Positions 1 to 64,000 of a stretch of 64,000 bases of DNA are shown here, piece by piece. Under the pieces are notes generated by a model. The model saw nothing but the letters and a program-made list of their open reading frames with translations. It was not told where the DNA came from and did no database searches. Every line of letters starts with the position of its first letter. Positions within the stretch are counted from its first letter, which is position 1. This DNA comes from Desulfobacula sp. (GTDB lineage Bacteria > Desulfobacterota > Desulfobacteria > Desulfobacterales > Desulfobacteraceae), in assembly GCF_014237455.1 (NCBI RefSeq), contig NZ_JABZFL010000030.1:62001-126000 (forward strand). Direction: 5' to 3'. Both the position numbers and the translations under genes were made by a program.

Positions 1-1
1 T

Positions 2-508
2 TCCAGCCCGATTCCCTATGAAGGGCCCCTGTCTTCCGAGCACACGGAATATATCGGGAAAGCCTGGGAGGTTTTCTGGCAGGAAAACTGCTATATGGGA
101 GTAGACTGTCTGGGTATCTGCAAGTACCACACCACTTTCCTTGGCGCGACACTGCCAAATTTTGAAGACTGGCCAAAAGTGCTGTATTACAACACCGGGC
201 TTGAATTCACACCTGAAGAGCTGTGGGATATTTCAGAACGCTGCAACATGGTAGAAAGACTTTTCAACTTAAGGGAAGGTTTGACTAGAGATGACCTTGA
301 AAAGGGCGATATGATCAATCATCGGTATTTTGATGAGCCCTGCAGAAGAGGTGCACCTGATGTTGTTGGACTAACAATAGACAGGGAGAAATTCACCGTG
401 ATGATTGATGAATTTTATGAGCACAAAGGACTTGATAAAAAAGGCAAACCAAAGGCAAAAACCCTGAAGCGGCTTGGGCTGGCAAATGAGCCCTCTCATA
501 TGCTGTAA
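2..508 (+). CDS. Aldehyde:ferredoxin oxidoreductase family protein, C-terminal part (5' truncated by window)
   Basis: Frame is open from base 2; AOR-like C-terminus (CxGxCKYHTTF, ...LDKKGKPKAKTLKRLGL); followed by a ferredoxin gene. Confidence 0.8.
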   Translation, partial: SSPIPYEGPLSSEHTEYIGKAWEVFWQENCYMGVDCLGICKYHTTFLGATLPNFEDWPKVLYYNTGLEFTPEELWDISERCNMVERLFNLREGLTRDDLEKGDMINHRYFDEPCRRGAPDVVGLTIDREKFTVMIDEFYEHKGLDKKGKPKAKTLKRLGLANEPSHML

Positions 509-528
509 AAGTTTGAAAGGAGTATATC

Positions 529-1029
529 ATGGAAAATAAGGAGAAAGTCCTTATGATAAACCCTGAAAAATGTACAGGGTGCAGGTTATGTGAACTGGTA
601 TGTGCGGTTAAACATGACGGGGTTTCCAACCCTGCCAGAAGCCGTATAAGAGTGATGAAATGGGAAATGGACGGGGTTTATATCCCCATGGCCTGCCAGC
701 AGTGCCAGGATGCGCCGTGCATGGGTGTCTGCCCTGCCAATGCGATTTCCCGCAATGATGAGCTCAACACAATTGAAGTGGATTATGACAAATGTATCGG
801 CTGCCGCTCATGCGTAGCAGTCTGTCCATTTGGTGCCATGGGTTTCAATTCTATTGACAGAAAGGTCTTCAAGTGTGATCTGTGTGATGGAGATCCCCAG
901 TGCGTCAGATTCTGTGAAGTTGGAGCCATTGAGTATGTTGATGCAGATGATGTTGCCATCTTTAAAAAACAGGAAGCAGCTGTAAAATTGCATGCAACAA
1001 GCCATAAGGTTGCTTTGAAAGAAGCATAG
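529..1029 (+). CDS. 4Fe-4S ferredoxin, HycB/AOR-associated electron-transfer subunit type
   Basis: Multiple CxxCxxxC clusters: CTGCRLCELVC, CQQCQDAPCMGVCP, CIGCRSCVAVCP, CDLCDGDPQCVRFC. Confidence 0.92.
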   Translation: MENKEKVLMINPEKCTGCRLCELVCAVKHDGVSNPARSRIRVMKWEMDGVYIPMACQQCQDAPCMGVCPANAISRNDELNTIEVDYDKCIGCRSCVAVCPFGAMGFNSIDRKVFKCDLCDGDPQCVRFCEVGAIEYVDADDVAIFKKQEAAVKLHATSHKVALKEA

Positions 1030-1064
1030 CTTTATAAAATCTTTCATAAGGTTTTAAGTTAGTT

Positions 1065-1106
1065 TATACTGCGCGTTCCAGAAAATAGTCTGGAACGCGC
1101 AGTATA
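1065..1106 (+). terminator. Strong intrinsic-terminator-like hairpin downstream of the AOR/ferredoxin genes
   Basis: Perfect 18-bp arms tatactgcgcgttccaga / tctggaacgcgcagtata with 6-nt loop, followed by atttt. Confidence 0.75.
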
Positions 1107-1207
1107 ATTTTGGAGATTTAAAATTTGAGTAGTGAGTTATGAGAAAAAGCTGTTTTGTAAAACACCTGATTTATTGGAGGTAATGTGACTTAAAAAATAT
1201 AAGAAAA

Positions 1208-1480
1208 TCAGCCGCCTGCAAGAAAGGTAATAATCTGGATCTCATCGCCATCTTTCACCTTTTTTCCCAACTCTCCGGGATATGCGCTCTCTTTGTTCAG
1301 GTAGATTTCAATATAATGGACCAATTCACCTTTTTTATCAAATATCTCCTTTTCCATGCCTGGATACAAGGCAACAAAATTGTTTAATGCTTCGCCAACA
1401 GTGCTTCCTTCAACTGTTATTGTTTTTTTGCCATTGGTGTGCCGGCGGTGGGTAACATGCATATGTATGGTTATGCTCAT
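1208..1480 (-). CDS. MoaD/ThiS family sulfur-carrier protein
   Basis: 90 aa, beta-grasp style sequence ending in ITFLAGG (C-terminal GG). Confidence 0.85.
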   Translation of the reverse strand: MSITIHMHVTHRRHTNGKKTITVEGSTVGEALNNFVALYPGMEKEIFDKKGELVHYIEIYLNKESAYPGELGKKVKDGDEIQIITFLAGG

Positions 1481-1712
1481 TCCAATTTATCCTTGCTGAT
1501 CCCTTTATGCTATAAAAAAGCTTATTTACTTTTGAAGGTTGATTCTCTTTGTTTTTATTAATAGAATATTCCGGTCATGAACACAATGATTTTTTGGCTT
1601 TAATATAGCTATATCGTGATCCGATCTTGACAATAAATTGGCCTTGGTTTAATGTTGCCGGAACGTTTAATGATACTAACGTGTTAAGATTATTAAAAAA
1701 GGAACTGAACTT

Positions 1713-2459
1713 ATGAAAAATGAAAATTTTGATCTCTCAAGTCTGGATAAAACTTTGAAACCAAGATTGATTGTTGACATGCTGACTAGAATTGTAGTTC
1801 ACTACAGTTTTTGGTTTACCGAAGTCAGGCACCAGATGGGCATGGACAAGGCCTTGGAAGTTCTTGAAAAGGCGACAAAAAAAAGCATTTCGATTGGATT
1901 GAAAAGATTTTCAAGTGTTTTGGATTTTGAGCTTGAAGATGGTTTGCCTAAGGCATTGGTGGAAATGGAGGAAGAAAAGATTGAGGCCCTGATAGGTGCC
2001 GTGGCAAAAAATTGGCTGGTAAATGACGGCGTATGGTTTCAGGCTGTTGAATTTGATAATGGGATGAATGATGCTAAACGGTGTAATGATTCCTGTTGGG
2101 CGCAGTTTTCTCCCTATGAAGCATTTGCCATAAAAAAATTTTTGGAACTGGATGATGACTGTGGGCTTGAAGGATTAAAAAAAGCCTTAAATTTCAGGAT
2201 GTATTCAGTTATTAATGTGCAATCTATTGTTGACGAGGGGCCCCAAAGTTTTGTATTCCAGATGAATGACTGCAGGGTTCAGTCTGCAAGAAAAAGAAAG
2301 AAATTGGATGATTATCCTTGTAAGTCTGCAGGCTTGGTTGAATATGAATATTTCGCAAGGTCTATTGATAAAAGGATAGAAACCGAATGTATCGGATGTC
2401 CGCCGGACAAACATCCGGAAGAGTGGTTTTGTGCATGGCGGTTTAAGTTAAAAGAATAA
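1713..2459 (+). CDS. Conserved hypothetical cysteine-containing protein (possibly DUF6125-like)
   Basis: 248 aa; conserved-looking Cys positions (NDSCW, CIGCPPDKHPEEWFCAW). Confidence 0.6.
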   Translation: MKNENFDLSSLDKTLKPRLIVDMLTRIVVHYSFWFTEVRHQMGMDKALEVLEKATKKSISIGLKRFSSVLDFELEDGLPKALVEMEEEKIEALIGAVAKNWLVNDGVWFQAVEFDNGMNDAKRCNDSCWAQFSPYEAFAIKKFLELDDDCGLEGLKKALNFRMYSVINVQSIVDEGPQSFVFQMNDCRVQSARKRKKLDDYPCKSAGLVEYEYFARSIDKRIETECIGCPPDKHPEEWFCAWRFKLKE

Positions 2460-2495
2460 AGACATACGGATAAATAATAAGGAAGGGTTTGTATT

Positions 2496-4049
2496 ATGGG
2501 AGTTACATCTGACAGGATCCAGGAGTTGAAACAAAAAGAACAGCAGATAATGGGAATGGGTGGAGAAAAATCGCTTGAAAAACGACGGGAAAAGGGGGTA
2601 CTCAATGCCAGACAAAGGCTTGATATCCTGTTTGATGAGGGAACCTTCAGGGAATTGGATATGTTTGTCACTCATAGATGTACCAATTTTGGGATGGAAA
2701 ATATAGAAGTCCCGGCGGATGGCGTGGTGACAGGACATGGCAAAGTGGAGGGTAGAATTGTATTTGCCTATGCCCAGGATTTTACGGCAAGAGCAGGGTC
2801 GTTAGGGGAAATGCAGGCCAAAAAGATTTGTAAAGTCATGGATATGGCGTTAAAGTCGGGCGCTCCTATCATCGGTATGAACGATTCAGGCGGCGCAAGA
2901 ATTCAGGAAGGAATCGATGCCTTGTCCGGATATGGTGAAATTTTCTTCAGGAATTCAGCCGCATCAGGTGTCATCCCTCAGATTTCAGCCATCATGGGAC
3001 CCACAGCCGGTGGTGCGGTTTACTCACCTGCCATGACAGATTTTATTTTCATGGTCAAAGAATCCAGCTACATGTTTATTACAGGGCCCAATGTCATTAA
3101 GGCTGTAACCGGAGAAGAAATTACCTTTGAAGACCTTGGCGGCGCCATGACCCACAATGAGAAATCAGGCGTGGCACAATTTGCCTGTGAGTCTGATGAA
3201 GATGCCATTGTGCAGATGAGAAAACTCTTATCCTATCTGCCGTCCAATAACATGGAAGATCCCCCCTATTTGCCGTCTACAGATGATCCCAACCGCATGG
3301 ATGAGTCTTTAGATTCAATCATACCGGACAATCCCAACAGGGGTTATGATATCAAGGATGTGATTACCTCCATTGTGGATGATGGAGAATATTTTGAGCC
3401 TCACCAGTATTATGCTAAAAATATTGTCATCTGTTTTGCAAGACTCAACGGACGTTCCATTGGTATTATTGCCAATCAGCCCAATTACCTGGCAGGATGC
3501 CTCGATATAGATGCATCTGATAAAGCCACCCGATTTATCAGATTCTGCGATGCATTCAATATCCCCATGCTGACCATTGCCGATGTTCCGGGTTATCTGC
3601 CGGGAAGTAACCAGGAGTGGGGAGGGATTATTCGGCATGGGGCAAAGCTTTTATGGTGTTATTCGGAGGCAACTGTTCCCAAACTTTTGCTGGTTGTAAG
3701 AAAAGATTATGGTGGATCTTACCTTGCCATGTGCTCAAAACATCTGGGAGCGGATATGGCTTTTGCATGGCCGAGTGCCCAGATTGCCGTTATGGGTGCT
3801 GAAGGAGCAGCCAACATTATCCATGCAAAAGAGATTAAAGCGGCTGATGATTCGGTTGCAAAGCGCAAAGAAAAAATTGAGGAGTATAATGAGAAATTTT
3901 CCAACCCGTATTGCGCTGCGGCAAGGGGGTACGTGGATGCGGTAATTCAACCTTCTGAAACCCGGCCCCGGCTCATTGATGCCCTTGAGGCCATGGCAAC
4001 AAAAAGAGAGTTAAGACCGGCTAAAAAACATGGGAATATACCCGTATAG
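2496..4049 (+). CDS. Acyl-CoA carboxylase beta/carboxyltransferase subunit (PccB/MmdA/transcarboxylase 12S-like)
   Basis: 517 aa; GGARIQEGIDALSGYGEIF, GPTAGGAVYSPAMTDF, DVPGYLPGSNQEWGGIIRHGAKLL motifs. Confidence 0.93.
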   Translation: MGVTSDRIQELKQKEQQIMGMGGEKSLEKRREKGVLNARQRLDILFDEGTFRELDMFVTHRCTNFGMENIEVPADGVVTGHGKVEGRIVFAYAQDFTARAGSLGEMQAKKICKVMDMALKSGAPIIGMNDSGGARIQEGIDALSGYGEIFFRNSAASGVIPQISAIMGPTAGGAVYSPAMTDFIFMVKESSYMFITGPNVIKAVTGEEITFEDLGGAMTHNEKSGVAQFACESDEDAIVQMRKLLSYLPSNNMEDPPYLPSTDDPNRMDESLDSIIPDNPNRGYDIKDVITSIVDDGEYFEPHQYYAKNIVICFARLNGRSIGIIANQPNYLAGCLDIDASDKATRFIRFCDAFNIPMLTIADVPGYLPGSNQEWGGIIRHGAKLLWCYSEATVPKLLLVVRKDYGGSYLAMCSKHLGADMAFAWPSAQIAVMGAEGAANIIHAKEIKAADDSVAKRKEKIEEYNEKFSNPYCAAARGYVDAVIQPSETRPRLIDALEAMATKRELRPAKKHGNIPV

Positions 4050-4058
4050 GACAAAGGG

Positions 4059-4280
4059 ATGAAAATGGATAAAAAGAAACTATCTGCAGCCACGGCTGCT
4101 GTATTTGCCTACATCAAGACATCTGAAGAAGTGGCTTTAATTCCCGGAGCTCCTGAATTGGTTCAGGAATTTGCAGTACAATCCGGACAGGTTATTCAAC
4201 AAAATAATATCTGGGGAATATCAGGACGGCAGACCCATATGCAGGCCAATTCAATGATACAGATGCGAATATTTAAATAA
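4059..4280 (+). CDS. Small decarboxylase/carboxylase accessory subunit-like protein
   Basis: 73 aa between carboxyltransferase subunits; C-terminal WGISGRQTHMQANSMIQMR resembles the W..xGRQ..M tail of OadG/MmdC-type small subunits. Confidence 0.55.
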   Translation: MKMDKKKLSAATAAVFAYIKTSEEVALIPGAPELVQEFAVQSGQVIQQNNIWGISGRQTHMQANSMIQMRIFK

Positions 4281-4324
4281 TTAAATTATTAATAATAAAA
4301 AATAAATTATTCAGGAGAAAATAA

Positions 4325-6325
4325 ATGAGTGAGCACACCCAAGTTCAAATGGCTGAAATGAAATATGATAAAGACAGGCCAGAGGCTAAGCATCGATTGA
4401 TGATTGAGGATATATCCCTGCGTGACGGGCACCAGTCTCTTTTTGCCACAAGGGGAAGAACAGAAGACATGATCCCTGTTGCAGAAAGAATGGATGAAAT
4501 CGGCTTCTGGGCAGTTGAAGTCTGGGGCGGTGCCACCTTTGATACCATGCACCGTTTTCTGGGGGAAGATCCCTGGGAAAGACTTAGGACACTTAAAAGA
4601 TATTTTAAAAAGACCCCGTTCTCAATGCTCTTGAGAGGCCAGAATCTTGTGGGCTATAGAAACTATGCAGATGATGTGGCAAAGCTGTTTGTGAAAAAGA
4701 CCGTTGATAACGGGATGGAGGTCTTCAGAACCTTTGACGCCTTAAATGATTTTAGAAATTTCGAAACTGTCGTCCCGGTGATCAAGGAGTGTGGTGCTCA
4801 TTTTCAGGGCTGTATCTGTTATTCACTGACTGAACCTAGAATCGGCGGTGATGTGTATAATCTTGACTATTATATTAAGAAAGCAAAAGAACTTGAAGAT
4901 ATGGGTGCAGACAGTATTTGTATCAAGGATATGGCAGGGCTTATCGCACCCTATGATGCTTATAAGCTTGTCAAAGCCTTAAAAGATAATGTGAAACCAT
5001 TGATTCATCTTCACAGTCATTTTACATCCGGCATGTCGCCCATGAGTCATTTCAAGGCCATTGAGGCAGGGGTTGATATCATTGACACCTGCTTGACACC
5101 TTATGCCTATCGGACATCCCATGCAGCGCTGGAACCCTTTGTCATGTCACTTCTCGGCACCAACAGGGATACGGGATTTGATATCAATGCCCTGGCTGAT
5201 ATAAATGAGACTCTGGAAAAGGAAGTGATGCCCAAATACAAGCACCTCTTAGATGATACCAAGGTGTCTGGTATTGACATCAATGTCCTGCTTCATCAGA
5301 CACCCGGCGGCATGCTCTCCAACCTTGTGAATCAGTTAAAGGAAATGGATGCCCTGGATAAACTTGATGACGTCTACAAGGAGCTTCCAAAGGTCAGAAA
5401 AGAATTGGGCCAGGTTCCTCTGGTAACTCCGACAAGCCAGATCGTCGGTATCCAGACAGTTAACAACGTCCTGTTTGATACACCAGATGAACGATATAAA
5501 ATGATCACCGCCCAGGTTAAGGATTTGTGTTACGGACTGTATGGTAAAACAAGCGTACCCATTGATCCGGAAGTGCAGAAAAAAGCACTTAAAGGATATG
5601 AAAGAGGGGAAGACCCCATCGCCTGTCGACCTGCAGAAGTGCTTGAACCCGAACTTGAAAAAGCAAAAGAAGAAATTGGTGATCTGGCAGTGGATGATGA
5701 AGATCTTATTTTATATACGCTTTTTCCTGTTACGGGCAAAAAATATCTTATGCAAAAATATGGTAAAGAACAGGTTCCTGAAAGTATAAAACCCATTACG
5801 CTTGAGGATGTGGAAAAGCAGAACCAGATGATTGAAAAAGCCAAAAAAGGTGAACTGGTTGAAAAATCCAAGGTGGAAGATATGCCTGAAAAGAGCGAAT
5901 ACGCCCGCACCTTTAATGTCTTTGTAGAGGGTGAATATTTTGAAGTGGGTGTGGATGAAGTAGGGGGTGCTCCTGTTATTACTTACGCTGCCGCTGCCGC
6001 TCCTGCCCAACCAGCGCCGGTTGCACCTGCGGCGCCGGCACCGCCCGCTGCCCCTGCTGCTCCGAAACCTGCGCCTGCGGCTAAAGAAGAACCCGCATCT
6101 TCCGCCTCAGCTGGAACATCTGTAGCAGCACCTATGCCGGGTATGGTGATAAAATATGAAAAAAATGTGGGCGATTCAGTTAATGAAGGTGAAACTGTTG
6201 TCGTCATTGAAGCCATGAAAATGGAGAATGCACTGCCGGCACCCACAAGCGGCGTGGTTAAAGCTATTAATTATAATAGTGGAGATGCTGTTGCCAAAGG
6301 CGATGTGCTCGCTGTGATTGGGTAA
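4325..6325 (+). CDS. Pyruvate/oxaloacetate carboxyltransferase (5S/OadA-PycB-like) fused to a biotinyl carrier domain
   Basis: RDGHQSLFATR, Ala/Pro-rich linker, C-terminal biotinylation motif EAMKMEN. Confidence 0.93.
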   Translation: MSEHTQVQMAEMKYDKDRPEAKHRLMIEDISLRDGHQSLFATRGRTEDMIPVAERMDEIGFWAVEVWGGATFDTMHRFLGEDPWERLRTLKRYFKKTPFSMLLRGQNLVGYRNYADDVAKLFVKKTVDNGMEVFRTFDALNDFRNFETVVPVIKECGAHFQGCICYSLTEPRIGGDVYNLDYYIKKAKELEDMGADSICIKDMAGLIAPYDAYKLVKALKDNVKPLIHLHSHFTSGMSPMSHFKAIEAGVDIIDTCLTPYAYRTSHAALEPFVMSLLGTNRDTGFDINALADINETLEKEVMPKYKHLLDDTKVSGIDINVLLHQTPGGMLSNLVNQLKEMDALDKLDDVYKELPKVRKELGQVPLVTPTSQIVGIQTVNNVLFDTPDERYKMITAQVKDLCYGLYGKTSVPIDPEVQKKALKGYERGEDPIACRPAEVLEPELEKAKEEIGDLAVDDEDLILYTLFPVTGKKYLMQKYGKEQVPESIKPITLEDVEKQNQMIEKAKKGELVEKSKVEDMPEKSEYARTFNVFVEGEYFEVGVDEVGGAPVITYAAAAAPAQPAPVAPAAPAPPAAPAAPKPAPAAKEEPASSASAGTSVAAPMPGMVIKYEKNVGDSVNEGETVVVIEAMKMENALPAPTSGVVKAINYNSGDAVAKGDVLAVIG

Positions 6326-6350
6326 GATCAAGCCCAAGGAGATTAATATA

Positions 6351-7028
6351 ATGACGTTTGAAACAAAAGAAGAACTTCTTGAAAAATATATAAAAATGGA
6401 CAAACCCAAATGTCCGCACTGTGATGTCGAGATGACATTGTGGGAAGTTCCCCCCATTAATTTCAGTGATGGCCTTGGCTGGGGAACCCCCTACCTGTTT
6501 GTTTGTTTTAATGATGAATGCGGGAGTTATAAAAAAGGATGGGATCATCTACAAGAAACAATGGAAATGGGCGCCTCCTATCGGTGTTATGTTGAACCGG
6601 GACAGAAAAATTTTGAATATATGCCTGTATTCAGTCCCACGGGAGCCACAGGCGGCAAACTGGATGAGGAAGCCCTGATCCGGGAAGAAGCCAAAAAAGA
6701 ACTTTTAAAACAGACCTTTTCAGTGTTAACCGATTATTATATTACAAAGGACTGGGATGAGATTTTAAAGATCTGTCTTGATCCAAAGATTCCGCCCAAG
6801 GCACGGCTCAAGGCGGCTGAAATGGTTGGGGAACTAGGCGATGCTGAAGCAGCAGAGCATTTGATCAATCATAAATTCCCTACTCCTGTCCTGCAAAAAG
6901 GGGTGAAAAAAGCCATAGAGCAGCTTCATGAAAGACATTATACCCGTGAATGCCCCTATTGTGCCGAGATCATTAAAAAACGGGCCACACTTTGCAAACA
7001 TTGCAATAAAGAGGTATCAAGGGCCTGA
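6351..7028 (+). CDS. Zinc-ribbon/HEAT-like hypothetical protein
   Basis: CPHC and CPYCAEIIKKRATLCKHC zinc-ribbon motifs; ATG at 6351 preferred to the track start at 6318, which overlaps the upstream gene. Confidence 0.7.
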   Translation: MTFETKEELLEKYIKMDKPKCPHCDVEMTLWEVPPINFSDGLGWGTPYLFVCFNDECGSYKKGWDHLQETMEMGASYRCYVEPGQKNFEYMPVFSPTGATGGKLDEEALIREEAKKELLKQTFSVLTDYYITKDWDEILKICLDPKIPPKARLKAAEMVGELGDAEAAEHLINHKFPTPVLQKGVKKAIEQLHERHYTRECPYCAEIIKKRATLCKHCNKEVSRA

Positions 7029-7060
7029 CAGCTCTAAACCGCCAATTTTTTGGCCAGACA

Positions 7061-7576
7061 CTAAATATTGACTTTTTCCATATTAAAAGAGCGGTAAATG
7101 ATCATTTCCCGCTCTTTTCTGTTTTTATCAAGAGGCTCAAATTCAATGGTTTCAATCAGTTTAAGAGCTTTTTCTTTTGATGGAATCGCATCAAGGCCCT
7201 GTCCTGCTTTTTTCCCGGAAAGCGTATCCAATATCATTGCATCCCTTGCATCCGTTGAAACGGCAAAGGGAATTTGATAGTCATAAATCAGCCTGGCACC
7301 GGCCAGGATTTCTCTTTCATAGGACCCGATAGATCCTGCCACACAGGTAATGGCCATCAATGCCTTTTTTCTGGAATATACAATCAGATCAATGGCTGAA
7401 ATATAGTCCTTGCCTTTAAACTGGACAATCAGTTCTTCATCCACCTTGATATTTTCTTTTGCATATCCTTTTTCATCGACCAGAAATTTTTCAAATATTT
7501 GTCTGCTGGCTTCAGGCCCTACATTTCTTACTGCTTTCCCGGTAATATAATCGGTGATAATATAATCAAAATTCAT
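7061..7576 (-). CDS. Standalone HsdR N-terminal-like (PD-(D/E)xK-fold) domain protein, active site probably degenerate
   Basis: 171 aa; IDLIVYSRKKALMAITCVAGS and AGARLIYDYQIPFAVSTD resemble the HSDR_N family. Confidence 0.65.
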   Translation of the reverse strand: MNFDYIITDYITGKAVRNVGPEASRQIFEKFLVDEKGYAKENIKVDEELIVQFKGKDYISAIDLIVYSRKKALMAITCVAGSIGSYEREILAGARLIYDYQIPFAVSTDARDAMILDTLSGKKAGQGLDAIPSKEKALKLIETIEFEPLDKNRKEREMIIYRSFNMEKVNI

Positions 7577-9126
7577 ATTAAAGATGTCCCTGTCATTTCA
7601 GAAGGTTGTTCAATATTTAATATCTTCAGAACGGTCGGTGCGATATCACCAAGAACGCCGTCCTTTATTGATATATCTTTAAAGTTATTCCCTGCGAGTA
7701 TCAATCTTACGGGGTTCAAGGTGTGGGCGGTGTGAGGGGAACCATCATCTGCAATCATCTGTTCTGAGTTTCCATGATCTGCTGTCACCAATGCGACACC
7801 GCCCGTTTTCCATATCGCCTCAACAACCTTTTGTACACACTTGTCCACGGTTTCACAGCCTTTGATTGCAGCCTCCAAAATTCCTGTGTGCCCGACCATG
7901 TCCATATTGGCAAAATTGAGGATGATAAACTCAAATTCTTCCGACCTGATTTTATCACAAGCTTTTTCTGCCAATCCGAGAGCGCTCATTTGGGGTTTTT
8001 CATCGTAGGTCGCCACATCTCTAGGAGAAGGGATCAGTATTCTTTTTTCTTGATCAAAAACTTTTTCATTACCGCCATTAAAAAAATAGGTCACATGGGC
8101 ATATTTTTCAGTTTCAGCAATTCGAAGCTGGGGGATGTTGTTTTTATTTAATATCTCCCCGAGAATATTATCCAGGTGCTGTGGAGCAAACACCACAGGC
8201 AGATCAAAAGTTTCATCATACTGCGTCATGCAGACGAAACCCGCAAGATCTATCTTCTTTCTTCTGGTAAACTCATTAAACCTAAGTTCTGTAAAGGCCC
8301 TTGTGATTTCCTTTGCCCGATCAGCCCTGAAATTAAAAAAGATAATGCCGTCTCCATCGTCAATGGTACCATTTGGGCCACCCTTTAACGGGTGATTATT
8401 TTTAAGGAAAATAGGTTTGATAAACTCATCGGTCTGATCTGAATCATAGGCGTTTTGTATGGCTTTAACCGAGGTTTGTTCAATCACACCTGCGGCTTTC
8501 GCAAATAGGTTGTATGCCTTTTCAACCCTGTCCCACCGCGTGTCCCGATCCATAGCCCAGTAGCGGCCGACAATGGTGGCAATTTTTCCGTATTTATGAA
8601 TATTCAGATAGTTCTGAAGTTGTTGAGTATAATTAATACCGCTGGTGGGAGAGGTATCCCGGCCGTCAAGTATCGAATGGATAAAAAGGTTTTTTACACC
8701 ATTTTGTCTGGCCATGTCGATCAGGGCAAACAGGTGGGAGATATGACTGTGTACACCCCCGTCTGACAGCAGTCCCATGAGGTGGAGGCTTTTTCCTGAT
8801 TTTGAAACCTGCGCCATGATATCCAAAAGTGCAGGGGTTTTAAAAAAGGATTTGTCTTTAATGGCTTGATTTATTCTTACAAAATTTTGTAACACTTTTC
8901 GGCCCGCACCGATATTCATGTGACCGACTTCTGAGTTGCCCATGGTTCCGTCGGGAAGGCCGACTGCACTGCCTGAGCACTGAAGCTTGCAGTTTGGAAA
9001 ATTTTTTAACAGAGAATCCAGAAAGGGAGTGTTGGCTATCGCAAAGGCATTCCCTTGTTTTTCATTATTAATACCCCATCCGTCAAGAATTATTAAAATG
9101 TTGACAGGGTACGATTTAGAACTCAT
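7573..9126 (-). CDS. gpmI: 2,3-bisphosphoglycerate-independent phosphoglycerate mutase
   Basis: ILDGWGIN, MGNSEVGHMNIGAGR, DGRDT, TADHGNSEQM; start placed at MSSKSYPVN rather than the extended track start. Confidence 0.95.
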   Translation of the reverse strand: MSSKSYPVNILIILDGWGINNEKQGNAFAIANTPFLDSLLKNFPNCKLQCSGSAVGLPDGTMGNSEVGHMNIGAGRKVLQNFVRINQAIKDKSFFKTPALLDIMAQVSKSGKSLHLMGLLSDGGVHSHISHLFALIDMARQNGVKNLFIHSILDGRDTSPTSGINYTQQLQNYLNIHKYGKIATIVGRYWAMDRDTRWDRVEKAYNLFAKAAGVIEQTSVKAIQNAYDSDQTDEFIKPIFLKNNHPLKGGPNGTIDDGDGIIFFNFRADRAKEITRAFTELRFNEFTRRKKIDLAGFVCMTQYDETFDLPVVFAPQHLDNILGEILNKNNIPQLRIAETEKYAHVTYFFNGGNEKVFDQEKRILIPSPRDVATYDEKPQMSALGLAEKACDKIRSEEFEFIILNFANMDMVGHTGILEAAIKGCETVDKCVQKVVEAIWKTGGVALVTADHGNSEQMIADDGSPHTAHTLNPVRLILAGNNFKDISIKDGVLGDIAPTVLKILNIEQPSEMTGTSLI

Positions 9127-9514
9127 CATCGTTCTCCTCGGATTCGTATGCCGCTTCAAATTCTGAAAGATCAATTCTTGAGGCATCAGCCCACAGCCCT
9201 TCAAGATCATAAAAGGATTTTGTTTCGGATTTAAAAATATGGATGATAACTTCCCCATAATCAAGCAATACCCACTCGCCGGCTTTTACGCCTTCAATAC
9301 CAACGGCCTTTATTTCTTGGGTTTTTAAACTTTTAATCAGATGTTCGGCAATGGATGTTACCTGGCGTTGGGAGTTCCCTTCAATAATAACAAGGGTATC
9401 CGTATAAGAAGTAAGTTGTTTTACATCAATGGCGATAATTGATTTTGCCTTTCTCTCAAATGCAGGGACCAGGTATTTTTTAAGCTCATCTTTTATCGTG
9501 ACAGAATTTTTCAT
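9116..9514 (-). CDS. rsfS: Ribosomal silencing factor RsfS
   Basis: VLLDYGEVIIHIFKSETKSFYDLEGLWADA signature; adjacent to nadD. Confidence 0.93.
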   Translation of the reverse strand: MKNSVTIKDELKKYLVPAFERKAKSIIAIDVKQLTSYTDTLVIIEGNSQRQVTSIAEHLIKSLKTQEIKAVGIEGVKAGEWVLLDYGEVIIHIFKSETKSFYDLEGLWADASRIDLSEFEAAYESEENDDEF

Positions 9515-10158
9515 TTATAGAGTTCCTTTGTTCTAATAATTTTTTCGACATTTTCAGGCACAAGATCCTTTATGGATTCGTTATTTTTTATCCGTGCCCG
9601 GATCATGGTGGATGAAATATCTATTTTGGGGACCTTGCAAATTATTATTTTCTGTTTCTTTTTATGGGAAAAAGTATTGTTCTGTCCATTAAAAATGTAC
9701 CCCTTTGATATGTTTTCGTCAATAAAAGAGGCAATGGCATTATTGTTTTCCCAATGTCCTCTCAACATGATGATAATACGGACAGCCTCAAATATTTGAT
9801 CTTTATGTTTCCAGGTTTTAATATCTAAAAATGCATCAGATCCCATTAAAAGAAAAAAATGGGTCTGTTCGCCATATTCTTTTTTAAATTCATTGATGGT
9901 GTCAATGGTAAAGGAAGGGCCTTTTCTTATTAATTCTTTGTCTGATACCAGAAAATTCTTATGATTTTTCAAACTTACTTTTACCATTTCAAACCTGTCT
10001 TTGGCTGGGGCAAGATTGATATGGGGTTTGTGGGGCGGTGTTGCAGAAGGAATTAAAAATATTTTTCCCAACCCACATTTTTTTTTGACATGCTGAATAA
10101 TACTAATGTGGCCATTGTGAAAAGGATTAAAAGTTCCGCCAAAAAGTCCGGCATTCAT
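9511..10158 (-). CDS. nadD: Nicotinate-nucleotide adenylyltransferase
   Basis: GLFGGTFNPFHNGH nucleotidyltransferase motif, DISSTMIR. Confidence 0.95.
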   Translation of the reverse strand: MNAGLFGGTFNPFHNGHISIIQHVKKKCGLGKIFLIPSATPPHKPHINLAPAKDRFEMVKVSLKNHKNFLVSDKELIRKGPSFTIDTINEFKKEYGEQTHFFLLMGSDAFLDIKTWKHKDQIFEAVRIIIMLRGHWENNNAIASFIDENISKGYIFNGQNNTFSHKKKQKIIICKVPKIDISSTMIRARIKNNESIKDLVPENVEKIIRTKELYK

Positions 10159-11156
10159 TTTTTACTCTTTTTAAGCTCAGAAGATAAAAGTTTAATGAGT
10201 TCTTTTACCCCTTTACCCGTTGCTGCTGAAAGAGTCAACACCCGGATGTTTTTTAAAGCGTTTTTAAATGCTTCAACCTTTTCTTGCGTGTCCGGCAAGT
10301 CAATCTTGTTAAGTGCGACAATCTGAGTTTTTTTTGCCAGTGTTTGACTGTATTTGGCCAACTCATTGTTTATCAGGTTAAAAGAGCTGAGAGGGGATGC
10401 AGGATCTATCTGGAAAGAATCAATCAGATGAACCAGGATTCCGGTTCTTTCAATATGTTTTAAAAAACTGATGCCCAGTCCGGTTCCTTCATGGGCACCC
10501 TCAATCAAGCCCGGGATATCTGCCACTGCAAAGGGTTCTCCAAAAGGCGGGTCTACCATCCCAAGGATAGGGGTCAGTGTTGTAAAAGGATAATCAGCTA
10601 TTTTGGGTCGGGCCGCAGATATGCTGCTGATAAGTGTTGATTTTCCTGCGTTGGGCAAACCAACAAGTCCGACATCGGCAAGAAGCTTTAATTCCAGCTT
10701 AAGTTTCAGTTCAATCCCGGGAATCCCGGGTTGAGAGTGCCTGGGCGACCGGTTGGTAGAGCTTGCAAACCGTTTATTGCCCCGTCCGCCCATGCCGCCA
10801 TGGGCAAGAATATATTCATCCTCAGTGTCGGTCAGGTCGATAATGATTTCGTTGGTGTCTTCGTTGGTAACAATGGTTCCCGGGGGAAGGGCGATGGTGC
10901 AGTTTGAGCCGTTCTTGCCATGTTTTTGTTTTCCCTGGCCGGGCTGGCCGTTTTTGGCCTTGAGCAATTTCTGCCGGCGATAATCAAAGAGTGTTCGTTT
11001 GCTCCGATCGATTTTCAGTATAACATTGCCACCGTCGCCACCGTCGCCACCATCAGGTCCTCCTCTTTCAATGTAACGTTCCCGCCGGAAGCTTGTGCAT
11101 CCACGGCCGCCGTCACCGGACTTGACAGTGATAATTGCTTCATCTACAAATTTCAC
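10155..11156 (-). CDS. obg: GTPase Obg/CgtA
   Basis: Gly-rich N-terminus, [28 protein letters not shown]. Confidence 0.97.
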
Positions 11157-11407
11157 GTTTCATAAACGCTGACTTTTTTTCTGTTGCGGCCTTTTCTTTC
11201 ATAGGTGACAACACCGTCAATTTTGGCAAAAAGGGTATAGTCCTTGCCCAAGCCCACATTGTTGCCGGGATGGATTTTGGTGCCAACCTGTCTTACAAGA
11301 ATATTTCCTGCAAGAACGTTTTCTCCACCAAATTTTTTAACGCCGCGCCGCTGCGCATTAGAGTCGCGACCGTTTTTTGTACTGCCGGCTGCTTTTTTAT
11401 GTGACAT
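11153..11407 (-). CDS. rpmA: 50S ribosomal protein L27
   Basis: [29 protein letters not shown]. Confidence 0.98.
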
Positions 11408-11425
11408 TAGATTTCTCCTTAATAT

Positions 11426-11737
11426 CTAAACCGCAATGGATTCTATTTTAATTTCAGTATAATGCTGTCTGTGGCCTTTCATTTTCCTATAGCCTTTACG
11501 ACGTTTATACTTGAAGACTAATTGTTTTTTACCCTTTCCCTGCTCAAGAATGTGTGCTTTAACTGAAGCGTTTTCAACTTTCGGGTTTCCAAGGGTGATG
11601 GCTTCACCATCTGAATACATGAGGATGTCATCAAATTCAATCTGAGAACCTTCGGTACCTTCAAGCTTTTCAACTTTCAGGATCTGTTCTTCATGAACCT
11701 TGTATTGTTTTCCTCCGGTTCTGATAACTGCGTACAT
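11426..11737 (-). CDS. rplU: 50S ribosomal protein L21
   Basis: MYAVIRTGGKQYKV...KYKRRKGYRKMKGHRQHYTEIKI. Confidence 0.98.
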   Translation of the reverse strand: MYAVIRTGGKQYKVHEEQILKVEKLEGTEGSQIEFDDILMYSDGEAITLGNPKVENASVKAHILEQGKGKKQLVFKYKRRKGYRKMKGHRQHYTEIKIESIAV

Positions 11738-11838
11738 TTTTAAACTCTCCTTATTATCTCAATACTTTTTGCATTTTTAAAAAACTCTTAATGCTATACT
11801 TATTCCATGGATTTGTCAAGATAAACATATTTGAAAAT

Positions 11839-13518
11839 TTAAAATGGTGAACGGTGAACAAAGATGTCGGCAGCAGGGTCGTATACTGACGGATGGGTTT
11901 TAATAAATTTCAGTATGGCGCCATCATTGGAGTTGTTCAGCAGACAGAAAACGTAACACCTGAAAATGTCAAAAGAATCAATATCAGGCTCGGTTAAAAG
12001 GTTTTCAGGGGGTCTATGAGCAACTAAGGTAGTGTCTGTATCGAAACCATTTTTTATTTCATCTTTTAAAAGAAACCGCATCATTTTTATTTTAATTGGA
12101 TTTTTTTGTACATAGGTAGATATGGAGCCAAGAAAAAAAGATACAGCAGACAGTTTTGACATCAGGCAGCCTGCTTTTTCACATAAATTCAGGTGAGTAT
12201 GTATCTTTTTTAAATAGAAGCCTTTATTTTTGTTTGACAGGTTTTTGAAAGCAGTCTTTGAAAGAAATTGTTTTTTTAAATGTTTCAGTACAACCGGTGT
12301 CATTTTTTTTCTTTGAAGTCGTGGCTTTTCTTCGAAAATGGAAAGATACTCTTTCAGGCTTCTCATTCCCGGTGGTGTCAATTCGTCTGACCCATTATCA
12401 AGGATGATGGATTCTATTTGCACATCCAGTAAGCGATCTAAGTGATATCGGTTTTTATTCAGGCCATACCCTTCAAGGGGTTTGAAATAATCCACAAGCA
12501 GAGCGTTGCGGCCGGTTTTTTTTACCGGGAAAAAGTTTGTCTCTGATGTAACTCGGATTTTTTTATGTCCAAAAGGATATAATGCACTGGTAAAAGAGGG
12601 AATAATGATAAAAGCGCCGTCGGGTGTTATTTCCGTGCCATACCCGTCGGTTATTGATGGCTTGATGGAAACAAAGTCCTCATCAAGTCCTGCAGGAATT
12701 AATAGTTCGTCCAGATCATGCTGCTTGCTGATGGGGTTCCCAAGTTCCCGTTCGATTTTTTTGATGCGGGCTTTATTTTTCGAAGTGATGCTGACAGAAA
12801 GGTTTGAGTTCATTTTTAAGAGCTTTTCTAACAAACGTTCTTTTCCTTTGGGAACCTTTGTTAGAATGCTGTATTCAAGTGGTCTTTTTTTTAAATATGA
12901 AAGGATGTCGGATATGGTTTTTTTATCCTCTGTCCAGTCCAGGGGATCGGAAGCACCATAAAGGGAGATGCCATCATTTTGTTGCTGTTCCATATGGTTT
13001 AGAATTTTCAGGATGGCTTTATAGGAAAAATGCGACCTTACCTTGGGCAAAGCCCATTCATTGCACCGTCTGCAAAAATTACTACACCCACAGCTCAATT
13101 GAAATGTCATGGCTGTTTTAAACAACAGATCTTTCCGGCAATTGTCCAAACCAATTTTTATTTCCCATGTCCGGAAATCCACATGAGGGATAGAGCCAGA
13201 TGATTGTTTAATAGTATCTAAAATAAGGGTTTTCAGACGGTTATGGTATCCCTTGAATTTTGGGGTGCAGTTCTTCAGAGCGGGCTTGAATTTTTTAATA
13301 ATGGTTTGTATCTGGTTTAACAGTTTTTCCGTATTTTCATTGAATTCTGAATTGGCTTCAGTATATTTGAGAATATCATAGTAAATCTGTTCGGCAGCTT
13401 TATAATTATTATCATACACTGCAACTAAGAGTTGGTTCTTTTTTTGTTCTAAAAAAGAACCATTGGTTTGTAGGGTGTAAGTTTTTTGTTGTTCTGTCAT
13501 TGAAGAAGAAATTATCAT
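11839..13518 (-). CDS. Atypical radical SAM-like protein
   Basis: 559 aa; CSNFCRRC (Cx3Cx2C) at mid-protein following LSCG, then GISLYGASDPLDW. Confidence 0.65.
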   Translation of the reverse strand: MIISSSMTEQQKTYTLQTNGSFLEQKKNQLLVAVYDNNYKAAEQIYYDILKYTEANSEFNENTEKLLNQIQTIIKKFKPALKNCTPKFKGYHNRLKTLILDTIKQSSGSIPHVDFRTWEIKIGLDNCRKDLLFKTAMTFQLSCGCSNFCRRCNEWALPKVRSHFSYKAILKILNHMEQQQNDGISLYGASDPLDWTEDKKTISDILSYLKKRPLEYSILTKVPKGKERLLEKLLKMNSNLSVSITSKNKARIKKIERELGNPISKQHDLDELLIPAGLDEDFVSIKPSITDGYGTEITPDGAFIIIPSFTSALYPFGHKKIRVTSETNFFPVKKTGRNALLVDYFKPLEGYGLNKNRYHLDRLLDVQIESIILDNGSDELTPPGMRSLKEYLSIFEEKPRLQRKKMTPVVLKHLKKQFLSKTAFKNLSNKNKGFYLKKIHTHLNLCEKAGCLMSKLSAVSFFLGSISTYVQKNPIKIKMMRFLLKDEIKNGFDTDTTLVAHRPPENLLTEPDIDSFDIFRCYVFCLLNNSNDGAILKFIKTHPSVYDPAADIFVHRSPF

Positions 13519-13574
13519 TCTTTGATAAGGAGTTCAATCATTTGATGAATCACAGTCGGTCACTGAATAAAAAA

Positions 13575-13606
13575 CAGGGGGGTTTCATTTAAAAAGAACC
13601 CCCCTG
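13575..13606 (-). terminator. Intrinsic terminator downstream of dsrP
   Basis: 10-bp arms caggggggtt / aacccccctg, 12-nt loop; minus strand continues into TTTTTTA. Confidence 0.8.
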
Positions 13607-13641
13607 AATAAAAGATCAATATTTCTATTTACGGTTATAAA

Positions 13642-14799
13642 CTATCCGCGAACCTCTTCTTTAACTTGCGTTGCAAGTTTGTAAAGAATGGTCAAAACCA
13701 GGAAACCCGTGGCATAAACCGCCAGTGTAATCGTGATTTCCGGTCCTGTTGGAGCATACTCTGTTACATGATGCAAGGGTGACGGTACAAACCCGCCTGA
13801 GATCATACCCAGGCCCTTATCTATCCATGCCCCGATGACAATCATGGCACAGGTGACCGGCAACAGGGTTTTATTGTTCCTCAATTGTGGAATCAGCAGA
13901 AAAACGGCGCCTGTTCCCATGAGTGTCAGACTGGTCCACATCCAGGGGACAAGTTGAGTGTATCCGTGATATCCAAACAAGAGATACTGGATATGCGCCT
14001 TATGGCCTGGAATATTGGAATAGTAGACAACAAAGACCTCACACAAAAAGAAGAACAAGTTGGCAATAATGGCATAACAGACGATTTTTGACAATGTCTG
14101 CATGGCATCCCAGCCCGGATCAAATTTGGTGAATTTTTTGATAATATAACAGAGAATGATCAAAAAGGCCGGTCCGGCAGCAAATGCCGATGCCAGAAAC
14201 CTGGGAGCTAAAATGGCTGTCAGCCAGAATCCGCGTCCCGGAAGGCCGCAGTAAAGATAGGCTGTGACCGTATGAATACCAATGGCAAAGGGAATGGAAA
14301 GATAGACCAGGGGTTTTGTCCACCATACCGGTTCCACCTGATTTCTTTCCGCTTCCAGCACCTTCCATCCCACAACAATGTTTAAAAACAGATAACCGTT
14401 GAGTACCAGCATATCATAGAATAATATTGATTTAGGTGACGGATATAATAATACGTTTAGCATACGGATGGGCTGTCCTAAATCCACAACAATGAAGAGA
14501 AGACACATGATCAGCGCACCCACGGCCAAAAATTCGCCTAAAATGGTAATCCTGTGAAATTTTTCATAATCATGGAGATAAAAGGGGATGACAACCATGA
14601 CACCTCCTGCGGCAACCCCCACAAGATAGGTAAAGTTTGCAATATAAAAGCCCCAGGATACATCCCGGCTCATGCCGGTGATCATAAGGCCATTTGTGAA
14701 CTGATCAATATAAACGATCGCTCCTGCTCCTATTACAGCGAGCAGAAAGACTATCCATAACCAGTAATTCTTACTTCCTTTAATAGCTATTTCAAGCAT
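13642..14799 (-). CDS. dsrP: DsrP, NrfD-like integral membrane subunit of the Dsr complex
   Basis: NrfD-like polytopic protein in the order dsrMKJOP. Confidence 0.92.
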   Translation of the reverse strand: MLEIAIKGSKNYWLWIVFLLAVIGAGAIVYIDQFTNGLMITGMSRDVSWGFYIANFTYLVGVAAGGVMVVIPFYLHDYEKFHRITILGEFLAVGALIMCLLFIVVDLGQPIRMLNVLLYPSPKSILFYDMLVLNGYLFLNIVVGWKVLEAERNQVEPVWWTKPLVYLSIPFAIGIHTVTAYLYCGLPGRGFWLTAILAPRFLASAFAAGPAFLIILCYIIKKFTKFDPGWDAMQTLSKIVCYAIIANLFFFLCEVFVVYYSNIPGHKAHIQYLLFGYHGYTQLVPWMWTSLTLMGTGAVFLLIPQLRNNKTLLPVTCAMIVIGAWIDKGLGMISGGFVPSPLHHVTEYAPTGPEITITLAVYATGFLVLTILYKLATQVKEEVRG

Positions 14800-14808
14800 A
14801 CTCGCTCC

Positions 14809-15633
14809 TTACATGATATAGTAAACAGAGGGTTCAGTACCCAGAGACTGTTTACGTCTGATTGTATAATGTTCATTCAAAAGCACCCGGATCTCGGATT
14901 CAGGATCTTCAAGATCCCCCACCACTATTGCACCTTCCGATGCTTCCACGCAATGGGGTTGTTCTCCTTTAGTCAGCCGTTCAGCACAAAGATTGCATTT
15001 TTCCACAACCCCTTTGGACCGGGTGGGGAATTTTAGATCAGTCTCTTCGATAAACGGTCTTGGATCTCTGAAATTAAAACTTCTTGATCCATAGGGACAG
15101 GCTGCCATACAGAACCTACAGCCGATACAGCGGTGGAAATCCATCAATACGATACCGTCTTCCCGCTTGAACGTCGCTCCTGTTGGACAGGCTTTAACAC
15201 AGGGTGCGTTTTTGCAATGGTTACAGGTCACGAGAAAGGGAAGATCATGGAATCTCTCTGCCAGGAATTCATCTTCCTTGTCAGGGAATGCATAGTGAAA
15301 TCCTTCTTCCCAGATCCATTTGACTTCCTGTTTATGATTGACAGGTCTTGTATTGGGGTATTTTTCCTCATCCACTTCAAAGTTGAAGTCGGGTACATTA
15401 TGGGCTTTATGACAGGCCGTAACAATATTTTCAGCCACTTCATCCGTAATTTTGTTGGTATCAATCACCATGCCCCAGCGATGGGCTAAAAGTGCTCCCT
15501 CATTTGGGCTTTTCACCGCATGGGCTGTACCGTGAGAATCAGATGAAGCAAAGTGAATTGCCGGAAAAGCGCCCAACCCAATGGCAGCAATACCTGCTAC
15601 TTTAAGAAAGCTTCTTTTGCTTTTTTTCATCAT
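14809..15633 (-). CDS. dsrO: DsrO, periplasmic ferredoxin-like subunit
   Basis: Tat-like N-terminus KSKRSFLKVAG, 4Fe-4S clusters CNHCKNAPCVKACPTGA, CIGCRFCMAACPYGSR. Confidence 0.93.
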   Translation of the reverse strand: MMKKSKRSFLKVAGIAAIGLGAFPAIHFASSDSHGTAHAVKSPNEGALLAHRWGMVIDTNKITDEVAENIVTACHKAHNVPDFNFEVDEEKYPNTRPVNHKQEVKWIWEEGFHYAFPDKEDEFLAERFHDLPFLVTCNHCKNAPCVKACPTGATFKREDGIVLMDFHRCIGCRFCMAACPYGSRSFNFRDPRPFIEETDLKFPTRSKGVVEKCNLCAERLTKGEQPHCVEASEGAIVVGDLEDPESEIRVLLNEHYTIRRKQSLGTEPSVYYIM

Positions 15634-16025
15634 TTAATCTCCTTGGGGTTTGTGTGACATTCCCAGCAATAGGGATCAACCGAAGCATACGTATGACACG
15701 AGTCACAAAATTTCGCCTTGTCTTCATGGCAGCCCAGACAGGAATTTTCGCCTGTTGAAAGGCTCATATTAAATGAATGGCCGTTTGCAGATTTGTACTG
15801 CCTGTCGGCATCCCTTACCACTGCATCTCTCCATTCATCCAGAAGAGACATGTGATTGGCTCTCATTTCATATTTATCCAGCACGCATTTTTTTTCAGTT
15901 TTGGATTTGCCCAAAAGTTCTGCCTCAGGCATTGCCTGGGTAGTTGTAACAATATTAAACCAGAACGGTGAGAGTACGGCCAGGACAAAAACTACAAGTC
16001 CTGTGATGATGTAATTTTTATTCAT
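15630..16025 (-). CDS. dsrJ: DsrJ, triheme cytochrome c
   Basis: Three CxxCH motifs: CLGCH, CDSCH, CWECH; N-terminal membrane anchor. Confidence 0.94.
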   Translation of the reverse strand: MNKNYIITGLVVFVLAVLSPFWFNIVTTTQAMPEAELLGKSKTEKKCVLDKYEMRANHMSLLDEWRDAVVRDADRQYKSANGHSFNMSLSTGENSCLGCHEDKAKFCDSCHTYASVDPYCWECHTNPKEIK

Positions 16026-17691
16026 CTTCTTCCTCCTCTACGCCGGGTAAGGGTTCAAACCTCAAGTCTTCTGTCCGTTTCTTTTCGCCCGGCAGGATCA
16101 ATGCATTTCCTACCAGTTCATGGATTCCATACACTTCCACTTCCGGCACCCAGTATTCACAAAGAGTCGGGAGGGCGGCTCTGTCAATTGCACAGATAGT
16201 CCCTAAGGTGTTAACACCGAATTTTTCATGAACATATTTCACTGCATTGGCTCTTGGCAGTCCGCCGGCCATTCTCAGTTCAATATTTTCACCGGCATTC
16301 AAGCCAGCGCCTGAACCGCAGCAGAAGGTCAATTCCCGAATGGTGTTGGGCGGCATTTCATAAAAATGATCGCAACAGTTTTCGATAATATATCGGGGTT
16401 CATCTAAGAGTCCCATTCCCCTTGCCGGGTTGCAGGAATCATGGAAGGTCATGATACGGTTTGAATTTCGGCTTTTATCCAGCTCCAGTTTCCCGTGTTT
16501 GATCAGGTCAGCTGTGAACTCTGTGATATGAACCATTTTTGTGGACTTGGAATTCTCAAATTTGGTTCCGGTAATGGGGTTAACCGGCTCTTCAAGGAAG
16601 TCGGCAGGGCCGTTCATGGTATCCATATACTGATTGATGACACGCCACATATGGCCGCATTCACCCCCCAGAATCCATTTTACGCCCAGGCGTTTGGCTT
16701 CTGCAAACATCTTGGCATTCAATCGTTTCATGGTCTCATGAGAGGTAAAGAAACCAAAATTCCCGCCTTCTGATGCATAGGTGCTCCAGGTCACATTCAG
16801 GTCATATTTATCTTTGAGATATTTGAACAGGATCATGTACCCCTCACAGGTATATGTTCCGGGATCTGCAAATACGTCCCCGGAAGGGGTGATGAAAAGG
16901 ATGTCAGCCCCTTTTATATTCATCTGGGGTTCAACATTGACACCTGTTACCTCTTCAATATCTTCCACAAAGAAATCAATCATATCTTTAAAGGCATGGG
17001 GCTGGATGCCCAGATGGTTTCCTGTTTGAAAACAGTTTGAAACAGGAGTGGCAATCCAGTCAATATTCAGACCGATAAGGTTTAAAAGTTCCCGGCCCAT
17101 AATCGTAATTTCTGCCGTATCAATTCCATAGGGACAGAAGACCGAGCAGCGTCTGCATTCTGTACACTGGAATAAGTAGTACCACCATTCCTTGAGCACA
17201 TCCAGAGTCAATGGTCTTGCACCATTGAGTTTTTGGCCACCGGGAATTTTTTGCAGGATTTTTCCCGCAGTTGTAAAATCGTTTCTGTATACGGATCGTA
17301 AAAGCTCGGCTCTTAAGACAGGCATGTTTTTGGGGTCACCCGTTCCAAGGAAAAAATGACACTTGTCTGCACATGCGCCGCAGCGGACACAGATATCCAT
17401 GAATACTTTGAATGTTCGAAATTTTTCCAGGCGGTCCTTGATTCCCTGGTGAAGAATTTCCTGCCAGTTATCCGGCAGTTTCCAGTCATCTTCAAGGGGG
17501 TTCCAGGGCCTGGCATTGGGCAGGCTTAATGTCTCTACACTTTCAGCCTTTGCCGCATAACAATACATTCCTGGTCTGATCTGGACCGAAGTATCCATCC
17601 AACTGGCCGGCTCCGATTTTGACCCTGATTCAGACCTGGGGCCATAGTCTATTTTATCTAATAATTCATCCGGTTTTATTTCGTCAGACAT
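16018..17691 (-). CDS. dsrK: DsrK, HdrD-like iron-sulfur subunit
   Basis: CVRCGACADKCHF, CTECRRCSVFCPYGID, FCCGSGAG (CCG domain). Confidence 0.95.
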   Translation of the reverse strand: MSDEIKPDELLDKIDYGPRSESGSKSEPASWMDTSVQIRPGMYCYAAKAESVETLSLPNARPWNPLEDDWKLPDNWQEILHQGIKDRLEKFRTFKVFMDICVRCGACADKCHFFLGTGDPKNMPVLRAELLRSVYRNDFTTAGKILQKIPGGQKLNGARPLTLDVLKEWWYYLFQCTECRRCSVFCPYGIDTAEITIMGRELLNLIGLNIDWIATPVSNCFQTGNHLGIQPHAFKDMIDFFVEDIEEVTGVNVEPQMNIKGADILFITPSGDVFADPGTYTCEGYMILFKYLKDKYDLNVTWSTYASEGGNFGFFTSHETMKRLNAKMFAEAKRLGVKWILGGECGHMWRVINQYMDTMNGPADFLEEPVNPITGTKFENSKSTKMVHITEFTADLIKHGKLELDKSRNSNRIMTFHDSCNPARGMGLLDEPRYIIENCCDHFYEMPPNTIRELTFCCGSGAGLNAGENIELRMAGGLPRANAVKYVHEKFGVNTLGTICAIDRAALPTLCEYWVPEVEVYGIHELVGNALILPGEKKRTEDLRFEPLPGVEEEEDE

Positions 17692-17694
17692 TTA

Positions 17695-18714
17695 TTACTC
17701 CTTTTTATCCAATGGCTTATCCACCGGCAGGCCGGCTTCAACCATTTTTTCTCTGAAGTGATCCTCATACTGTGCATAGGTATGGGTTTCCACGTCATAG
17801 TTCCAGGGATTAATATGTCTTTTTGCACGGGTATTATTTGCCATATTCCTTGTGGGGCTTAAAAATATTCCGCCCATATGCATGAGTTTGCTGGCCGGGA
17901 AATATGCAAAAAGGATACTTACCAGAAAGAGATGGCCATAAAAAAGACCGCCAACACCTTCAGGAATTGTCGGGCTGAAGGTTGCAAGACCCATGGCAAG
18001 GGTTTTAATGCCGATAATGTCAACCTTTGTAAAATATCTCATGGCTAAACCGGTTGCTGCAATCCCGATAATAAGGAATAACGGGAAGTAATCAGCTGCC
18101 TGGGAGATGTAGGTAACCTTGGCATCAAAGATTCTTCTTGCAAGCAGGAATAGTGTTGCTGCAAGCAATACAACACCGGATAACATGATTCCGGGAAGTC
18201 CCAGCTGTACGATGCCATCAATATATTCTAAAAATTTGATACAGGAGGGTACAGGGGAGGTAAAAAATCTGAAATGCCTTAACAATGTTACCAAAAAGGC
18301 ATAATGAAAGGCAAGGGCGCCTAACCAGAGGAAAATTTCCCAGGAGTAGGATAGCCTGTTTGAAACATTTCTGTTGAACGCTGCTTTTGTGTTTCTGAAC
18401 AGAGACCTGAAAAGAAAAATTTCAAGAATCATGCGCACAAACACACCTGTTGAAGTATTAGGGTTGTCAATGGTATTCTGTTTTATCCATGGTAGAGATT
18501 TCTGTTGCCCGCAGGTTGTCGGAATTCTGAACGGGACAGCAGAAGATGCCCATCCCAGAACTTTGTATACAAAACCGGCAAGGAAGGCAATAATCGCTAC
18601 ATAGGGAAAAACAATTCCGAAGAACCACTGAAGCCCTGCTCCCTCAACACCTGTGTATGCTATTAAAAAAAGCAGAAAAACAGCTGTCAGGGGGATCAAG
18701 TACTTTTGATTCAT
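17695..18714 (-). CDS. dsrM: DsrM, NarI-like membrane cytochrome b subunit
   Basis: Polytopic His-containing protein (FHYAFLVTLLRHFRFF) heading the dsrMKJOP order. Confidence 0.94.
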   Translation of the reverse strand: MNQKYLIPLTAVFLLFLIAYTGVEGAGLQWFFGIVFPYVAIIAFLAGFVYKVLGWASSAVPFRIPTTCGQQKSLPWIKQNTIDNPNTSTGVFVRMILEIFLFRSLFRNTKAAFNRNVSNRLSYSWEIFLWLGALAFHYAFLVTLLRHFRFFTSPVPSCIKFLEYIDGIVQLGLPGIMLSGVVLLAATLFLLARRIFDAKVTYISQAADYFPLFLIIGIAATGLAMRYFTKVDIIGIKTLAMGLATFSPTIPEGVGGLFYGHLFLVSILFAYFPASKLMHMGGIFLSPTRNMANNTRAKRHINPWNYDVETHTYAQYEDHFREKMVEAGLPVDKPLDKKE

Positions 18715-18768
18715 ATTATAACCACCTCATTATTTTATGCGTGACAAACCTAAATTTTGTCATGCATG

Positions 18769-19284
18769 TTAAGATTTTTTCGAGCCAAGGAGATCCTCTT
18801 CCGTTAGCTCAGTTACTAAACCCGCCCTTTCAAAAGCCCTGTGAATGCGTCTTTTGCTCTCAGTTGCTTTTAAAAGGAATATTTCTTCTTTACATTTCAT
18901 AAGCTTGTTGAATGCCGCCAGCGCAATTTCATCGACAAGCTTGTCAAATTCTCTGATCAGGCTGTCATCAAGGATATCTTCGCCAATTTTCTTTAAAGAA
19001 AAAACAAAACTGACAGCCTCGGAAGCACAAAATGCCTGTACCGCCCTGATACGGATGATCGGATCAAGCGTCTTTTCAAGTATTTCCCGGTTGAAATCGC
19101 CTATAATAAGATTAAAAACGTCTTCAATGGTTTCATGGGTGACAGCACCGACAGGGTTGTCAAAGCGGTTGGAGTCTTTGCCCAGTACTTTTGCACTTTG
19201 TGCGGGATATGTATTAATTGTTGCCTGGAACCATTTTTTTATAAATAGCTTCTTATTTTTTGTAAGTATTTGTTTTAAATGCAT
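18769..19284 (-). CDS. RsbRD N-terminal-like domain protein upstream of dsrM
   Basis: 171 aa helical protein (KKWFQATINTYPAQSAKVL...), co-oriented and 54 bp upstream of dsrM. Confidence 0.7.
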   Translation of the reverse strand: MHLKQILTKNKKLFIKKWFQATINTYPAQSAKVLGKDSNRFDNPVGAVTHETIEDVFNLIIGDFNREILEKTLDPIIRIRAVQAFCASEAVSFVFSLKKIGEDILDDSLIREFDKLVDEIALAAFNKLMKCKEEIFLLKATESKRRIHRAFERAGLVTELTEEDLLGSKKS

Positions 19285-19340
19285 ATTTTTTTAAATAATA
19301 TATAAAAATTAAAATATTTTTCTATCATAATTGTTAGAAG

Positions 19341-19369
19341 GATATAAACTTCCTTTAATTGTATGTCAA
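19341..19369 (-). promoter_or_regulatory. Candidate sigma70-type promoter for the RsbRD_N-dsrMKJOP operon
   Basis: Minus strand TTGACA - 17 nt - TATATC, about 57 bp upstream of the ORF start. Confidence 0.65.
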
Positions 19370-19573
19370 GGGTTATTGCTCGGCAAACAGTAATCCATGA
19401 GCGTTCTTAAAACAAGTAATTGTAGGCCTCAGACAAAGACACCAGATTTTTTGTTGAACAAACGGAATTTTTCACTTAAAAGAGGGTGAAAGTGATAACT
19501 CAAAATTTTTTTAATCAATGGCTTGGAAGAAGAAAAGGATGATTATGAAAAAGTGCTTGCTTTTCACCATTAG

Positions 19574-19726
19574 TTTAATTTTCAGTTTGAAGACAGAATC
19601 GATTTCGGCACCCGGAAAGGGTTTTTTGATTTAAATTTTAGATATATGCACTACTCAAATGCCTCAATTAAAGGCCTGGATCATGGCATCGACATCTGGA
19701 TATTTACCACATCAATTCAGTTTTAA
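19574..19726 (+). pseudogene. C-terminal remnant of a PagL-type lipid A deacylase
   Basis: Open frame after TAG at 19571 reads FNFQFEDRIDFGTRKGFFDLNFRYMHYSNASIKGLDHGIDIWIFTTSIQF*, containing the PagL-like HYSNA...GID motif; no full-length ORF. Confidence 0.6.
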
Positions 19727-19733
19727 AAAAGTG

Positions 19734-19825
19734 TGGCGGAGAAAGAGAGATTCGAACTCTCGATGGACTATAACACCCATACTCGCTTAGCAGGCGAGCG
19801 CCTTCAGCCACTCGGCCATTTCTCC
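19734..19825 (-). tRNA. tRNA-Ser(GCU)
   Basis: Class II tRNA; minus strand GGAGAAATGGCCGAGTGGCTGAAGGCGCTCGCCTGCTAAGCGAG...GTTCGAATCTCTCTTTCTCCGCCA, anticodon GCT, CCA encoded. Confidence 0.95.
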
Positions 19826-19838
19826 GCATTTTGTAAAA

Positions 19839-19926
19839 TGGCGGAGGAGGTAGGATTCGAACCCACGAAGCTTTGACACTTAACGGTTTTCAAGACCGCC
19901 GCCTTCAGCCGCTCGGCCACTCCTCC
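19839..19926 (-). tRNA. tRNA-Ser(UGA)
   Basis: Minus strand GGAGGAGTGGCCGAGCGGCTGAAGGCGGCGGTCTTGAAAACCGTTAAG...GTTCGAATCCTACCTCCTCCGCCA, anticodon TGA, CCA encoded. Confidence 0.95.
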
Positions 19927-20100
19927 GAAATTGACCCAAAACTTATATCACCTTGTCCAAAACAGGTCAAGAATAAACTCGCCCGGATTTTTTAATTCTG
20001 GTTTAAAAATAATAGAGATGGTACTATACCGCAATAAAACGCAAGTGCTAAAATCAAAACATTGATATTTTGGTATTTCCTAAAGGGAGACAGGGCATTT

Positions 20101-20166
20101 ATGAGAATTATCCTTCATTATCTATTTGCTGCATTGATTTTAAGTTTTTACGGCGGTGAAGTCTGA
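20101..20166 (+). CDS. Possible 21-aa hydrophobic microprotein upstream of the SpoIIE-type phosphatase
   Basis: ATG...TGA encodes MRIILHYLFAALILSFYGGEV; stop is 3 nt before the next ATG. Confidence 0.3.
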   Translation: MRIILHYLFAALILSFYGGEV

Positions 20167-20169
20167 CCA

Positions 20170-21639
20170 ATGCTTGAAGGTGTGCCCCCCGGGATGCTGG
20201 GGGTATTGACAGGTTTGGTTTTTATAATTGTTTTTATTGTAAGATTTTTAATAGTCAAAAAAGTTGTTCTTAAGTCACCCTTAATAGATCAGGCAAAAAA
20301 ACAATTTTTCAGTGAATACGGATTGGTATTATCTGCCGGTGTTTTAATGGTTTTTCTGGACCATTTTATTTTGTCCATACCATTTGTTAACGGGGTGGTA
20401 TTTTTTATCGGGTTTATCGCGTTTGGATTTTTTATCGCAATAGATATGTCGTTGCAAAAAGAGAGAAGTGTGATTAAAAATGCTATGGAGAATTCCGATG
20501 TCATCAAGGTTCCCCAACAATTTTACCCCTTAACCCGGAAGTTTTTTATTGTAGCCCTTGTGACCAATCTATTGGTCATGATTATCATCATGCTGATCAT
20601 AGGAAGAGATCTTGCGTGGCTGGGGGCTATGGATCCGGCTCAGATGAATATCATGCTAGGAATGACGACCAAGACTATTTTTAAAGAAATTTCTTTTGTT
20701 ATTTTTATTCTTTTAATACTGGTGATCAATATTTTATACTCATACTCAAGAAATCTTAAGTTGCTTTTCCAGACGGAAACCGGCATTCTGGAATCCGTGA
20801 GTAACGGTGATCTTTCAAAGCTTGTTCCAGTTGCAACCAGCGATGAATTCGGTGTAATTGCTACCCATACCAACAAAATGATTCATGGATTACGGGACAG
20901 AATAAGGATGCTGACACGGCTGAATGTTGCAAAAGTGGTACAGGAAAATCTTTTGCCGAACAATGCCCCGGATTTTCAGAATTTGGAAATTTCAGGTATC
21001 AGTTTGTATTGTGAAGAAGTGGGGGGGGATTATTTTGATTATTTTAAATTCTCCGAAAACAAGATTGGCATTGCTTTGACGGATTCGTCCGGACACGGTG
21101 TGGGTGCGGGGCTCGATATGACAACCATAAGAGCGTATCTTCGGTATGGTGTTGAGGATTATAAGGGGCCTGCACAGCTTATTGCCTCTGTTAACAGGCA
21201 TCTTGCAAGGGATAGCTATGAAACCGGCCGGTTTACCACTGTTTTTTTTGTAGAGATCGATCAGGGAAAGAGGGGAATCAAATGGGTCCGGGCAGGACAC
21301 GAACCCGCGCTGTTTTTTACACCCGGGTCAAAAAAAGTTCAAAGACTGCTTGGCAATGGAATGGCCTTGGGGGTTGATGCGGATGCAAAAATTGATGAAT
21401 ATGAAATTTGCGGGTGGGAAAAAGGCTCTGTCCTGGCGATTGTGTCTGACGGACTCAAAGAGTCCAGAAATTCACAGGGTGAGATGTACACAGAAAAAAG
21501 AATTACCAGCACAATAGCAGAAAATGTGGCGCAATCAGCCAAAACCATTGAGAAAAAACTGCTGGAAGATATTAATGCTTTCCGGGGCGATGTCCCAATA
21601 GCTGATGATATCACTATTGTGATTGTTAAATTTTTTTAA
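20170..21639 (+). CDS. Membrane-bound HAMP-domain SpoIIE/PP2C-type serine phosphatase
   Basis: N-terminal TM segments, HAMP-like linker, GGDYFDYF...LTDSSGHGVGAGLDMTTIR, RAGHEPALFF, VSDGLKES. Confidence 0.9.
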   Translation: MLEGVPPGMLGVLTGLVFIIVFIVRFLIVKKVVLKSPLIDQAKKQFFSEYGLVLSAGVLMVFLDHFILSIPFVNGVVFFIGFIAFGFFIAIDMSLQKERSVIKNAMENSDVIKVPQQFYPLTRKFFIVALVTNLLVMIIIMLIIGRDLAWLGAMDPAQMNIMLGMTTKTIFKEISFVIFILLILVINILYSYSRNLKLLFQTETGILESVSNGDLSKLVPVATSDEFGVIATHTNKMIHGLRDRIRMLTRLNVAKVVQENLLPNNAPDFQNLEISGISLYCEEVGGDYFDYFKFSENKIGIALTDSSGHGVGAGLDMTTIRAYLRYGVEDYKGPAQLIASVNRHLARDSYETGRFTTVFFVEIDQGKRGIKWVRAGHEPALFFTPGSKKVQRLLGNGMALGVDADAKIDEYEICGWEKGSVLAIVSDGLKESRNSQGEMYTEKRITSTIAENVAQSAKTIEKKLLEDINAFRGDVPIADDITIVIVKFF

Positions 21640-21670
21640 AGAGTGGGAAAAAAGATTTTAGCAGAACAAA

Positions 21671-24202
21671 ATGGCTTTGAAAACAAAAACAGACAAAACA
21701 GAAATACCGATTACAAAAAGGTCCCTGACATCGTGGATTTTTGATGGAAATATAAAACTTCAGATATTGCTTGTGGCAATTATTCTGGTTACGGTTGCTA
21801 TCAGGGTGGTTCCCCTTGAAATGCAAAAACGGATTGTCAATGAGGCAATAAATTTACGGAAACTGGATCTTCTGATCATTTATAGTGGAATTTATCTTGC
21901 TGCGGTTGTTCTGGCATCGCTTTTTAAACTTGCAATTAATATAATCCAAACAAAAATCAGTCAAAAAGCTACGGCTGAAATGCGAAAGCAATTATATCAT
22001 CATATTTTGAATATGCCGTTGAACTTTTTCAGAAATACCCAGCCTGGTACGGTGGTTAATTCTTTGATTAACGAATTGACTATCCCGGGAAATTTTGTGG
22101 GTATGGCAGTGGCAGTGCCGTTAACCAATGTGGTGACACTTCTGGCTTTTTTCGGTTACCTGCTTGTATTGAATCCGATACTGGCTATTATTTCATTTTC
22201 CATATATCCTGCAATGCTCTATGTCATTCCGGTGCTCCAGAAACGTGTTAACCGGGACAACAAAAAAAGAGTGAATGCATCCCGGGAATTATCATCCAAC
22301 ATTGTCGAGTCTATTTCCGGTATCCACGAGGTTCAGGCTAACGGTGCTTTTGAAATTGAGAACACTAAATTTGATACCATTGTTGATTATCTGAGAAAAA
22401 TCCGAATAAAATGGAGTATTTATAAATTCGCTATTAAGGTTTCCAGCAATTTTTTTATTAACCTGGGGCCGTTTTTGATTTTTATTGTCGGCGGATATCT
22501 GGCGATTAAGGGACAATTGGGGTTGGGTGCACTGGTGGCGTTTTTGTCTGCCCAGGAGAAATTGTATGATCCTTGGAAAGAGCTTATCGAATTCTATCAG
22601 GTATATCAGGATGGAAAAATAAATTATTACAAAACCATGAATTATTTTGATGTTGAAATTGAGCATGAGCTCGCTCCAAAGGACAGGGAACCTTTTGAAT
22701 TGGATGTTTCCATCAATGTTGAAAAGATGGGCCTGGAAACAAAAGAAGGCATAAAATTGCTTGATGATATCAATCTTCATATAGCTCCGGGAGAACATAT
22801 CGCACTGGTGGGGTTTTCAGGAAGCGGGAAAAGTTCGCTGGCCTTATGCCTGGCACAGCTTTACAAATACACATCGGGTCATGCAACTATCGGAACCAAA
22901 GAAATTTCCAAACTCACCAAAGCCGATATGACAAAAAATATGGGCCTGGTTTCGCAGTCTCCATTTATATTTGCCGGTACCATCAAAGAGAATCTCATGT
23001 ATTCCTATACAGCACTTCATGGTGAAGAATGCGTACTTGAAGGAGAGTGCAAACCGGAACTGGATGGGCTTGTTCACGTGCTTCAACAGTCCGGGTTGTT
23101 TGTAGATGTTTTAAGATTCGGATTGAATACAATTATTGAAGGGACTGCTGAGGAGTTTATTCCTGTTATCATTAAGATGAGGGAAAATTTCCAAAAAGAA
23201 TTTGGAGATTCGATTGGCGAATGGGTAGAATTTTTTGATGAAAAGCAATTCCTTTCTTATGCGGGCATTGCTGATAACATTATTTTTGGTGCACCGATTT
23301 CCGAGGAATTTAAAAATTATAAATTGACAGAAAACCCTTTCTTTTTAAAATTTATGGATGATGCAGATTTGACAAGGCCACTTTTGTCTTTGGGAAAAGA
23401 AATCGCAGATCAGACAGTGGATATTTTGAAAAATATTACCCATGATAAAATGTTTTTTGAGCAGACTCCTATCAAACTGGAAGAGTTTGAACAATATGAA
23501 AATATTGTTATACAGACAAAAAATAAAAATCTTCACCAGATAAACAAAGAACAGAAAACAGAACTTCTGGAACTGGCATTACGGTTTTCCCCCGGAAAAC
23601 ACAGGATTGCAACCATTCCTGAATTTTTAATCAATCTAATCCTTGAAGGCAGATACATGTTCCGAGAGAAGATTATGCAAAAAAATCCGCATGCCATAGC
23701 ATTTTTCAAAAACGACCAATATATTCATTCCCAGACGATATTTAATAATATTCTTTTTGGTATTGTCAAAACAACAAATCCAAGAGCCCAGGAAAAAATA
23801 AATCAATTCATGATCGCTCTTTTGATTGGAGAGGATTTTCTTGAAAAAATGATTGAGATCGGTATGAATTTTAAGGTGGGTACCAAAGGCAACAGGCTTT
23901 CCGGCGGGCAGCAGCAGAAACTTGCCATTGCCAGAACCTTTTTAAAATCACCACCGATTATGATTCTGGATGAAGCAACCTCAGCCCTTGATAATAATTC
24001 TCAAAAAAGAATCCAGAGTGTACTTTCCCGACATTGGAAAGGGAAAAGTACGTTGATCGCTGTTGTTCACCGGCTTGATATTGTTAAGGAATATGACAAG
24101 GTTGTTTTTTTGAAGGCCGGTAAAATTGTAGAAATGGGGACCTATGATGAACTGATGGCAAAAAAGGGGTATTTTTATGAACTCGGGTATAAACAAAAAT
24201 GA
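21671..24202 (+). CDS. ABC exporter (TMD-NBD fusion) with a large insertion in the nucleotide-binding domain
   Basis: Walker A GFSGSGKSS, SQSPFIFAGTIKEN, signature LSGGQQQKLAIARTF, Walker B IMILDEATSALD; about 300 aa between Q-loop region and signature. Confidence 0.9.
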   Translation: MALKTKTDKTEIPITKRSLTSWIFDGNIKLQILLVAIILVTVAIRVVPLEMQKRIVNEAINLRKLDLLIIYSGIYLAAVVLASLFKLAINIIQTKISQKATAEMRKQLYHHILNMPLNFFRNTQPGTVVNSLINELTIPGNFVGMAVAVPLTNVVTLLAFFGYLLVLNPILAIISFSIYPAMLYVIPVLQKRVNRDNKKRVNASRELSSNIVESISGIHEVQANGAFEIENTKFDTIVDYLRKIRIKWSIYKFAIKVSSNFFINLGPFLIFIVGGYLAIKGQLGLGALVAFLSAQEKLYDPWKELIEFYQVYQDGKINYYKTMNYFDVEIEHELAPKDREPFELDVSINVEKMGLETKEGIKLLDDINLHIAPGEHIALVGFSGSGKSSLALCLAQLYKYTSGHATIGTKEISKLTKADMTKNMGLVSQSPFIFAGTIKENLMYSYTALHGEECVLEGECKPELDGLVHVLQQSGLFVDVLRFGLNTIIEGTAEEFIPVIIKMRENFQKEFGDSIGEWVEFFDEKQFLSYAGIADNIIFGAPISEEFKNYKLTENPFFLKFMDDADLTRPLLSLGKEIADQTVDILKNITHDKMFFEQTPIKLEEFEQYENIVIQTKNKNLHQINKEQKTELLELALRFSPGKHRIATIPEFLINLILEGRYMFREKIMQKNPHAIAFFKNDQYIHSQTIFNNILFGIVKTTNPRAQEKINQFMIALLIGEDFLEKMIEIGMNFKVGTKGNRLSGGQQQKLAIARTFLKSPPIMILDEATSALDNNSQKRIQSVLSRHWKGKSTLIAVVHRLDIVKEYDKVVFLKAGKIVEMGTYDELMAKKGYFYELGYKQK

Positions 24203-24707
24203 TTCAAAAGAGAAGAGTGAATTTACAGAAAATTTGAATATCTTCAGGCAGATAGACTTTTTTTCAGGTATTCCCATTGAGGGTATAAAGCTTTTTGCCT
24301 TTCTTTGCAAAAGACAATCGTATAAAGCAGGGGAGTTTATTTTTCACCAGGATGATGATGACGGATGTTCTTATTATATTTTATCCGGAAAAGCAAAGCT
24401 TGTTCTTAATCTGGAAAAAAAAGAACACTTTATCCGTGAATATGAAGTAGAAAGTTATTTTGGTGTCCTGTCTTTAATGGCGCCTATGATAAAACAGTTT
24501 TCTCTTATTGCCACACAGGATACGACCTGTATGGTGATGAGCCGGGAGGCTTTTTCCAAGGTTGCTGATCAGTTTCCCGACATACCGCTTAAAATCGCAA
24601 GATCCGTCGGGCAAAGGGTTTTGCAGGCAGAAAGAAAATGTATTCTTGAGTTTGAATCAAAAGGAAGAGATGATTTGAAAAATCTTTTAGGCATCAGCCT
24701 GATATGA
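24177..24707 (+). CDS. Cyclic nucleotide-binding (Crp/cNMP) domain protein without evident HTH
   Basis: AGEFIFHQDDDDGCSYYILSGKAKLVLNLEKKEHFIREYEVESYFGVLSLM; start overlaps the end of the ABC gene. Confidence 0.85.
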   Translation: MNSGINKNDSKEKSEFTENLNIFRQIDFFSGIPIEGIKLFAFLCKRQSYKAGEFIFHQDDDDGCSYYILSGKAKLVLNLEKKEHFIREYEVESYFGVLSLMAPMIKQFSLIATQDTTCMVMSREAFSKVADQFPDIPLKIARSVGQRVLQAERKCILEFESKGRDDLKNLLGISLI

Positions 24708-24717
24708 GAAAGTGAGA

Positions 24718-24746
24718 TTGACAAATTAATTACGTGTTATTACAAT
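24718..24746 (+). promoter_or_regulatory. Near-consensus sigma70-type promoter
   Basis: TTGACA - 17 nt - TACAAT, immediately before the ATG at 24754. Confidence 0.65.
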
Positions 24747-24753
24747 ACCTGGT

Positions 24754-25200
24754 ATGGGAAAAGTTAATTTATCCATAAAATTAAAAAATCGTTTGAATGA
24801 TTTGGACAGGATCAAAAAGGCTGTTTCAAAAATGTCCCCCTCCATCGACTGTACCAAGCGGAAATTTCAAGAAATAAATTTGATTATTGAAGAGTTGTTC
24901 ACAAACGTGGTGTGTCATGGATTCAACGATGATAAAGAACATGATATTGATTTGTATTTAACCTGTGATGAGAAGTTATTGATAATTCGTATGGAAGATG
25001 ACGGGAAGCCTTTTGATATTACAGCCGCATCCGCACCTGATACAAAATGTGCCATTGAGAAACGATTTGTCGGTGGTCTGGGAATTCACTTTGTAAAATA
25101 TTTTGCAGACGATTGTAAATATTATCGTAAAAAGGGTAAAAATATAATTGTGCTCAAAAAGTATATAACAAAGAATGAACAGGTAAATGTCGAATCTTGA
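24754..25200 (+). CDS. Anti-sigma regulatory factor-like HATPase (RsbW/SpoIIAB family)
   Basis: EINLIIEELFTNVVCHGF N-box, MEDDGKPFDI, GGLGIHFVK. Confidence 0.88.
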   Translation: MGKVNLSIKLKNRLNDLDRIKKAVSKMSPSIDCTKRKFQEINLIIEELFTNVVCHGFNDDKEHDIDLYLTCDEKLLIIRMEDDGKPFDITAASAPDTKCAIEKRFVGGLGIHFVKYFADDCKYYRKKGKNIIVLKKYITKNEQVNVES

Positions 25201-25231
25201 CTTAAAATAACAATCATAAGGGATATCATTC

Positions 25232-25564
25232 ATGAAAATTTTCCAGGAAAATAATAACGGGATAGAAATATTTAGTGTGAAGGGCAGTCTTGATTCCAAC
25301 ACATCAACAGAATTTGAAACTCGGATATATGCTGCTCTTGAAAGTGGTCAACGTAAACTGATTCTCAATTTGGAAGATCTGGATTATATCTCAAGTGCCG
25401 GTATAAGAGTGATGTTGAAAACGACAAAGGATCTCAATCGTATGGATGGGAATATCGTACTTTGTACATTGCAGGATTATGTGAGAGAAGTCTTTGATAT
25501 AGCCGGCTTTGACGGGTACCTGAATATTGAAAACAACCTAAAGGCAGCAATGGATAATATTTGA
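25232..25564 (+). CDS. STAS-domain anti-sigma factor antagonist
   Basis: KLILNLEDLDYISSAGIRVMLKTTKDL (phosphoacceptor Ser motif). Confidence 0.93.
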   Translation: MKIFQENNNGIEIFSVKGSLDSNTSTEFETRIYAALESGQRKLILNLEDLDYISSAGIRVMLKTTKDLNRMDGNIVLCTLQDYVREVFDIAGFDGYLNIENNLKAAMDNI

Positions 25565-25566
25565 AA

Positions 25567-25944
25567 TTAAGGTTCTTTAATCCCGATCAACCCTTTCTCT
25601 CCCAATGATCGCAAAAAAAGTGTAACGGAAATTTCAGCCTCTTTATAGTTCAAGCTATGGCGGACCGCAAATTCTTTGATAATCGTTTTAACATTTTTTT
25701 CTCCGTCTAAAAGAGACCAGACATCAACTCCTAACCCGTCAAGCTGTATTTTCCTTGTGAATGTATTTTTTTGGTTTCGGCCGACTATTTTTTGTATCCT
25801 TAAAAAAAATGGCTTATACATGGCCTGATATGTAAGAATCAAATCACCTGAATCCAGAAAGTTTTCTTTAACCGTTGTGTTTTTTTCAGGAACGCACAAG
25901 AGGGCATCATTTTTTTTAAGACCGCTTTTTTTTTTAAATGTCAC
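25567..25944 (-). CDS. PqqD-like protein
   Basis: IQLDGLGVDVWSLLDGEKNVKTIIKEFAVRHSLNYKEAEISVTLFLRSLGEKGLI. Confidence 0.8.
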   Translation of the reverse strand: MTFKKKSGLKKNDALLCVPEKNTTVKENFLDSGDLILTYQAMYKPFFLRIQKIVGRNQKNTFTRKIQLDGLGVDVWSLLDGEKNVKTIIKEFAVRHSLNYKEAEISVTLFLRSLGEKGLIGIKEP

Positions 25945-26827
25945 CGATAATAGACTCTTTTATTAAATCGTGTTTAAATTTTTTCCGGGAATCAACCATA
26001 ACACCGATAATTCTATTGCTTGTTTTCTCCTGGCATATTCTAAAAACTATGTAGCGTGAGTAACGGTTAAGGAAGGGCAGGGTATGGCTGTTTTTTAAAA
26101 TACCCTGCCGATAATTCCATTGAAAACAATCGCCATATTTACAAACACCTGATTTTGCAAATCCTTGGAGCTGGCTGAGCCGTTGGGTAGCAAATGTTGT
26201 GAGATTCGTTTTTGACAGCAAAAATAATGCAGGCCCCCAACTGAAAATAGTCAGTTTTGTTTTTTTGTGATCAAAATTTAAAATATAGCAGCCGGGTTTA
26301 AAACTATAGTCCGTCATGTTAAACCTGTGCGGTGTTGAAAAATGCAACCCAAATACTCGCCAGTATATGTGATCATCGTTTGAATGGTCTTTATATGATA
26401 GTAGAATTGACTTTTGCAACGCGTCAAATGTTTTTGATTTTGAAAAAAATCGTATCAAAGAAAGTTTTTTACAATGAGAGCAGAAAATAAGTGAACCCCT
26501 ACCGGAGGAAGAGGCGCTTTCCCATGAAAAAAAGAAAAATTCAAGATCCTGGTTGGTTTGTTTAAAAGAACCGGGTGCCGGACGCTCATAAATTTTAATT
26601 TTAATTTTTTTTTGTATTTGGGCTATAAAGTTTTTTAAGTATTTTTCAAGGGTGAATTTTTCCGGAGAATCAGTCCATTTTATTTCCATTCGTGGCTGGG
26701 TATCTTCACCTATAATGACATGGTCCTTATCAAGACTGTCAATTTCCCAACTCATTGGTAGTCTGAGCGAGATGCTATTCCAGGCAAATTTTTTCTGTAA
26801 AAATTCCTCTTGGCTATGCATTAACAA
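25934..26827 (-). CDS. Hypothetical protein
   Basis: 297 aa ORF co-oriented and overlapping its neighbour; no family recognised. Confidence 0.6.
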   Translation of the reverse strand: MLMHSQEEFLQKKFAWNSISLRLPMSWEIDSLDKDHVIIGEDTQPRMEIKWTDSPEKFTLEKYLKNFIAQIQKKIKIKIYERPAPGSFKQTNQDLEFFFFSWESASSSGRGSLIFCSHCKKLSLIRFFSKSKTFDALQKSILLSYKDHSNDDHIYWRVFGLHFSTPHRFNMTDYSFKPGCYILNFDHKKTKLTIFSWGPALFLLSKTNLTTFATQRLSQLQGFAKSGVCKYGDCFQWNYRQGILKNSHTLPFLNRYSRYIVFRICQEKTSNRIIGVMVDSRKKFKHDLIKESIIGDI

Positions 26828-26839
26828 CAGCTCTTTTCA

Positions 26840-27493
26840 TTAATGGGGGATATACAGATCCCACAAGGCTTTTCTTTTCAGCTTGGGCAGAGGCTCTATA
26901 CTATTTTTACTTGGAAATTTTGTCATAAAACAAGCCCTTTCTTTTTCGACCTGGCTGGTCAGTGTAAGTTTTACTGCATTCCCAAGTTTTTCATCCTCAA
27001 CCATGGTGTTGTGCTGCAGGATAAGACTTGTTCTTTCTTTTTTGTCATTTACAAATGACCATTTCCAGGCAATCATTGTTTGGAAGGAATCACCACGGTA
27101 TTCGCTTGGGGAGCCCAGTTCTTTTTCATATCTGCGCAATAATTTTTTAAAAAAGGATTTTGATGAATCAGAAAATTTTAATTTGATTCTCAATATTTTA
27201 CTGGGTGCATCACATAATCCGTAGGTGATCGACCCGGATTTGAATCCTGCCCGTTGGATTGTCTTACCTTCACCGAGGTATGGATTAAATGCATTATCCC
27301 TGCAGGTTCTCATATCAATGAGGTCAGGATAGTTGGAAATATTGTCTCCCAGTTCAAACCCGCCAAGATGGGTTGGAAATTTTGCCTGGGCATAATTTGG
27401 GAGTAACAAAAAAATTGAAAAACAGAAAAAGAGCATTTTTATTTTCATTATCGTTCGCCTTGTATTCGAAAATGTTTTCAGGTTTTCGTTCAA
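26840..27493 (-). CDS. Hypothetical exported protein
   Basis: 217 aa with signal-peptide-like hydrophobic segment MLFFCFSIFLLLPNYAQA; no family recognised. Confidence 0.6.
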   Translation of the reverse strand: MNENLKTFSNTRRTIMKIKMLFFCFSIFLLLPNYAQAKFPTHLGGFELGDNISNYPDLIDMRTCRDNAFNPYLGEGKTIQRAGFKSGSITYGLCDAPSKILRIKLKFSDSSKSFFKKLLRRYEKELGSPSEYRGDSFQTMIAWKWSFVNDKKERTSLILQHNTMVEDEKLGNAVKLTLTSQVEKERACFMTKFPSKNSIEPLPKLKRKALWDLYIPH

Positions 27494-27526
27494 ACATTAT
27501 TTATAGTTTACCACAAGTATTATTTT

Positions 27527-29488
27527 TTAAAAAGCAGTACTTCCAAGAGATTTTAATATGAGCGTAAGACCCATTGCAAACATGCCGGTAAGTCCCATTC
27601 CGCATGAAAAGCCTGCCAGCAGGACCGGTGCATATTGACGCCATTGTTTTCCATATCGTTTCAGAAAAAAGAACCGGCCCAGAAGTGCACCGAGAACTTC
27701 TAAAATAAGACCATGGGGAGTGCTTTGGCCAAGCCCCCGGACAATACCGTAAATTAAGAGAATTGGTAATCCAAAAAAAGTGAGAATTGCATAAGTGATG
27801 ACACCAAAACCCATGCCTGAGAAAACGACATTCCCATTTAATGCCTGGTAAAAAAGAGAGTTGCCTTCCATGGTTGAGGATTGCATTAATAGTGTATTTA
27901 ATGCCTGAAGGTGCCATAGTTCCTGGGCATAGGGGTAACTGCTGGACGGGATGGGAGCCAGCCGCCAGATGAATTGTGAAAAAAGCAGGCTTGCAATCAT
28001 TACAACCGGGAAAACAATAAATTCTGCTTTGATCACACCTCTCAGGCTTGTCCCGGTCAGTTCAATTTGTCTGAAATTTACAGTTGCTTCACCATAATTA
28101 TGGATGGGGATCGGTGCATACCAAATCTCAATTCCCTGATATCCGAAATATTTTGCCCCGGCTATGAAACTTGCTTCCCGAACCAAAGGAAGACTGACAA
28201 ATTGTCCGGCAATTCCTTCCATCCTGGCAGTGATATAGGAAATGACCGGGGTATAGACAAATCCGTAAATAAGGAAAAAAATCCATGGAAAGGTAGGAAC
28301 TAAAATGGTACACAGCACCACATAGGAAAGGGTCGAAAATATATAAATGGCAATGGCAATCCTGAAATCAAAATCTCCCCTGCCCGGGGGAGGGTTGAAA
28401 AGGTCTTTTAAACTGCCTCTTTCCATGTTTGAAGACCCTTTAAAGGACTTAATGACCTGCCACAACCCGATCAGTCCGATGGAAAGTCCAAGCCCGATAC
28501 CAAAGCTCATATAAAAATCAAAATTGTTGGCAAAAATAGTTTCAACAGTTCCCATGCCCTGGTGCCAGCTATGAAGGATTCCATTTTGATACAGCATCGG
28601 GTTGACAATGATGGTAATTAAAAGTCCGATAAGTCCGCCGATTACAGCCCAGAAAGGAAGAACCATACCCAGAAAGATCAGTCCGAGATCAAGCTGAATA
28701 CCGGTTGCAACTGCCGGAAGGATACCTTCGGTATGTCTTGTCAGCTCAACCCAGGGGATGGGAATCAGTCGAATAGGTTCGGTAAAAATAAGGCCCGAAA
28801 CTGCCGGAAGGAGAATATAAACTGCTCCAAACGCAAGCCCGATGACACCGCCAATGGAAAAGACCCGCCATTTCCAGCTTTTGATCTTTTCATCTCTGGA
28901 TTCTGCCAGGGCAATGGTCCCCAGTGCTCCCACCGGTGCCATGGGAAAGGGCAATTTTTCAACATCGGAAGTGATCCGAAACAATGCATACCCCAAACCA
29001 AACTGATCTATTCTCTGGATGACTTGTGAACCGACCAAGAGAAGAATGGGAATTAACCAGTCCTGGTGAAAAAAGGTTCTTTCCAGAATCGCAATCGATT
29101 CGGGTTGGGGTGCTATCCATGATGGTATAAATTCTGTCAAACCAAGCATCCTGGCGGCATCGGATTGAACCAGGTATTGATTCCATAAAAGCCCTTGAAA
29201 AGGTGATGCCATTGCTGCACCGGCCATATAATAAAGAAGAAATATTTCCTGCTGTTTTAAGTCGGAATACGCCCTTTTTGCAATTTCTGCAAAAAGGATA
29301 ATGGTCACCCATCTTGCGGCTGGACCAATCCCTGTGCCGATGACCAGCTGAAGATACATGCTTCCCGGCATCATGAGAAAACCGATAAAAATGGCACCCA
29401 CAATAGTCTTCCAGTTAAACCCTTCTTCGAAATGATCGGGTGGTTTTAAAAGATCGCGGTATTCTTTCAGCTCTTTATCATCATACAT
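27527..29488 (-). CDS. Large polytopic membrane protein, OPT/DUF6785-like
   Basis: 653 aa, many TM segments, OPT-like layout. Confidence 0.7.
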   Translation of the reverse strand: MYDDKELKEYRDLLKPPDHFEEGFNWKTIVGAIFIGFLMMPGSMYLQLVIGTGIGPAARWVTIILFAEIAKRAYSDLKQQEIFLLYYMAGAAMASPFQGLLWNQYLVQSDAARMLGLTEFIPSWIAPQPESIAILERTFFHQDWLIPILLLVGSQVIQRIDQFGLGYALFRITSDVEKLPFPMAPVGALGTIALAESRDEKIKSWKWRVFSIGGVIGLAFGAVYILLPAVSGLIFTEPIRLIPIPWVELTRHTEGILPAVATGIQLDLGLIFLGMVLPFWAVIGGLIGLLITIIVNPMLYQNGILHSWHQGMGTVETIFANNFDFYMSFGIGLGLSIGLIGLWQVIKSFKGSSNMERGSLKDLFNPPPGRGDFDFRIAIAIYIFSTLSYVVLCTILVPTFPWIFFLIYGFVYTPVISYITARMEGIAGQFVSLPLVREASFIAGAKYFGYQGIEIWYAPIPIHNYGEATVNFRQIELTGTSLRGVIKAEFIVFPVVMIASLLFSQFIWRLAPIPSSSYPYAQELWHLQALNTLLMQSSTMEGNSLFYQALNGNVVFSGMGFGVITYAILTFFGLPILLIYGIVRGLGQSTPHGLILEVLGALLGRFFFLKRYGKQWRQYAPVLLAGFSCGMGLTGMFAMGLTLILKSLGSTAF

Positions 29489-29523
29489 GTATCACAGCCT
29501 TATAAATCCTTTGTCTTTATCAT

Positions 29524-31551
29524 TTATGTCGGTAGTACCTGGTATCCATATTCAGTGAAAAATCCAATAATGGCCCATGTCCCGCCTATGAGAAAATCAC
29601 CCATAATCAGTCCCACAAAGAAATACCGCATTTTTTTAAATAAGATCACTCCGCCATACCGCATACATAATGTATTAAATATCCATCCGATGAAAAAGCT
29701 CAACCAGAGAATTTTCATGGCTGAACTGTAAACCATCAGATACCCGATGGGATGAAGAGGCCACCAGTAAAACCGGTGGTAGCAAATCACGAGGATGCCC
29801 ATTACAACCGCACCTGCGGCTGCAAATAATTTGATGGAATCTCCCTGTTCAATACTGTTTTGCAGGAGGGGGAAAAGATTGTTATACATGGACACGGTTG
29901 TTCGGGTTGCCCAGTCAAGCTGGAGTTCTCTTATCCCGTACCGGTAGCAGAGCAATATCATGGCAATGGCAGAAACCAGAAGGCAAAGGAACATGGCCAC
30001 CAAAATAGCCAATGCAATTTTTCCCTGTCCACTAGCATGTCGGGTTACCCTTCTTGTGTGCAGGATGGACGGTGCCACAGACTCTCTTAAATCTACAAAC
30101 AGTATTTTTTGACTGATCCCGGCTAAGACCAGTGCCACACTGGAAAATATTTTCAGACCCAAAATGGTATTAACGGCATCCAGCGGAGCAACCGTCAATG
30201 TAAAGTATGTGACGCCTCCTTGACAGATCACCCGGGTGGCAACCATTGTAAATAAAATAAAAAAAGTGATTAAAATAATGCTTTGAAAAATAGAGACACC
30301 ATGAAAGGAAAACCAGATGACAAGTGTTATAAATCCGAAACTGGTTCCCCAGAATGCAAGTTTATCATCCATATGGTTTGAATTATTATCACTCTGGCCA
30401 AATCCGAGTGCATTTTTTGTCATTTTAATAAAATGAAATCTGGCTAACCAGATCAGGAATATTGCAAAAACAATAAATGCACCAATCATCTGGGTTTCTT
30501 CAGGACTTGCCAGCGTTGGACCAAATGTTGTGCCAAGTTCTGATGCGGGAAAACTGTATCCTGTGACAGACAAAACACCCGTGAAAAAAGCACCCAGTAT
30601 GAAAAAAAACCAGAAAGAAAATGATACCTGTTTTGATGCTAAAAACGCAAAACCGATAAAGGCCGGATAAAGGTATAATTTAAGCTTGATAAATCCCGTC
30701 AGGATGCCTTGTTTGGGAAAATAAGGGCCAGCAAGAATCAAGGTGTTAATGTGTGGGAACGAGGGAAAATAAAAATTCAACCCGTTCAGGAGATGAAGAC
30801 AAATCGGAATTCCAAGTCCGATTAATAAAAATTTATTCCCAAAGAAAGAAGACAATTTGTCTTGGTCAAGCGCACTTTGTATCATTTTCGGTACGATCAA
30901 AAGTGGAAAATTCATCCGCTCATTTTCCATGGCCTGCCGGGTAATCATATGAATGAGGCAGAGAATTAAAAAATAGCAGATGAATATAAAAATTCCCCAG
31001 GACAAAAATGGCACTGCCCATGTGTGCCAGGGGACCTTGGAGGTAAGTTCCAGCCACCCCATGTCCTGTCCACCGTCAATACCGTTGTAAAGCATTTCAA
31101 TGGCTTTGCCATCCTGGGGGAAAAGGTTTTTGGGTAGAAACGGGTGAAGAACTTCCTGCCATCGGTTTTCCACACTGGCAAAATAGTATGGTGCGGTCAG
31201 GTTGATGAAAAATGTCCTGGCAAACCCGGTATAGGCAATCCCTGAGACGAGAATCATCAGGCCCCATGTAAAAAGAAGTTCAGTCCCTGAAAGAAGGGTT
31301 TGGACCTTAAACAGTTTTCGGGCCAAAGCAGTGATAATCGTTAACCAGAATAAAAGGTAAAAGGGTGCCAGAGGAAAGTACCCGCCACCCAGAGGCGTTG
31401 CATTCCGATAGACATTATTAAAAGGTGTCAGGGCACAAATCAACACTGCAAGGAAAATTGCAATAATGTATGCCCGGGGCCTGATGGCAACCCATTTTTT
31501 TTTAGTTTCAGGCAATATTTGTTTTCTTCTCCTTATATTCTTCCTTTTCAT
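29524..31551 (-). CDS. Large polytopic membrane protein, DUF6785/DUF6784-like
   Basis: 675 aa, many TM segments; ends next to the previous gene. Confidence 0.7.
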   Translation of the reverse strand: MKRKNIRRRKQILPETKKKWVAIRPRAYIIAIFLAVLICALTPFNNVYRNATPLGGGYFPLAPFYLLFWLTIITALARKLFKVQTLLSGTELLFTWGLMILVSGIAYTGFARTFFINLTAPYYFASVENRWQEVLHPFLPKNLFPQDGKAIEMLYNGIDGGQDMGWLELTSKVPWHTWAVPFLSWGIFIFICYFLILCLIHMITRQAMENERMNFPLLIVPKMIQSALDQDKLSSFFGNKFLLIGLGIPICLHLLNGLNFYFPSFPHINTLILAGPYFPKQGILTGFIKLKLYLYPAFIGFAFLASKQVSFSFWFFFILGAFFTGVLSVTGYSFPASELGTTFGPTLASPEETQMIGAFIVFAIFLIWLARFHFIKMTKNALGFGQSDNNSNHMDDKLAFWGTSFGFITLVIWFSFHGVSIFQSIILITFFILFTMVATRVICQGGVTYFTLTVAPLDAVNTILGLKIFSSVALVLAGISQKILFVDLRESVAPSILHTRRVTRHASGQGKIALAILVAMFLCLLVSAIAMILLCYRYGIRELQLDWATRTTVSMYNNLFPLLQNSIEQGDSIKLFAAAGAVVMGILVICYHRFYWWPLHPIGYLMVYSSAMKILWLSFFIGWIFNTLCMRYGGVILFKKMRYFFVGLIMGDFLIGGTWAIIGFFTEYGYQVLPT

Positions 31552-34500
31552 CCCTGTCCATGGATCTCCAGATTAAAAGCTGCTTTCTCATGAGATTAAC
31601 AAATCTTTTATTGATCCGCCACCAGGTGTTTCGTTCACCGGATTCACGCCTTATGTTCATGCGTATCTCTTGATGTTTTTTATAATATTGTGATGGATGG
31701 AATACGATACTAATGTCCTGCATGACACCCAGATCAAAGGGAGCAAGCCAGGCTGTAAAATTGATTTTCAAATTATTTTTGTCTGATAATTTTGATGATA
31801 CCGTATGTTTTTTGTCTGAAGACAGTTCCAGGTTATCCACCGAGAAAATGCCTTGGGATATTTCTTGATGGGCTTTAAGGAACTGGTAGAGATAACCCGA
31901 GACACTCTGTATTTCACTTGTTTTAATTAAAAAAGGCAATTCAATATCCAGAGTGTCGCCCTTGGCTTTAGCAAGCTCCCATGATTTTTCAACATCCGGT
32001 ATGGCAATCGAAGCGGCAACCCGGGAGGGATATATGGAGGATAAAATGACAACCAGCATGACCAGTGCCATGGCAAACACACCGCCCAAAGAAGAATAGT
32101 TCACGGTGATACCGTTGAGAAGAGCGGTTCCTGCAAAGACTTTAACCATGACCTGGGCAAGAATATACCCTAAAACCACGCTGAGTACAGCATAGGAAAG
32201 GGCTTCAGCAATAAAGATAATTGAAACATGGGAGGGTGCCATGCCGATGGAAGTATAAATACCAATTTCCCTTTTTCTTTCCTGAACACTGCCTATCATA
32301 GTGTTCAGTACGATAAAAATAGAAATGAGAATGGGGATCAAAATATTGGGCACCCCTGAATAATCGAGGCTGTCACTTGCATTATAGAGAAAAACTCCTG
32401 TTTTTTCCCCAGAGAAGAGCCATAATCCGAATCGATCCACCATTTCATAAGTAGAGTCATGACTGTCAGGATTGTTCTTATGTTTTAATGCAATACTTTT
32501 AAGATTTCCCCCCAGAGAAATAAGGGTTTTATAGGGAATGATCACGGTTTGATCAAAAGGGATATGTTTGTACCGGCTTTGAAAGGCTTTGATATCCTCC
32601 CCAGATTCCATGGCTTCCATTTCTGCATCTGTGGTCATATGAAAAACCTCATCCGGGAAAATTGCCGGTGTTATGGGTTCTCCATCAAGATCCCTGAATT
32701 TATCAAATTTATCCCCGGAAAAAATGCCGATAACTTTAAACGGAATGGACCAAAGCATAATATTTCGGTCATCGGGATGTCGGTTTAAAAGATTTAGCTT
32801 GGCTGCCATTCTTTCGGAAATGATGATCGAATATCGGTCAGTATCCCAAAACCATCGACCCTGGGTCATAAAGTTTGAAAGACCGCTGATTTCCGGTTCT
32901 TTGGGAGATAAGCCAATCAGACCATTTGCTTCAAAGGTTTGATCCTGATGACGTATGGGAATCTTTGTCGCCCGGGTTCGATTTTGGGTTTCAAGCCAGG
33001 CCCTTGGCGCTGCAATCATATTTGAGGTCACGGTATTTTCGATTATTTTGAATGCTTCGGTGGGGAGACCTTTCCAGTTCAGTTGTTTTATCAAAAGCCC
33101 CTGATAGGGTGTTTGATCATTGTACAATAGTTTGGAGTGCTGGCGAATGTTTTTAACCGAAGTAAAGCTCATGATTGTAAACGTAAGAATAATAAGTGTC
33201 GTACAGGTGAGGACGGTTCTGATTTTTCTTCTCCGAAGATTATTGACTCCCATGAAGAAAGAGGCAGAAAATGCTTTTAAAAAACTTATTTCTCCTCCAT
33301 TTCCCCTTTTTCCCTGTCGCTGTATTTGTTTCATTTCATTCTCAAAATGATGAAAAATGATCCATGTCACCATGGCAGACAATCCAGTGATGAAAAATGC
33401 AAGAATCACAACGATGGGACTATAGGCCAATTCAAATGCCGGATGAACATTATAAATAATGGTGATAAGAATAATTAAAATCGTCAGGAAACCGGCAATT
33501 CTTTTATAAATATTGATAAAGGCAAAGGCAAAGCGCTCCAGGCAAAAAGCAAACGGTGCAAATAACATAATATAAAACAGAACACCATAAAGCACATCTT
33601 TCTGGATAGTTTCAACATGGTCGTATACCCTTCCGGCAAGGGCAAGAGATGTGCCGGCCGAATTAAAAAATTTATCATATTTTAAATTTTCAAAATTCAG
33701 TTTTGCATTTTCCAATGCCTGGTTCCCCTGGATTCTTAATTCCCTGATTTTCCGGTTATTAATTCCCTTGTGTTCAAGGTTGTCTATCCTCGGGTTCAAC
33801 AACGCCCACATATCTTTCGCCGCAAGATACTGGGTGGGCGTAATCAACGGGTTCTCATCAATTCGATATCCTCTGCCAGCATGATGTTTTGGGTCGGAAT
33901 GGGTTAATAGCAGCTTTTTGGTCAGAAGGGTGTCTGATAACGCTATTTTCAGACGGGTTCCGGGCCGGAGATAAATGGAGTTGATAATAGAGGATCTGGT
34001 ATCAATCCTGCTGTACCAATATTGTATTGGGGCGGCACCCGTTCTGGCATCCAGGATCACTATCTTCGTCATATACTGGAAGGTTCTGGGTTCAAGAAGA
34101 TTGAGTATGGTTGTCTGGCTGCAGGGAAACATAACAAGATCGGTTTCCATATTTTTTTTTGTTACTTTAACACGATATCGTGCCTTTGTGGTCTTTCTTT
34201 TATCAATCGTCCAGGTGGTATTTCCGGTTGTTTTATCGAATTTATAACCTTCAATAATCACTTTATGGAGGGTTGATTTTTTGGTTGCCACACCTTTGAT
34301 CATAAATTGACCTGATTCATCAACCATATTATGGAATGTCCCATGGCCCTGGAATGAGAGAATAACGCTGCCAGGCGCCGGGGCATCGGCAAACACAGCA
34401 CCATGTCTTAAAAAGTTAGCCTGCCCCCTTACCGTGGCAAAATCATTTCGCGGAGGTCGTGTGCCGGAAATATCAGGTGTGGAGGCAATAATTTTAATAA

Positions 34501-36316
34501 GATTTGAGATAAAACGGCTCTGGTTTGCAGCGTTTTTAATATCTATTGTTTCTAAAATATCATATGGGGTGCCCCATAAACGTCTTGCATCATTTGTCGT
34601 TACAAGACTGAGTCCCAAATAACCCGCCAGCCTGCTGACTTCGCCCCCTAGTGCCGGTGTGTCCTTAAAATAACTTTGCCAGGATTTGTGAAGCGAGGGC
34701 CTTAATGAATCCTTTAAAATATTTTCCGAATTGAGATTGTCAGCTGCTTTTTTGCTGCTGTTAATGAGGAGTTTATTTAATTTAACATAGGGTGAGAATG
34801 TATTTATGGAATCTTTAATGTCATACAACCAGCCTTCATTAAATGCTCCGATGCCGTTTCCATGACTTGAAAGGTGCAATGAAATGATTATTTGGACATT
34901 TTTTGGTTCAACTAATTTTCTTAATGTCTTAGATGACATAAGATTCTTTTTGTGTGTTTTTGAATCAGTCAAGATTCTTTTTAATTTTTCAGCAGCAGGG
35001 GGGATCAATACTTTTACCAAATCAATTTCACTAGTAGTAAGACTCGTCAGATCGTTCTTACTTTCAAGTCTTTTTAACGCCATTCTCCGGGCTGCCAATT
35101 TTTTTATCTGAATCTCGTCCGGCTTTTCCTCAAGTCGAAGCTGCATCAGTTGGTTGCTCTGGCCATCAATTTTTGTTTTAATGACATCTAAAATATTTTT
35201 TTGAACAAGCTTAAGGTTATTGACGTCCAAGTTCTTTTTTCCAAGATAGTCATCCAGTAAATTTAAACTTTTTTCAGATTCATTGATGGTCTTCTCATAG
35301 TTTGAGAGCATTTTTTTTAATTGTCTGGGTTTCAATTGAAGACTCCAGATAAATTCGCGCATTCCTTGAAGGCTGTTACCGTGACCGGATGTGGCAATTA
35401 ACAGGATTGATCTTTTTACAGGGTTGGTTTTAAGATAGGCTGCAAGATCCATGAGTGTTGCGATGGAGCAGGCTTGATCAGCACCGGGTGACCGTCCGGG
35501 TATGAATGCGGATGTGTCATAGAAACTTTCTATGATAATCAATTCATTTTTCAATTCATCATCAGTGCCCGGTATCATGCAATAAATATTTTGGGCAGTT
35601 GTTCTTTCCCATTTCAGGTCTGAAATGAGGGTAACTTCGGGTGTTTTTTTAAGCGCACTGAAATTTTTAAAATCACCGAACAAGACCTTGGCCTTTTGAG
35701 TTGAAATAATAAATTTTGGAAATTGCACCGGCGAAATTTCAGTTTTGTCTTTGAAAATAAATTTATCCGGGTGAGGGCCTTGAATGTATATCAATGCCCT
35801 GGCACCCAGTGAGAGCGCATTGATCCAGTTGCTGCCGGAATCAAGATCCATTAAAACGATGGCACCTTTTATGGTCCTGTCGTTAAAGTCTTTCAACTCT
35901 CCTTTGCCCACATAAACGATAGACGCGGTCAGGCCGGGCTTTGGGATTGTTCCTGGCGAAATGGCATTGGACAGAAACGGATCAATGGCTAAAGGCTGCC
36001 CCTCATTGCCCACCTTGATCCGGCAGATTCCCTTTTTACGAACAGGCAAAGAAAAAGCCTGTGATCCAATGGCGGAATACCCTAAATTTTTCAATTGGGA
36101 TTTTATAAATTCAACTGTCTGGGTGGTGCCAATAGTTCCACTGCTTCTGTCTTGAACACTTGAAAAAGAAGTGATTAACTGAGCGAATTTTTTTTGATGA
36201 TAAGGCTCACTTACAATCAGTGCCGAGAGGGTCGCCGGCAATAATAAGATTAAAAAAAACAATAAAAAGGAAAAAAAATGTGAAACAGGCTTATGCAATG
36301 TGAATGCTACCCCCAC
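31508..36316 (-). CDS. M28-peptidase-like (degenerate) domain fused to FtsX/MacB-type permease
   Basis: 1602 aa; N-terminal M28/PA-like region ([25 protein letters not shown]), C-terminal FtsX-type region ([32 protein letters not shown]). Confidence 0.8.
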
Positions 36317-37047
36317 TTTTCATCTATTTTACCCAATGAAATAGAAAGTTCGTCTCTGTTCTCTATTCTATCAACCCGGCCGTCAGTGACCCAGATGACC
36401 CTGTCTGAAACATTCAGCATTTTCAGGTCATGGGTTGCCGAGATAATGGTAACCCCTTTTTCCCGGCTCAGCAGTTTTAATAATTTGATGATTTCATCTC
36501 CTGTTGTCAGATCCAGGTTGCCTGTGGGCTCGTCTGCCAGAATGATGGCAGGATCATTGGCAAGGGCTCTTGCCACGGCAACCCGTTGCTGTTGACCGCC
36601 GGAGAGTTCAAAGGGTTTGTGCTGGAATCTTGGTTTAAGTCCTACAAGATCCAGAAGCTCCATTCCTTTATCTCTTGCCGCATCATCCGGTATTCCGGCA
36701 AATATCATCGGCAGTGTCACATTCTCCAAAGCGGTCATCACCTGGATAATATTAAAGGTTTGAAAAATATATCCGATTTTCCTGCAACGCAGCCAGGCTA
36801 ATTCATAGGCATCCAGCTGTGAGACGTCAATTTCATCGATGAAAACAGAACCGGTTGTGGGTTTGTCCAAACCTCCGATCATATTAAAAAGGGTTGTTTT
36901 CCCGGATCCTGACGGTCCCATAATAGAAATATATTCACCGGTTTTTATTTCAAGATCAATTCCCTTTAAAACATGGACCATTGATTTTCCCATTGTAAAA
37001 TCTTTGGTGACATTGGATACACGGACGATATTAGTTGGATTTTCCAA
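36307..37047 (-). CDS. ABC transporter ATP-binding protein, LolD/MacB family
   Basis: [56 protein letters not shown]. Confidence 0.95.
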
Positions 37048-37050
37048 GAA

Positions 37051-37737
37051 TCAGTCCCTTCCTCTCATGGCTTCAATCGGTTGCATTCTTGCCGCCAGCA
37101 GTGCCGGGTACAACACCCCTAAAAGACTTAAAAAGCATCCCAGTAAAATAGAGGATGCAATGGATATAAAAATACCATTAAAGGATACATAAGTAATTGC
37201 CAATGTACCAAATTTTATTAAAGATCCGCACAAGGCAATGCCGGCTCCTGTCAAGGCGCCTATAGCAGCGCCGATGAATCCCTGCAAAAAGGCTTCAATT
37301 AAAAAAAGTTTTAAGATAAATCTGTCCAGGGCACCTAAGCATTTCATGGTGCCGATCTCTCTGAATCTGTCCGCAACAGCCATCAACTGGGTATTTACAA
37401 TGCCGACAACGCAGACAAGCAAAGATAAGAACAGAATCCAGCGTTCCTTTGGTGTTGTGTTGTATTGTTCTCCTGTGGCTGGGATTTCATATCCTCCTTG
37501 TGACAGTGTCTGTATGGCAATTTTGTTTTCAGAAAAAACAATCCCGGAGATAATATAGGAATTGGTTTTGATATAGCTGTAAAATGAAATGGCTAAAATC
37601 AGACTTATTGTTGTTATCAGAGACCGAAAAAATCTTGATTTGATGCTTTTAACAGCAATTTCAACAGATTTTAAAAACGGCAGAACAACCTGTTTTTTGG
37701 GCAGGTTTTTTTTTAGTTTCGTTTCTGGCTGCATCAA
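37051..37737 (-). CDS. Short FtsX/MacB-type ABC permease
   Basis: VADRFREIGTMKCLGALDRFILKLFLIEAFLQGFIGAAIG, PALLAARMQPIEAMRGRD. Confidence 0.88.
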   Translation of the reverse strand: MMQPETKLKKNLPKKQVVLPFLKSVEIAVKSIKSRFFRSLITTISLILAISFYSYIKTNSYIISGIVFSENKIAIQTLSQGGYEIPATGEQYNTTPKERWILFLSLLVCVVGIVNTQLMAVADRFREIGTMKCLGALDRFILKLFLIEAFLQGFIGAAIGALTGAGIALCGSLIKFGTLAITYVSFNGIFISIASSILLGCFLSLLGVLYPALLAARMQPIEAMRGRD

Positions 37738-37867
37738 TTAAAATAAATAGTCCAATTTGTTTCAAGATATAATATTGGTAAGTAAATTTAGGCGATAAGT
37801 CAAGAAATACCAACTTTTTATCCTTTTTAACTGTATGCTTGTCAACACCTTGACTTTATTCTGAGAT

Positions 37868-38881
37868 TTGGATAGAAGAGCAAAAACTCTAAACATCAGG
37901 ACGGTTATGCTCAACCTTACAGATATCAAAGCGCTCAATATTGAAATTTCATCCAAATGTATTGGTAAATGTCCGTTTTGCAGCCGGGATCAAAAAGTTC
38001 GTCCATATGGGAATCATTTCATCACATTTCAGGATTTTAGAAAATTGCCCAGGACCCTTATCCGGCAACTAAAATGGATCACTTTTGCCGGGAATTTTGG
38101 TGATTTGTCCACCAACAGGGATATGGTAAAAATTGCAGGTTACATAAAGGAGTTGAACCAAAATGTTGTTTTAGGCGGGGAGACCAATGGATCGGTTCAA
38201 GATGAAAAATGGTGGAGAGAGCTGGGACCATTTTTTAAGGACGGAAGTATGGAGTTTTCAGTGGACGGCCTCGTTGACACCCACGCCATCCACAGGATTG
38301 GGACCGATTATCATAAGATTATTAAAAATATTAAGGCATTTACGAGTGCAGGTGGTGTTGCACACTGGAAATTTATCTTGTTTTCCCACAATGAGCACCA
38401 GGTAGATGAGGCAGAACAAAAGGCCAGGCAGATCGGCTGCAAAAGATTTTTTGTTGTCCCCTCCAGAGATTATAACGAGCAGCTTAAAAAGTCTACGAAA
38501 TTTGAATTTCAGATAAAAAGAGATATTTTTCAATTTTATGATGAAAAAACAGCATCTTCTAAAGCCGTTGCAGTATGTAAACCCTTTGCAAACGGATCTG
38601 TCTATATCGCTGCTGATGGAGCGGTTCATCCATGCTGCTATTCTCATTGCATGCATATCACAGAGCACAATAAGTTGTTTGATTTTATTCTGCCTTTGAT
38701 AGAAAAATATCATGACGAGATTAATTATAAAACCAGATCCTTCAAAGATATCATACAAGGCCCGTATTTTAGAGAGGTTTTGGAAAAATCAAAAACAAAT
38801 ACCTATTGCCGAATGAAATGCAATCAATACCGGAAAACAATCAAAAAACAATTGATTTTAATCGATCGTCGCTTCCAATAA
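37868..38881 (+). CDS. Radical SAM protein with SPASM-like C-terminal cysteines
   Basis: CIGKCPFC (Cx3Cx2C), C-terminal VYIAADGAVHPCCYSHC and YCRMKC. Confidence 0.88.
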   Translation: MDRRAKTLNIRTVMLNLTDIKALNIEISSKCIGKCPFCSRDQKVRPYGNHFITFQDFRKLPRTLIRQLKWITFAGNFGDLSTNRDMVKIAGYIKELNQNVVLGGETNGSVQDEKWWRELGPFFKDGSMEFSVDGLVDTHAIHRIGTDYHKIIKNIKAFTSAGGVAHWKFILFSHNEHQVDEAEQKARQIGCKRFFVVPSRDYNEQLKKSTKFEFQIKRDIFQFYDEKTASSKAVAVCKPFANGSVYIAADGAVHPCCYSHCMHITEHNKLFDFILPLIEKYHDEINYKTRSFKDIIQGPYFREVLEKSKTNTYCRMKCNQYRKTIKKQLILIDRRFQ

Positions 38882-38925
38882 AACTTCAATAAAAGAGAAT
38901 AGCTGCCATTATTTTTTCCATTTTC

Positions 38926-38954
38926 TTGACTTGATTCCTATGTTTCGTTACAAG
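38926..38954 (+). promoter_or_regulatory. Candidate promoter for the glycan operon
   Basis: TTGACT - 17 nt - TACAAG, 64 bp before the GSCFA start. Confidence 0.4.
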
Positions 38955-39018
38955 TAGCCTCAAGGCGAATAAAGAGTATCGTGTTTAATTTCTGTTGTAA
39001 TTATTTTTAGGATAAATC

Positions 39019-39981
39019 ATGGCCATTTCTGAAATGCATCCGATACACAGGTTTGAATCCTGGCAGGTCTGGCCGGGGTCATACGACAATAAGTTTATCC
39101 CCGGACAATATCCCCATAAAAAGAGTTCAGGGCTCTTTATTGATAAAACCACACCGGTTGCATCCATGGGGTCCTGCTTTGCAAGAGAAATCAGAAAAGT
39201 TTTGATCCGCCAGGGGTATGATTATATCCAGGAGGAAACCGACCATCCTGCATCGGTTCATGCCAGCGCTGCATGGGAGAGAACCTATAATACGTTTTCC
39301 ATGAGACAGATTTTTGAGTATACTTTTGAGTCCTTCAGGCCTAAGACAAGGTGGTGGATTTCTCCCAAAACAAAGCAGGTTCAAGATCCGTATCGGAGAA
39401 TTATTCTTTATGATTCAATAGATGAGGCCCAAAAAGATTTTAAATCCCACATTGAGTGTTCCCAACGAGCCATAAAGAGGGCCAAAGTGCTGATTTTGAC
39501 TCTGGGGTTAACTGAAATCTGGAAGGACAAATCCGATGGGAGCGTTATCTGTTTGCCGTCAGGACCTTATTTTAATGAGGGGGGCAGTTTGGATGACTAT
39601 GAATTTAAGGTCAGCAGATATTCAGAAAATCTTGATAACCTTGAAAAAATTTATAAGATTGTAAAAAATAATAATAAAGACTGTAAACTCATCATTACGA
39701 TATCCCCTGTCCATCTTTGGGCGACCTTCAGGGAAGATATGGATGTCATCAGCGCAAATTGCAATTCAAAGTCAACGTTAAGAGCGGTTGCAGATGAGTT
39801 TGTATGCCGGCACAATGATGTGTTTTATTTTCCCAGCTATGAAATTGCTACCAGCTTTACCATGATGATGAATAAAACCTGCTTTGAAAAAGGGAAAGAG
39901 AATTTTCATATCAATAAGGAAACGGTTGAGTTGATTATGAAGCATTTTTTGAAAGCTTATTCAAAAGGAGTGAAATTTTAA
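39019..39981 (+). CDS. GSCFA-domain protein
   Basis: Literal MGSCFAREI motif, LTLGLTEIW. Confidence 0.9.
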   Translation: MAISEMHPIHRFESWQVWPGSYDNKFIPGQYPHKKSSGLFIDKTTPVASMGSCFAREIRKVLIRQGYDYIQEETDHPASVHASAAWERTYNTFSMRQIFEYTFESFRPKTRWWISPKTKQVQDPYRRIILYDSIDEAQKDFKSHIECSQRAIKRAKVLILTLGLTEIWKDKSDGSVICLPSGPYFNEGGSLDDYEFKVSRYSENLDNLEKIYKIVKNNNKDCKLIITISPVHLWATFREDMDVISANCNSKSTLRAVADEFVCRHNDVFYFPSYEIATSFTMMMNKTCFEKGKENFHINKETVELIMKHFLKAYSKGVKF

Positions 39982-39986
39982 ACCTG

Positions 39987-41243
39987 ATGGATAAATTTCC
40001 CACCTTTAATATCCTGATGTATTCCCATGATACTTATGGGCTCGGGCACATCAGAAGAACCATGGCAATTGCCGAACAATTGCGACAATCAAATACCAAC
40101 ATACTGATACTCACGGGTTCTCCCATTGCCGGAAGATTGACATTTCCCAAATATGTTGACTATGTCAGGGTTCCGGGCATGATCAAAAAAGCAAATGATG
40201 AATATTTTCCGCTTACTATCAGAATCGATCCCCTGCAGGCAATGGAAATAAGACAAAGCATTATTATAGCTACGGTGAAAACCTTCTTGCCGGACCTGTT
40301 TATCGTGGATAAAGAGCCCCAGGGATTAAAAAAAGAAGTCCTGCCTGCACTGGAATGGATCAAAGAAAATTTACAAAACACAAAAACTATTCTTGGGTTA
40401 AGGGATATTATGGATGATTCCGAAACCGTTAAAGCAGACTGGAATAAAAAAAATATTTATTCAACTATTGAAGATTTTTACAGTGAAGTCTGGGTGTATG
40501 GACAAAAAAATATTTATAATCCTATCCAGGAATATGATATCCCGCCATCCATCAGTAAAAAACTGCATTTTACCGGTTATATTCCAAGAAAGGTTCCTTC
40601 AGAAAGTCTTGCCGATGATCTCAGATTACAATTGAATGTAATGAAAAATGAGAATCTGATAACGGTTACAACGGGAGGTGGTGGAGATGGATTCTATGTG
40701 CTGGATAATTATTTGACAATGCTTGAAAAAATGAAAGCACAATCCATTCTGCCGGCTTTCCAAAGTGTTCTGGTCACAGGGCCCTTTTTATCCCGAGATG
40801 ACAAGAACCTTATATTGGAACGTGCCAATGAACTTGGTATCCAATCCTATGGTTTTTTTTCAGACATGGAAACCTTGATTGCCGCATCAGATATTGTCGT
40901 GTGCATGGGGGGATATAACACTATATGCGAGGCTCTTTTTTCCAAAACCATGTCGTTGATCATTCCAAGGGAGACGCCACGAAAGGAGCAGTATATAAGA
41001 GCCCAGGCCTTTCATCGCGAAGGTCTGATTGAGTTTATCCCCTGGGCTCTTTTTAATGAAAATAACTTAGAGAATAAAATACTTAATATGCTGGAAAATA
41101 GAGCGTCTTTCACAAAAGCCATGGATAATTTTGAAATGACTGGAATTGTAAATATTTGTGAGCGCATATCGAAATTTTGGAATGGGAAAAATGGAAAAAA
41201 TGACAGCCCCGACACTATGTATGGTTTTGAAAGGCTATCCTAG
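39987..41243 (+). CDS. Glycosyltransferase, MurG-like (GT28/GT-B)
   Basis: MYSHDTYGLGHIRRTMAIAEQL, DIVVCMGGYNTICEALFSK. Confidence 0.82.
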   Translation: MDKFPTFNILMYSHDTYGLGHIRRTMAIAEQLRQSNTNILILTGSPIAGRLTFPKYVDYVRVPGMIKKANDEYFPLTIRIDPLQAMEIRQSIIIATVKTFLPDLFIVDKEPQGLKKEVLPALEWIKENLQNTKTILGLRDIMDDSETVKADWNKKNIYSTIEDFYSEVWVYGQKNIYNPIQEYDIPPSISKKLHFTGYIPRKVPSESLADDLRLQLNVMKNENLITVTTGGGGDGFYVLDNYLTMLEKMKAQSILPAFQSVLVTGPFLSRDDKNLILERANELGIQSYGFFSDMETLIAASDIVVCMGGYNTICEALFSKTMSLIIPRETPRKEQYIRAQAFHREGLIEFIPWALFNENNLENKILNMLENRASFTKAMDNFEMTGIVNICERISKFWNGKNGKNDSPDTMYGFERLS

Positions 41244-42468
41244 AATATCAGAAACATTTATTTCAAACGAAATACTGCTTTTAGAATCCTTAGGGTTTAA
41301 GATTCATATCATATCCATGCGCCACCCGCGCGAGCCTTTTACACATGCAAGTGTAAAAAATATTCAAGCGGGTGTCGACTATCTGCCCAGTACCATATGG
41401 GGTAATTTGTTTCCCCTTTGCTTTCATAATGTTTTGCTGGCTGTAAAAAAGCCCGGAATCTATTTTAAAGCGGTAAAAAAAGCAGTTGTTCGGTGGATGC
41501 GGACAAGAAAAACAGCAACCCTCAAGCATTTGCTCCAGGCAGGATACCTTGTGCATAAGATTTTACCAAAGAAAGATATCGTGCATTTTCAGGCTCATTT
41601 TGCCCATTCGCCCACATCTGTGGCATTGTTTTCAAGCTTGCTGAGCGATGTTCCGTTCAGTTTTTTTGCCCATGCAAAGGATATTTACACTTCGGATAAA
41701 AGGCAGCTTAAAGAAAAAATTGATATGGCACGATTTGTTGTGACATGTACAAAATATAATAAAGCATATTTGTCAGAACTGGCAGACAACACTCAAACCC
41801 CTGTTTTTTGTGTATATCATGGTATCAATTTGGATTACTTTTCTTCAAAAGAGCGTAAAACAGGGTGCAGGCCACCCTACCAAATCATTACCGTCGCAAG
41901 AATGACAGAGAAAAAAGGTCTGGAAGATGTGTATCAAGCATTGGCTGTCATGCGGGATAAGGGCATTAAATTCAAACACACCCTGATCGGGGAAGGAGAT
42001 GATCAAGCAAAAATTGTCGAGTTGATTAAAAGACTGAAACTGGAAAAGTTAACCGAGCTTTGCGGTACGTTAACCCATGAACAGGTGATAGACCATTATG
42101 CATCGTCAGACCTTTTTGTGCTGGGATGTAAGATAGCAGACAATGGAGACAGGGATGGTATCCCTAATGTCATGGCAGAAAGTATGGCAATGAACCTGCC
42201 GGTTGTCGCAACAAATATTTCCGGAATCCCGGAGTTTCTTGAAGATCGCGTGACCGGACTGATGGTAGCGCAAAAAGATCCCATGGCGCTTGCCGATGCC
42301 ATGGAAACACTGTTAACAGATAACAATTTAAGACAACAGGTCACCCGGGAAGCAAAAAAAAGAATAACAAAAGAGTTTAACAATAAAAAACTGATAATGG
42401 ATCTTGCCGGAATCTATAGTAAAATGATAACAGGTCTGGAATCAGGCAACATCAAGTTGAAAAACTAA
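41191..42468 (+). CDS. Glycosyltransferase family 4-like
   Basis: FFAHAKDIYTSDK, EKKGLEDVYQAL, DGIPNVMAESMAMNLPVVATNISGIPE; start at MEKMTAP preferred. Confidence 0.92.
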   Translation: MEKMTAPTLCMVLKGYPRISETFISNEILLLESLGFKIHIISMRHPREPFTHASVKNIQAGVDYLPSTIWGNLFPLCFHNVLLAVKKPGIYFKAVKKAVVRWMRTRKTATLKHLLQAGYLVHKILPKKDIVHFQAHFAHSPTSVALFSSLLSDVPFSFFAHAKDIYTSDKRQLKEKIDMARFVVTCTKYNKAYLSELADNTQTPVFCVYHGINLDYFSSKERKTGCRPPYQIITVARMTEKKGLEDVYQALAVMRDKGIKFKHTLIGEGDDQAKIVELIKRLKLEKLTELCGTLTHEQVIDHYASSDLFVLGCKIADNGDRDGIPNVMAESMAMNLPVVATNISGIPEFLEDRVTGLMVAQKDPMALADAMETLLTDNNLRQQVTREAKKRITKEFNNKKLIMDLAGIYSKMITGLESGNIKLKN

Positions 42469-42471
42469 AAA

Positions 42472-43590
42472 GTGGCCGTTATGAGAATAGCCTTTTATGC
42501 ACCATTCAAACCGCTTGGCCATAAGAATCCGTCCGGAGATCTTGCCATTGCCAGGGGTCTTGTAAGGTATCTTGAGGAACAGGGGCATACCATTGAAATT
42601 CAAAGCGATCTGAGAGCCAGGTGGATTTATTTCAAGCCATGGCTCTGGCTCTTACTGAGTTTTCATTTTATTCGTTGTTTGAAAAATCTGGTCGCAAATC
42701 CTCCGGATGCATGGCTGACCTATCACACCTATTATAAAGCACCTGACCTTCTTGGACCATTTATTTGTAAGATTTTGAAAATCAAATATGTTATCTTTCA
42801 GGGAATATATTCCACAAAAAGGAAGCGGCGTTTTAAAACAATATTTGGTTTTTTTTTGAATCGGATTGCTTTGCTGGCGGCCGATCACATATTTACTAAT
42901 AAAATCAATGATTTAAAAAATTTAAAACGCATTATTCCCAAAGAGCACTTGACCTATATTAAACCGGGTATTAAACCGGATGAATTTGAAAAAGATGAAC
43001 CATCAGGGAAAAAATTAAGAAAACAATGGGGTGTGGAAACCTGCCCGGTTATTTTGACAGCTGCCATGTTCAGGGATGATGTGAAAACTAAAGGGCTTTC
43101 CTGGCTGATAAAATGCTGTGCCAACCTTATTAAATTAAACGTAAGATTTCATCTTGTGATTGCCGGAAGCGGGGAAATGGAAAATGAATTGAAAGAAATT
43201 GCACAGAGATATCTGCCGGGCCGTCATACATTTGTGGGGAAAATTGAACCCCAAGAGATGTTTGAATTTTACAGTTCGGGTGATGTGTTTGCATTTCCCG
43301 GGATAAGAGAATCTTTGGGAATGGTTTATTTAGAAGCGCAATCCTGTTCGCTTCCGAGTGTTGCATTTAAAAATGGAGGCATTCCTGAGGTCATTGATGA
43401 TCAAAAAACTGGGTTCCTTGTTCCCATGTATGATTGTAAGGGCTTTTGTGAAACTTTGAAAAGCCTGTTAACCAATGATACCCTCTTAAGGCGAATGGGA
43501 GAAAATGCCGCAGGCCATGTCAGAAAACATCACGATATTGATCTCAATTATGGCAGGTTTGAGCAGATCTTGTATCAGGTGATCGCTTAA
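42472..43590 (+). CDS. Glycosyltransferase family 4-like
   Basis: FPGIRESLGMVYLEAQSCSLPSVAFKNGGIPEVIDD. Confidence 0.9.
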   Translation: MAVMRIAFYAPFKPLGHKNPSGDLAIARGLVRYLEEQGHTIEIQSDLRARWIYFKPWLWLLLSFHFIRCLKNLVANPPDAWLTYHTYYKAPDLLGPFICKILKIKYVIFQGIYSTKRKRRFKTIFGFFLNRIALLAADHIFTNKINDLKNLKRIIPKEHLTYIKPGIKPDEFEKDEPSGKKLRKQWGVETCPVILTAAMFRDDVKTKGLSWLIKCCANLIKLNVRFHLVIAGSGEMENELKEIAQRYLPGRHTFVGKIEPQEMFEFYSSGDVFAFPGIRESLGMVYLEAQSCSLPSVAFKNGGIPEVIDDQKTGFLVPMYDCKGFCETLKSLLTNDTLLRRMGENAAGHVRKHHDIDLNYGRFEQILYQVIA

Positions 43591-44190
43591 ATGGTAAGAT
43601 TTGGTATCATACGGCATGCAAGGACCCGATGGAACCTGGAAAAAAAAATTCAGGGCAGAGAAGACATTGCATTATGCGGGCAGGGAATAGATGAGGCTGC
43701 GCGCTGGGGTGACATTCTGAAATTTGAAAAATTCAGTCTGATATTGTCTAGCCCCATGATTCGTGCCCGGCAGACATCTGAGATTATTTCTGAAAAAATG
43801 GGTGTTGATATCGCATTTGATATCAATTTAAGGGAACAGGATTTTGGATGTTGGGAAGGGAAAAGAATTACTGATATCAGAAAAAATGAGCCCGGAATTA
43901 TAGAAATGCAGGAATCAAGGGGATGGGGTTTTTGTCCGCCCCATGGAGAGGATAGAAAAAATGTATTGAACCGAGCCTTAAAGGCAATAAGAAAAGCAGC
44001 TGATAGCTTTGCTGAAAGGCATGTTCTTGTTGTTACCCACAATAGTGTAATGAAATCTATTTTGTATCATTTGATGAATAGAGCATTTTTGCCGGATGAA
44101 GAAAAAGTGATGATGGCGTATTATCTCCATGTGCTGGTATGGAATAAAAAATTGATGATAGAAAAATTAAACCACACCAGGCTTCAATAA
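43591..44190 (+). CDS. Histidine phosphatase superfamily protein
   Basis: IIRHARTRWNLEKKIQGREDIALCGQG, VVTHNSVMK. Confidence 0.88.
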   Translation: MVRFGIIRHARTRWNLEKKIQGREDIALCGQGIDEAARWGDILKFEKFSLILSSPMIRARQTSEIISEKMGVDIAFDINLREQDFGCWEGKRITDIRKNEPGIIEMQESRGWGFCPPHGEDRKNVLNRALKAIRKAADSFAERHVLVVTHNSVMKSILYHLMNRAFLPDEEKVMMAYYLHVLVWNKKLMIEKLNHTRLQ

Positions 44191-45341
44191 TGAAAATTGT
44201 AATCTATTGTCAGCATGTTTTGGGGGTAGGACATTTTTTCAGGACACTGGAAATTGCCAGGGCCATGAATTCCTGTCAGGTGATTCTTGTCACCGGCGGT
44301 GGAAATATTGATGTGATATTTCCCAGGCATATAAGGCATGTCAGCCTTCCCGGACTCATGATGGATAGCAGTTTTAACGGTCTTTACAGTGTAAATCCAC
44401 AAAAAGAACTGGAGGATGTCAAGCTTGCACGTCAAAAACTGCTATTGGATTTAATAAAAAAAGAACAGCCGGATTTTTTTTTCATAGAACTTTATCCCTT
44501 TGGTAGAAGAGCGTTCAGGTTTGAACTTATCCCTGTGCTTGACTTTATTGTTCAGAATCCTCAGATGAAATGTAAAGTGATTTGCAGTTTGAGAGATATC
44601 CTGGTTGAAAAAAAAGATACAGCCAAGTATGAAAGGCGTGTGATAGATACCTTAAACCAATATTTTGATGCTGTCCTTGTCCATTCTGATCCAAAATTGA
44701 TACGGCTTGATTCAACTTTTTCAAGGTTGGAGAAAATTAATATTCCTATTGTCTATACCGGATTTGTCACACCTGTTCCGGACCTGGAAAAAGCCCAAGC
44801 CTTCAGACAGAATGCAGGATTGAATAAGAACGGAACTCTCATCATTGCAAGCGCAGGCGGCGGGAATGTTGGGGCACCACTGCTAAAAGCAGTCATCCAA
44901 GCATATCAGCAATTGTCTGAAAATGAAAATATCATGCTAAACGTGTATACAGGGCCATACATGGCTGAGGAAGATAAGGTGGAACTCCATTCTTTTTCCG
45001 GCAGCAGGATTAAAATTGAGGAATTTACCAATGATTTTGTTTCCCTTTTGAGTGCGGCAGATCTTTGTGTCAGTATGGCAGGATACAATACCTGTATGAA
45101 TATTATTGCTGCCAATGTATCAGCAGTTGTCTGGCCCTTTGATCAGAACAGGGAACAACGTATCCGGGCTGAAAAAATAGCACAATTTGTCCCCATGACG
45201 ATTCTGGAGGACAAGGATTTGATGATTCCCGCATTCACTTCAATTTTAGAAAATTGTCTTGGAATGCAGAAGAAAAATTTAAAAAGCGGGCTGAATATTC
45301 AGGGCGCCTTTAATACTGCAAAATGGATAGGGGGTATATAA
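44190..45341 (+). CDS. Glycosyltransferase, MurG-like, second copy
   Basis: IYCQHVLGVGHFFRTLEIARAM, DLCVSMAGYNTCMNII; resembles the 39987..41243 product. Confidence 0.8.
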   Translation: MKIVIYCQHVLGVGHFFRTLEIARAMNSCQVILVTGGGNIDVIFPRHIRHVSLPGLMMDSSFNGLYSVNPQKELEDVKLARQKLLLDLIKKEQPDFFFIELYPFGRRAFRFELIPVLDFIVQNPQMKCKVICSLRDILVEKKDTAKYERRVIDTLNQYFDAVLVHSDPKLIRLDSTFSRLEKINIPIVYTGFVTPVPDLEKAQAFRQNAGLNKNGTLIIASAGGGNVGAPLLKAVIQAYQQLSENENIMLNVYTGPYMAEEDKVELHSFSGSRIKIEEFTNDFVSLLSAADLCVSMAGYNTCMNIIAANVSAVVWPFDQNREQRIRAEKIAQFVPMTILEDKDLMIPAFTSILENCLGMQKKNLKSGLNIQGAFNTAKWIGGI

Positions 45342-45345
45342 AAAG

Positions 45346-46125
45346 GTGATATCAAGCATTTACCAATCATCAAACACAGTTTTAACGCCCAGGGTCAAAC
45401 AGTCCTTTGCAGCTTGTATTGAAGACGGGTTGGCCTTAAATGATAGCCCGAAGTTTTTTTTCAGAGCAGATGATATCGGGGCACCGTCAAAGAATTATTC
45501 GAGGATGACGGCACTTTTTTTGACATATGAAATCCCTCTTTGCCTGGCGGTGGTTCCCACCTGGCTGACCAGGAAACGATGGGAAGCCATGGATGATTTT
45601 GTCAAAAAAGGACAAGATCTTTTTTGCTGGCACATGCATGGATACAGGCATATGAATTATGAAGTTCAGGGGAAAAATCAGGAGTTTGGTTCTATCAGAT
45701 CCACAACAGCGGTTCTAAACGACATTTCAAGGGGGCGCGAGAGACTTCAATCCATTTTGGGGGAAAAGTTCACACCAATTTTCACACCACCATGGAATCG
45801 CTGTAGTATAGAAACAATGCAGGTGTTGAAAGAAATTGGATTCAAGGGGATTTCAAGAAGTTATGGCAGTATGCCGAATCCCCCTGACGGCCTTGAAGAG
45901 TTTCCAGTTCATGTGGATCTGCATACCAGAAAAGAGAAAATCTCCGAACAAGGATGGCAACAGCTTTTCAAAGAAATTACCAAAGGAATGCAATTTTCGG
46001 CTTGTGGTATTATGATCCATCACATGCGGATGAATGAGCAGGCATTTATTTTTTTTGAATACCTGCTTGAACGTCTTGCCGTTCATAAACAAATACAGAT
46101 CATTACCTTTAACGATTTAATATAA
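45346..46125 (+). CDS. Polysaccharide deacetylase-like (NodB homology) protein
   Basis: FFRADDIG, WHMHGYRHMNYE, FTPPWNRCS. Confidence 0.85.
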   Translation: MISSIYQSSNTVLTPRVKQSFAACIEDGLALNDSPKFFFRADDIGAPSKNYSRMTALFLTYEIPLCLAVVPTWLTRKRWEAMDDFVKKGQDLFCWHMHGYRHMNYEVQGKNQEFGSIRSTTAVLNDISRGRERLQSILGEKFTPIFTPPWNRCSIETMQVLKEIGFKGISRSYGSMPNPPDGLEEFPVHVDLHTRKEKISEQGWQQLFKEITKGMQFSACGIMIHHMRMNEQAFIFFEYLLERLAVHKQIQIITFNDLI

Positions 46126-46168
46126 AAAAATTAGTTAGGCAGATATTCCCTTGAAAGGGAGCTTCTTA

Positions 46169-46196
46169 TTGACAGAATAAATAGTTGCGCTATAGT
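46169..46196 (+). promoter_or_regulatory. Near-consensus sigma70-type promoter
   Basis: TTGACA - 16 nt - TATAGT, upstream of the 46237 ORF and argS. Confidence 0.65.
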
Positions 46197-46236
46197 TAAA
46201 GGATTTTAAATTAACCGAATCAACAGGAGATAATAA

Positions 46237-46689
46237 ATGAGGCAGAAAATAAGATTTGAGAAAAATATTAAAAGCGGGAAAGTCACAATTTTGGAATTCA
46301 GTGAAGTGGATCCCGGTGTTGTCATACTGCTTCATGAAGAAGAGTATAGTCTTGAAAAGATGGCAAAGGCTTCTGAAGAAGGCTTTCAAGCTTTTTCCAG
46401 ATTATTGAGAAGGCGAAGTTTTTTCCCTGCTTCATACCTTTGTAAGAAGCTGTTTGAGAATACCATGGAATTTTTTAAAAATAAGGCAGAAAAAAAGGTT
46501 GTCATTGAATATGATGATGTAGAAGCTTTTCCTAAAGAGGAAGAATTCCAGCTGGATGATGAAGATGTAGAGATTGATAAAATACTGGAGGAAGATGGGA
46601 CCACTGATGAAGATGAGATTAAGGAAATAGATTCCAAAGACGACACACCTAAGTTTACCCCTGAAGATACTTCTGAACATGAAAATTAG
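46237..46689 (+). CDS. Hypothetical protein with acidic C-terminus
   Basis: 150 aa ORF 2 bp upstream of argS. Confidence 0.65.
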
Positions 46690-46691
46690 AG

Positions 46692-48389
46692 TTGATGATG
46701 AAGCATACCATTAAAAGAATTGTTCTTGATGCTGCTCAAAAAGCCTATGAAAATGGTGCGTTGCTGTCAGATCAGGTCCCTGAAATGGAGATAGAAGAAC
46801 CCCGGCATCAATCCCATGGAGATTTTTCTACAAATTTTGCAATGATTTCAGCCGCCATTCAAAAAATGCCGCCAAGGAAAATTGCTGAAAGTCTGATATC
46901 ATCAATTGAGACCTTGGCTGAAACCTCTGGTGAAATCGGAAGTTTGATTGAAAAGGTTGAGATAGCCGGTCCTGGATTTATCAACTTTTTTCTTTCAAAT
47001 AAAGCATGGTATCCAGTGCTTGATCGGATTCTTGAGCAAGATAAAAGATATGGCGCCTCTGATATGGGGAAGAATGAAAAAGTGCAGGTGGAATTTGTCA
47101 GTGCCAATCCTACAGGACCTTTGCATGTAGGGCATGGAAGGGGTGCCGCTGTAGGAGATTCTGTGGGTAACATTCTTTCTTTTGCCGGGTTTGATGTTCA
47201 AAAAGAGTTTTATATTAATGATTCGGGTCGTCAGATAAGAACCCTTGGTACCTCTGTCTGGATAAGACTGCTGCAAAAGGCAGGGAAAGAAATCAAGTTC
47301 CCTGAGGACTGTTATCAAGGCGATTATATCATGGATCTGGCCAGCGAGATTCATGAAAAAGAGGGTGACAGGTTTTTTCAAAAAGATGAGGACGAAGCCA
47401 TTGCCCATTGTGCAAAATTTGCAGCAAAGAAAATTCTTAAAGGTATAAAAGAAGATCTGTCAGATTTTGGCGTTACGTTTGATCAATGGTTCAGTGAGCA
47501 AAGCCTGTATGATGCAGGAAGGGTTCAAAAAGCCATTGATGATTTTAAATCAAAAGATCTGATTTATGAAAAAGATGGCGCACTCTGGTTCAGGTCACAG
47601 GATTTTGGTGACGAGAAAAACAGGGTGGTTGTCAGAAATAATGGTCTGACAACATATTTTGCCTCAGATATTGCCTATCATATGGAGAAATATGAACGCG
47701 GATTTGACAGGGTCATTGATGTCTGGGGAGCAGATCACCACGGCTATATTAAAAGAATTGACGCATCTGTTGTTGCCTCGGGCCGGAAAAGTGAACATTT
47801 TGAAGTCATATTGGTCCAATTGGTTAACCTGCTTCGCCGGGGCAAGCCTTTTCAGATGTCCAAAAGGGCGGGTGATTTCGTCACCTTAAAAAATATTGTT
47901 GATGAAGTCGGCAAAGATGCTGCAAGATTTATGTTTTTAAGCCGCAGTTATGATTCCGGCCTTGATTTTGATCTGGAACTTGCCAAACAGAAAAATTCCA
48001 ACAACCCCGTCTATTACGTCCAATATGTTCATGCAAGAATAACCGGTATCCTTTTAAAGGCAAAACAGGAAAATATTATTCAAGACATTGATTTTAATAA
48101 GGGTAAAAATCTTTATTTACTCAATGCAGCGGAAGAAACTAATCTTATAAAAATATTGGATGCGTTTAAAGAGAATGTGGAAAAGAGCGCTCAAACATTG
48201 CATCCTCATGTGATTTTTACATATCTGATGAGTCTTGCATCTGCATTCCATAGCTATTATAATAAACACAAGGTCATTACAGATGACAAAGAATTAACGC
48301 TGGCCCGGTTAAGCCTTGTTCTGGGAGTGAAAAAAGTCATTCGAAACGCCTTGACGCTTCTTGGGGTGACAGCACCTGAAAGAATGTAA
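46692..48389 (+). CDS. argS: Arginyl-tRNA synthetase
   Basis: [35 protein letters not shown]-terminal [13 protein letters not shown]. Confidence 0.97.
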
Positions 48390-48391
48390 AA

Positions 48392-49060
48392 ATGATACCC
48401 TTTAAGGGGATTTTAAAATATTCAATTTACATATTTATTGCCGGCTGGATGTTTTTACTGGGCATCATGGTGGGGCGGGGATCTTCTCCTGTGAATTTTG
48501 ATACACAGAAATTTCAAAAAAGACTTGAAACCATTGCCAGTGAATTTGGAGAAAAAAAAGGGATTCAAAAGAAAATTGATTTAAAATTTTACGATGTCCT
48601 TGATCATCCTGTACCTGAAGAAAGTGTGCCTTCCCAAAAGAAACCTTTAGAAATTATTCCTAAAAAAGAAATAATTGTTACCCCGGATACGATTCCGCTA
48701 AAGACAAGCAGAAAAAAACAGACGTTTAAACAAGCTGCAAACAAGGTGAAGGCGGATATTAAAATCAGGGAAACATCAAAAACAAGTGAAACTTTAAAAG
48801 CAAAACAAGGGGAATACACGATTCAAATCGCAGCCTATAAAAATTTTAAAGATGCTGTTACGAAAATGGCGACACTTGAAAAAAAAGGATTCTCATCCTA
48901 CAGGGTAAAAGGGCAAAAAGAGGGTGTGACCTGGTACAGGATCAGAACCGGTTCCTTTGCAACCCGGGATGAGGCAAAAAAATTTAAAGAGAAGTTGGAT
49001 AAAGCCGGAATAAACTCAATGATTATTAAAAGGGATAAAAATGAAGATATCAACAGATGA
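48392..49060 (+). CDS. SPOR-domain membrane protein
   Basis: N-terminal TM, C-terminal YTIQIAAYKNFKDA...WYRIRTGSFATRDEAKKF. Confidence 0.88.
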   Translation: MIPFKGILKYSIYIFIAGWMFLLGIMVGRGSSPVNFDTQKFQKRLETIASEFGEKKGIQKKIDLKFYDVLDHPVPEESVPSQKKPLEIIPKKEIIVTPDTIPLKTSRKKQTFKQAANKVKADIKIRETSKTSETLKAKQGEYTIQIAAYKNFKDAVTKMATLEKKGFSSYRVKGQKEGVTWYRIRTGSFATRDEAKKFKEKLDKAGINSMIIKRDKNEDINR

Positions 49061-49328
49061 AGTCACAAAGATTGCCCATCTTGCCCGGCTGGAGATTGGT
49101 GCGTCGCAAAAAGAGAAAATGGCAGAGCAGCTGAGCCATATCCTGCAATATATTGATAAATTAAAAGATGTTGATGTTGAGGGTGTCAAGCTTTTTTCAG
49201 ACGCTGCTTTTATGAATAATGTATTGAGAGAGGATGAATTGAAGGTATCACCCGGCCCGAATGTGACACTTGCCAATGCGCCACAGAGAGATGAAGATTT
49301 TTATATTGTTCCAAGAATTGTGAAATAA
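49041..49328 (+). CDS. gatC: Asp/Glu-tRNA amidotransferase subunit C
   Basis: VTKIAHLARLEI...LSHILQYIDKLKDVDVEGV. Confidence 0.95.
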   Translation: MKISTDEVTKIAHLARLEIGASQKEKMAEQLSHILQYIDKLKDVDVEGVKLFSDAAFMNNVLREDELKVSPGPNVTLANAPQRDEDFYIVPRIVK

Positions 49329-49340
49329 GGATAATATTAA

Positions 49341-50813
49341 ATGGAATTTTGTGAACTTACCATAGCCGGCGCCCAGAAATTACTTTCTGAGCAACAAATT
49401 TCTTCTTTTGAGCTGACAACTGCATTACTTGAGAGGATTGAAAAATATGATGCTAAAATCGGTGCTTTTATAACGATTAACAAAGATCTGGCCCTAAAAC
49501 AGGCGAAAAAGGCGGACCAGGATATTGCCGATAATAACATATCAGCCTTGACCGGTGTGCCCATTGCCTTAAAAGATCTCTTTTGTACCAGAGGAATGAA
49601 AACTACCTGTGGCTCAAAGATTCTCGATAATTTTATACCCCAATACGATGGAACCGTTGTTTCAAAGCTAAAGGACAATGGTGCTGTCATTATTGGCAAA
49701 ACTAATATGGATGAGTTTGCCATGGGCTCTTCCACTGAAAATTCTGCTTATAAAATTACAGCAAATCCCTGGAACAAAGAATATGTGCCCGGGGGTTCCA
49801 GCGGGGGATCTGCTGCTGCTGTGGCAGCACAGTTCTGCTGTGCTGCCCTTGGAACAGATACGGGGGGCTCCATTCGTCAGCCGGCGTCCCATTGCGGGGT
49901 TGTGGGGCTTAAACCCACCTATGGCAGGGTATCCAGGTTCGGCCTGGTGTCATATGGATCTTCTCTTGATCAGATTGGACCGATCACAAAAGATGTCAGG
50001 GATGCTGCACTATTACTGAACATCATATCGGGAAACGATAAAATGGATTCAACCAGTGCAAGGGTTGATGTACCTGATTTTACCCGCGCTTTTGATCAGT
50101 TTGAAAAGGGCTCTTTAAAAGGAATGACAGCAGGGATTCCAAAAGAATACATGTCAGTTGACGGAATTGATCCTGACGTTGAAAAAGTGTTTAAACAGGC
50201 AAAAAAGATTCTTGAGGATCTGGGTGTTCAGATAAAAGAAGTTTCTCTGCCGCACACGGATTATGTGGTAGCCGCCTATTATATTATCGCCCCCTGTGAA
50301 GCCAGTTCCAATCTTGCCAGATTTGATGGCGTGAGATACGGTTTCAGGGATCAAACATCTGATGATCTTATGGATATGTACAAAAAAACCAAATCAAAAG
50401 GGTTTGGCCCGGAAGTCCAGAGAAGAATTCTTATTGGAACCTATGCGCTCTCAGCCGGCTATTATGATGCCTATTATGGACGGGCATCACAGGTTCGAAC
50501 ACTGATCATGGAGGATTTTTCAAACGCCTTTAAAACCTGCGATTTCATCCTGTCTCCTGTGGCGCCGGCCCCGGCGTTTAAAATTGGTGAGAACATTGAT
50601 GATCCCTTAACCATGTATTTAACAGATATTTTCACACTTTCCGCCAATATGGCCGGTGTTCCCGGGATATCGGTTCCTGCGGGATATTCTTCAAAAGGGC
50701 TTCCCATTGGGATTCAGATGATGGCAAACCGGTTTGATGAAATGGCTCTTTTAAGGGCAGGGTATGGGTTTGAAAAAAGCATCCGGCTGGATAAAAAGTT
50801 TCCAGATCTTTAA
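49341..50813 (+). CDS. gatA: Asp/Glu-tRNA amidotransferase subunit A
   Basis: GKTNMDEFAMGSSTENSA, PGGSSGGSAAAVAA, GTDTGGSIRQPA. Confidence 0.97.
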   Translation: MEFCELTIAGAQKLLSEQQISSFELTTALLERIEKYDAKIGAFITINKDLALKQAKKADQDIADNNISALTGVPIALKDLFCTRGMKTTCGSKILDNFIPQYDGTVVSKLKDNGAVIIGKTNMDEFAMGSSTENSAYKITANPWNKEYVPGGSSGGSAAAVAAQFCCAALGTDTGGSIRQPASHCGVVGLKPTYGRVSRFGLVSYGSSLDQIGPITKDVRDAALLLNIISGNDKMDSTSARVDVPDFTRAFDQFEKGSLKGMTAGIPKEYMSVDGIDPDVEKVFKQAKKILEDLGVQIKEVSLPHTDYVVAAYYIIAPCEASSNLARFDGVRYGFRDQTSDDLMDMYKKTKSKGFGPEVQRRILIGTYALSAGYYDAYYGRASQVRTLIMEDFSNAFKTCDFILSPVAPAPAFKIGENIDDPLTMYLTDIFTLSANMAGVPGISVPAGYSSKGLPIGIQMMANRFDEMALLRAGYGFEKSIRLDKKFPDL

Positions 50814-50831
50814 ATATAAAGGAGATGAGAT

Positions 50832-51026
50832 ATGTCAACTGTACAACCCCAGGGTGATCAATTAAAAAAGGCGGTTAAATGGATATCAGAGAAGAGAAAG
50901 GAAAATCCTGATATAAATCTTCCCAAACTGGTGGATGATGCTGGTTTCCAATTTGATTTAAGCCCGAAAGATTCTGAGTTTCTATTAAGGTTTGTAAAAA
51001 ATGACGACGATCAGAATCCTGCCTGA
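50832..51026 (+). CDS. Small hypothetical protein overlapping mutL
   Basis: 64 aa with aaaggagatg ribosome-binding region; overlaps the mutL start. Confidence 0.65.
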   Translation: MSTVQPQGDQLKKAVKWISEKRKENPDINLPKLVDDAGFQFDLSPKDSEFLLRFVKNDDDQNPA

Positions 51027-52794
51027 AATCCTTTCCAATCAGATTGCAGCAGGTGAAGTGGTACAAAGACCATCCTCCGTGGTTAAAGAGCTGGTTGAAA
51101 ACGCTATTGATGCCGGATCTACCCGTATTACCATTGAGGCAGTAAGAGGCGGAAAATCATTCATACGGGTTTCTGATAACGGCATCGGTCTCTCAAGAGA
51201 TGATGCGCTCTTATCCATAGAGAGATATGCCACAAGCAAGATATTTACTAAAAACGACCTTTTTTCCATCTCAACCATGGGATTCAGGGGAGAGGCCCTT
51301 CCTTCCATTGCATCGGTTTCAAAATTCAGTCTTGTGACCCGGACAAAAGAGTCTGATATCGGAACAAAAATTGATATCATCGGAGGGAAAGTACGGGATG
51401 TTTCTGATGCCGGAGCGCCGGTGGGAACCATGGTGGAAGTGAAAAATCTCTTTTTCAACACACCGGCCAGGAAAAAATTTTTAAAATCCGACAACACGGA
51501 AACAAGCCATATTGCCGATGTCATATACGGCATGGCTCTTGGCAATTCTCATATCCAGTTCAGGCTGTTTTTAAATAATAAGCTGCAGAAAAGTTTTTCA
51601 TTATCGGATGATTTGTTCCAAAGATCGGTTGGCATTCTTGGAAGGGATGTTGCCGACAAATTGTATAAATTTGAGTTTTCAGACGCGTTTATCACTATTC
51701 ACGGGTATTGTTCCAACCCGTTGGTCACAAGAAGCACTTCGTCAAAGATTTTTTTGTTTGTGAACAAAAGGCTTGTGTATGACCGGGGACTTATCTCGGC
51801 GATTTTCCAGGGATATAGAGGCAGGATCATGAAGGGAAAATTTCCTCTGGGAGTTTTTTTTATTGATATTGGGTTTGACCAGGTGGATGTTAATGTTCAT
51901 CCGTCTAAAAGAGAGATCAAATTTTTTAACGGCCGGCGGGTATATCGGGCTGTGTCAGAAACAATTGGAACTGCATTATTCCGCGAGCAGCAGAACATGG
52001 CGGCGTATTCAAAAATACAGATCGGTTCTGATGTGATTCAGAAAAAAATGATTGAAAAATTTAATTTTTTTGATGAAGCCTTTAAACCGGACCAAATGGA
52101 TAAGGTTGAACAATCTTCCATGGACTGGCCGATGGCTTCGGGTGAAAATGAAAAAAACTTTGTTGACAGACAGGCAGTGCAGCAAAAAGCTTTGCAGCCG
52201 CACCAATATGCCTCTGGCCAGATTAAAATTATCGGCCAGATCCTGGGAACCTATATCCTGGCAGAATCCGAAGGCGGGTTGATATTGATAGATCAGCATG
52301 CCGCCCATGAAAGGATTGTCTATGAAAACCTGAAACAAAGGTATCAGTCGCTTAAGGTTCAAACCCAGAACCTGGCCGTGCCGGAAACCCTTGAATTAAA
52401 TTTTAAGGAGGCAGATCTTCTGTCCAAAATTCTGGATGATTTAAAAGCGATGGGCATGATCATTGAACCCTTTGGAGACACCACCTTTATTGTAAAAGCG
52501 GTACCGGCCATCATTGATGAAAAAGAGATCAAGCCGATACTTTTTGAAATCCTTGAAACAGCCCTGGTTAAAAAACATGGATTTTCGAAACAGGACTGGC
52601 TTGAAAACTGTCTGATTTTGATGGCCTGTCATGGGGCCATCCGTGCAAACCTGAATCTTGGCCAGATTGAAATGGAAAAATTGCTCGCTGACCTTGAACA
52701 ATGTGAAAACCCCCGTCACTGTCCCCATGGCCGCCCTATCATGGTCTTTTGGACCAAAAATCAAATAGAAAAGCTGTTTAAAAGACTTGTGTGA
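51001..52794 (+). CDS. mutL: DNA mismatch repair protein MutL
   Basis: IAAGEVVQRPSSVVKELVENAIDAG, GFRGEALPSIASVS, HPSKREIKF, CPHGRP. Confidence 0.97.
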   Translation: MTTIRILPEILSNQIAAGEVVQRPSSVVKELVENAIDAGSTRITIEAVRGGKSFIRVSDNGIGLSRDDALLSIERYATSKIFTKNDLFSISTMGFRGEALPSIASVSKFSLVTRTKESDIGTKIDIIGGKVRDVSDAGAPVGTMVEVKNLFFNTPARKKFLKSDNTETSHIADVIYGMALGNSHIQFRLFLNNKLQKSFSLSDDLFQRSVGILGRDVADKLYKFEFSDAFITIHGYCSNPLVTRSTSSKIFLFVNKRLVYDRGLISAIFQGYRGRIMKGKFPLGVFFIDIGFDQVDVNVHPSKREIKFFNGRRVYRAVSETIGTALFREQQNMAAYSKIQIGSDVIQKKMIEKFNFFDEAFKPDQMDKVEQSSMDWPMASGENEKNFVDRQAVQQKALQPHQYASGQIKIIGQILGTYILAESEGGLILIDQHAAHERIVYENLKQRYQSLKVQTQNLAVPETLELNFKEADLLSKILDDLKAMGMIIEPFGDTTFIVKAVPAIIDEKEIKPILFEILETALVKKHGFSKQDWLENCLILMACHGAIRANLNLGQIEMEKLLADLEQCENPRHCPHGRPIMVFWTKNQIEKLFKRLV

Positions 52795-52838
52795 GTAACT
52801 GGGATGGGGTATAAATAAAAATTTATATTACAAGGAGT

Positions 52839-54452
52839 TTGATTTTGAAAACTAAAAAGAATTTTTGGAAAGTGTTATATTTCACTGTTGTTTTGATAAT
52901 CTGGGGTGTGACAGCAGGCAACCCCTGTTTTTCCAAAGAGATAAAAAAAGTGGCCGTCCTTCCATTTGTAATGAATACCCAGCAGGATCTGATGTTTTTG
53001 CAAAAGGGTATTTTTGACATGTTTTCATCAAGGATCTCCTATGGTGACGAGGTCGAGGTGCTGACCCGGGAAAATCTTGAAAATAAGCTTGGCAGTGCCG
53101 ATCTCTCTTCTATAATCAAGGGCGTAAATGAATCAAAGGCAAAGGAACTGGGCAATTTTCTGAATGTAGACTATGTGCTTTTTGGGAGCCTGACCCTTTT
53201 TGGAAACAGCATGAGTCTTGATGTGAATATGGTTGATATAAGACCTGATAATCCGTCACTTACCTTCTTCCGGCAGGGCAATGAAGCAGGTGCTGTTATA
53301 CCGGAACTTGATAAGATTGCAGAAGAAATCAATTATAAAGTGTTTGGCAGGGAAACACTTGAGTTTCAATCTCAACAGGCCCTGCAAAGAACTTATTCAA
53401 GGGAAGGGGAAAGTTATGCAAGTCCACTTAAAAAATTTAAGGCCCTTCTTACTGTAGATGGAATTATGAACGGGGTTGCCACAGGAGACCTTGACGGTGA
53501 TAAAAAAAATGAAATTGTTGTTGTTCAGGACAGAATCGTACAGATTTTTAAATATGCATTTAACGGAAAGATCAGCCTGGTCCAAAAAATTGAAGACACT
53601 TCAGTATCCACTCGTATTGTGGGTGTTGACGTGGCAGATATTAATCAAAATGGTTTTTCAGAAATTTTTATTACCCGGATCAACAACAACCACCAGTCTG
53701 TTGCCTCCTGTGTGATTGAATATAATGGCAGCAAATATGTAAAAGGGAAAACAACATATCCCTGGTACTTAAGAGTGATAAAAGATGCCAAAGGCAATTC
53801 GGAACTGTTTGCCCAGGCACACACCACAAAAGGTCCATGGCTTTCAAATGATGTCTTTAAAGTCGTGTGGCAGAATAATTCATATGTTCAGGGAACCCGT
53901 CTTAGGGTACCGGAAAAAGGGTTTTCCGTGTTGAGCATGACAAGCGGCAAAGCAGTCAGTAATGATACCGCAATGTACCTGTACACGGACGAACTGGGAC
54001 AGCTTGTTGTTTTTAATGATTCCGGCAGTATCGAATGGTCCAGCGACAAAGGATATGGCGGCAGCAGTCTTTTTTATACGTTCCCCCAGAAGACTGCTGA
54101 TGAGTTATATGATAAGGAGTATGCTTTTTTGCAACCCAAAACTATTACTTATGATAGAAATTCCGATGGGAAAGCTGAGTTGTTTGTCATAAAAAACAAG
54201 GAAGCCTCTGATTATTTTTTCAAGAACACCCGGGTATTTAAAAAAGGAAGTATTGAAATTTTTAACTGGAATGAAATGGGGTTGACATCTGAAAATGCGC
54301 CTAAAAAATTATCGGGTCCTGTTACCAGCATTGATATTGGTGATTATGATAATGATTTGAAAAATGAATTGCTTGTTACAATGATCAAGAAAAGCGATAA
54401 TATGTTTTCCCGTGATTCAAAGAGTTTATTAGTTGCATATGATCTTGATTGA
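52839..54452 (+). CDS. Exported FlgO/CsgG-like domain plus FG-GAP/VCBS-like repeat protein
   Basis: Signal peptide; KKVAVLPFVMNTQQDL domain; repeats GDLDGDKKNEIVVV, ADINQNGFSEIFI, IGDYDNDLKNELLV; TTG start with aaggag upstream. Confidence 0.75.
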   Translation: MILKTKKNFWKVLYFTVVLIIWGVTAGNPCFSKEIKKVAVLPFVMNTQQDLMFLQKGIFDMFSSRISYGDEVEVLTRENLENKLGSADLSSIIKGVNESKAKELGNFLNVDYVLFGSLTLFGNSMSLDVNMVDIRPDNPSLTFFRQGNEAGAVIPELDKIAEEINYKVFGRETLEFQSQQALQRTYSREGESYASPLKKFKALLTVDGIMNGVATGDLDGDKKNEIVVVQDRIVQIFKYAFNGKISLVQKIEDTSVSTRIVGVDVADINQNGFSEIFITRINNNHQSVASCVIEYNGSKYVKGKTTYPWYLRVIKDAKGNSELFAQAHTTKGPWLSNDVFKVVWQNNSYVQGTRLRVPEKGFSVLSMTSGKAVSNDTAMYLYTDELGQLVVFNDSGSIEWSSDKGYGGSSLFYTFPQKTADELYDKEYAFLQPKTITYDRNSDGKAELFVIKNKEASDYFFKNTRVFKKGSIEIFNWNEMGLTSENAPKKLSGPVTSIDIGDYDNDLKNELLVTMIKKSDNMFSRDSKSLLVAYDLD

Positions 54453-54486
54453 ATTTATTCCCGATACACACTCTGCTTTATGCTGA

Positions 54487-55002
54487 CTAAAAGTGATTGC
54501 GAGTAGTTGGCCATATAGAGGAATCAGGATCATTAAGATGATTGTCCTGGGCTAAAAAGAACAATTCTTGACCTATATTTTGGGGTATAGCCTTAAAATC
54601 AGTATCCGGTAAAATAGACTCGGCAGTTGAATACTTTTTTGTGAATTGCATTAATGAGTCAAAATGATACCGTTTTAAAAGCATTGTTAGTTTTATGGCT
54701 GTAAAACTGCTGATTTCATTATATTCTAAAGCATATGAAAGTCCATGGATTACCCTGGTTGTAGTTTTGTCCAAGTGCTGTATTCCGAATTTTTTTATCC
54801 TTAATATGGTATTCAGATGCTCGAAAGAAATTCCATAGACTATAACCCTTTCAAGAGTATCCCTCTTTGTCTGGTACATGGGTATAATGAGTGTGTCTTT
54901 TCTGACAATCTCGGAATAAGTACATCCAGTCAAGGCCATCCCAAGAAAACTCAGAATTATACCGGACAGCATTTTTACTGTAGTTGTTCCCATAATTTTC
55001 AT
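54487..55002 (-). CDS. Hypothetical lipoprotein
   Basis: Lipobox-like LTGCTYS after hydrophobic segment. Confidence 0.6.
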   Translation of the reverse strand: MKIMGTTTVKMLSGIILSFLGMALTGCTYSEIVRKDTLIIPMYQTKRDTLERVIVYGISFEHLNTILRIKKFGIQHLDKTTTRVIHGLSYALEYNEISSFTAIKLTMLLKRYHFDSLMQFTKKYSTAESILPDTDFKAIPQNIGQELFFLAQDNHLNDPDSSIWPTTRNHF

Positions 55003-55085
55003 CTTGTCGTATAGCCCGTTTCTTGTTTTATGCGACCATGGGGGAAAGTTTTAGCAGACGTCAAAGCTTTGCCTGGTGAATAAAA

Positions 55086-55119
55086 AAATGGGGCTTGCTG
55101 TTAAAAGCAAACCCCATTT
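55086..55119 (-). terminator. Intrinsic terminator of the porin gene
   Basis: Arms aaatggggcttgct / agcaaaccccattt (one mismatch), minus strand continues ATTTTTTTATT. Confidence 0.75.
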
Positions 55120-55158
55120 AGTGTTAAGCAGTATTTATATAATTATAAATAATTTTAC

Positions 55159-56337
55159 TTAGAAACTTACGCCTAACTGAACAGTAAGAGTAAGAAGAGC
55201 ATCATCATTGGCATCACTATTATAATCAGGAACAATATACCCAACACCGCCAGAGAAAGTTACTGCAGGCATCCAGGCATAATCAAAGTTAGCAAGAGCA
55301 TAAATTTTAGAATCCAGATTGTCAGATTCATTCGGTTCTGCATATCCAAGTTTTGCATACAGAGTCAAGGCGTCACTAGCTGCAAACTTAATATCGCCAA
55401 CAACACCCATAACGCCTTTGCCGTTACCGGAAACATCAAAGATGTCGCAGGAGGGATTAGGAGAATTATTATATCCTAAAGCACCGGCCCAATCTAACAT
55501 TACAAAGTTAGCGTCATCGACTATATTTGTAACCTGTGTGTCACCGGCATCAACATCATCAGCCCATATAGCGGTTACTCCACCACTCCATGAGTCAGAA
55601 AATTTTCCGTCTAAAGCAACCCAGAATTGAGTTCCTGCATAATCAGCCCCAGCACCATCATCGCCGAAATACGTATTCGCCTCACCGTTTATGGCGAAGT
55701 TAGCAACTGGAATGGAAAAATGGAGACCAAGACCAGACAAGTCAGTATCATCAGCTCCATTAACTGTGGTTGCAAAGGAAAGCCCGCCTGAAAATGCGTC
55801 ACCGGCATAACCAACGCTTACGCCATAGGTGTCAGTATCATCATTGGCGCCGTCATCTGTAAGTACGTTACCATCTGTACCGCCTTCAGATTCTTTGACA
55901 TAAACAAGGGTAAGGGTAAAAGGTTTCAAATCAACCGCAGCCTGAATACCCTGAAACTGATCACCCCAAAGAGTTCCTTCAAGTCCAAACATGCCGTATT
56001 GCTGACCAACAGTCAATGTCAGCGGGCCCTGGTTGATTTTAACCCAGGCACGGTCAACCATGAGAGTGTCAGTACCTTGTTCCGGTCTGTAACCATCACC
56101 CCATGCAGCTTCTGAAATGTCAGTACGAATCTGTGCGCTGACATTGTCATTCACTTTCCAGTTAAACGCAACTCTCATTCTTTGATCAAAATAATCGGAT
56201 TTTTCTGCTTCTCCTGGGTCTTTACTGACTGCTTCAAAACGGTAAGTACCGCCTGCAGAAAAGTCGGATGCTATTACCGGAGTAACATAAAATGCTGCGA
56301 TAAGAGCTATCGCAAGTACTAATGCTAGTTTTTTCAT
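55159..56337 (-). CDS. Outer membrane porin
   Basis: Signal peptide, alternating beta-barrel pattern, C-terminal aromatic residue (LTVQLGVSF). Confidence 0.85.
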   Translation of the reverse strand: MKKLALVLAIALIAAFYVTPVIASDFSAGGTYRFEAVSKDPGEAEKSDYFDQRMRVAFNWKVNDNVSAQIRTDISEAAWGDGYRPEQGTDTLMVDRAWVKINQGPLTLTVGQQYGMFGLEGTLWGDQFQGIQAAVDLKPFTLTLVYVKESEGGTDGNVLTDDGANDDTDTYGVSVGYAGDAFSGGLSFATTVNGADDTDLSGLGLHFSIPVANFAINGEANTYFGDDGAGADYAGTQFWVALDGKFSDSWSGGVTAIWADDVDAGDTQVTNIVDDANFVMLDWAGALGYNNSPNPSCDIFDVSGNGKGVMGVVGDIKFAASDALTLYAKLGYAEPNESDNLDSKIYALANFDYAWMPAVTFSGGVGYIVPDYNSDANDDALLTLTVQLGVSF

Positions 56338-56368
56338 CTTTTTTCCTTTTAAAAAAAGTTAAATTAAA

Positions 56369-56403
56369 TTTTTTATTGTACTCCTTTTAAATACAATAAA
56401 AAA
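56369..56403 (-). promoter_or_regulatory. 12-bp perfect inverted repeat in the porin leader
   Basis: ttttttattgta - 11 nt - tacaataaaaaa. Confidence 0.55.
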
Positions 56404-56575
56404 AAGTTAAATTGAGCACGATCTTTAAAAAAACGTTAAGAACCTTTATTTTCCAGGCATCCCCCCTTTCTTTAGAGATTAATGCTTTGCATGATAAACC
56501 ATAAACTTGGGCAGGTGTCAATGATAAAATGCCTTTTTGGGGTGTTTTCAGTAAAAAAACATGAAAAAGGGCAGA

Positions 56576-57202
56576 TCACCATATTTTCCACCAGGGTTTT
56601 TCCTCATCTTCTCCTGTGGGGCGGGTCGGCATCATCCGTTCTGGATTCATCCGCCTTAAGTCCTCTTCAGTGATGATCTTTTCTTTTTTAAACTTTTCAT
56701 AGGAAACAGTCGTTCGATCAAACATTTTTTTATTAATTTTGGCTGCAATAATATCGATTTGCGAGATAATCTTGTCAATTGTTTTCGACTGCCCGTAAAA
56801 GGTCAGAAAGGATTTTTCTTTTAAGTTGTAAACTTTTGTATCAATACTATACGCACCTGAAAACTGGGTTACTATGCCCGTGATCACATAATCGGCAGTT
56901 GTTTTTCCCCCAAGTTTAATGATGGTTTCACTTTCAGAAGATTCGGTTATGCCGGACAATTCTTTTGTTACTATACCTGTTTTAACAACAGCCACATTGC
57001 CTTTCCACGACAGTCTTGACCGAAGCATGTTTAAAACGCCTGATGTGATATATGAGATATCTTCTTGTGAGTTTGTTTCAAACGGGATAATGGCTATGGT
57101 TTTCATGTTTTTTGTATCTGCCATACCGGAACTTATGGGAATAAGTATGAAAATGATTAACAATAAAGATATTTGGTTTTTTAACCTGTTTAACTTGTTC
57201 AC
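56576..57202 (-). CDS. Exported FlgO/CsgG-like domain protein
   Basis: MKTIAIIPFETNSQEDISYITSGVLNMLRSRL; resembles the N-terminus of 52839..54452. Confidence 0.7.
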   Translation of the reverse strand: MNKLNRLKNQISLLLIIFILIPISSGMADTKNMKTIAIIPFETNSQEDISYITSGVLNMLRSRLSWKGNVAVVKTGIVTKELSGITESSESETIIKLGGKTTADYVITGIVTQFSGAYSIDTKVYNLKEKSFLTFYGQSKTIDKIISQIDIIAAKINKKMFDRTTVSYEKFKKEKIITEEDLRRMNPERMMPTRPTGEDEEKPWWKIW

Positions 57203-57214
57203 TATAAACTCCGT

Positions 57215-58645
57215 TTATTTTAATTTGGTTTTCAACAATTGTGTGACGATCTTCGGATCAGCCTTGCCTCGGTTTTTTTTCATAATTTGGCCCATAAAAA
57301 AGCTGAAAAGTCTGGTTTTGCCGTTTTTATATGCTGCTGCTTCATCCGGATTTTCAGCAATGACATTCTGGACCAGTGTTTCAAGTTCAGATGAATCAGA
57401 CACCTGTTCAAGCCCTTTTTCCTTTACAATACTTTCCGGGTCTTTCAAGGATTCAACCATTTCTTCAAATACGGTTTTTGCCGCATTGGCATTGATTTTT
57501 TTATCCTCAATCATCTGGATGAGTTTTGAAAAGGCCGGTGCTTTAACCGGGGAGTTGCCGATGGTTATCCCTTTGCTGTTCAGCATGCCCAGAAAGGTAG
57601 TTATAATCCAGTTGGCCGCCAGTTTTTTGTCTTTAAGGGGGCCGGCGGTTTCTTCAAAAAAATCAGCAAGCTCAATGGATGAAGTCAAAACGCCGGCATC
57701 ATAGCCCACAAGTTTATACTCTTTAACAAATCTTGAACACTTTTCATCGGGAAGTTCAGGTATGTCTTTTTCAACATCCTGTATCCATTTATCATCCACA
57801 ATGAGCGGCACAAGGTCGGGATCAGGGAAATACCGGTAATCATGGGCTTCTTCTTTGCTGCGCATGGGGGTTGTTTTGTTTTTGGCAGGATCCCAGAGTC
57901 TTGTCTCCTGGATTACCTGGCCGCCTTCTTCTAAAACATAGGTCTGGCGCTCAATTTCATAGGAAATGGCTTTTTCAACATTTTTAAAAGAGTTGAGATT
58001 TTTAAGTTCTGCCCTGGTACCAAATTCTTTTTGTCCTGCCGGCCTTAAGGATATATTGGCGTCACACCTGAAATTTCCTTGTTCCATGTTGCCGTCACAC
58101 ACATCAATGTATTTTAATATGGAATGCAGTTTTCTTAAATAGGCACCTGCTTCCTGGGCCGTCCGTATGTCGGGCTCGCTGACAATCTCGATTAAGGGAA
58201 CCCCGGTCCGGTTTAAATCCACCATGCTTCTGGCCCTGGCCGGATCATGGATGAGTTTTCCCGCATCTTCTTCCATATGAATTCGGGTGATGCCTATTTT
58301 TTTTTGGCCGGATGTTTGAGTTTCAATTTCAAGGTATCCATGCTCGGCAATGGGAAGTGCAAACTGGGATATTTGATATCCTTTGGGAAGATCCGGGTAA
58401 AAATAATTTTTTCTGTCAAACCGGCTTTCCTGATTGATCCTGCAATGGGTGGCCAGAGCCGCTTTAATGGCAAAGGTGACCACCTGTCTGTTCAGGACAG
58501 GCAAAACGCCTGGCATACCCGTACAAACCGGGCAGGTATTGGCATTGGGGGGTTTTCCAAATTCAGTGGAGCAGCCGCAGAAAATTTTGGTTTTGGTTTT
58601 CAGCTGCGCATGGACTTCAAGACCTATAACAGGTTCAAACTGCAT
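57215..58645 (-). CDS. gatB: Asp/Glu-tRNA amidotransferase subunit B
   Basis: [49 protein letters not shown]. Confidence 0.97.
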
Positions 58646-58733
58646 GAATCATTATTTCCCTTACAATTTTATTTAATAATAACCTCTTTTTATACCTGTG
58701 TTGGTTTTATTAATCAATATAATTTTTATTGCA

Positions 58734-58806
58734 TAAACCCCGTGAAAAATATAAAAGTATGGCCTGATGTTTTGAAATTCACAGGTATTAAAGAAGACGG
58801 GGTTTA
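58734..58806 (+). promoter_or_regulatory. Inverted repeat directly upstream of the DUF2065 gene
   Basis: taaaccccgt (58734-58743) and acggggttta (58797-58806), perfect 10-bp arms; right arm ends 1 nt before ATG. Confidence 0.4.
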
Positions 58807-58807
58807 G

Positions 58808-59001
58808 ATGAAGTTTTTCTTTTGTGTCATCGGCATGGTCATGATTGTTGAGGGGCTGCCATACTTTGCATTCCCCGGAAAAATGAAAGAAATGGTTCAG
58901 ATGATTACAGGGCTTGATAATACAAATCTCAGGAAGTTCGGATTTGTTTTAATGTTTGCGGGGCTCTGCATTATTTATTTTGCCATGGATGGACGCGGAT
59001 A

Positions 59002-59002
<1 letters not shown>
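58808..59002 (+). CDS. DUF2065 family membrane protein
   Basis: 64 aa: FVIGMVMIVEGLPYFAFP-like, LRKFGFVLMFAGLCIIYF. Confidence 0.85.
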
Positions 59003-61575
<2,573 letters not shown>

Positions 61576-61600
61576 ACCAAAAATAAAGACAGGCAGAATA

Positions 61601-62269
61601 ATGGAAATAGATATTCAAAAAAAAGTCCTTGAGGCCAACGACACAGAAGCAGATATTAACAGAATGTTTTTCAAGGACCAGAATGTGTTTGTACTGAATA
61701 TGATGTCATCTCCCGGTTCAGGGAAAACCGAAATCCTTTGCAGGACTCTGGCAAAATTGATGCCGACTGTCAGGGTAGGGGTGATTGTGGGGGATATCTG
61801 TACCACCAATGACGCAGACAGGCTTAAAGTAACCGGCGCCAAAGTCACCCAGATCAATACGGATCAATTTGGTGGCGACTGCCATCTGGCAGCACATCTG
61901 ATTATTGCATCGGCAAAACAGCTCGGGTGTAAAGACCTTGATCTTCTTATCGTGGAAAATATTGGGAATCTTGTCTGCCCGGCTGAGTTTGATATTGGAG
62001 AAGATGCAAGGGCGGTTGTGTTGAGCGTAACCGAAGGTGAAGACAAACCTTTGAAATATCCTTTGATGTTCAGGGCTGTCGACATAGCAATTTTAAACAA
62101 AATTGATTTGCTGCCATACCTTGATTATGATGCAGAACTGGCAGTGGATAACATGAAACAGGTGCATCCCCATTTGCCGGTGTTTGAGATGTCTGCCAAA
62201 ACAGAAGAGGGGTTTGAGCCCTGGCTTGAGTGGGTGAAGATTAAAGTGTTTGAAAAAACAGGGAAATAG
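61601..62269 (+). CDS. hypB: Hydrogenase nickel incorporation GTPase HypB
   Basis: NMMSSPGSGKTEIL, GDICTTNDADRL, VENIGNLVCPAEFDIGED. Confidence 0.95.
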   Translation: MEIDIQKKVLEANDTEADINRMFFKDQNVFVLNMMSSPGSGKTEILCRTLAKLMPTVRVGVIVGDICTTNDADRLKVTGAKVTQINTDQFGGDCHLAAHLIIASAKQLGCKDLDLLIVENIGNLVCPAEFDIGEDARAVVLSVTEGEDKPLKYPLMFRAVDIAILNKIDLLPYLDYDAELAVDNMKQVHPHLPVFEMSAKTEEGFEPWLEWVKIKVFEKTGK

Positions 62270-62303
62270 TTTCAAGAGAAGACAGGGTTAAAAGAGGAAG
62301 ATC

Positions 62304-63176
62304 ATGGAAAAGAAAAAAATGGCGTTTGCCGGCTCCTGGTATCCTGCAGGCTCTGGTGAGTGCAAAGCATCCATACAGAGTTTTTTAAAAGAAAAGCAGG
62401 GATCTTCCCCCTTTGATGGCAGTTTTATGGGGGGCATTGTTCCCCATGCAGGCTGGTACTTTTCCGGATCAATTGCCTGCCGGGTGATTGCCGCTCTTGA
62501 TCCCAAAAAAGGATCTGACGAAAAAATTGATACGATTCTTCTGTTTGGCGCCCACATGCATGAGCAGTCCGAGCCCTTTATCCTGACTCACGGGGCCATT
62601 GAGACACCCTTTGGAGATATTGAGGTGGATAGGCAACTGGTAGATGAAATTTGTGCCGATGTCAGTATCCGTCAGAGGACCCCTTTAAACTTTCCCGAGG
62701 AGAATACTCTTGAACTTCAATATCCGTTTATCAAGTATTTTTACCCGGATGCAAAAATTGTGGTCTGCGGTGTTGCCCCGTCATCTTTTGCCGCTGTTAT
62801 CGGCAGTATGGCTGTGGAAGAAGCCAGAAAACTGTCAAGAAACATCAGAATTATCGGTTCCACAGATATGACACATTATGGCCCTGATTTTGGGTTTACA
62901 CCGGCTGGAACCGGTGAAAAGGCTGTGGAATGGGTAAAAAATAAAAATGACAGAAATGCTATCCAGGCAATGATGGAAATGGACGAGTCAAAGATTGTTG
63001 CCCAGGGCCTGGAAAACAAAAATATGTGCTGTTCAGGAGCTGCGGCCGCTACAGCAGCCGCCTGTAAAAAACTGGGCGCAGTCAAGGCGGTTGAACTTGA
63101 CTACGCCACAAGTTTTGAGAAATCCGCTTCCGCAAGTTTTGTCGGATATGCCGGGATTCTTTATGCGTTATCCTGA
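62304..63176 (+). CDS. MEMO1-like / AmmeMemoRadiSam system protein B
   Basis: AGSWYPAG, GGIVPHAGWYFSGSIA, GSTDMTHYGPDFGF. Confidence 0.9.
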   Translation: MEKKKMAFAGSWYPAGSGECKASIQSFLKEKQGSSPFDGSFMGGIVPHAGWYFSGSIACRVIAALDPKKGSDEKIDTILLFGAHMHEQSEPFILTHGAIETPFGDIEVDRQLVDEICADVSIRQRTPLNFPEENTLELQYPFIKYFYPDAKIVVCGVAPSSFAAVIGSMAVEEARKLSRNIRIIGSTDMTHYGPDFGFTPAGTGEKAVEWVKNKNDRNAIQAMMEMDESKIVAQGLENKNMCCSGAAAATAAACKKLGAVKAVELDYATSFEKSASASFVGYAGILYALS

Positions 63177-64000
63177 AATAAACCTGATTCTGAAATAAAG
63201 TGGATGGCTCTTTTAATTCTTAGAATTGTTTTTTCTTTGCCAAGGGCCAGGAGCATTTCAAAGATGCCGGGGCTTACAGTCGTGCCGGTGATGGCAACCC
63301 TTAACGGCTGGGCAATTTTCCCGAATTTGAGATCGGTTTCATCCATGATTTGTTTGAAAACGGTTTCAAGCTCTTCCTGGGTATAATTTTCAAGGCCTTC
63401 AATATAGTCCACAGATTTTTGCAAAACAGGAAGTATATCCGGCTTCAAAAATTTTTTGGCGGCCTTTTCATCAAACTGCACAGTATCCTGATAATAAAAA
63501 ACCGCACCCTGCGCCATGTCAACAAGGGTTTTGCTTCTCGGCTGAAGCGTTTCAATAACCCCTTGGGTAAAGGCATCATTTCTGGCGTTAATCCCTATGT
63601 TTTTTAAATGGAATAAAAGAGGGTCTGCCAATTCTTCAGGGCTTTTGTTTTGAATGTGTTTTGAATTGAGAGAGACAAGTTTATCAGTGTCAAACATGGA
63701 AGCAGATCTGCCCAGGTGTTCCAGGTCAAATTTTTCAATGAGGTCATTTTTTTCAAAAAATTCCTGGTCACCATGGGACCATCCCAGCCTAACCAGGTAA
63801 TTGATCATGGCGTCGGGTAAAAATCCCATTTTTTCGTACTCGCCAACCGACATGGCGCCATGGCGTTTGCTTAATCGCGATTTATCAGACCCCAGAACCA
63901 TGGGCACATGGCCGAAAACCGGCAGGTCTGCGCCAAGCGCTTTATATATCAGCATCTGTTTGGGGGTGTTGATCAGATGGTCATCCCCCCGGATAATGGT
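63161..64000 (-). CDS. gltX: Glutamyl-tRNA synthetase, C-terminal part (5' truncated by window)
   Basis: PVFGHVPMVLGSDKSRLSKRHGAMSVGEYEKMGFLPDAMINYLVRLGWSHGD. Confidence 0.95.
   Translation of the reverse strand, partial: TIIRGDDHLINTPKQMLIYKALGADLPVFGHVPMVLGSDKSRLSKRHGAMSVGEYEKMGFLPDAMINYLVRLGWSHGDQEFFEKNDLIEKFDLEHLGRSASMFDTDKLVSLNSKHIQNKSPEELADPLLFHLKNIGINARNDAFTQGVIETLQPRSKTLVDMAQGAVFYYQDTVQFDEKAAKKFLKPDILPVLQKSVDYIEGLENYTQEELETVFKQIMDETDLKFGKIAQPLRVAITGTTVSPGIFEMLLALGKEKTILRIKRAIHFISESGLFQDNA

Follow-up and report, generated by a model that had tools for sequence, protein, structure and literature searches.

An ABC exporter encoded in Desulfobacula sp. carries an unusually expanded NBD, in which the stretch that follows the Q-loop, made up of a TxxxNxxxG motif and helices, is shown by family profiles to be present three times in tandem. 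The resulting insert is conserved across groups of two phyla, the Desulfobacterota and the Alphaproteobacteria, and the family that carries it is linked or fused, nearly constantly, to a CNB-domain protein. The family appears to be an undescribed variant of the type IV ABC exporters and not a new kind of machine.

The gene lies in a window of 64,000 nucleotides, the whole stretch of DNA analysed here (Table 1). Its 843-residue product matched PF00664 (ABC_membrane; 7.5e-36, 124.7 bits) and, in two separate stretches, PF00005 (NBD; 3e-27, 96.3 bits). The best structural match of the full AlphaFold2 model was TM287/288 (6quz_B, Foldseek E 1e-20), with other type IV exporters matching too. By this match and by the fusion of a TMD to an NBD, the protein is one half of a type IV ABC exporter, and ATP-driven transport by a dimer is predicted. 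None of the 25 NCBIfam models listed for it scored at or above its own cut-off; the best, MsbA (TIGR02203), gave 314.8 bits for a cut-off of 602. The preliminary description, made from the sequence alone, had read the Walker A, signature and Walker B motifs as intact, and all three were located together with the Q-loop and the H-loop. The five motifs are equally intact in the Desulfobacterota relatives.

Table 1. Features of the exporter gene and its neighbours (positions in the window; residues of the 843-aa protein).
Feature	Residues	Position	Strand	Basis
Membrane SpoIIE/PP2C phosphatase with MASE10, upstream, less constant		20170..21639	+	Pfam
ABC exporter half-transporter, 843 aa, TMD then insert-interrupted NBD		21671..24202	+	Pfam, Foldseek
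Transmembrane domain	53-294	21827..22552	+	PF00664; helices in model
Walker A GFSGSGKSS	381-389	22811..22837	+	
Unit 1: Q-loop strand, strap GTIKENLMYS, helices	424-486	22940..23128	+	profiles
Q-loop Gln	429	22955-22957	+	
Long helix after unit 1, invariant Arg504	491-515	23141..23215	+	model secondary structure, alignment
Unit 2: strand EFF, strap AGIADNIIFG, helices; invariant Asn536	519-586	23225..23428	+	profiles, model
Spacer helices between units 2 and 3	593-638	23447..23584	+	model; gap in unit 1-unit 2 alignment
Long helix before unit 3, invariant Arg661	651-671	23621..23683	+	profile comparison, alignment
Unit 3: strand AFF, strap QTIFNNILFG, helices; invariant Asn693	676-732	23696..23866	+	profiles
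Signature LSGGQ	743-747	23897..23911	+	
Walker B IMILDE (MILDE from 764)	763-768	23957..23974	+	
H-loop His (VVHR from 798)	800	24068..24070	+	
CNB-domain protein, stand-alone, 176 aa		24177..24707	+	Pfam PF00027
HATPase_c_2 (RsbW-like) protein, common neighbour in Desulfobacterota		24754..25200	+	Pfam
STAS-domain protein, anti-sigma-factor-antagonist type, common neighbour in Desulfobacterota		25232..25564	+	Pfam

The distance from the Q-loop to the signature is usually about 50–60 residues, a value that is typical though not strictly defining, and it was 52–56 in six ordinary ABC proteins taken from the fetched loci. In the window protein, Gln429 and LSGGQ are 313 residues apart, in line with the roughly 300 first estimated, and the span ranges from 308 to 447 residues across the 105 Desulfobacterota rows of the alignment. 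An insertion of about 250 residues had been proposed, and this is indeed the excess; it holds two further units of the helical subdomain. The inserted segment alone has no Pfam match and holds no second Walker A or signature, so that extra nucleotide-binding sites were rejected, and with them the idea of intercalated partial NBDs in that sense. The other proposal, an internal duplication of the helical subdomain, is borne out, with three units in place of one.

The strap motifs AGIADN and QTIFNN begin at 23261 and 23732, where they had been reported. Within the single sequence, copies 2 and 3 are significantly alike, as only 2 of 2000 shuffles reach their score, and copy 1 is indistinguishable from chance when compared with the others in the same shuffle test. 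Family profiles of the three segments (R1, residues 421–500; R2, 512–600; R3, 672–745) align pairwise and in register in hhalign: R1 with R2 at 94.2% (E 1.1e-7), R1 with R3 at 96.0% (E 4.4e-9), and R2 with R3 at 97.4% (E 1.2e-11). The scores of the unit pairs were 40–58, against at most 23 for the controls, in which profiles were reversed or taken from elsewhere in the protein. The comparison of residues 486–600 with 645–745 was stronger (98.4%, E 4.4e-15, 84 columns), and on these profiles the two long helices are homologous, each preceding a unit (unit 2 and unit 3, respectively). The spacer helices have no counterpart in the other units. When aligned with the profiles of ordinary NBDs, unit 3, which leads into the LSGGQ signature, reached 99.7%, unit 1 96.7%, and unit 2 58.5% (E 1e-4), the last with its strap motif in register.

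Every unit has a strap of the TxxxNxxxG type, Asn followed by Gly. The strap residues Asn441, Asn536 and Asn693, together with Arg504 and Arg661, show no variation in any of the 113 rows of the alignment (105 from Desulfobacterota and eight from Alphaproteobacteria, some of them one locus fetched twice), and the strap Gly is mostly invariant in each unit. One homologue (locus L028, 631–3468, minus strand) has a run of short, near-identical repeats (CVDLGN) inserted immediately behind the first strap, and more repeats ahead of unit 3; large insertions are thus tolerated in the inter-unit linkers.

Structure prediction, which the preliminary description had proposed as a check, gave a confidently folded insert. 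The AlphaFold2 model, computed from an alignment of 67 sequences, has a mean pLDDT of 82.5; its weak parts are in the membrane domain, and the insert is mostly at about 80–94. The same elements recur along the insert, namely a strand, a short strap helix, helices and a long helix, and the fragment 486–682 is predicted to fold on its own (pLDDT 90.6). In Foldseek this fragment had no match in the PDB (best E 0.41), and because of this the identification of the insert as helical subdomain rests on the profiles and on the order of the elements. We read the insert as a probable tandem amplification of a crossover module that would extend from the Q-loop strand to the Walker B strand. The element order also suggests that the two long helices correspond to the LSGGQ helix and the strands EFFDE and AFFKN to Walker B. 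Neither assignment was retained, as profile comparison supports neither the former (probability 0.2–1.2%) nor the latter.

The insert was matched in 17–18 of 58 genomes, mostly of the same genus, family and order, and no match contained a stop codon. A scan with one genome per species returned 80 loci, with 37–84% identity over the insert; judging by record titles nearly all belong to Desulfobacterota, and one is labelled Aminicenantes. The frequency in a wider Desulfobacterota sample was 21 of 297 genomes. Distribution outside this phylum was sampled on plasmids only, where 249 records matched the insert, with the best identities at about 22–25% and a coverage of at least 80% in 240 of the 249; the genera among the matches listed were all alphaproteobacterial, mostly Rhizobium and Sinorhizobium. 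In a quick tree built from the core with the insert removed, the first eight Alphaproteobacteria to be read formed one clade (SH-aLRT 100), and the whole family was separate from three canonical exporters; the tree has long branches and a weak root.

Chance or artefact, with the motifs being look-alikes in a frameshifted gene or in an insertion that is disordered and specific to one lineage, could draw on copy 1 not reaching significance within the single sequence. This explanation is refuted by the present results and is scarcely credible. The profile similarities are significant when set against the controls, pLDDT is high in the full model as well as in the fragment, and every relative listed has a stop-free frame, which rules out a gene fusion or a frameshift. 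High pLDDT and the homologues in both phyla equally rule out a disordered or lineage-specific insert, so that both doubts raised in the preliminary description, dissimilar repeats and lineage-specific disorder, are removed.

In the records and papers searched, members of the family are named only generically, e.g., ‘ABC transporter ATP-binding protein’, and our literature searches found no description of the tripled-subdomain architecture. SMb20813 of Sinorhizobium meliloti, which we guess to be a candidate for the family gene, appears in one paper solely as an MsbA homologue. The homologue on pSymB of S. meliloti 1021 (8001–10713 of locus L145) is one base longer than that of strain 2011 (L146), and its open frame has 805 codons versus 922; because of the extra base and the shorter frame, the gene looks disrupted in the record of strain 1021.

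The two phyla differ in their catalytic residues. The Walker A Lys, the Q-loop Gln (Gln429 in the window protein) and the Walker B Asp-Glu are present in all 105 Desulfobacterota rows, and the H-loop His is missing from a single row, which is gapped. In the alphaproteobacterial proteins read (Rhizobium, Mesorhizobium, Sinorhizobium, Phyllobacterium, Allorhizobium, Shinella, Azospirillum, Ruegeria, Sulfitobacter and UR115), the residues of ATP catalysis are wholly or partly lost, most of them being replaced; UR115 retains the Walker A Lys and a Glu. Since all of these proteins are plasmid-borne, chromosomal members may differ. No active partner gene for the impaired members was found in the loci read. 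Despite the catalytic loss, the sampled alphaproteobacterial members keep all three units and the CNB partner. Such persistence would also suit a purely structural function, in which the extra units would hold the NBD dimer stable or at a set spacing, or keep it from closing fully, so that ATPase activity is slow or one-way and no dedicated ligand is involved, and the invariant strap Asn and mostly invariant Gly of each unit are what a structural element predicts. We hold this to be decidedly unlikely, as it leaves the near-constant CNB partner and the CNB fusions unexplained.

The CNB open reading frame of the window overlaps the end of the exporter gene by 26 bp, and its product matched PF00027 in Pfam with no match to a DNA-binding domain. 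The exporter frame has a CNB frame directly behind it, in most cases with an overlap, at 108 of the 116 loci scanned (duplicates included), and in three more, from UR115 (L140), Ruegeria (L141) and Sulfitobacter (L142), the CNB domain is fused to the exporter C-terminus; of the five exceptions, two run into the end of their locus and two are one place counted twice. A fourth fusion was seen in Azospirillum (L147). The preliminary description had asked whether the insertion is conserved next to the cNMP and SpoIIE genes: the former proved to be the most constant neighbour, and the latter is less constant. The CNB protein of the window does not fit the phosphate-binding cassette (Glu and Arg-Ser) of cAMP-binding, CRP-like proteins; the position of the cAMP-contacting Glu is Val in this protein and mostly Gly or Ala in Desulfobacterota, which makes cAMP or cGMP an unlikely ligand there. 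The partners in rhizobia and UR115 retain the canonical GE...RTA pattern. In Rhizobium sp. CC-CFT758, a gene with an adenylate/guanylate cyclase domain (7505–8708 of locus L151) lies close to the CNB gene.

In most Desulfobacterota loci, the HATPase_c_2 and STAS genes follow downstream, and beyond these the opposite strand often carries a PqqD-like gene together with an unnamed gene and genes for two large membrane proteins. As genomic context, the nearby partner-switching genes (HATPase, STAS and SpoIIE) hint at a stress- or signal-controlled operon. The minus strand of the window encodes the small PqqD-like protein (25567–25944) and a 297-residue protein with no Pfam or NCBIfam match (25934–26827), a pair conserved beside the operon in many Desulfobacterota loci. 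Farther 3' are two large membrane proteins, one with no Pfam family (27527–29488, minus strand) and one with DUF6785/DUF6784 (29524–31551, minus strand), both likewise conserved in many Desulfobacterota. An RsbRD_N-domain protein (18769–19284, minus strand), adjoined by a nitrate-reductase-gamma-like membrane protein (17695–18714, minus strand), may be another partner-switching element near the SpoIIE, HATPase and STAS genes.

In rhizobia, Shinella and Sulfitobacter, the exporter gene is found among glycosyltransferases and polysaccharide deacetylases. The rhizobial and Sulfitobacter loci speak for the extra units being a recognition domain specific for a substrate or partner, such as a glycan, a lipid-linked substrate or a biosynthetic enzyme, with the CNB protein acting elsewhere, and inserts of the UvrA type between Walker A and signature are generally known to bind partners. 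We nevertheless judge a recognition domain unlikely, as the nearly universal linked gene is CNB and not a glycan gene, and the conserved Desulfobacterota neighbours that could be identified are signalling or membrane proteins and not glycan enzymes.

The type IV exporters TM287/288, MsbA and TmrAB share with the window protein the TMD fold, the NBD motifs and the domain order, and lack its extra residues. Proteins of the UvrA and SMC/Rad50 type have large inserts in the equivalent topological position, between Walker A and the signature; these inserts are zinc- or UvrB-binding domains or coiled coils and do not repeat the helical subdomain, and their bearers are not membrane exporters. Coupling of a CNB domain to an exporter is seen in HetC of Nostoc PCC 7120, a CNB-C39 peptidase-ABC protein, whose N-terminal CNB domain is required for exporter function and binds ppGpp in vitro (PMC10986499). 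This precedent makes CNB regulation of an ABC exporter plausible. Unlike HetC, the window family has its CNB domain as a separate gene or at the C-terminus, the window protein and the scanned homologues have no Pfam match to a C39 peptidase domain, and the helical subdomain is tripled. The catalytic loss of the alphaproteobacterial members resembles that of degenerate-site exporters such as MsRv1273c/72c (PMC12038006); the known examples of that type have a single impaired site within a heterodimer, whereas the alphaproteobacterial chain has lost most motifs.

On balance we lean towards a family of ABC exporters under CNB regulation, with the amplified helical subdomain providing a platform for docking or regulation. 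The crossover module, with its strap and helices, would have been amplified in tandem to three copies. Two Desulfobacterota chains would pair as an ATP-driven homodimeric exporter, the extra units would sit next to the NBD as the platform on which the CNB protein docks, and NBD closure or transport would be gated by whatever ligand or partner the CNB domain senses. The alphaproteobacterial members would be pseudo-ATPases built on the same platform, acting as non-hydrolytic regulatory or scaffold proteins or pairing with a separate active partner. A bolder version, with the amplified subdomain as a new ABC signalling platform for coupling a CNB sensor to an exporter and with an alphaproteobacterial pseudo-ABC transporter that works without ATP hydrolysis, is tentative and seems to us rather doubtful; if true, the latter would act as a channel, flippase or scaffold under CNB control.

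In ABC transporters, it is through the helical subdomain that ATP use is linked to the membrane portion. As three copies persist after the loss of the ATPase residues, this subdomain can evidently be amplified and re-used, and the retention of the units in such relatives points to a regulatory or scaffold role. The family, which is present in the genetically tractable S. meliloti, offers a natural test of the role of the helical subdomain apart from catalysis.
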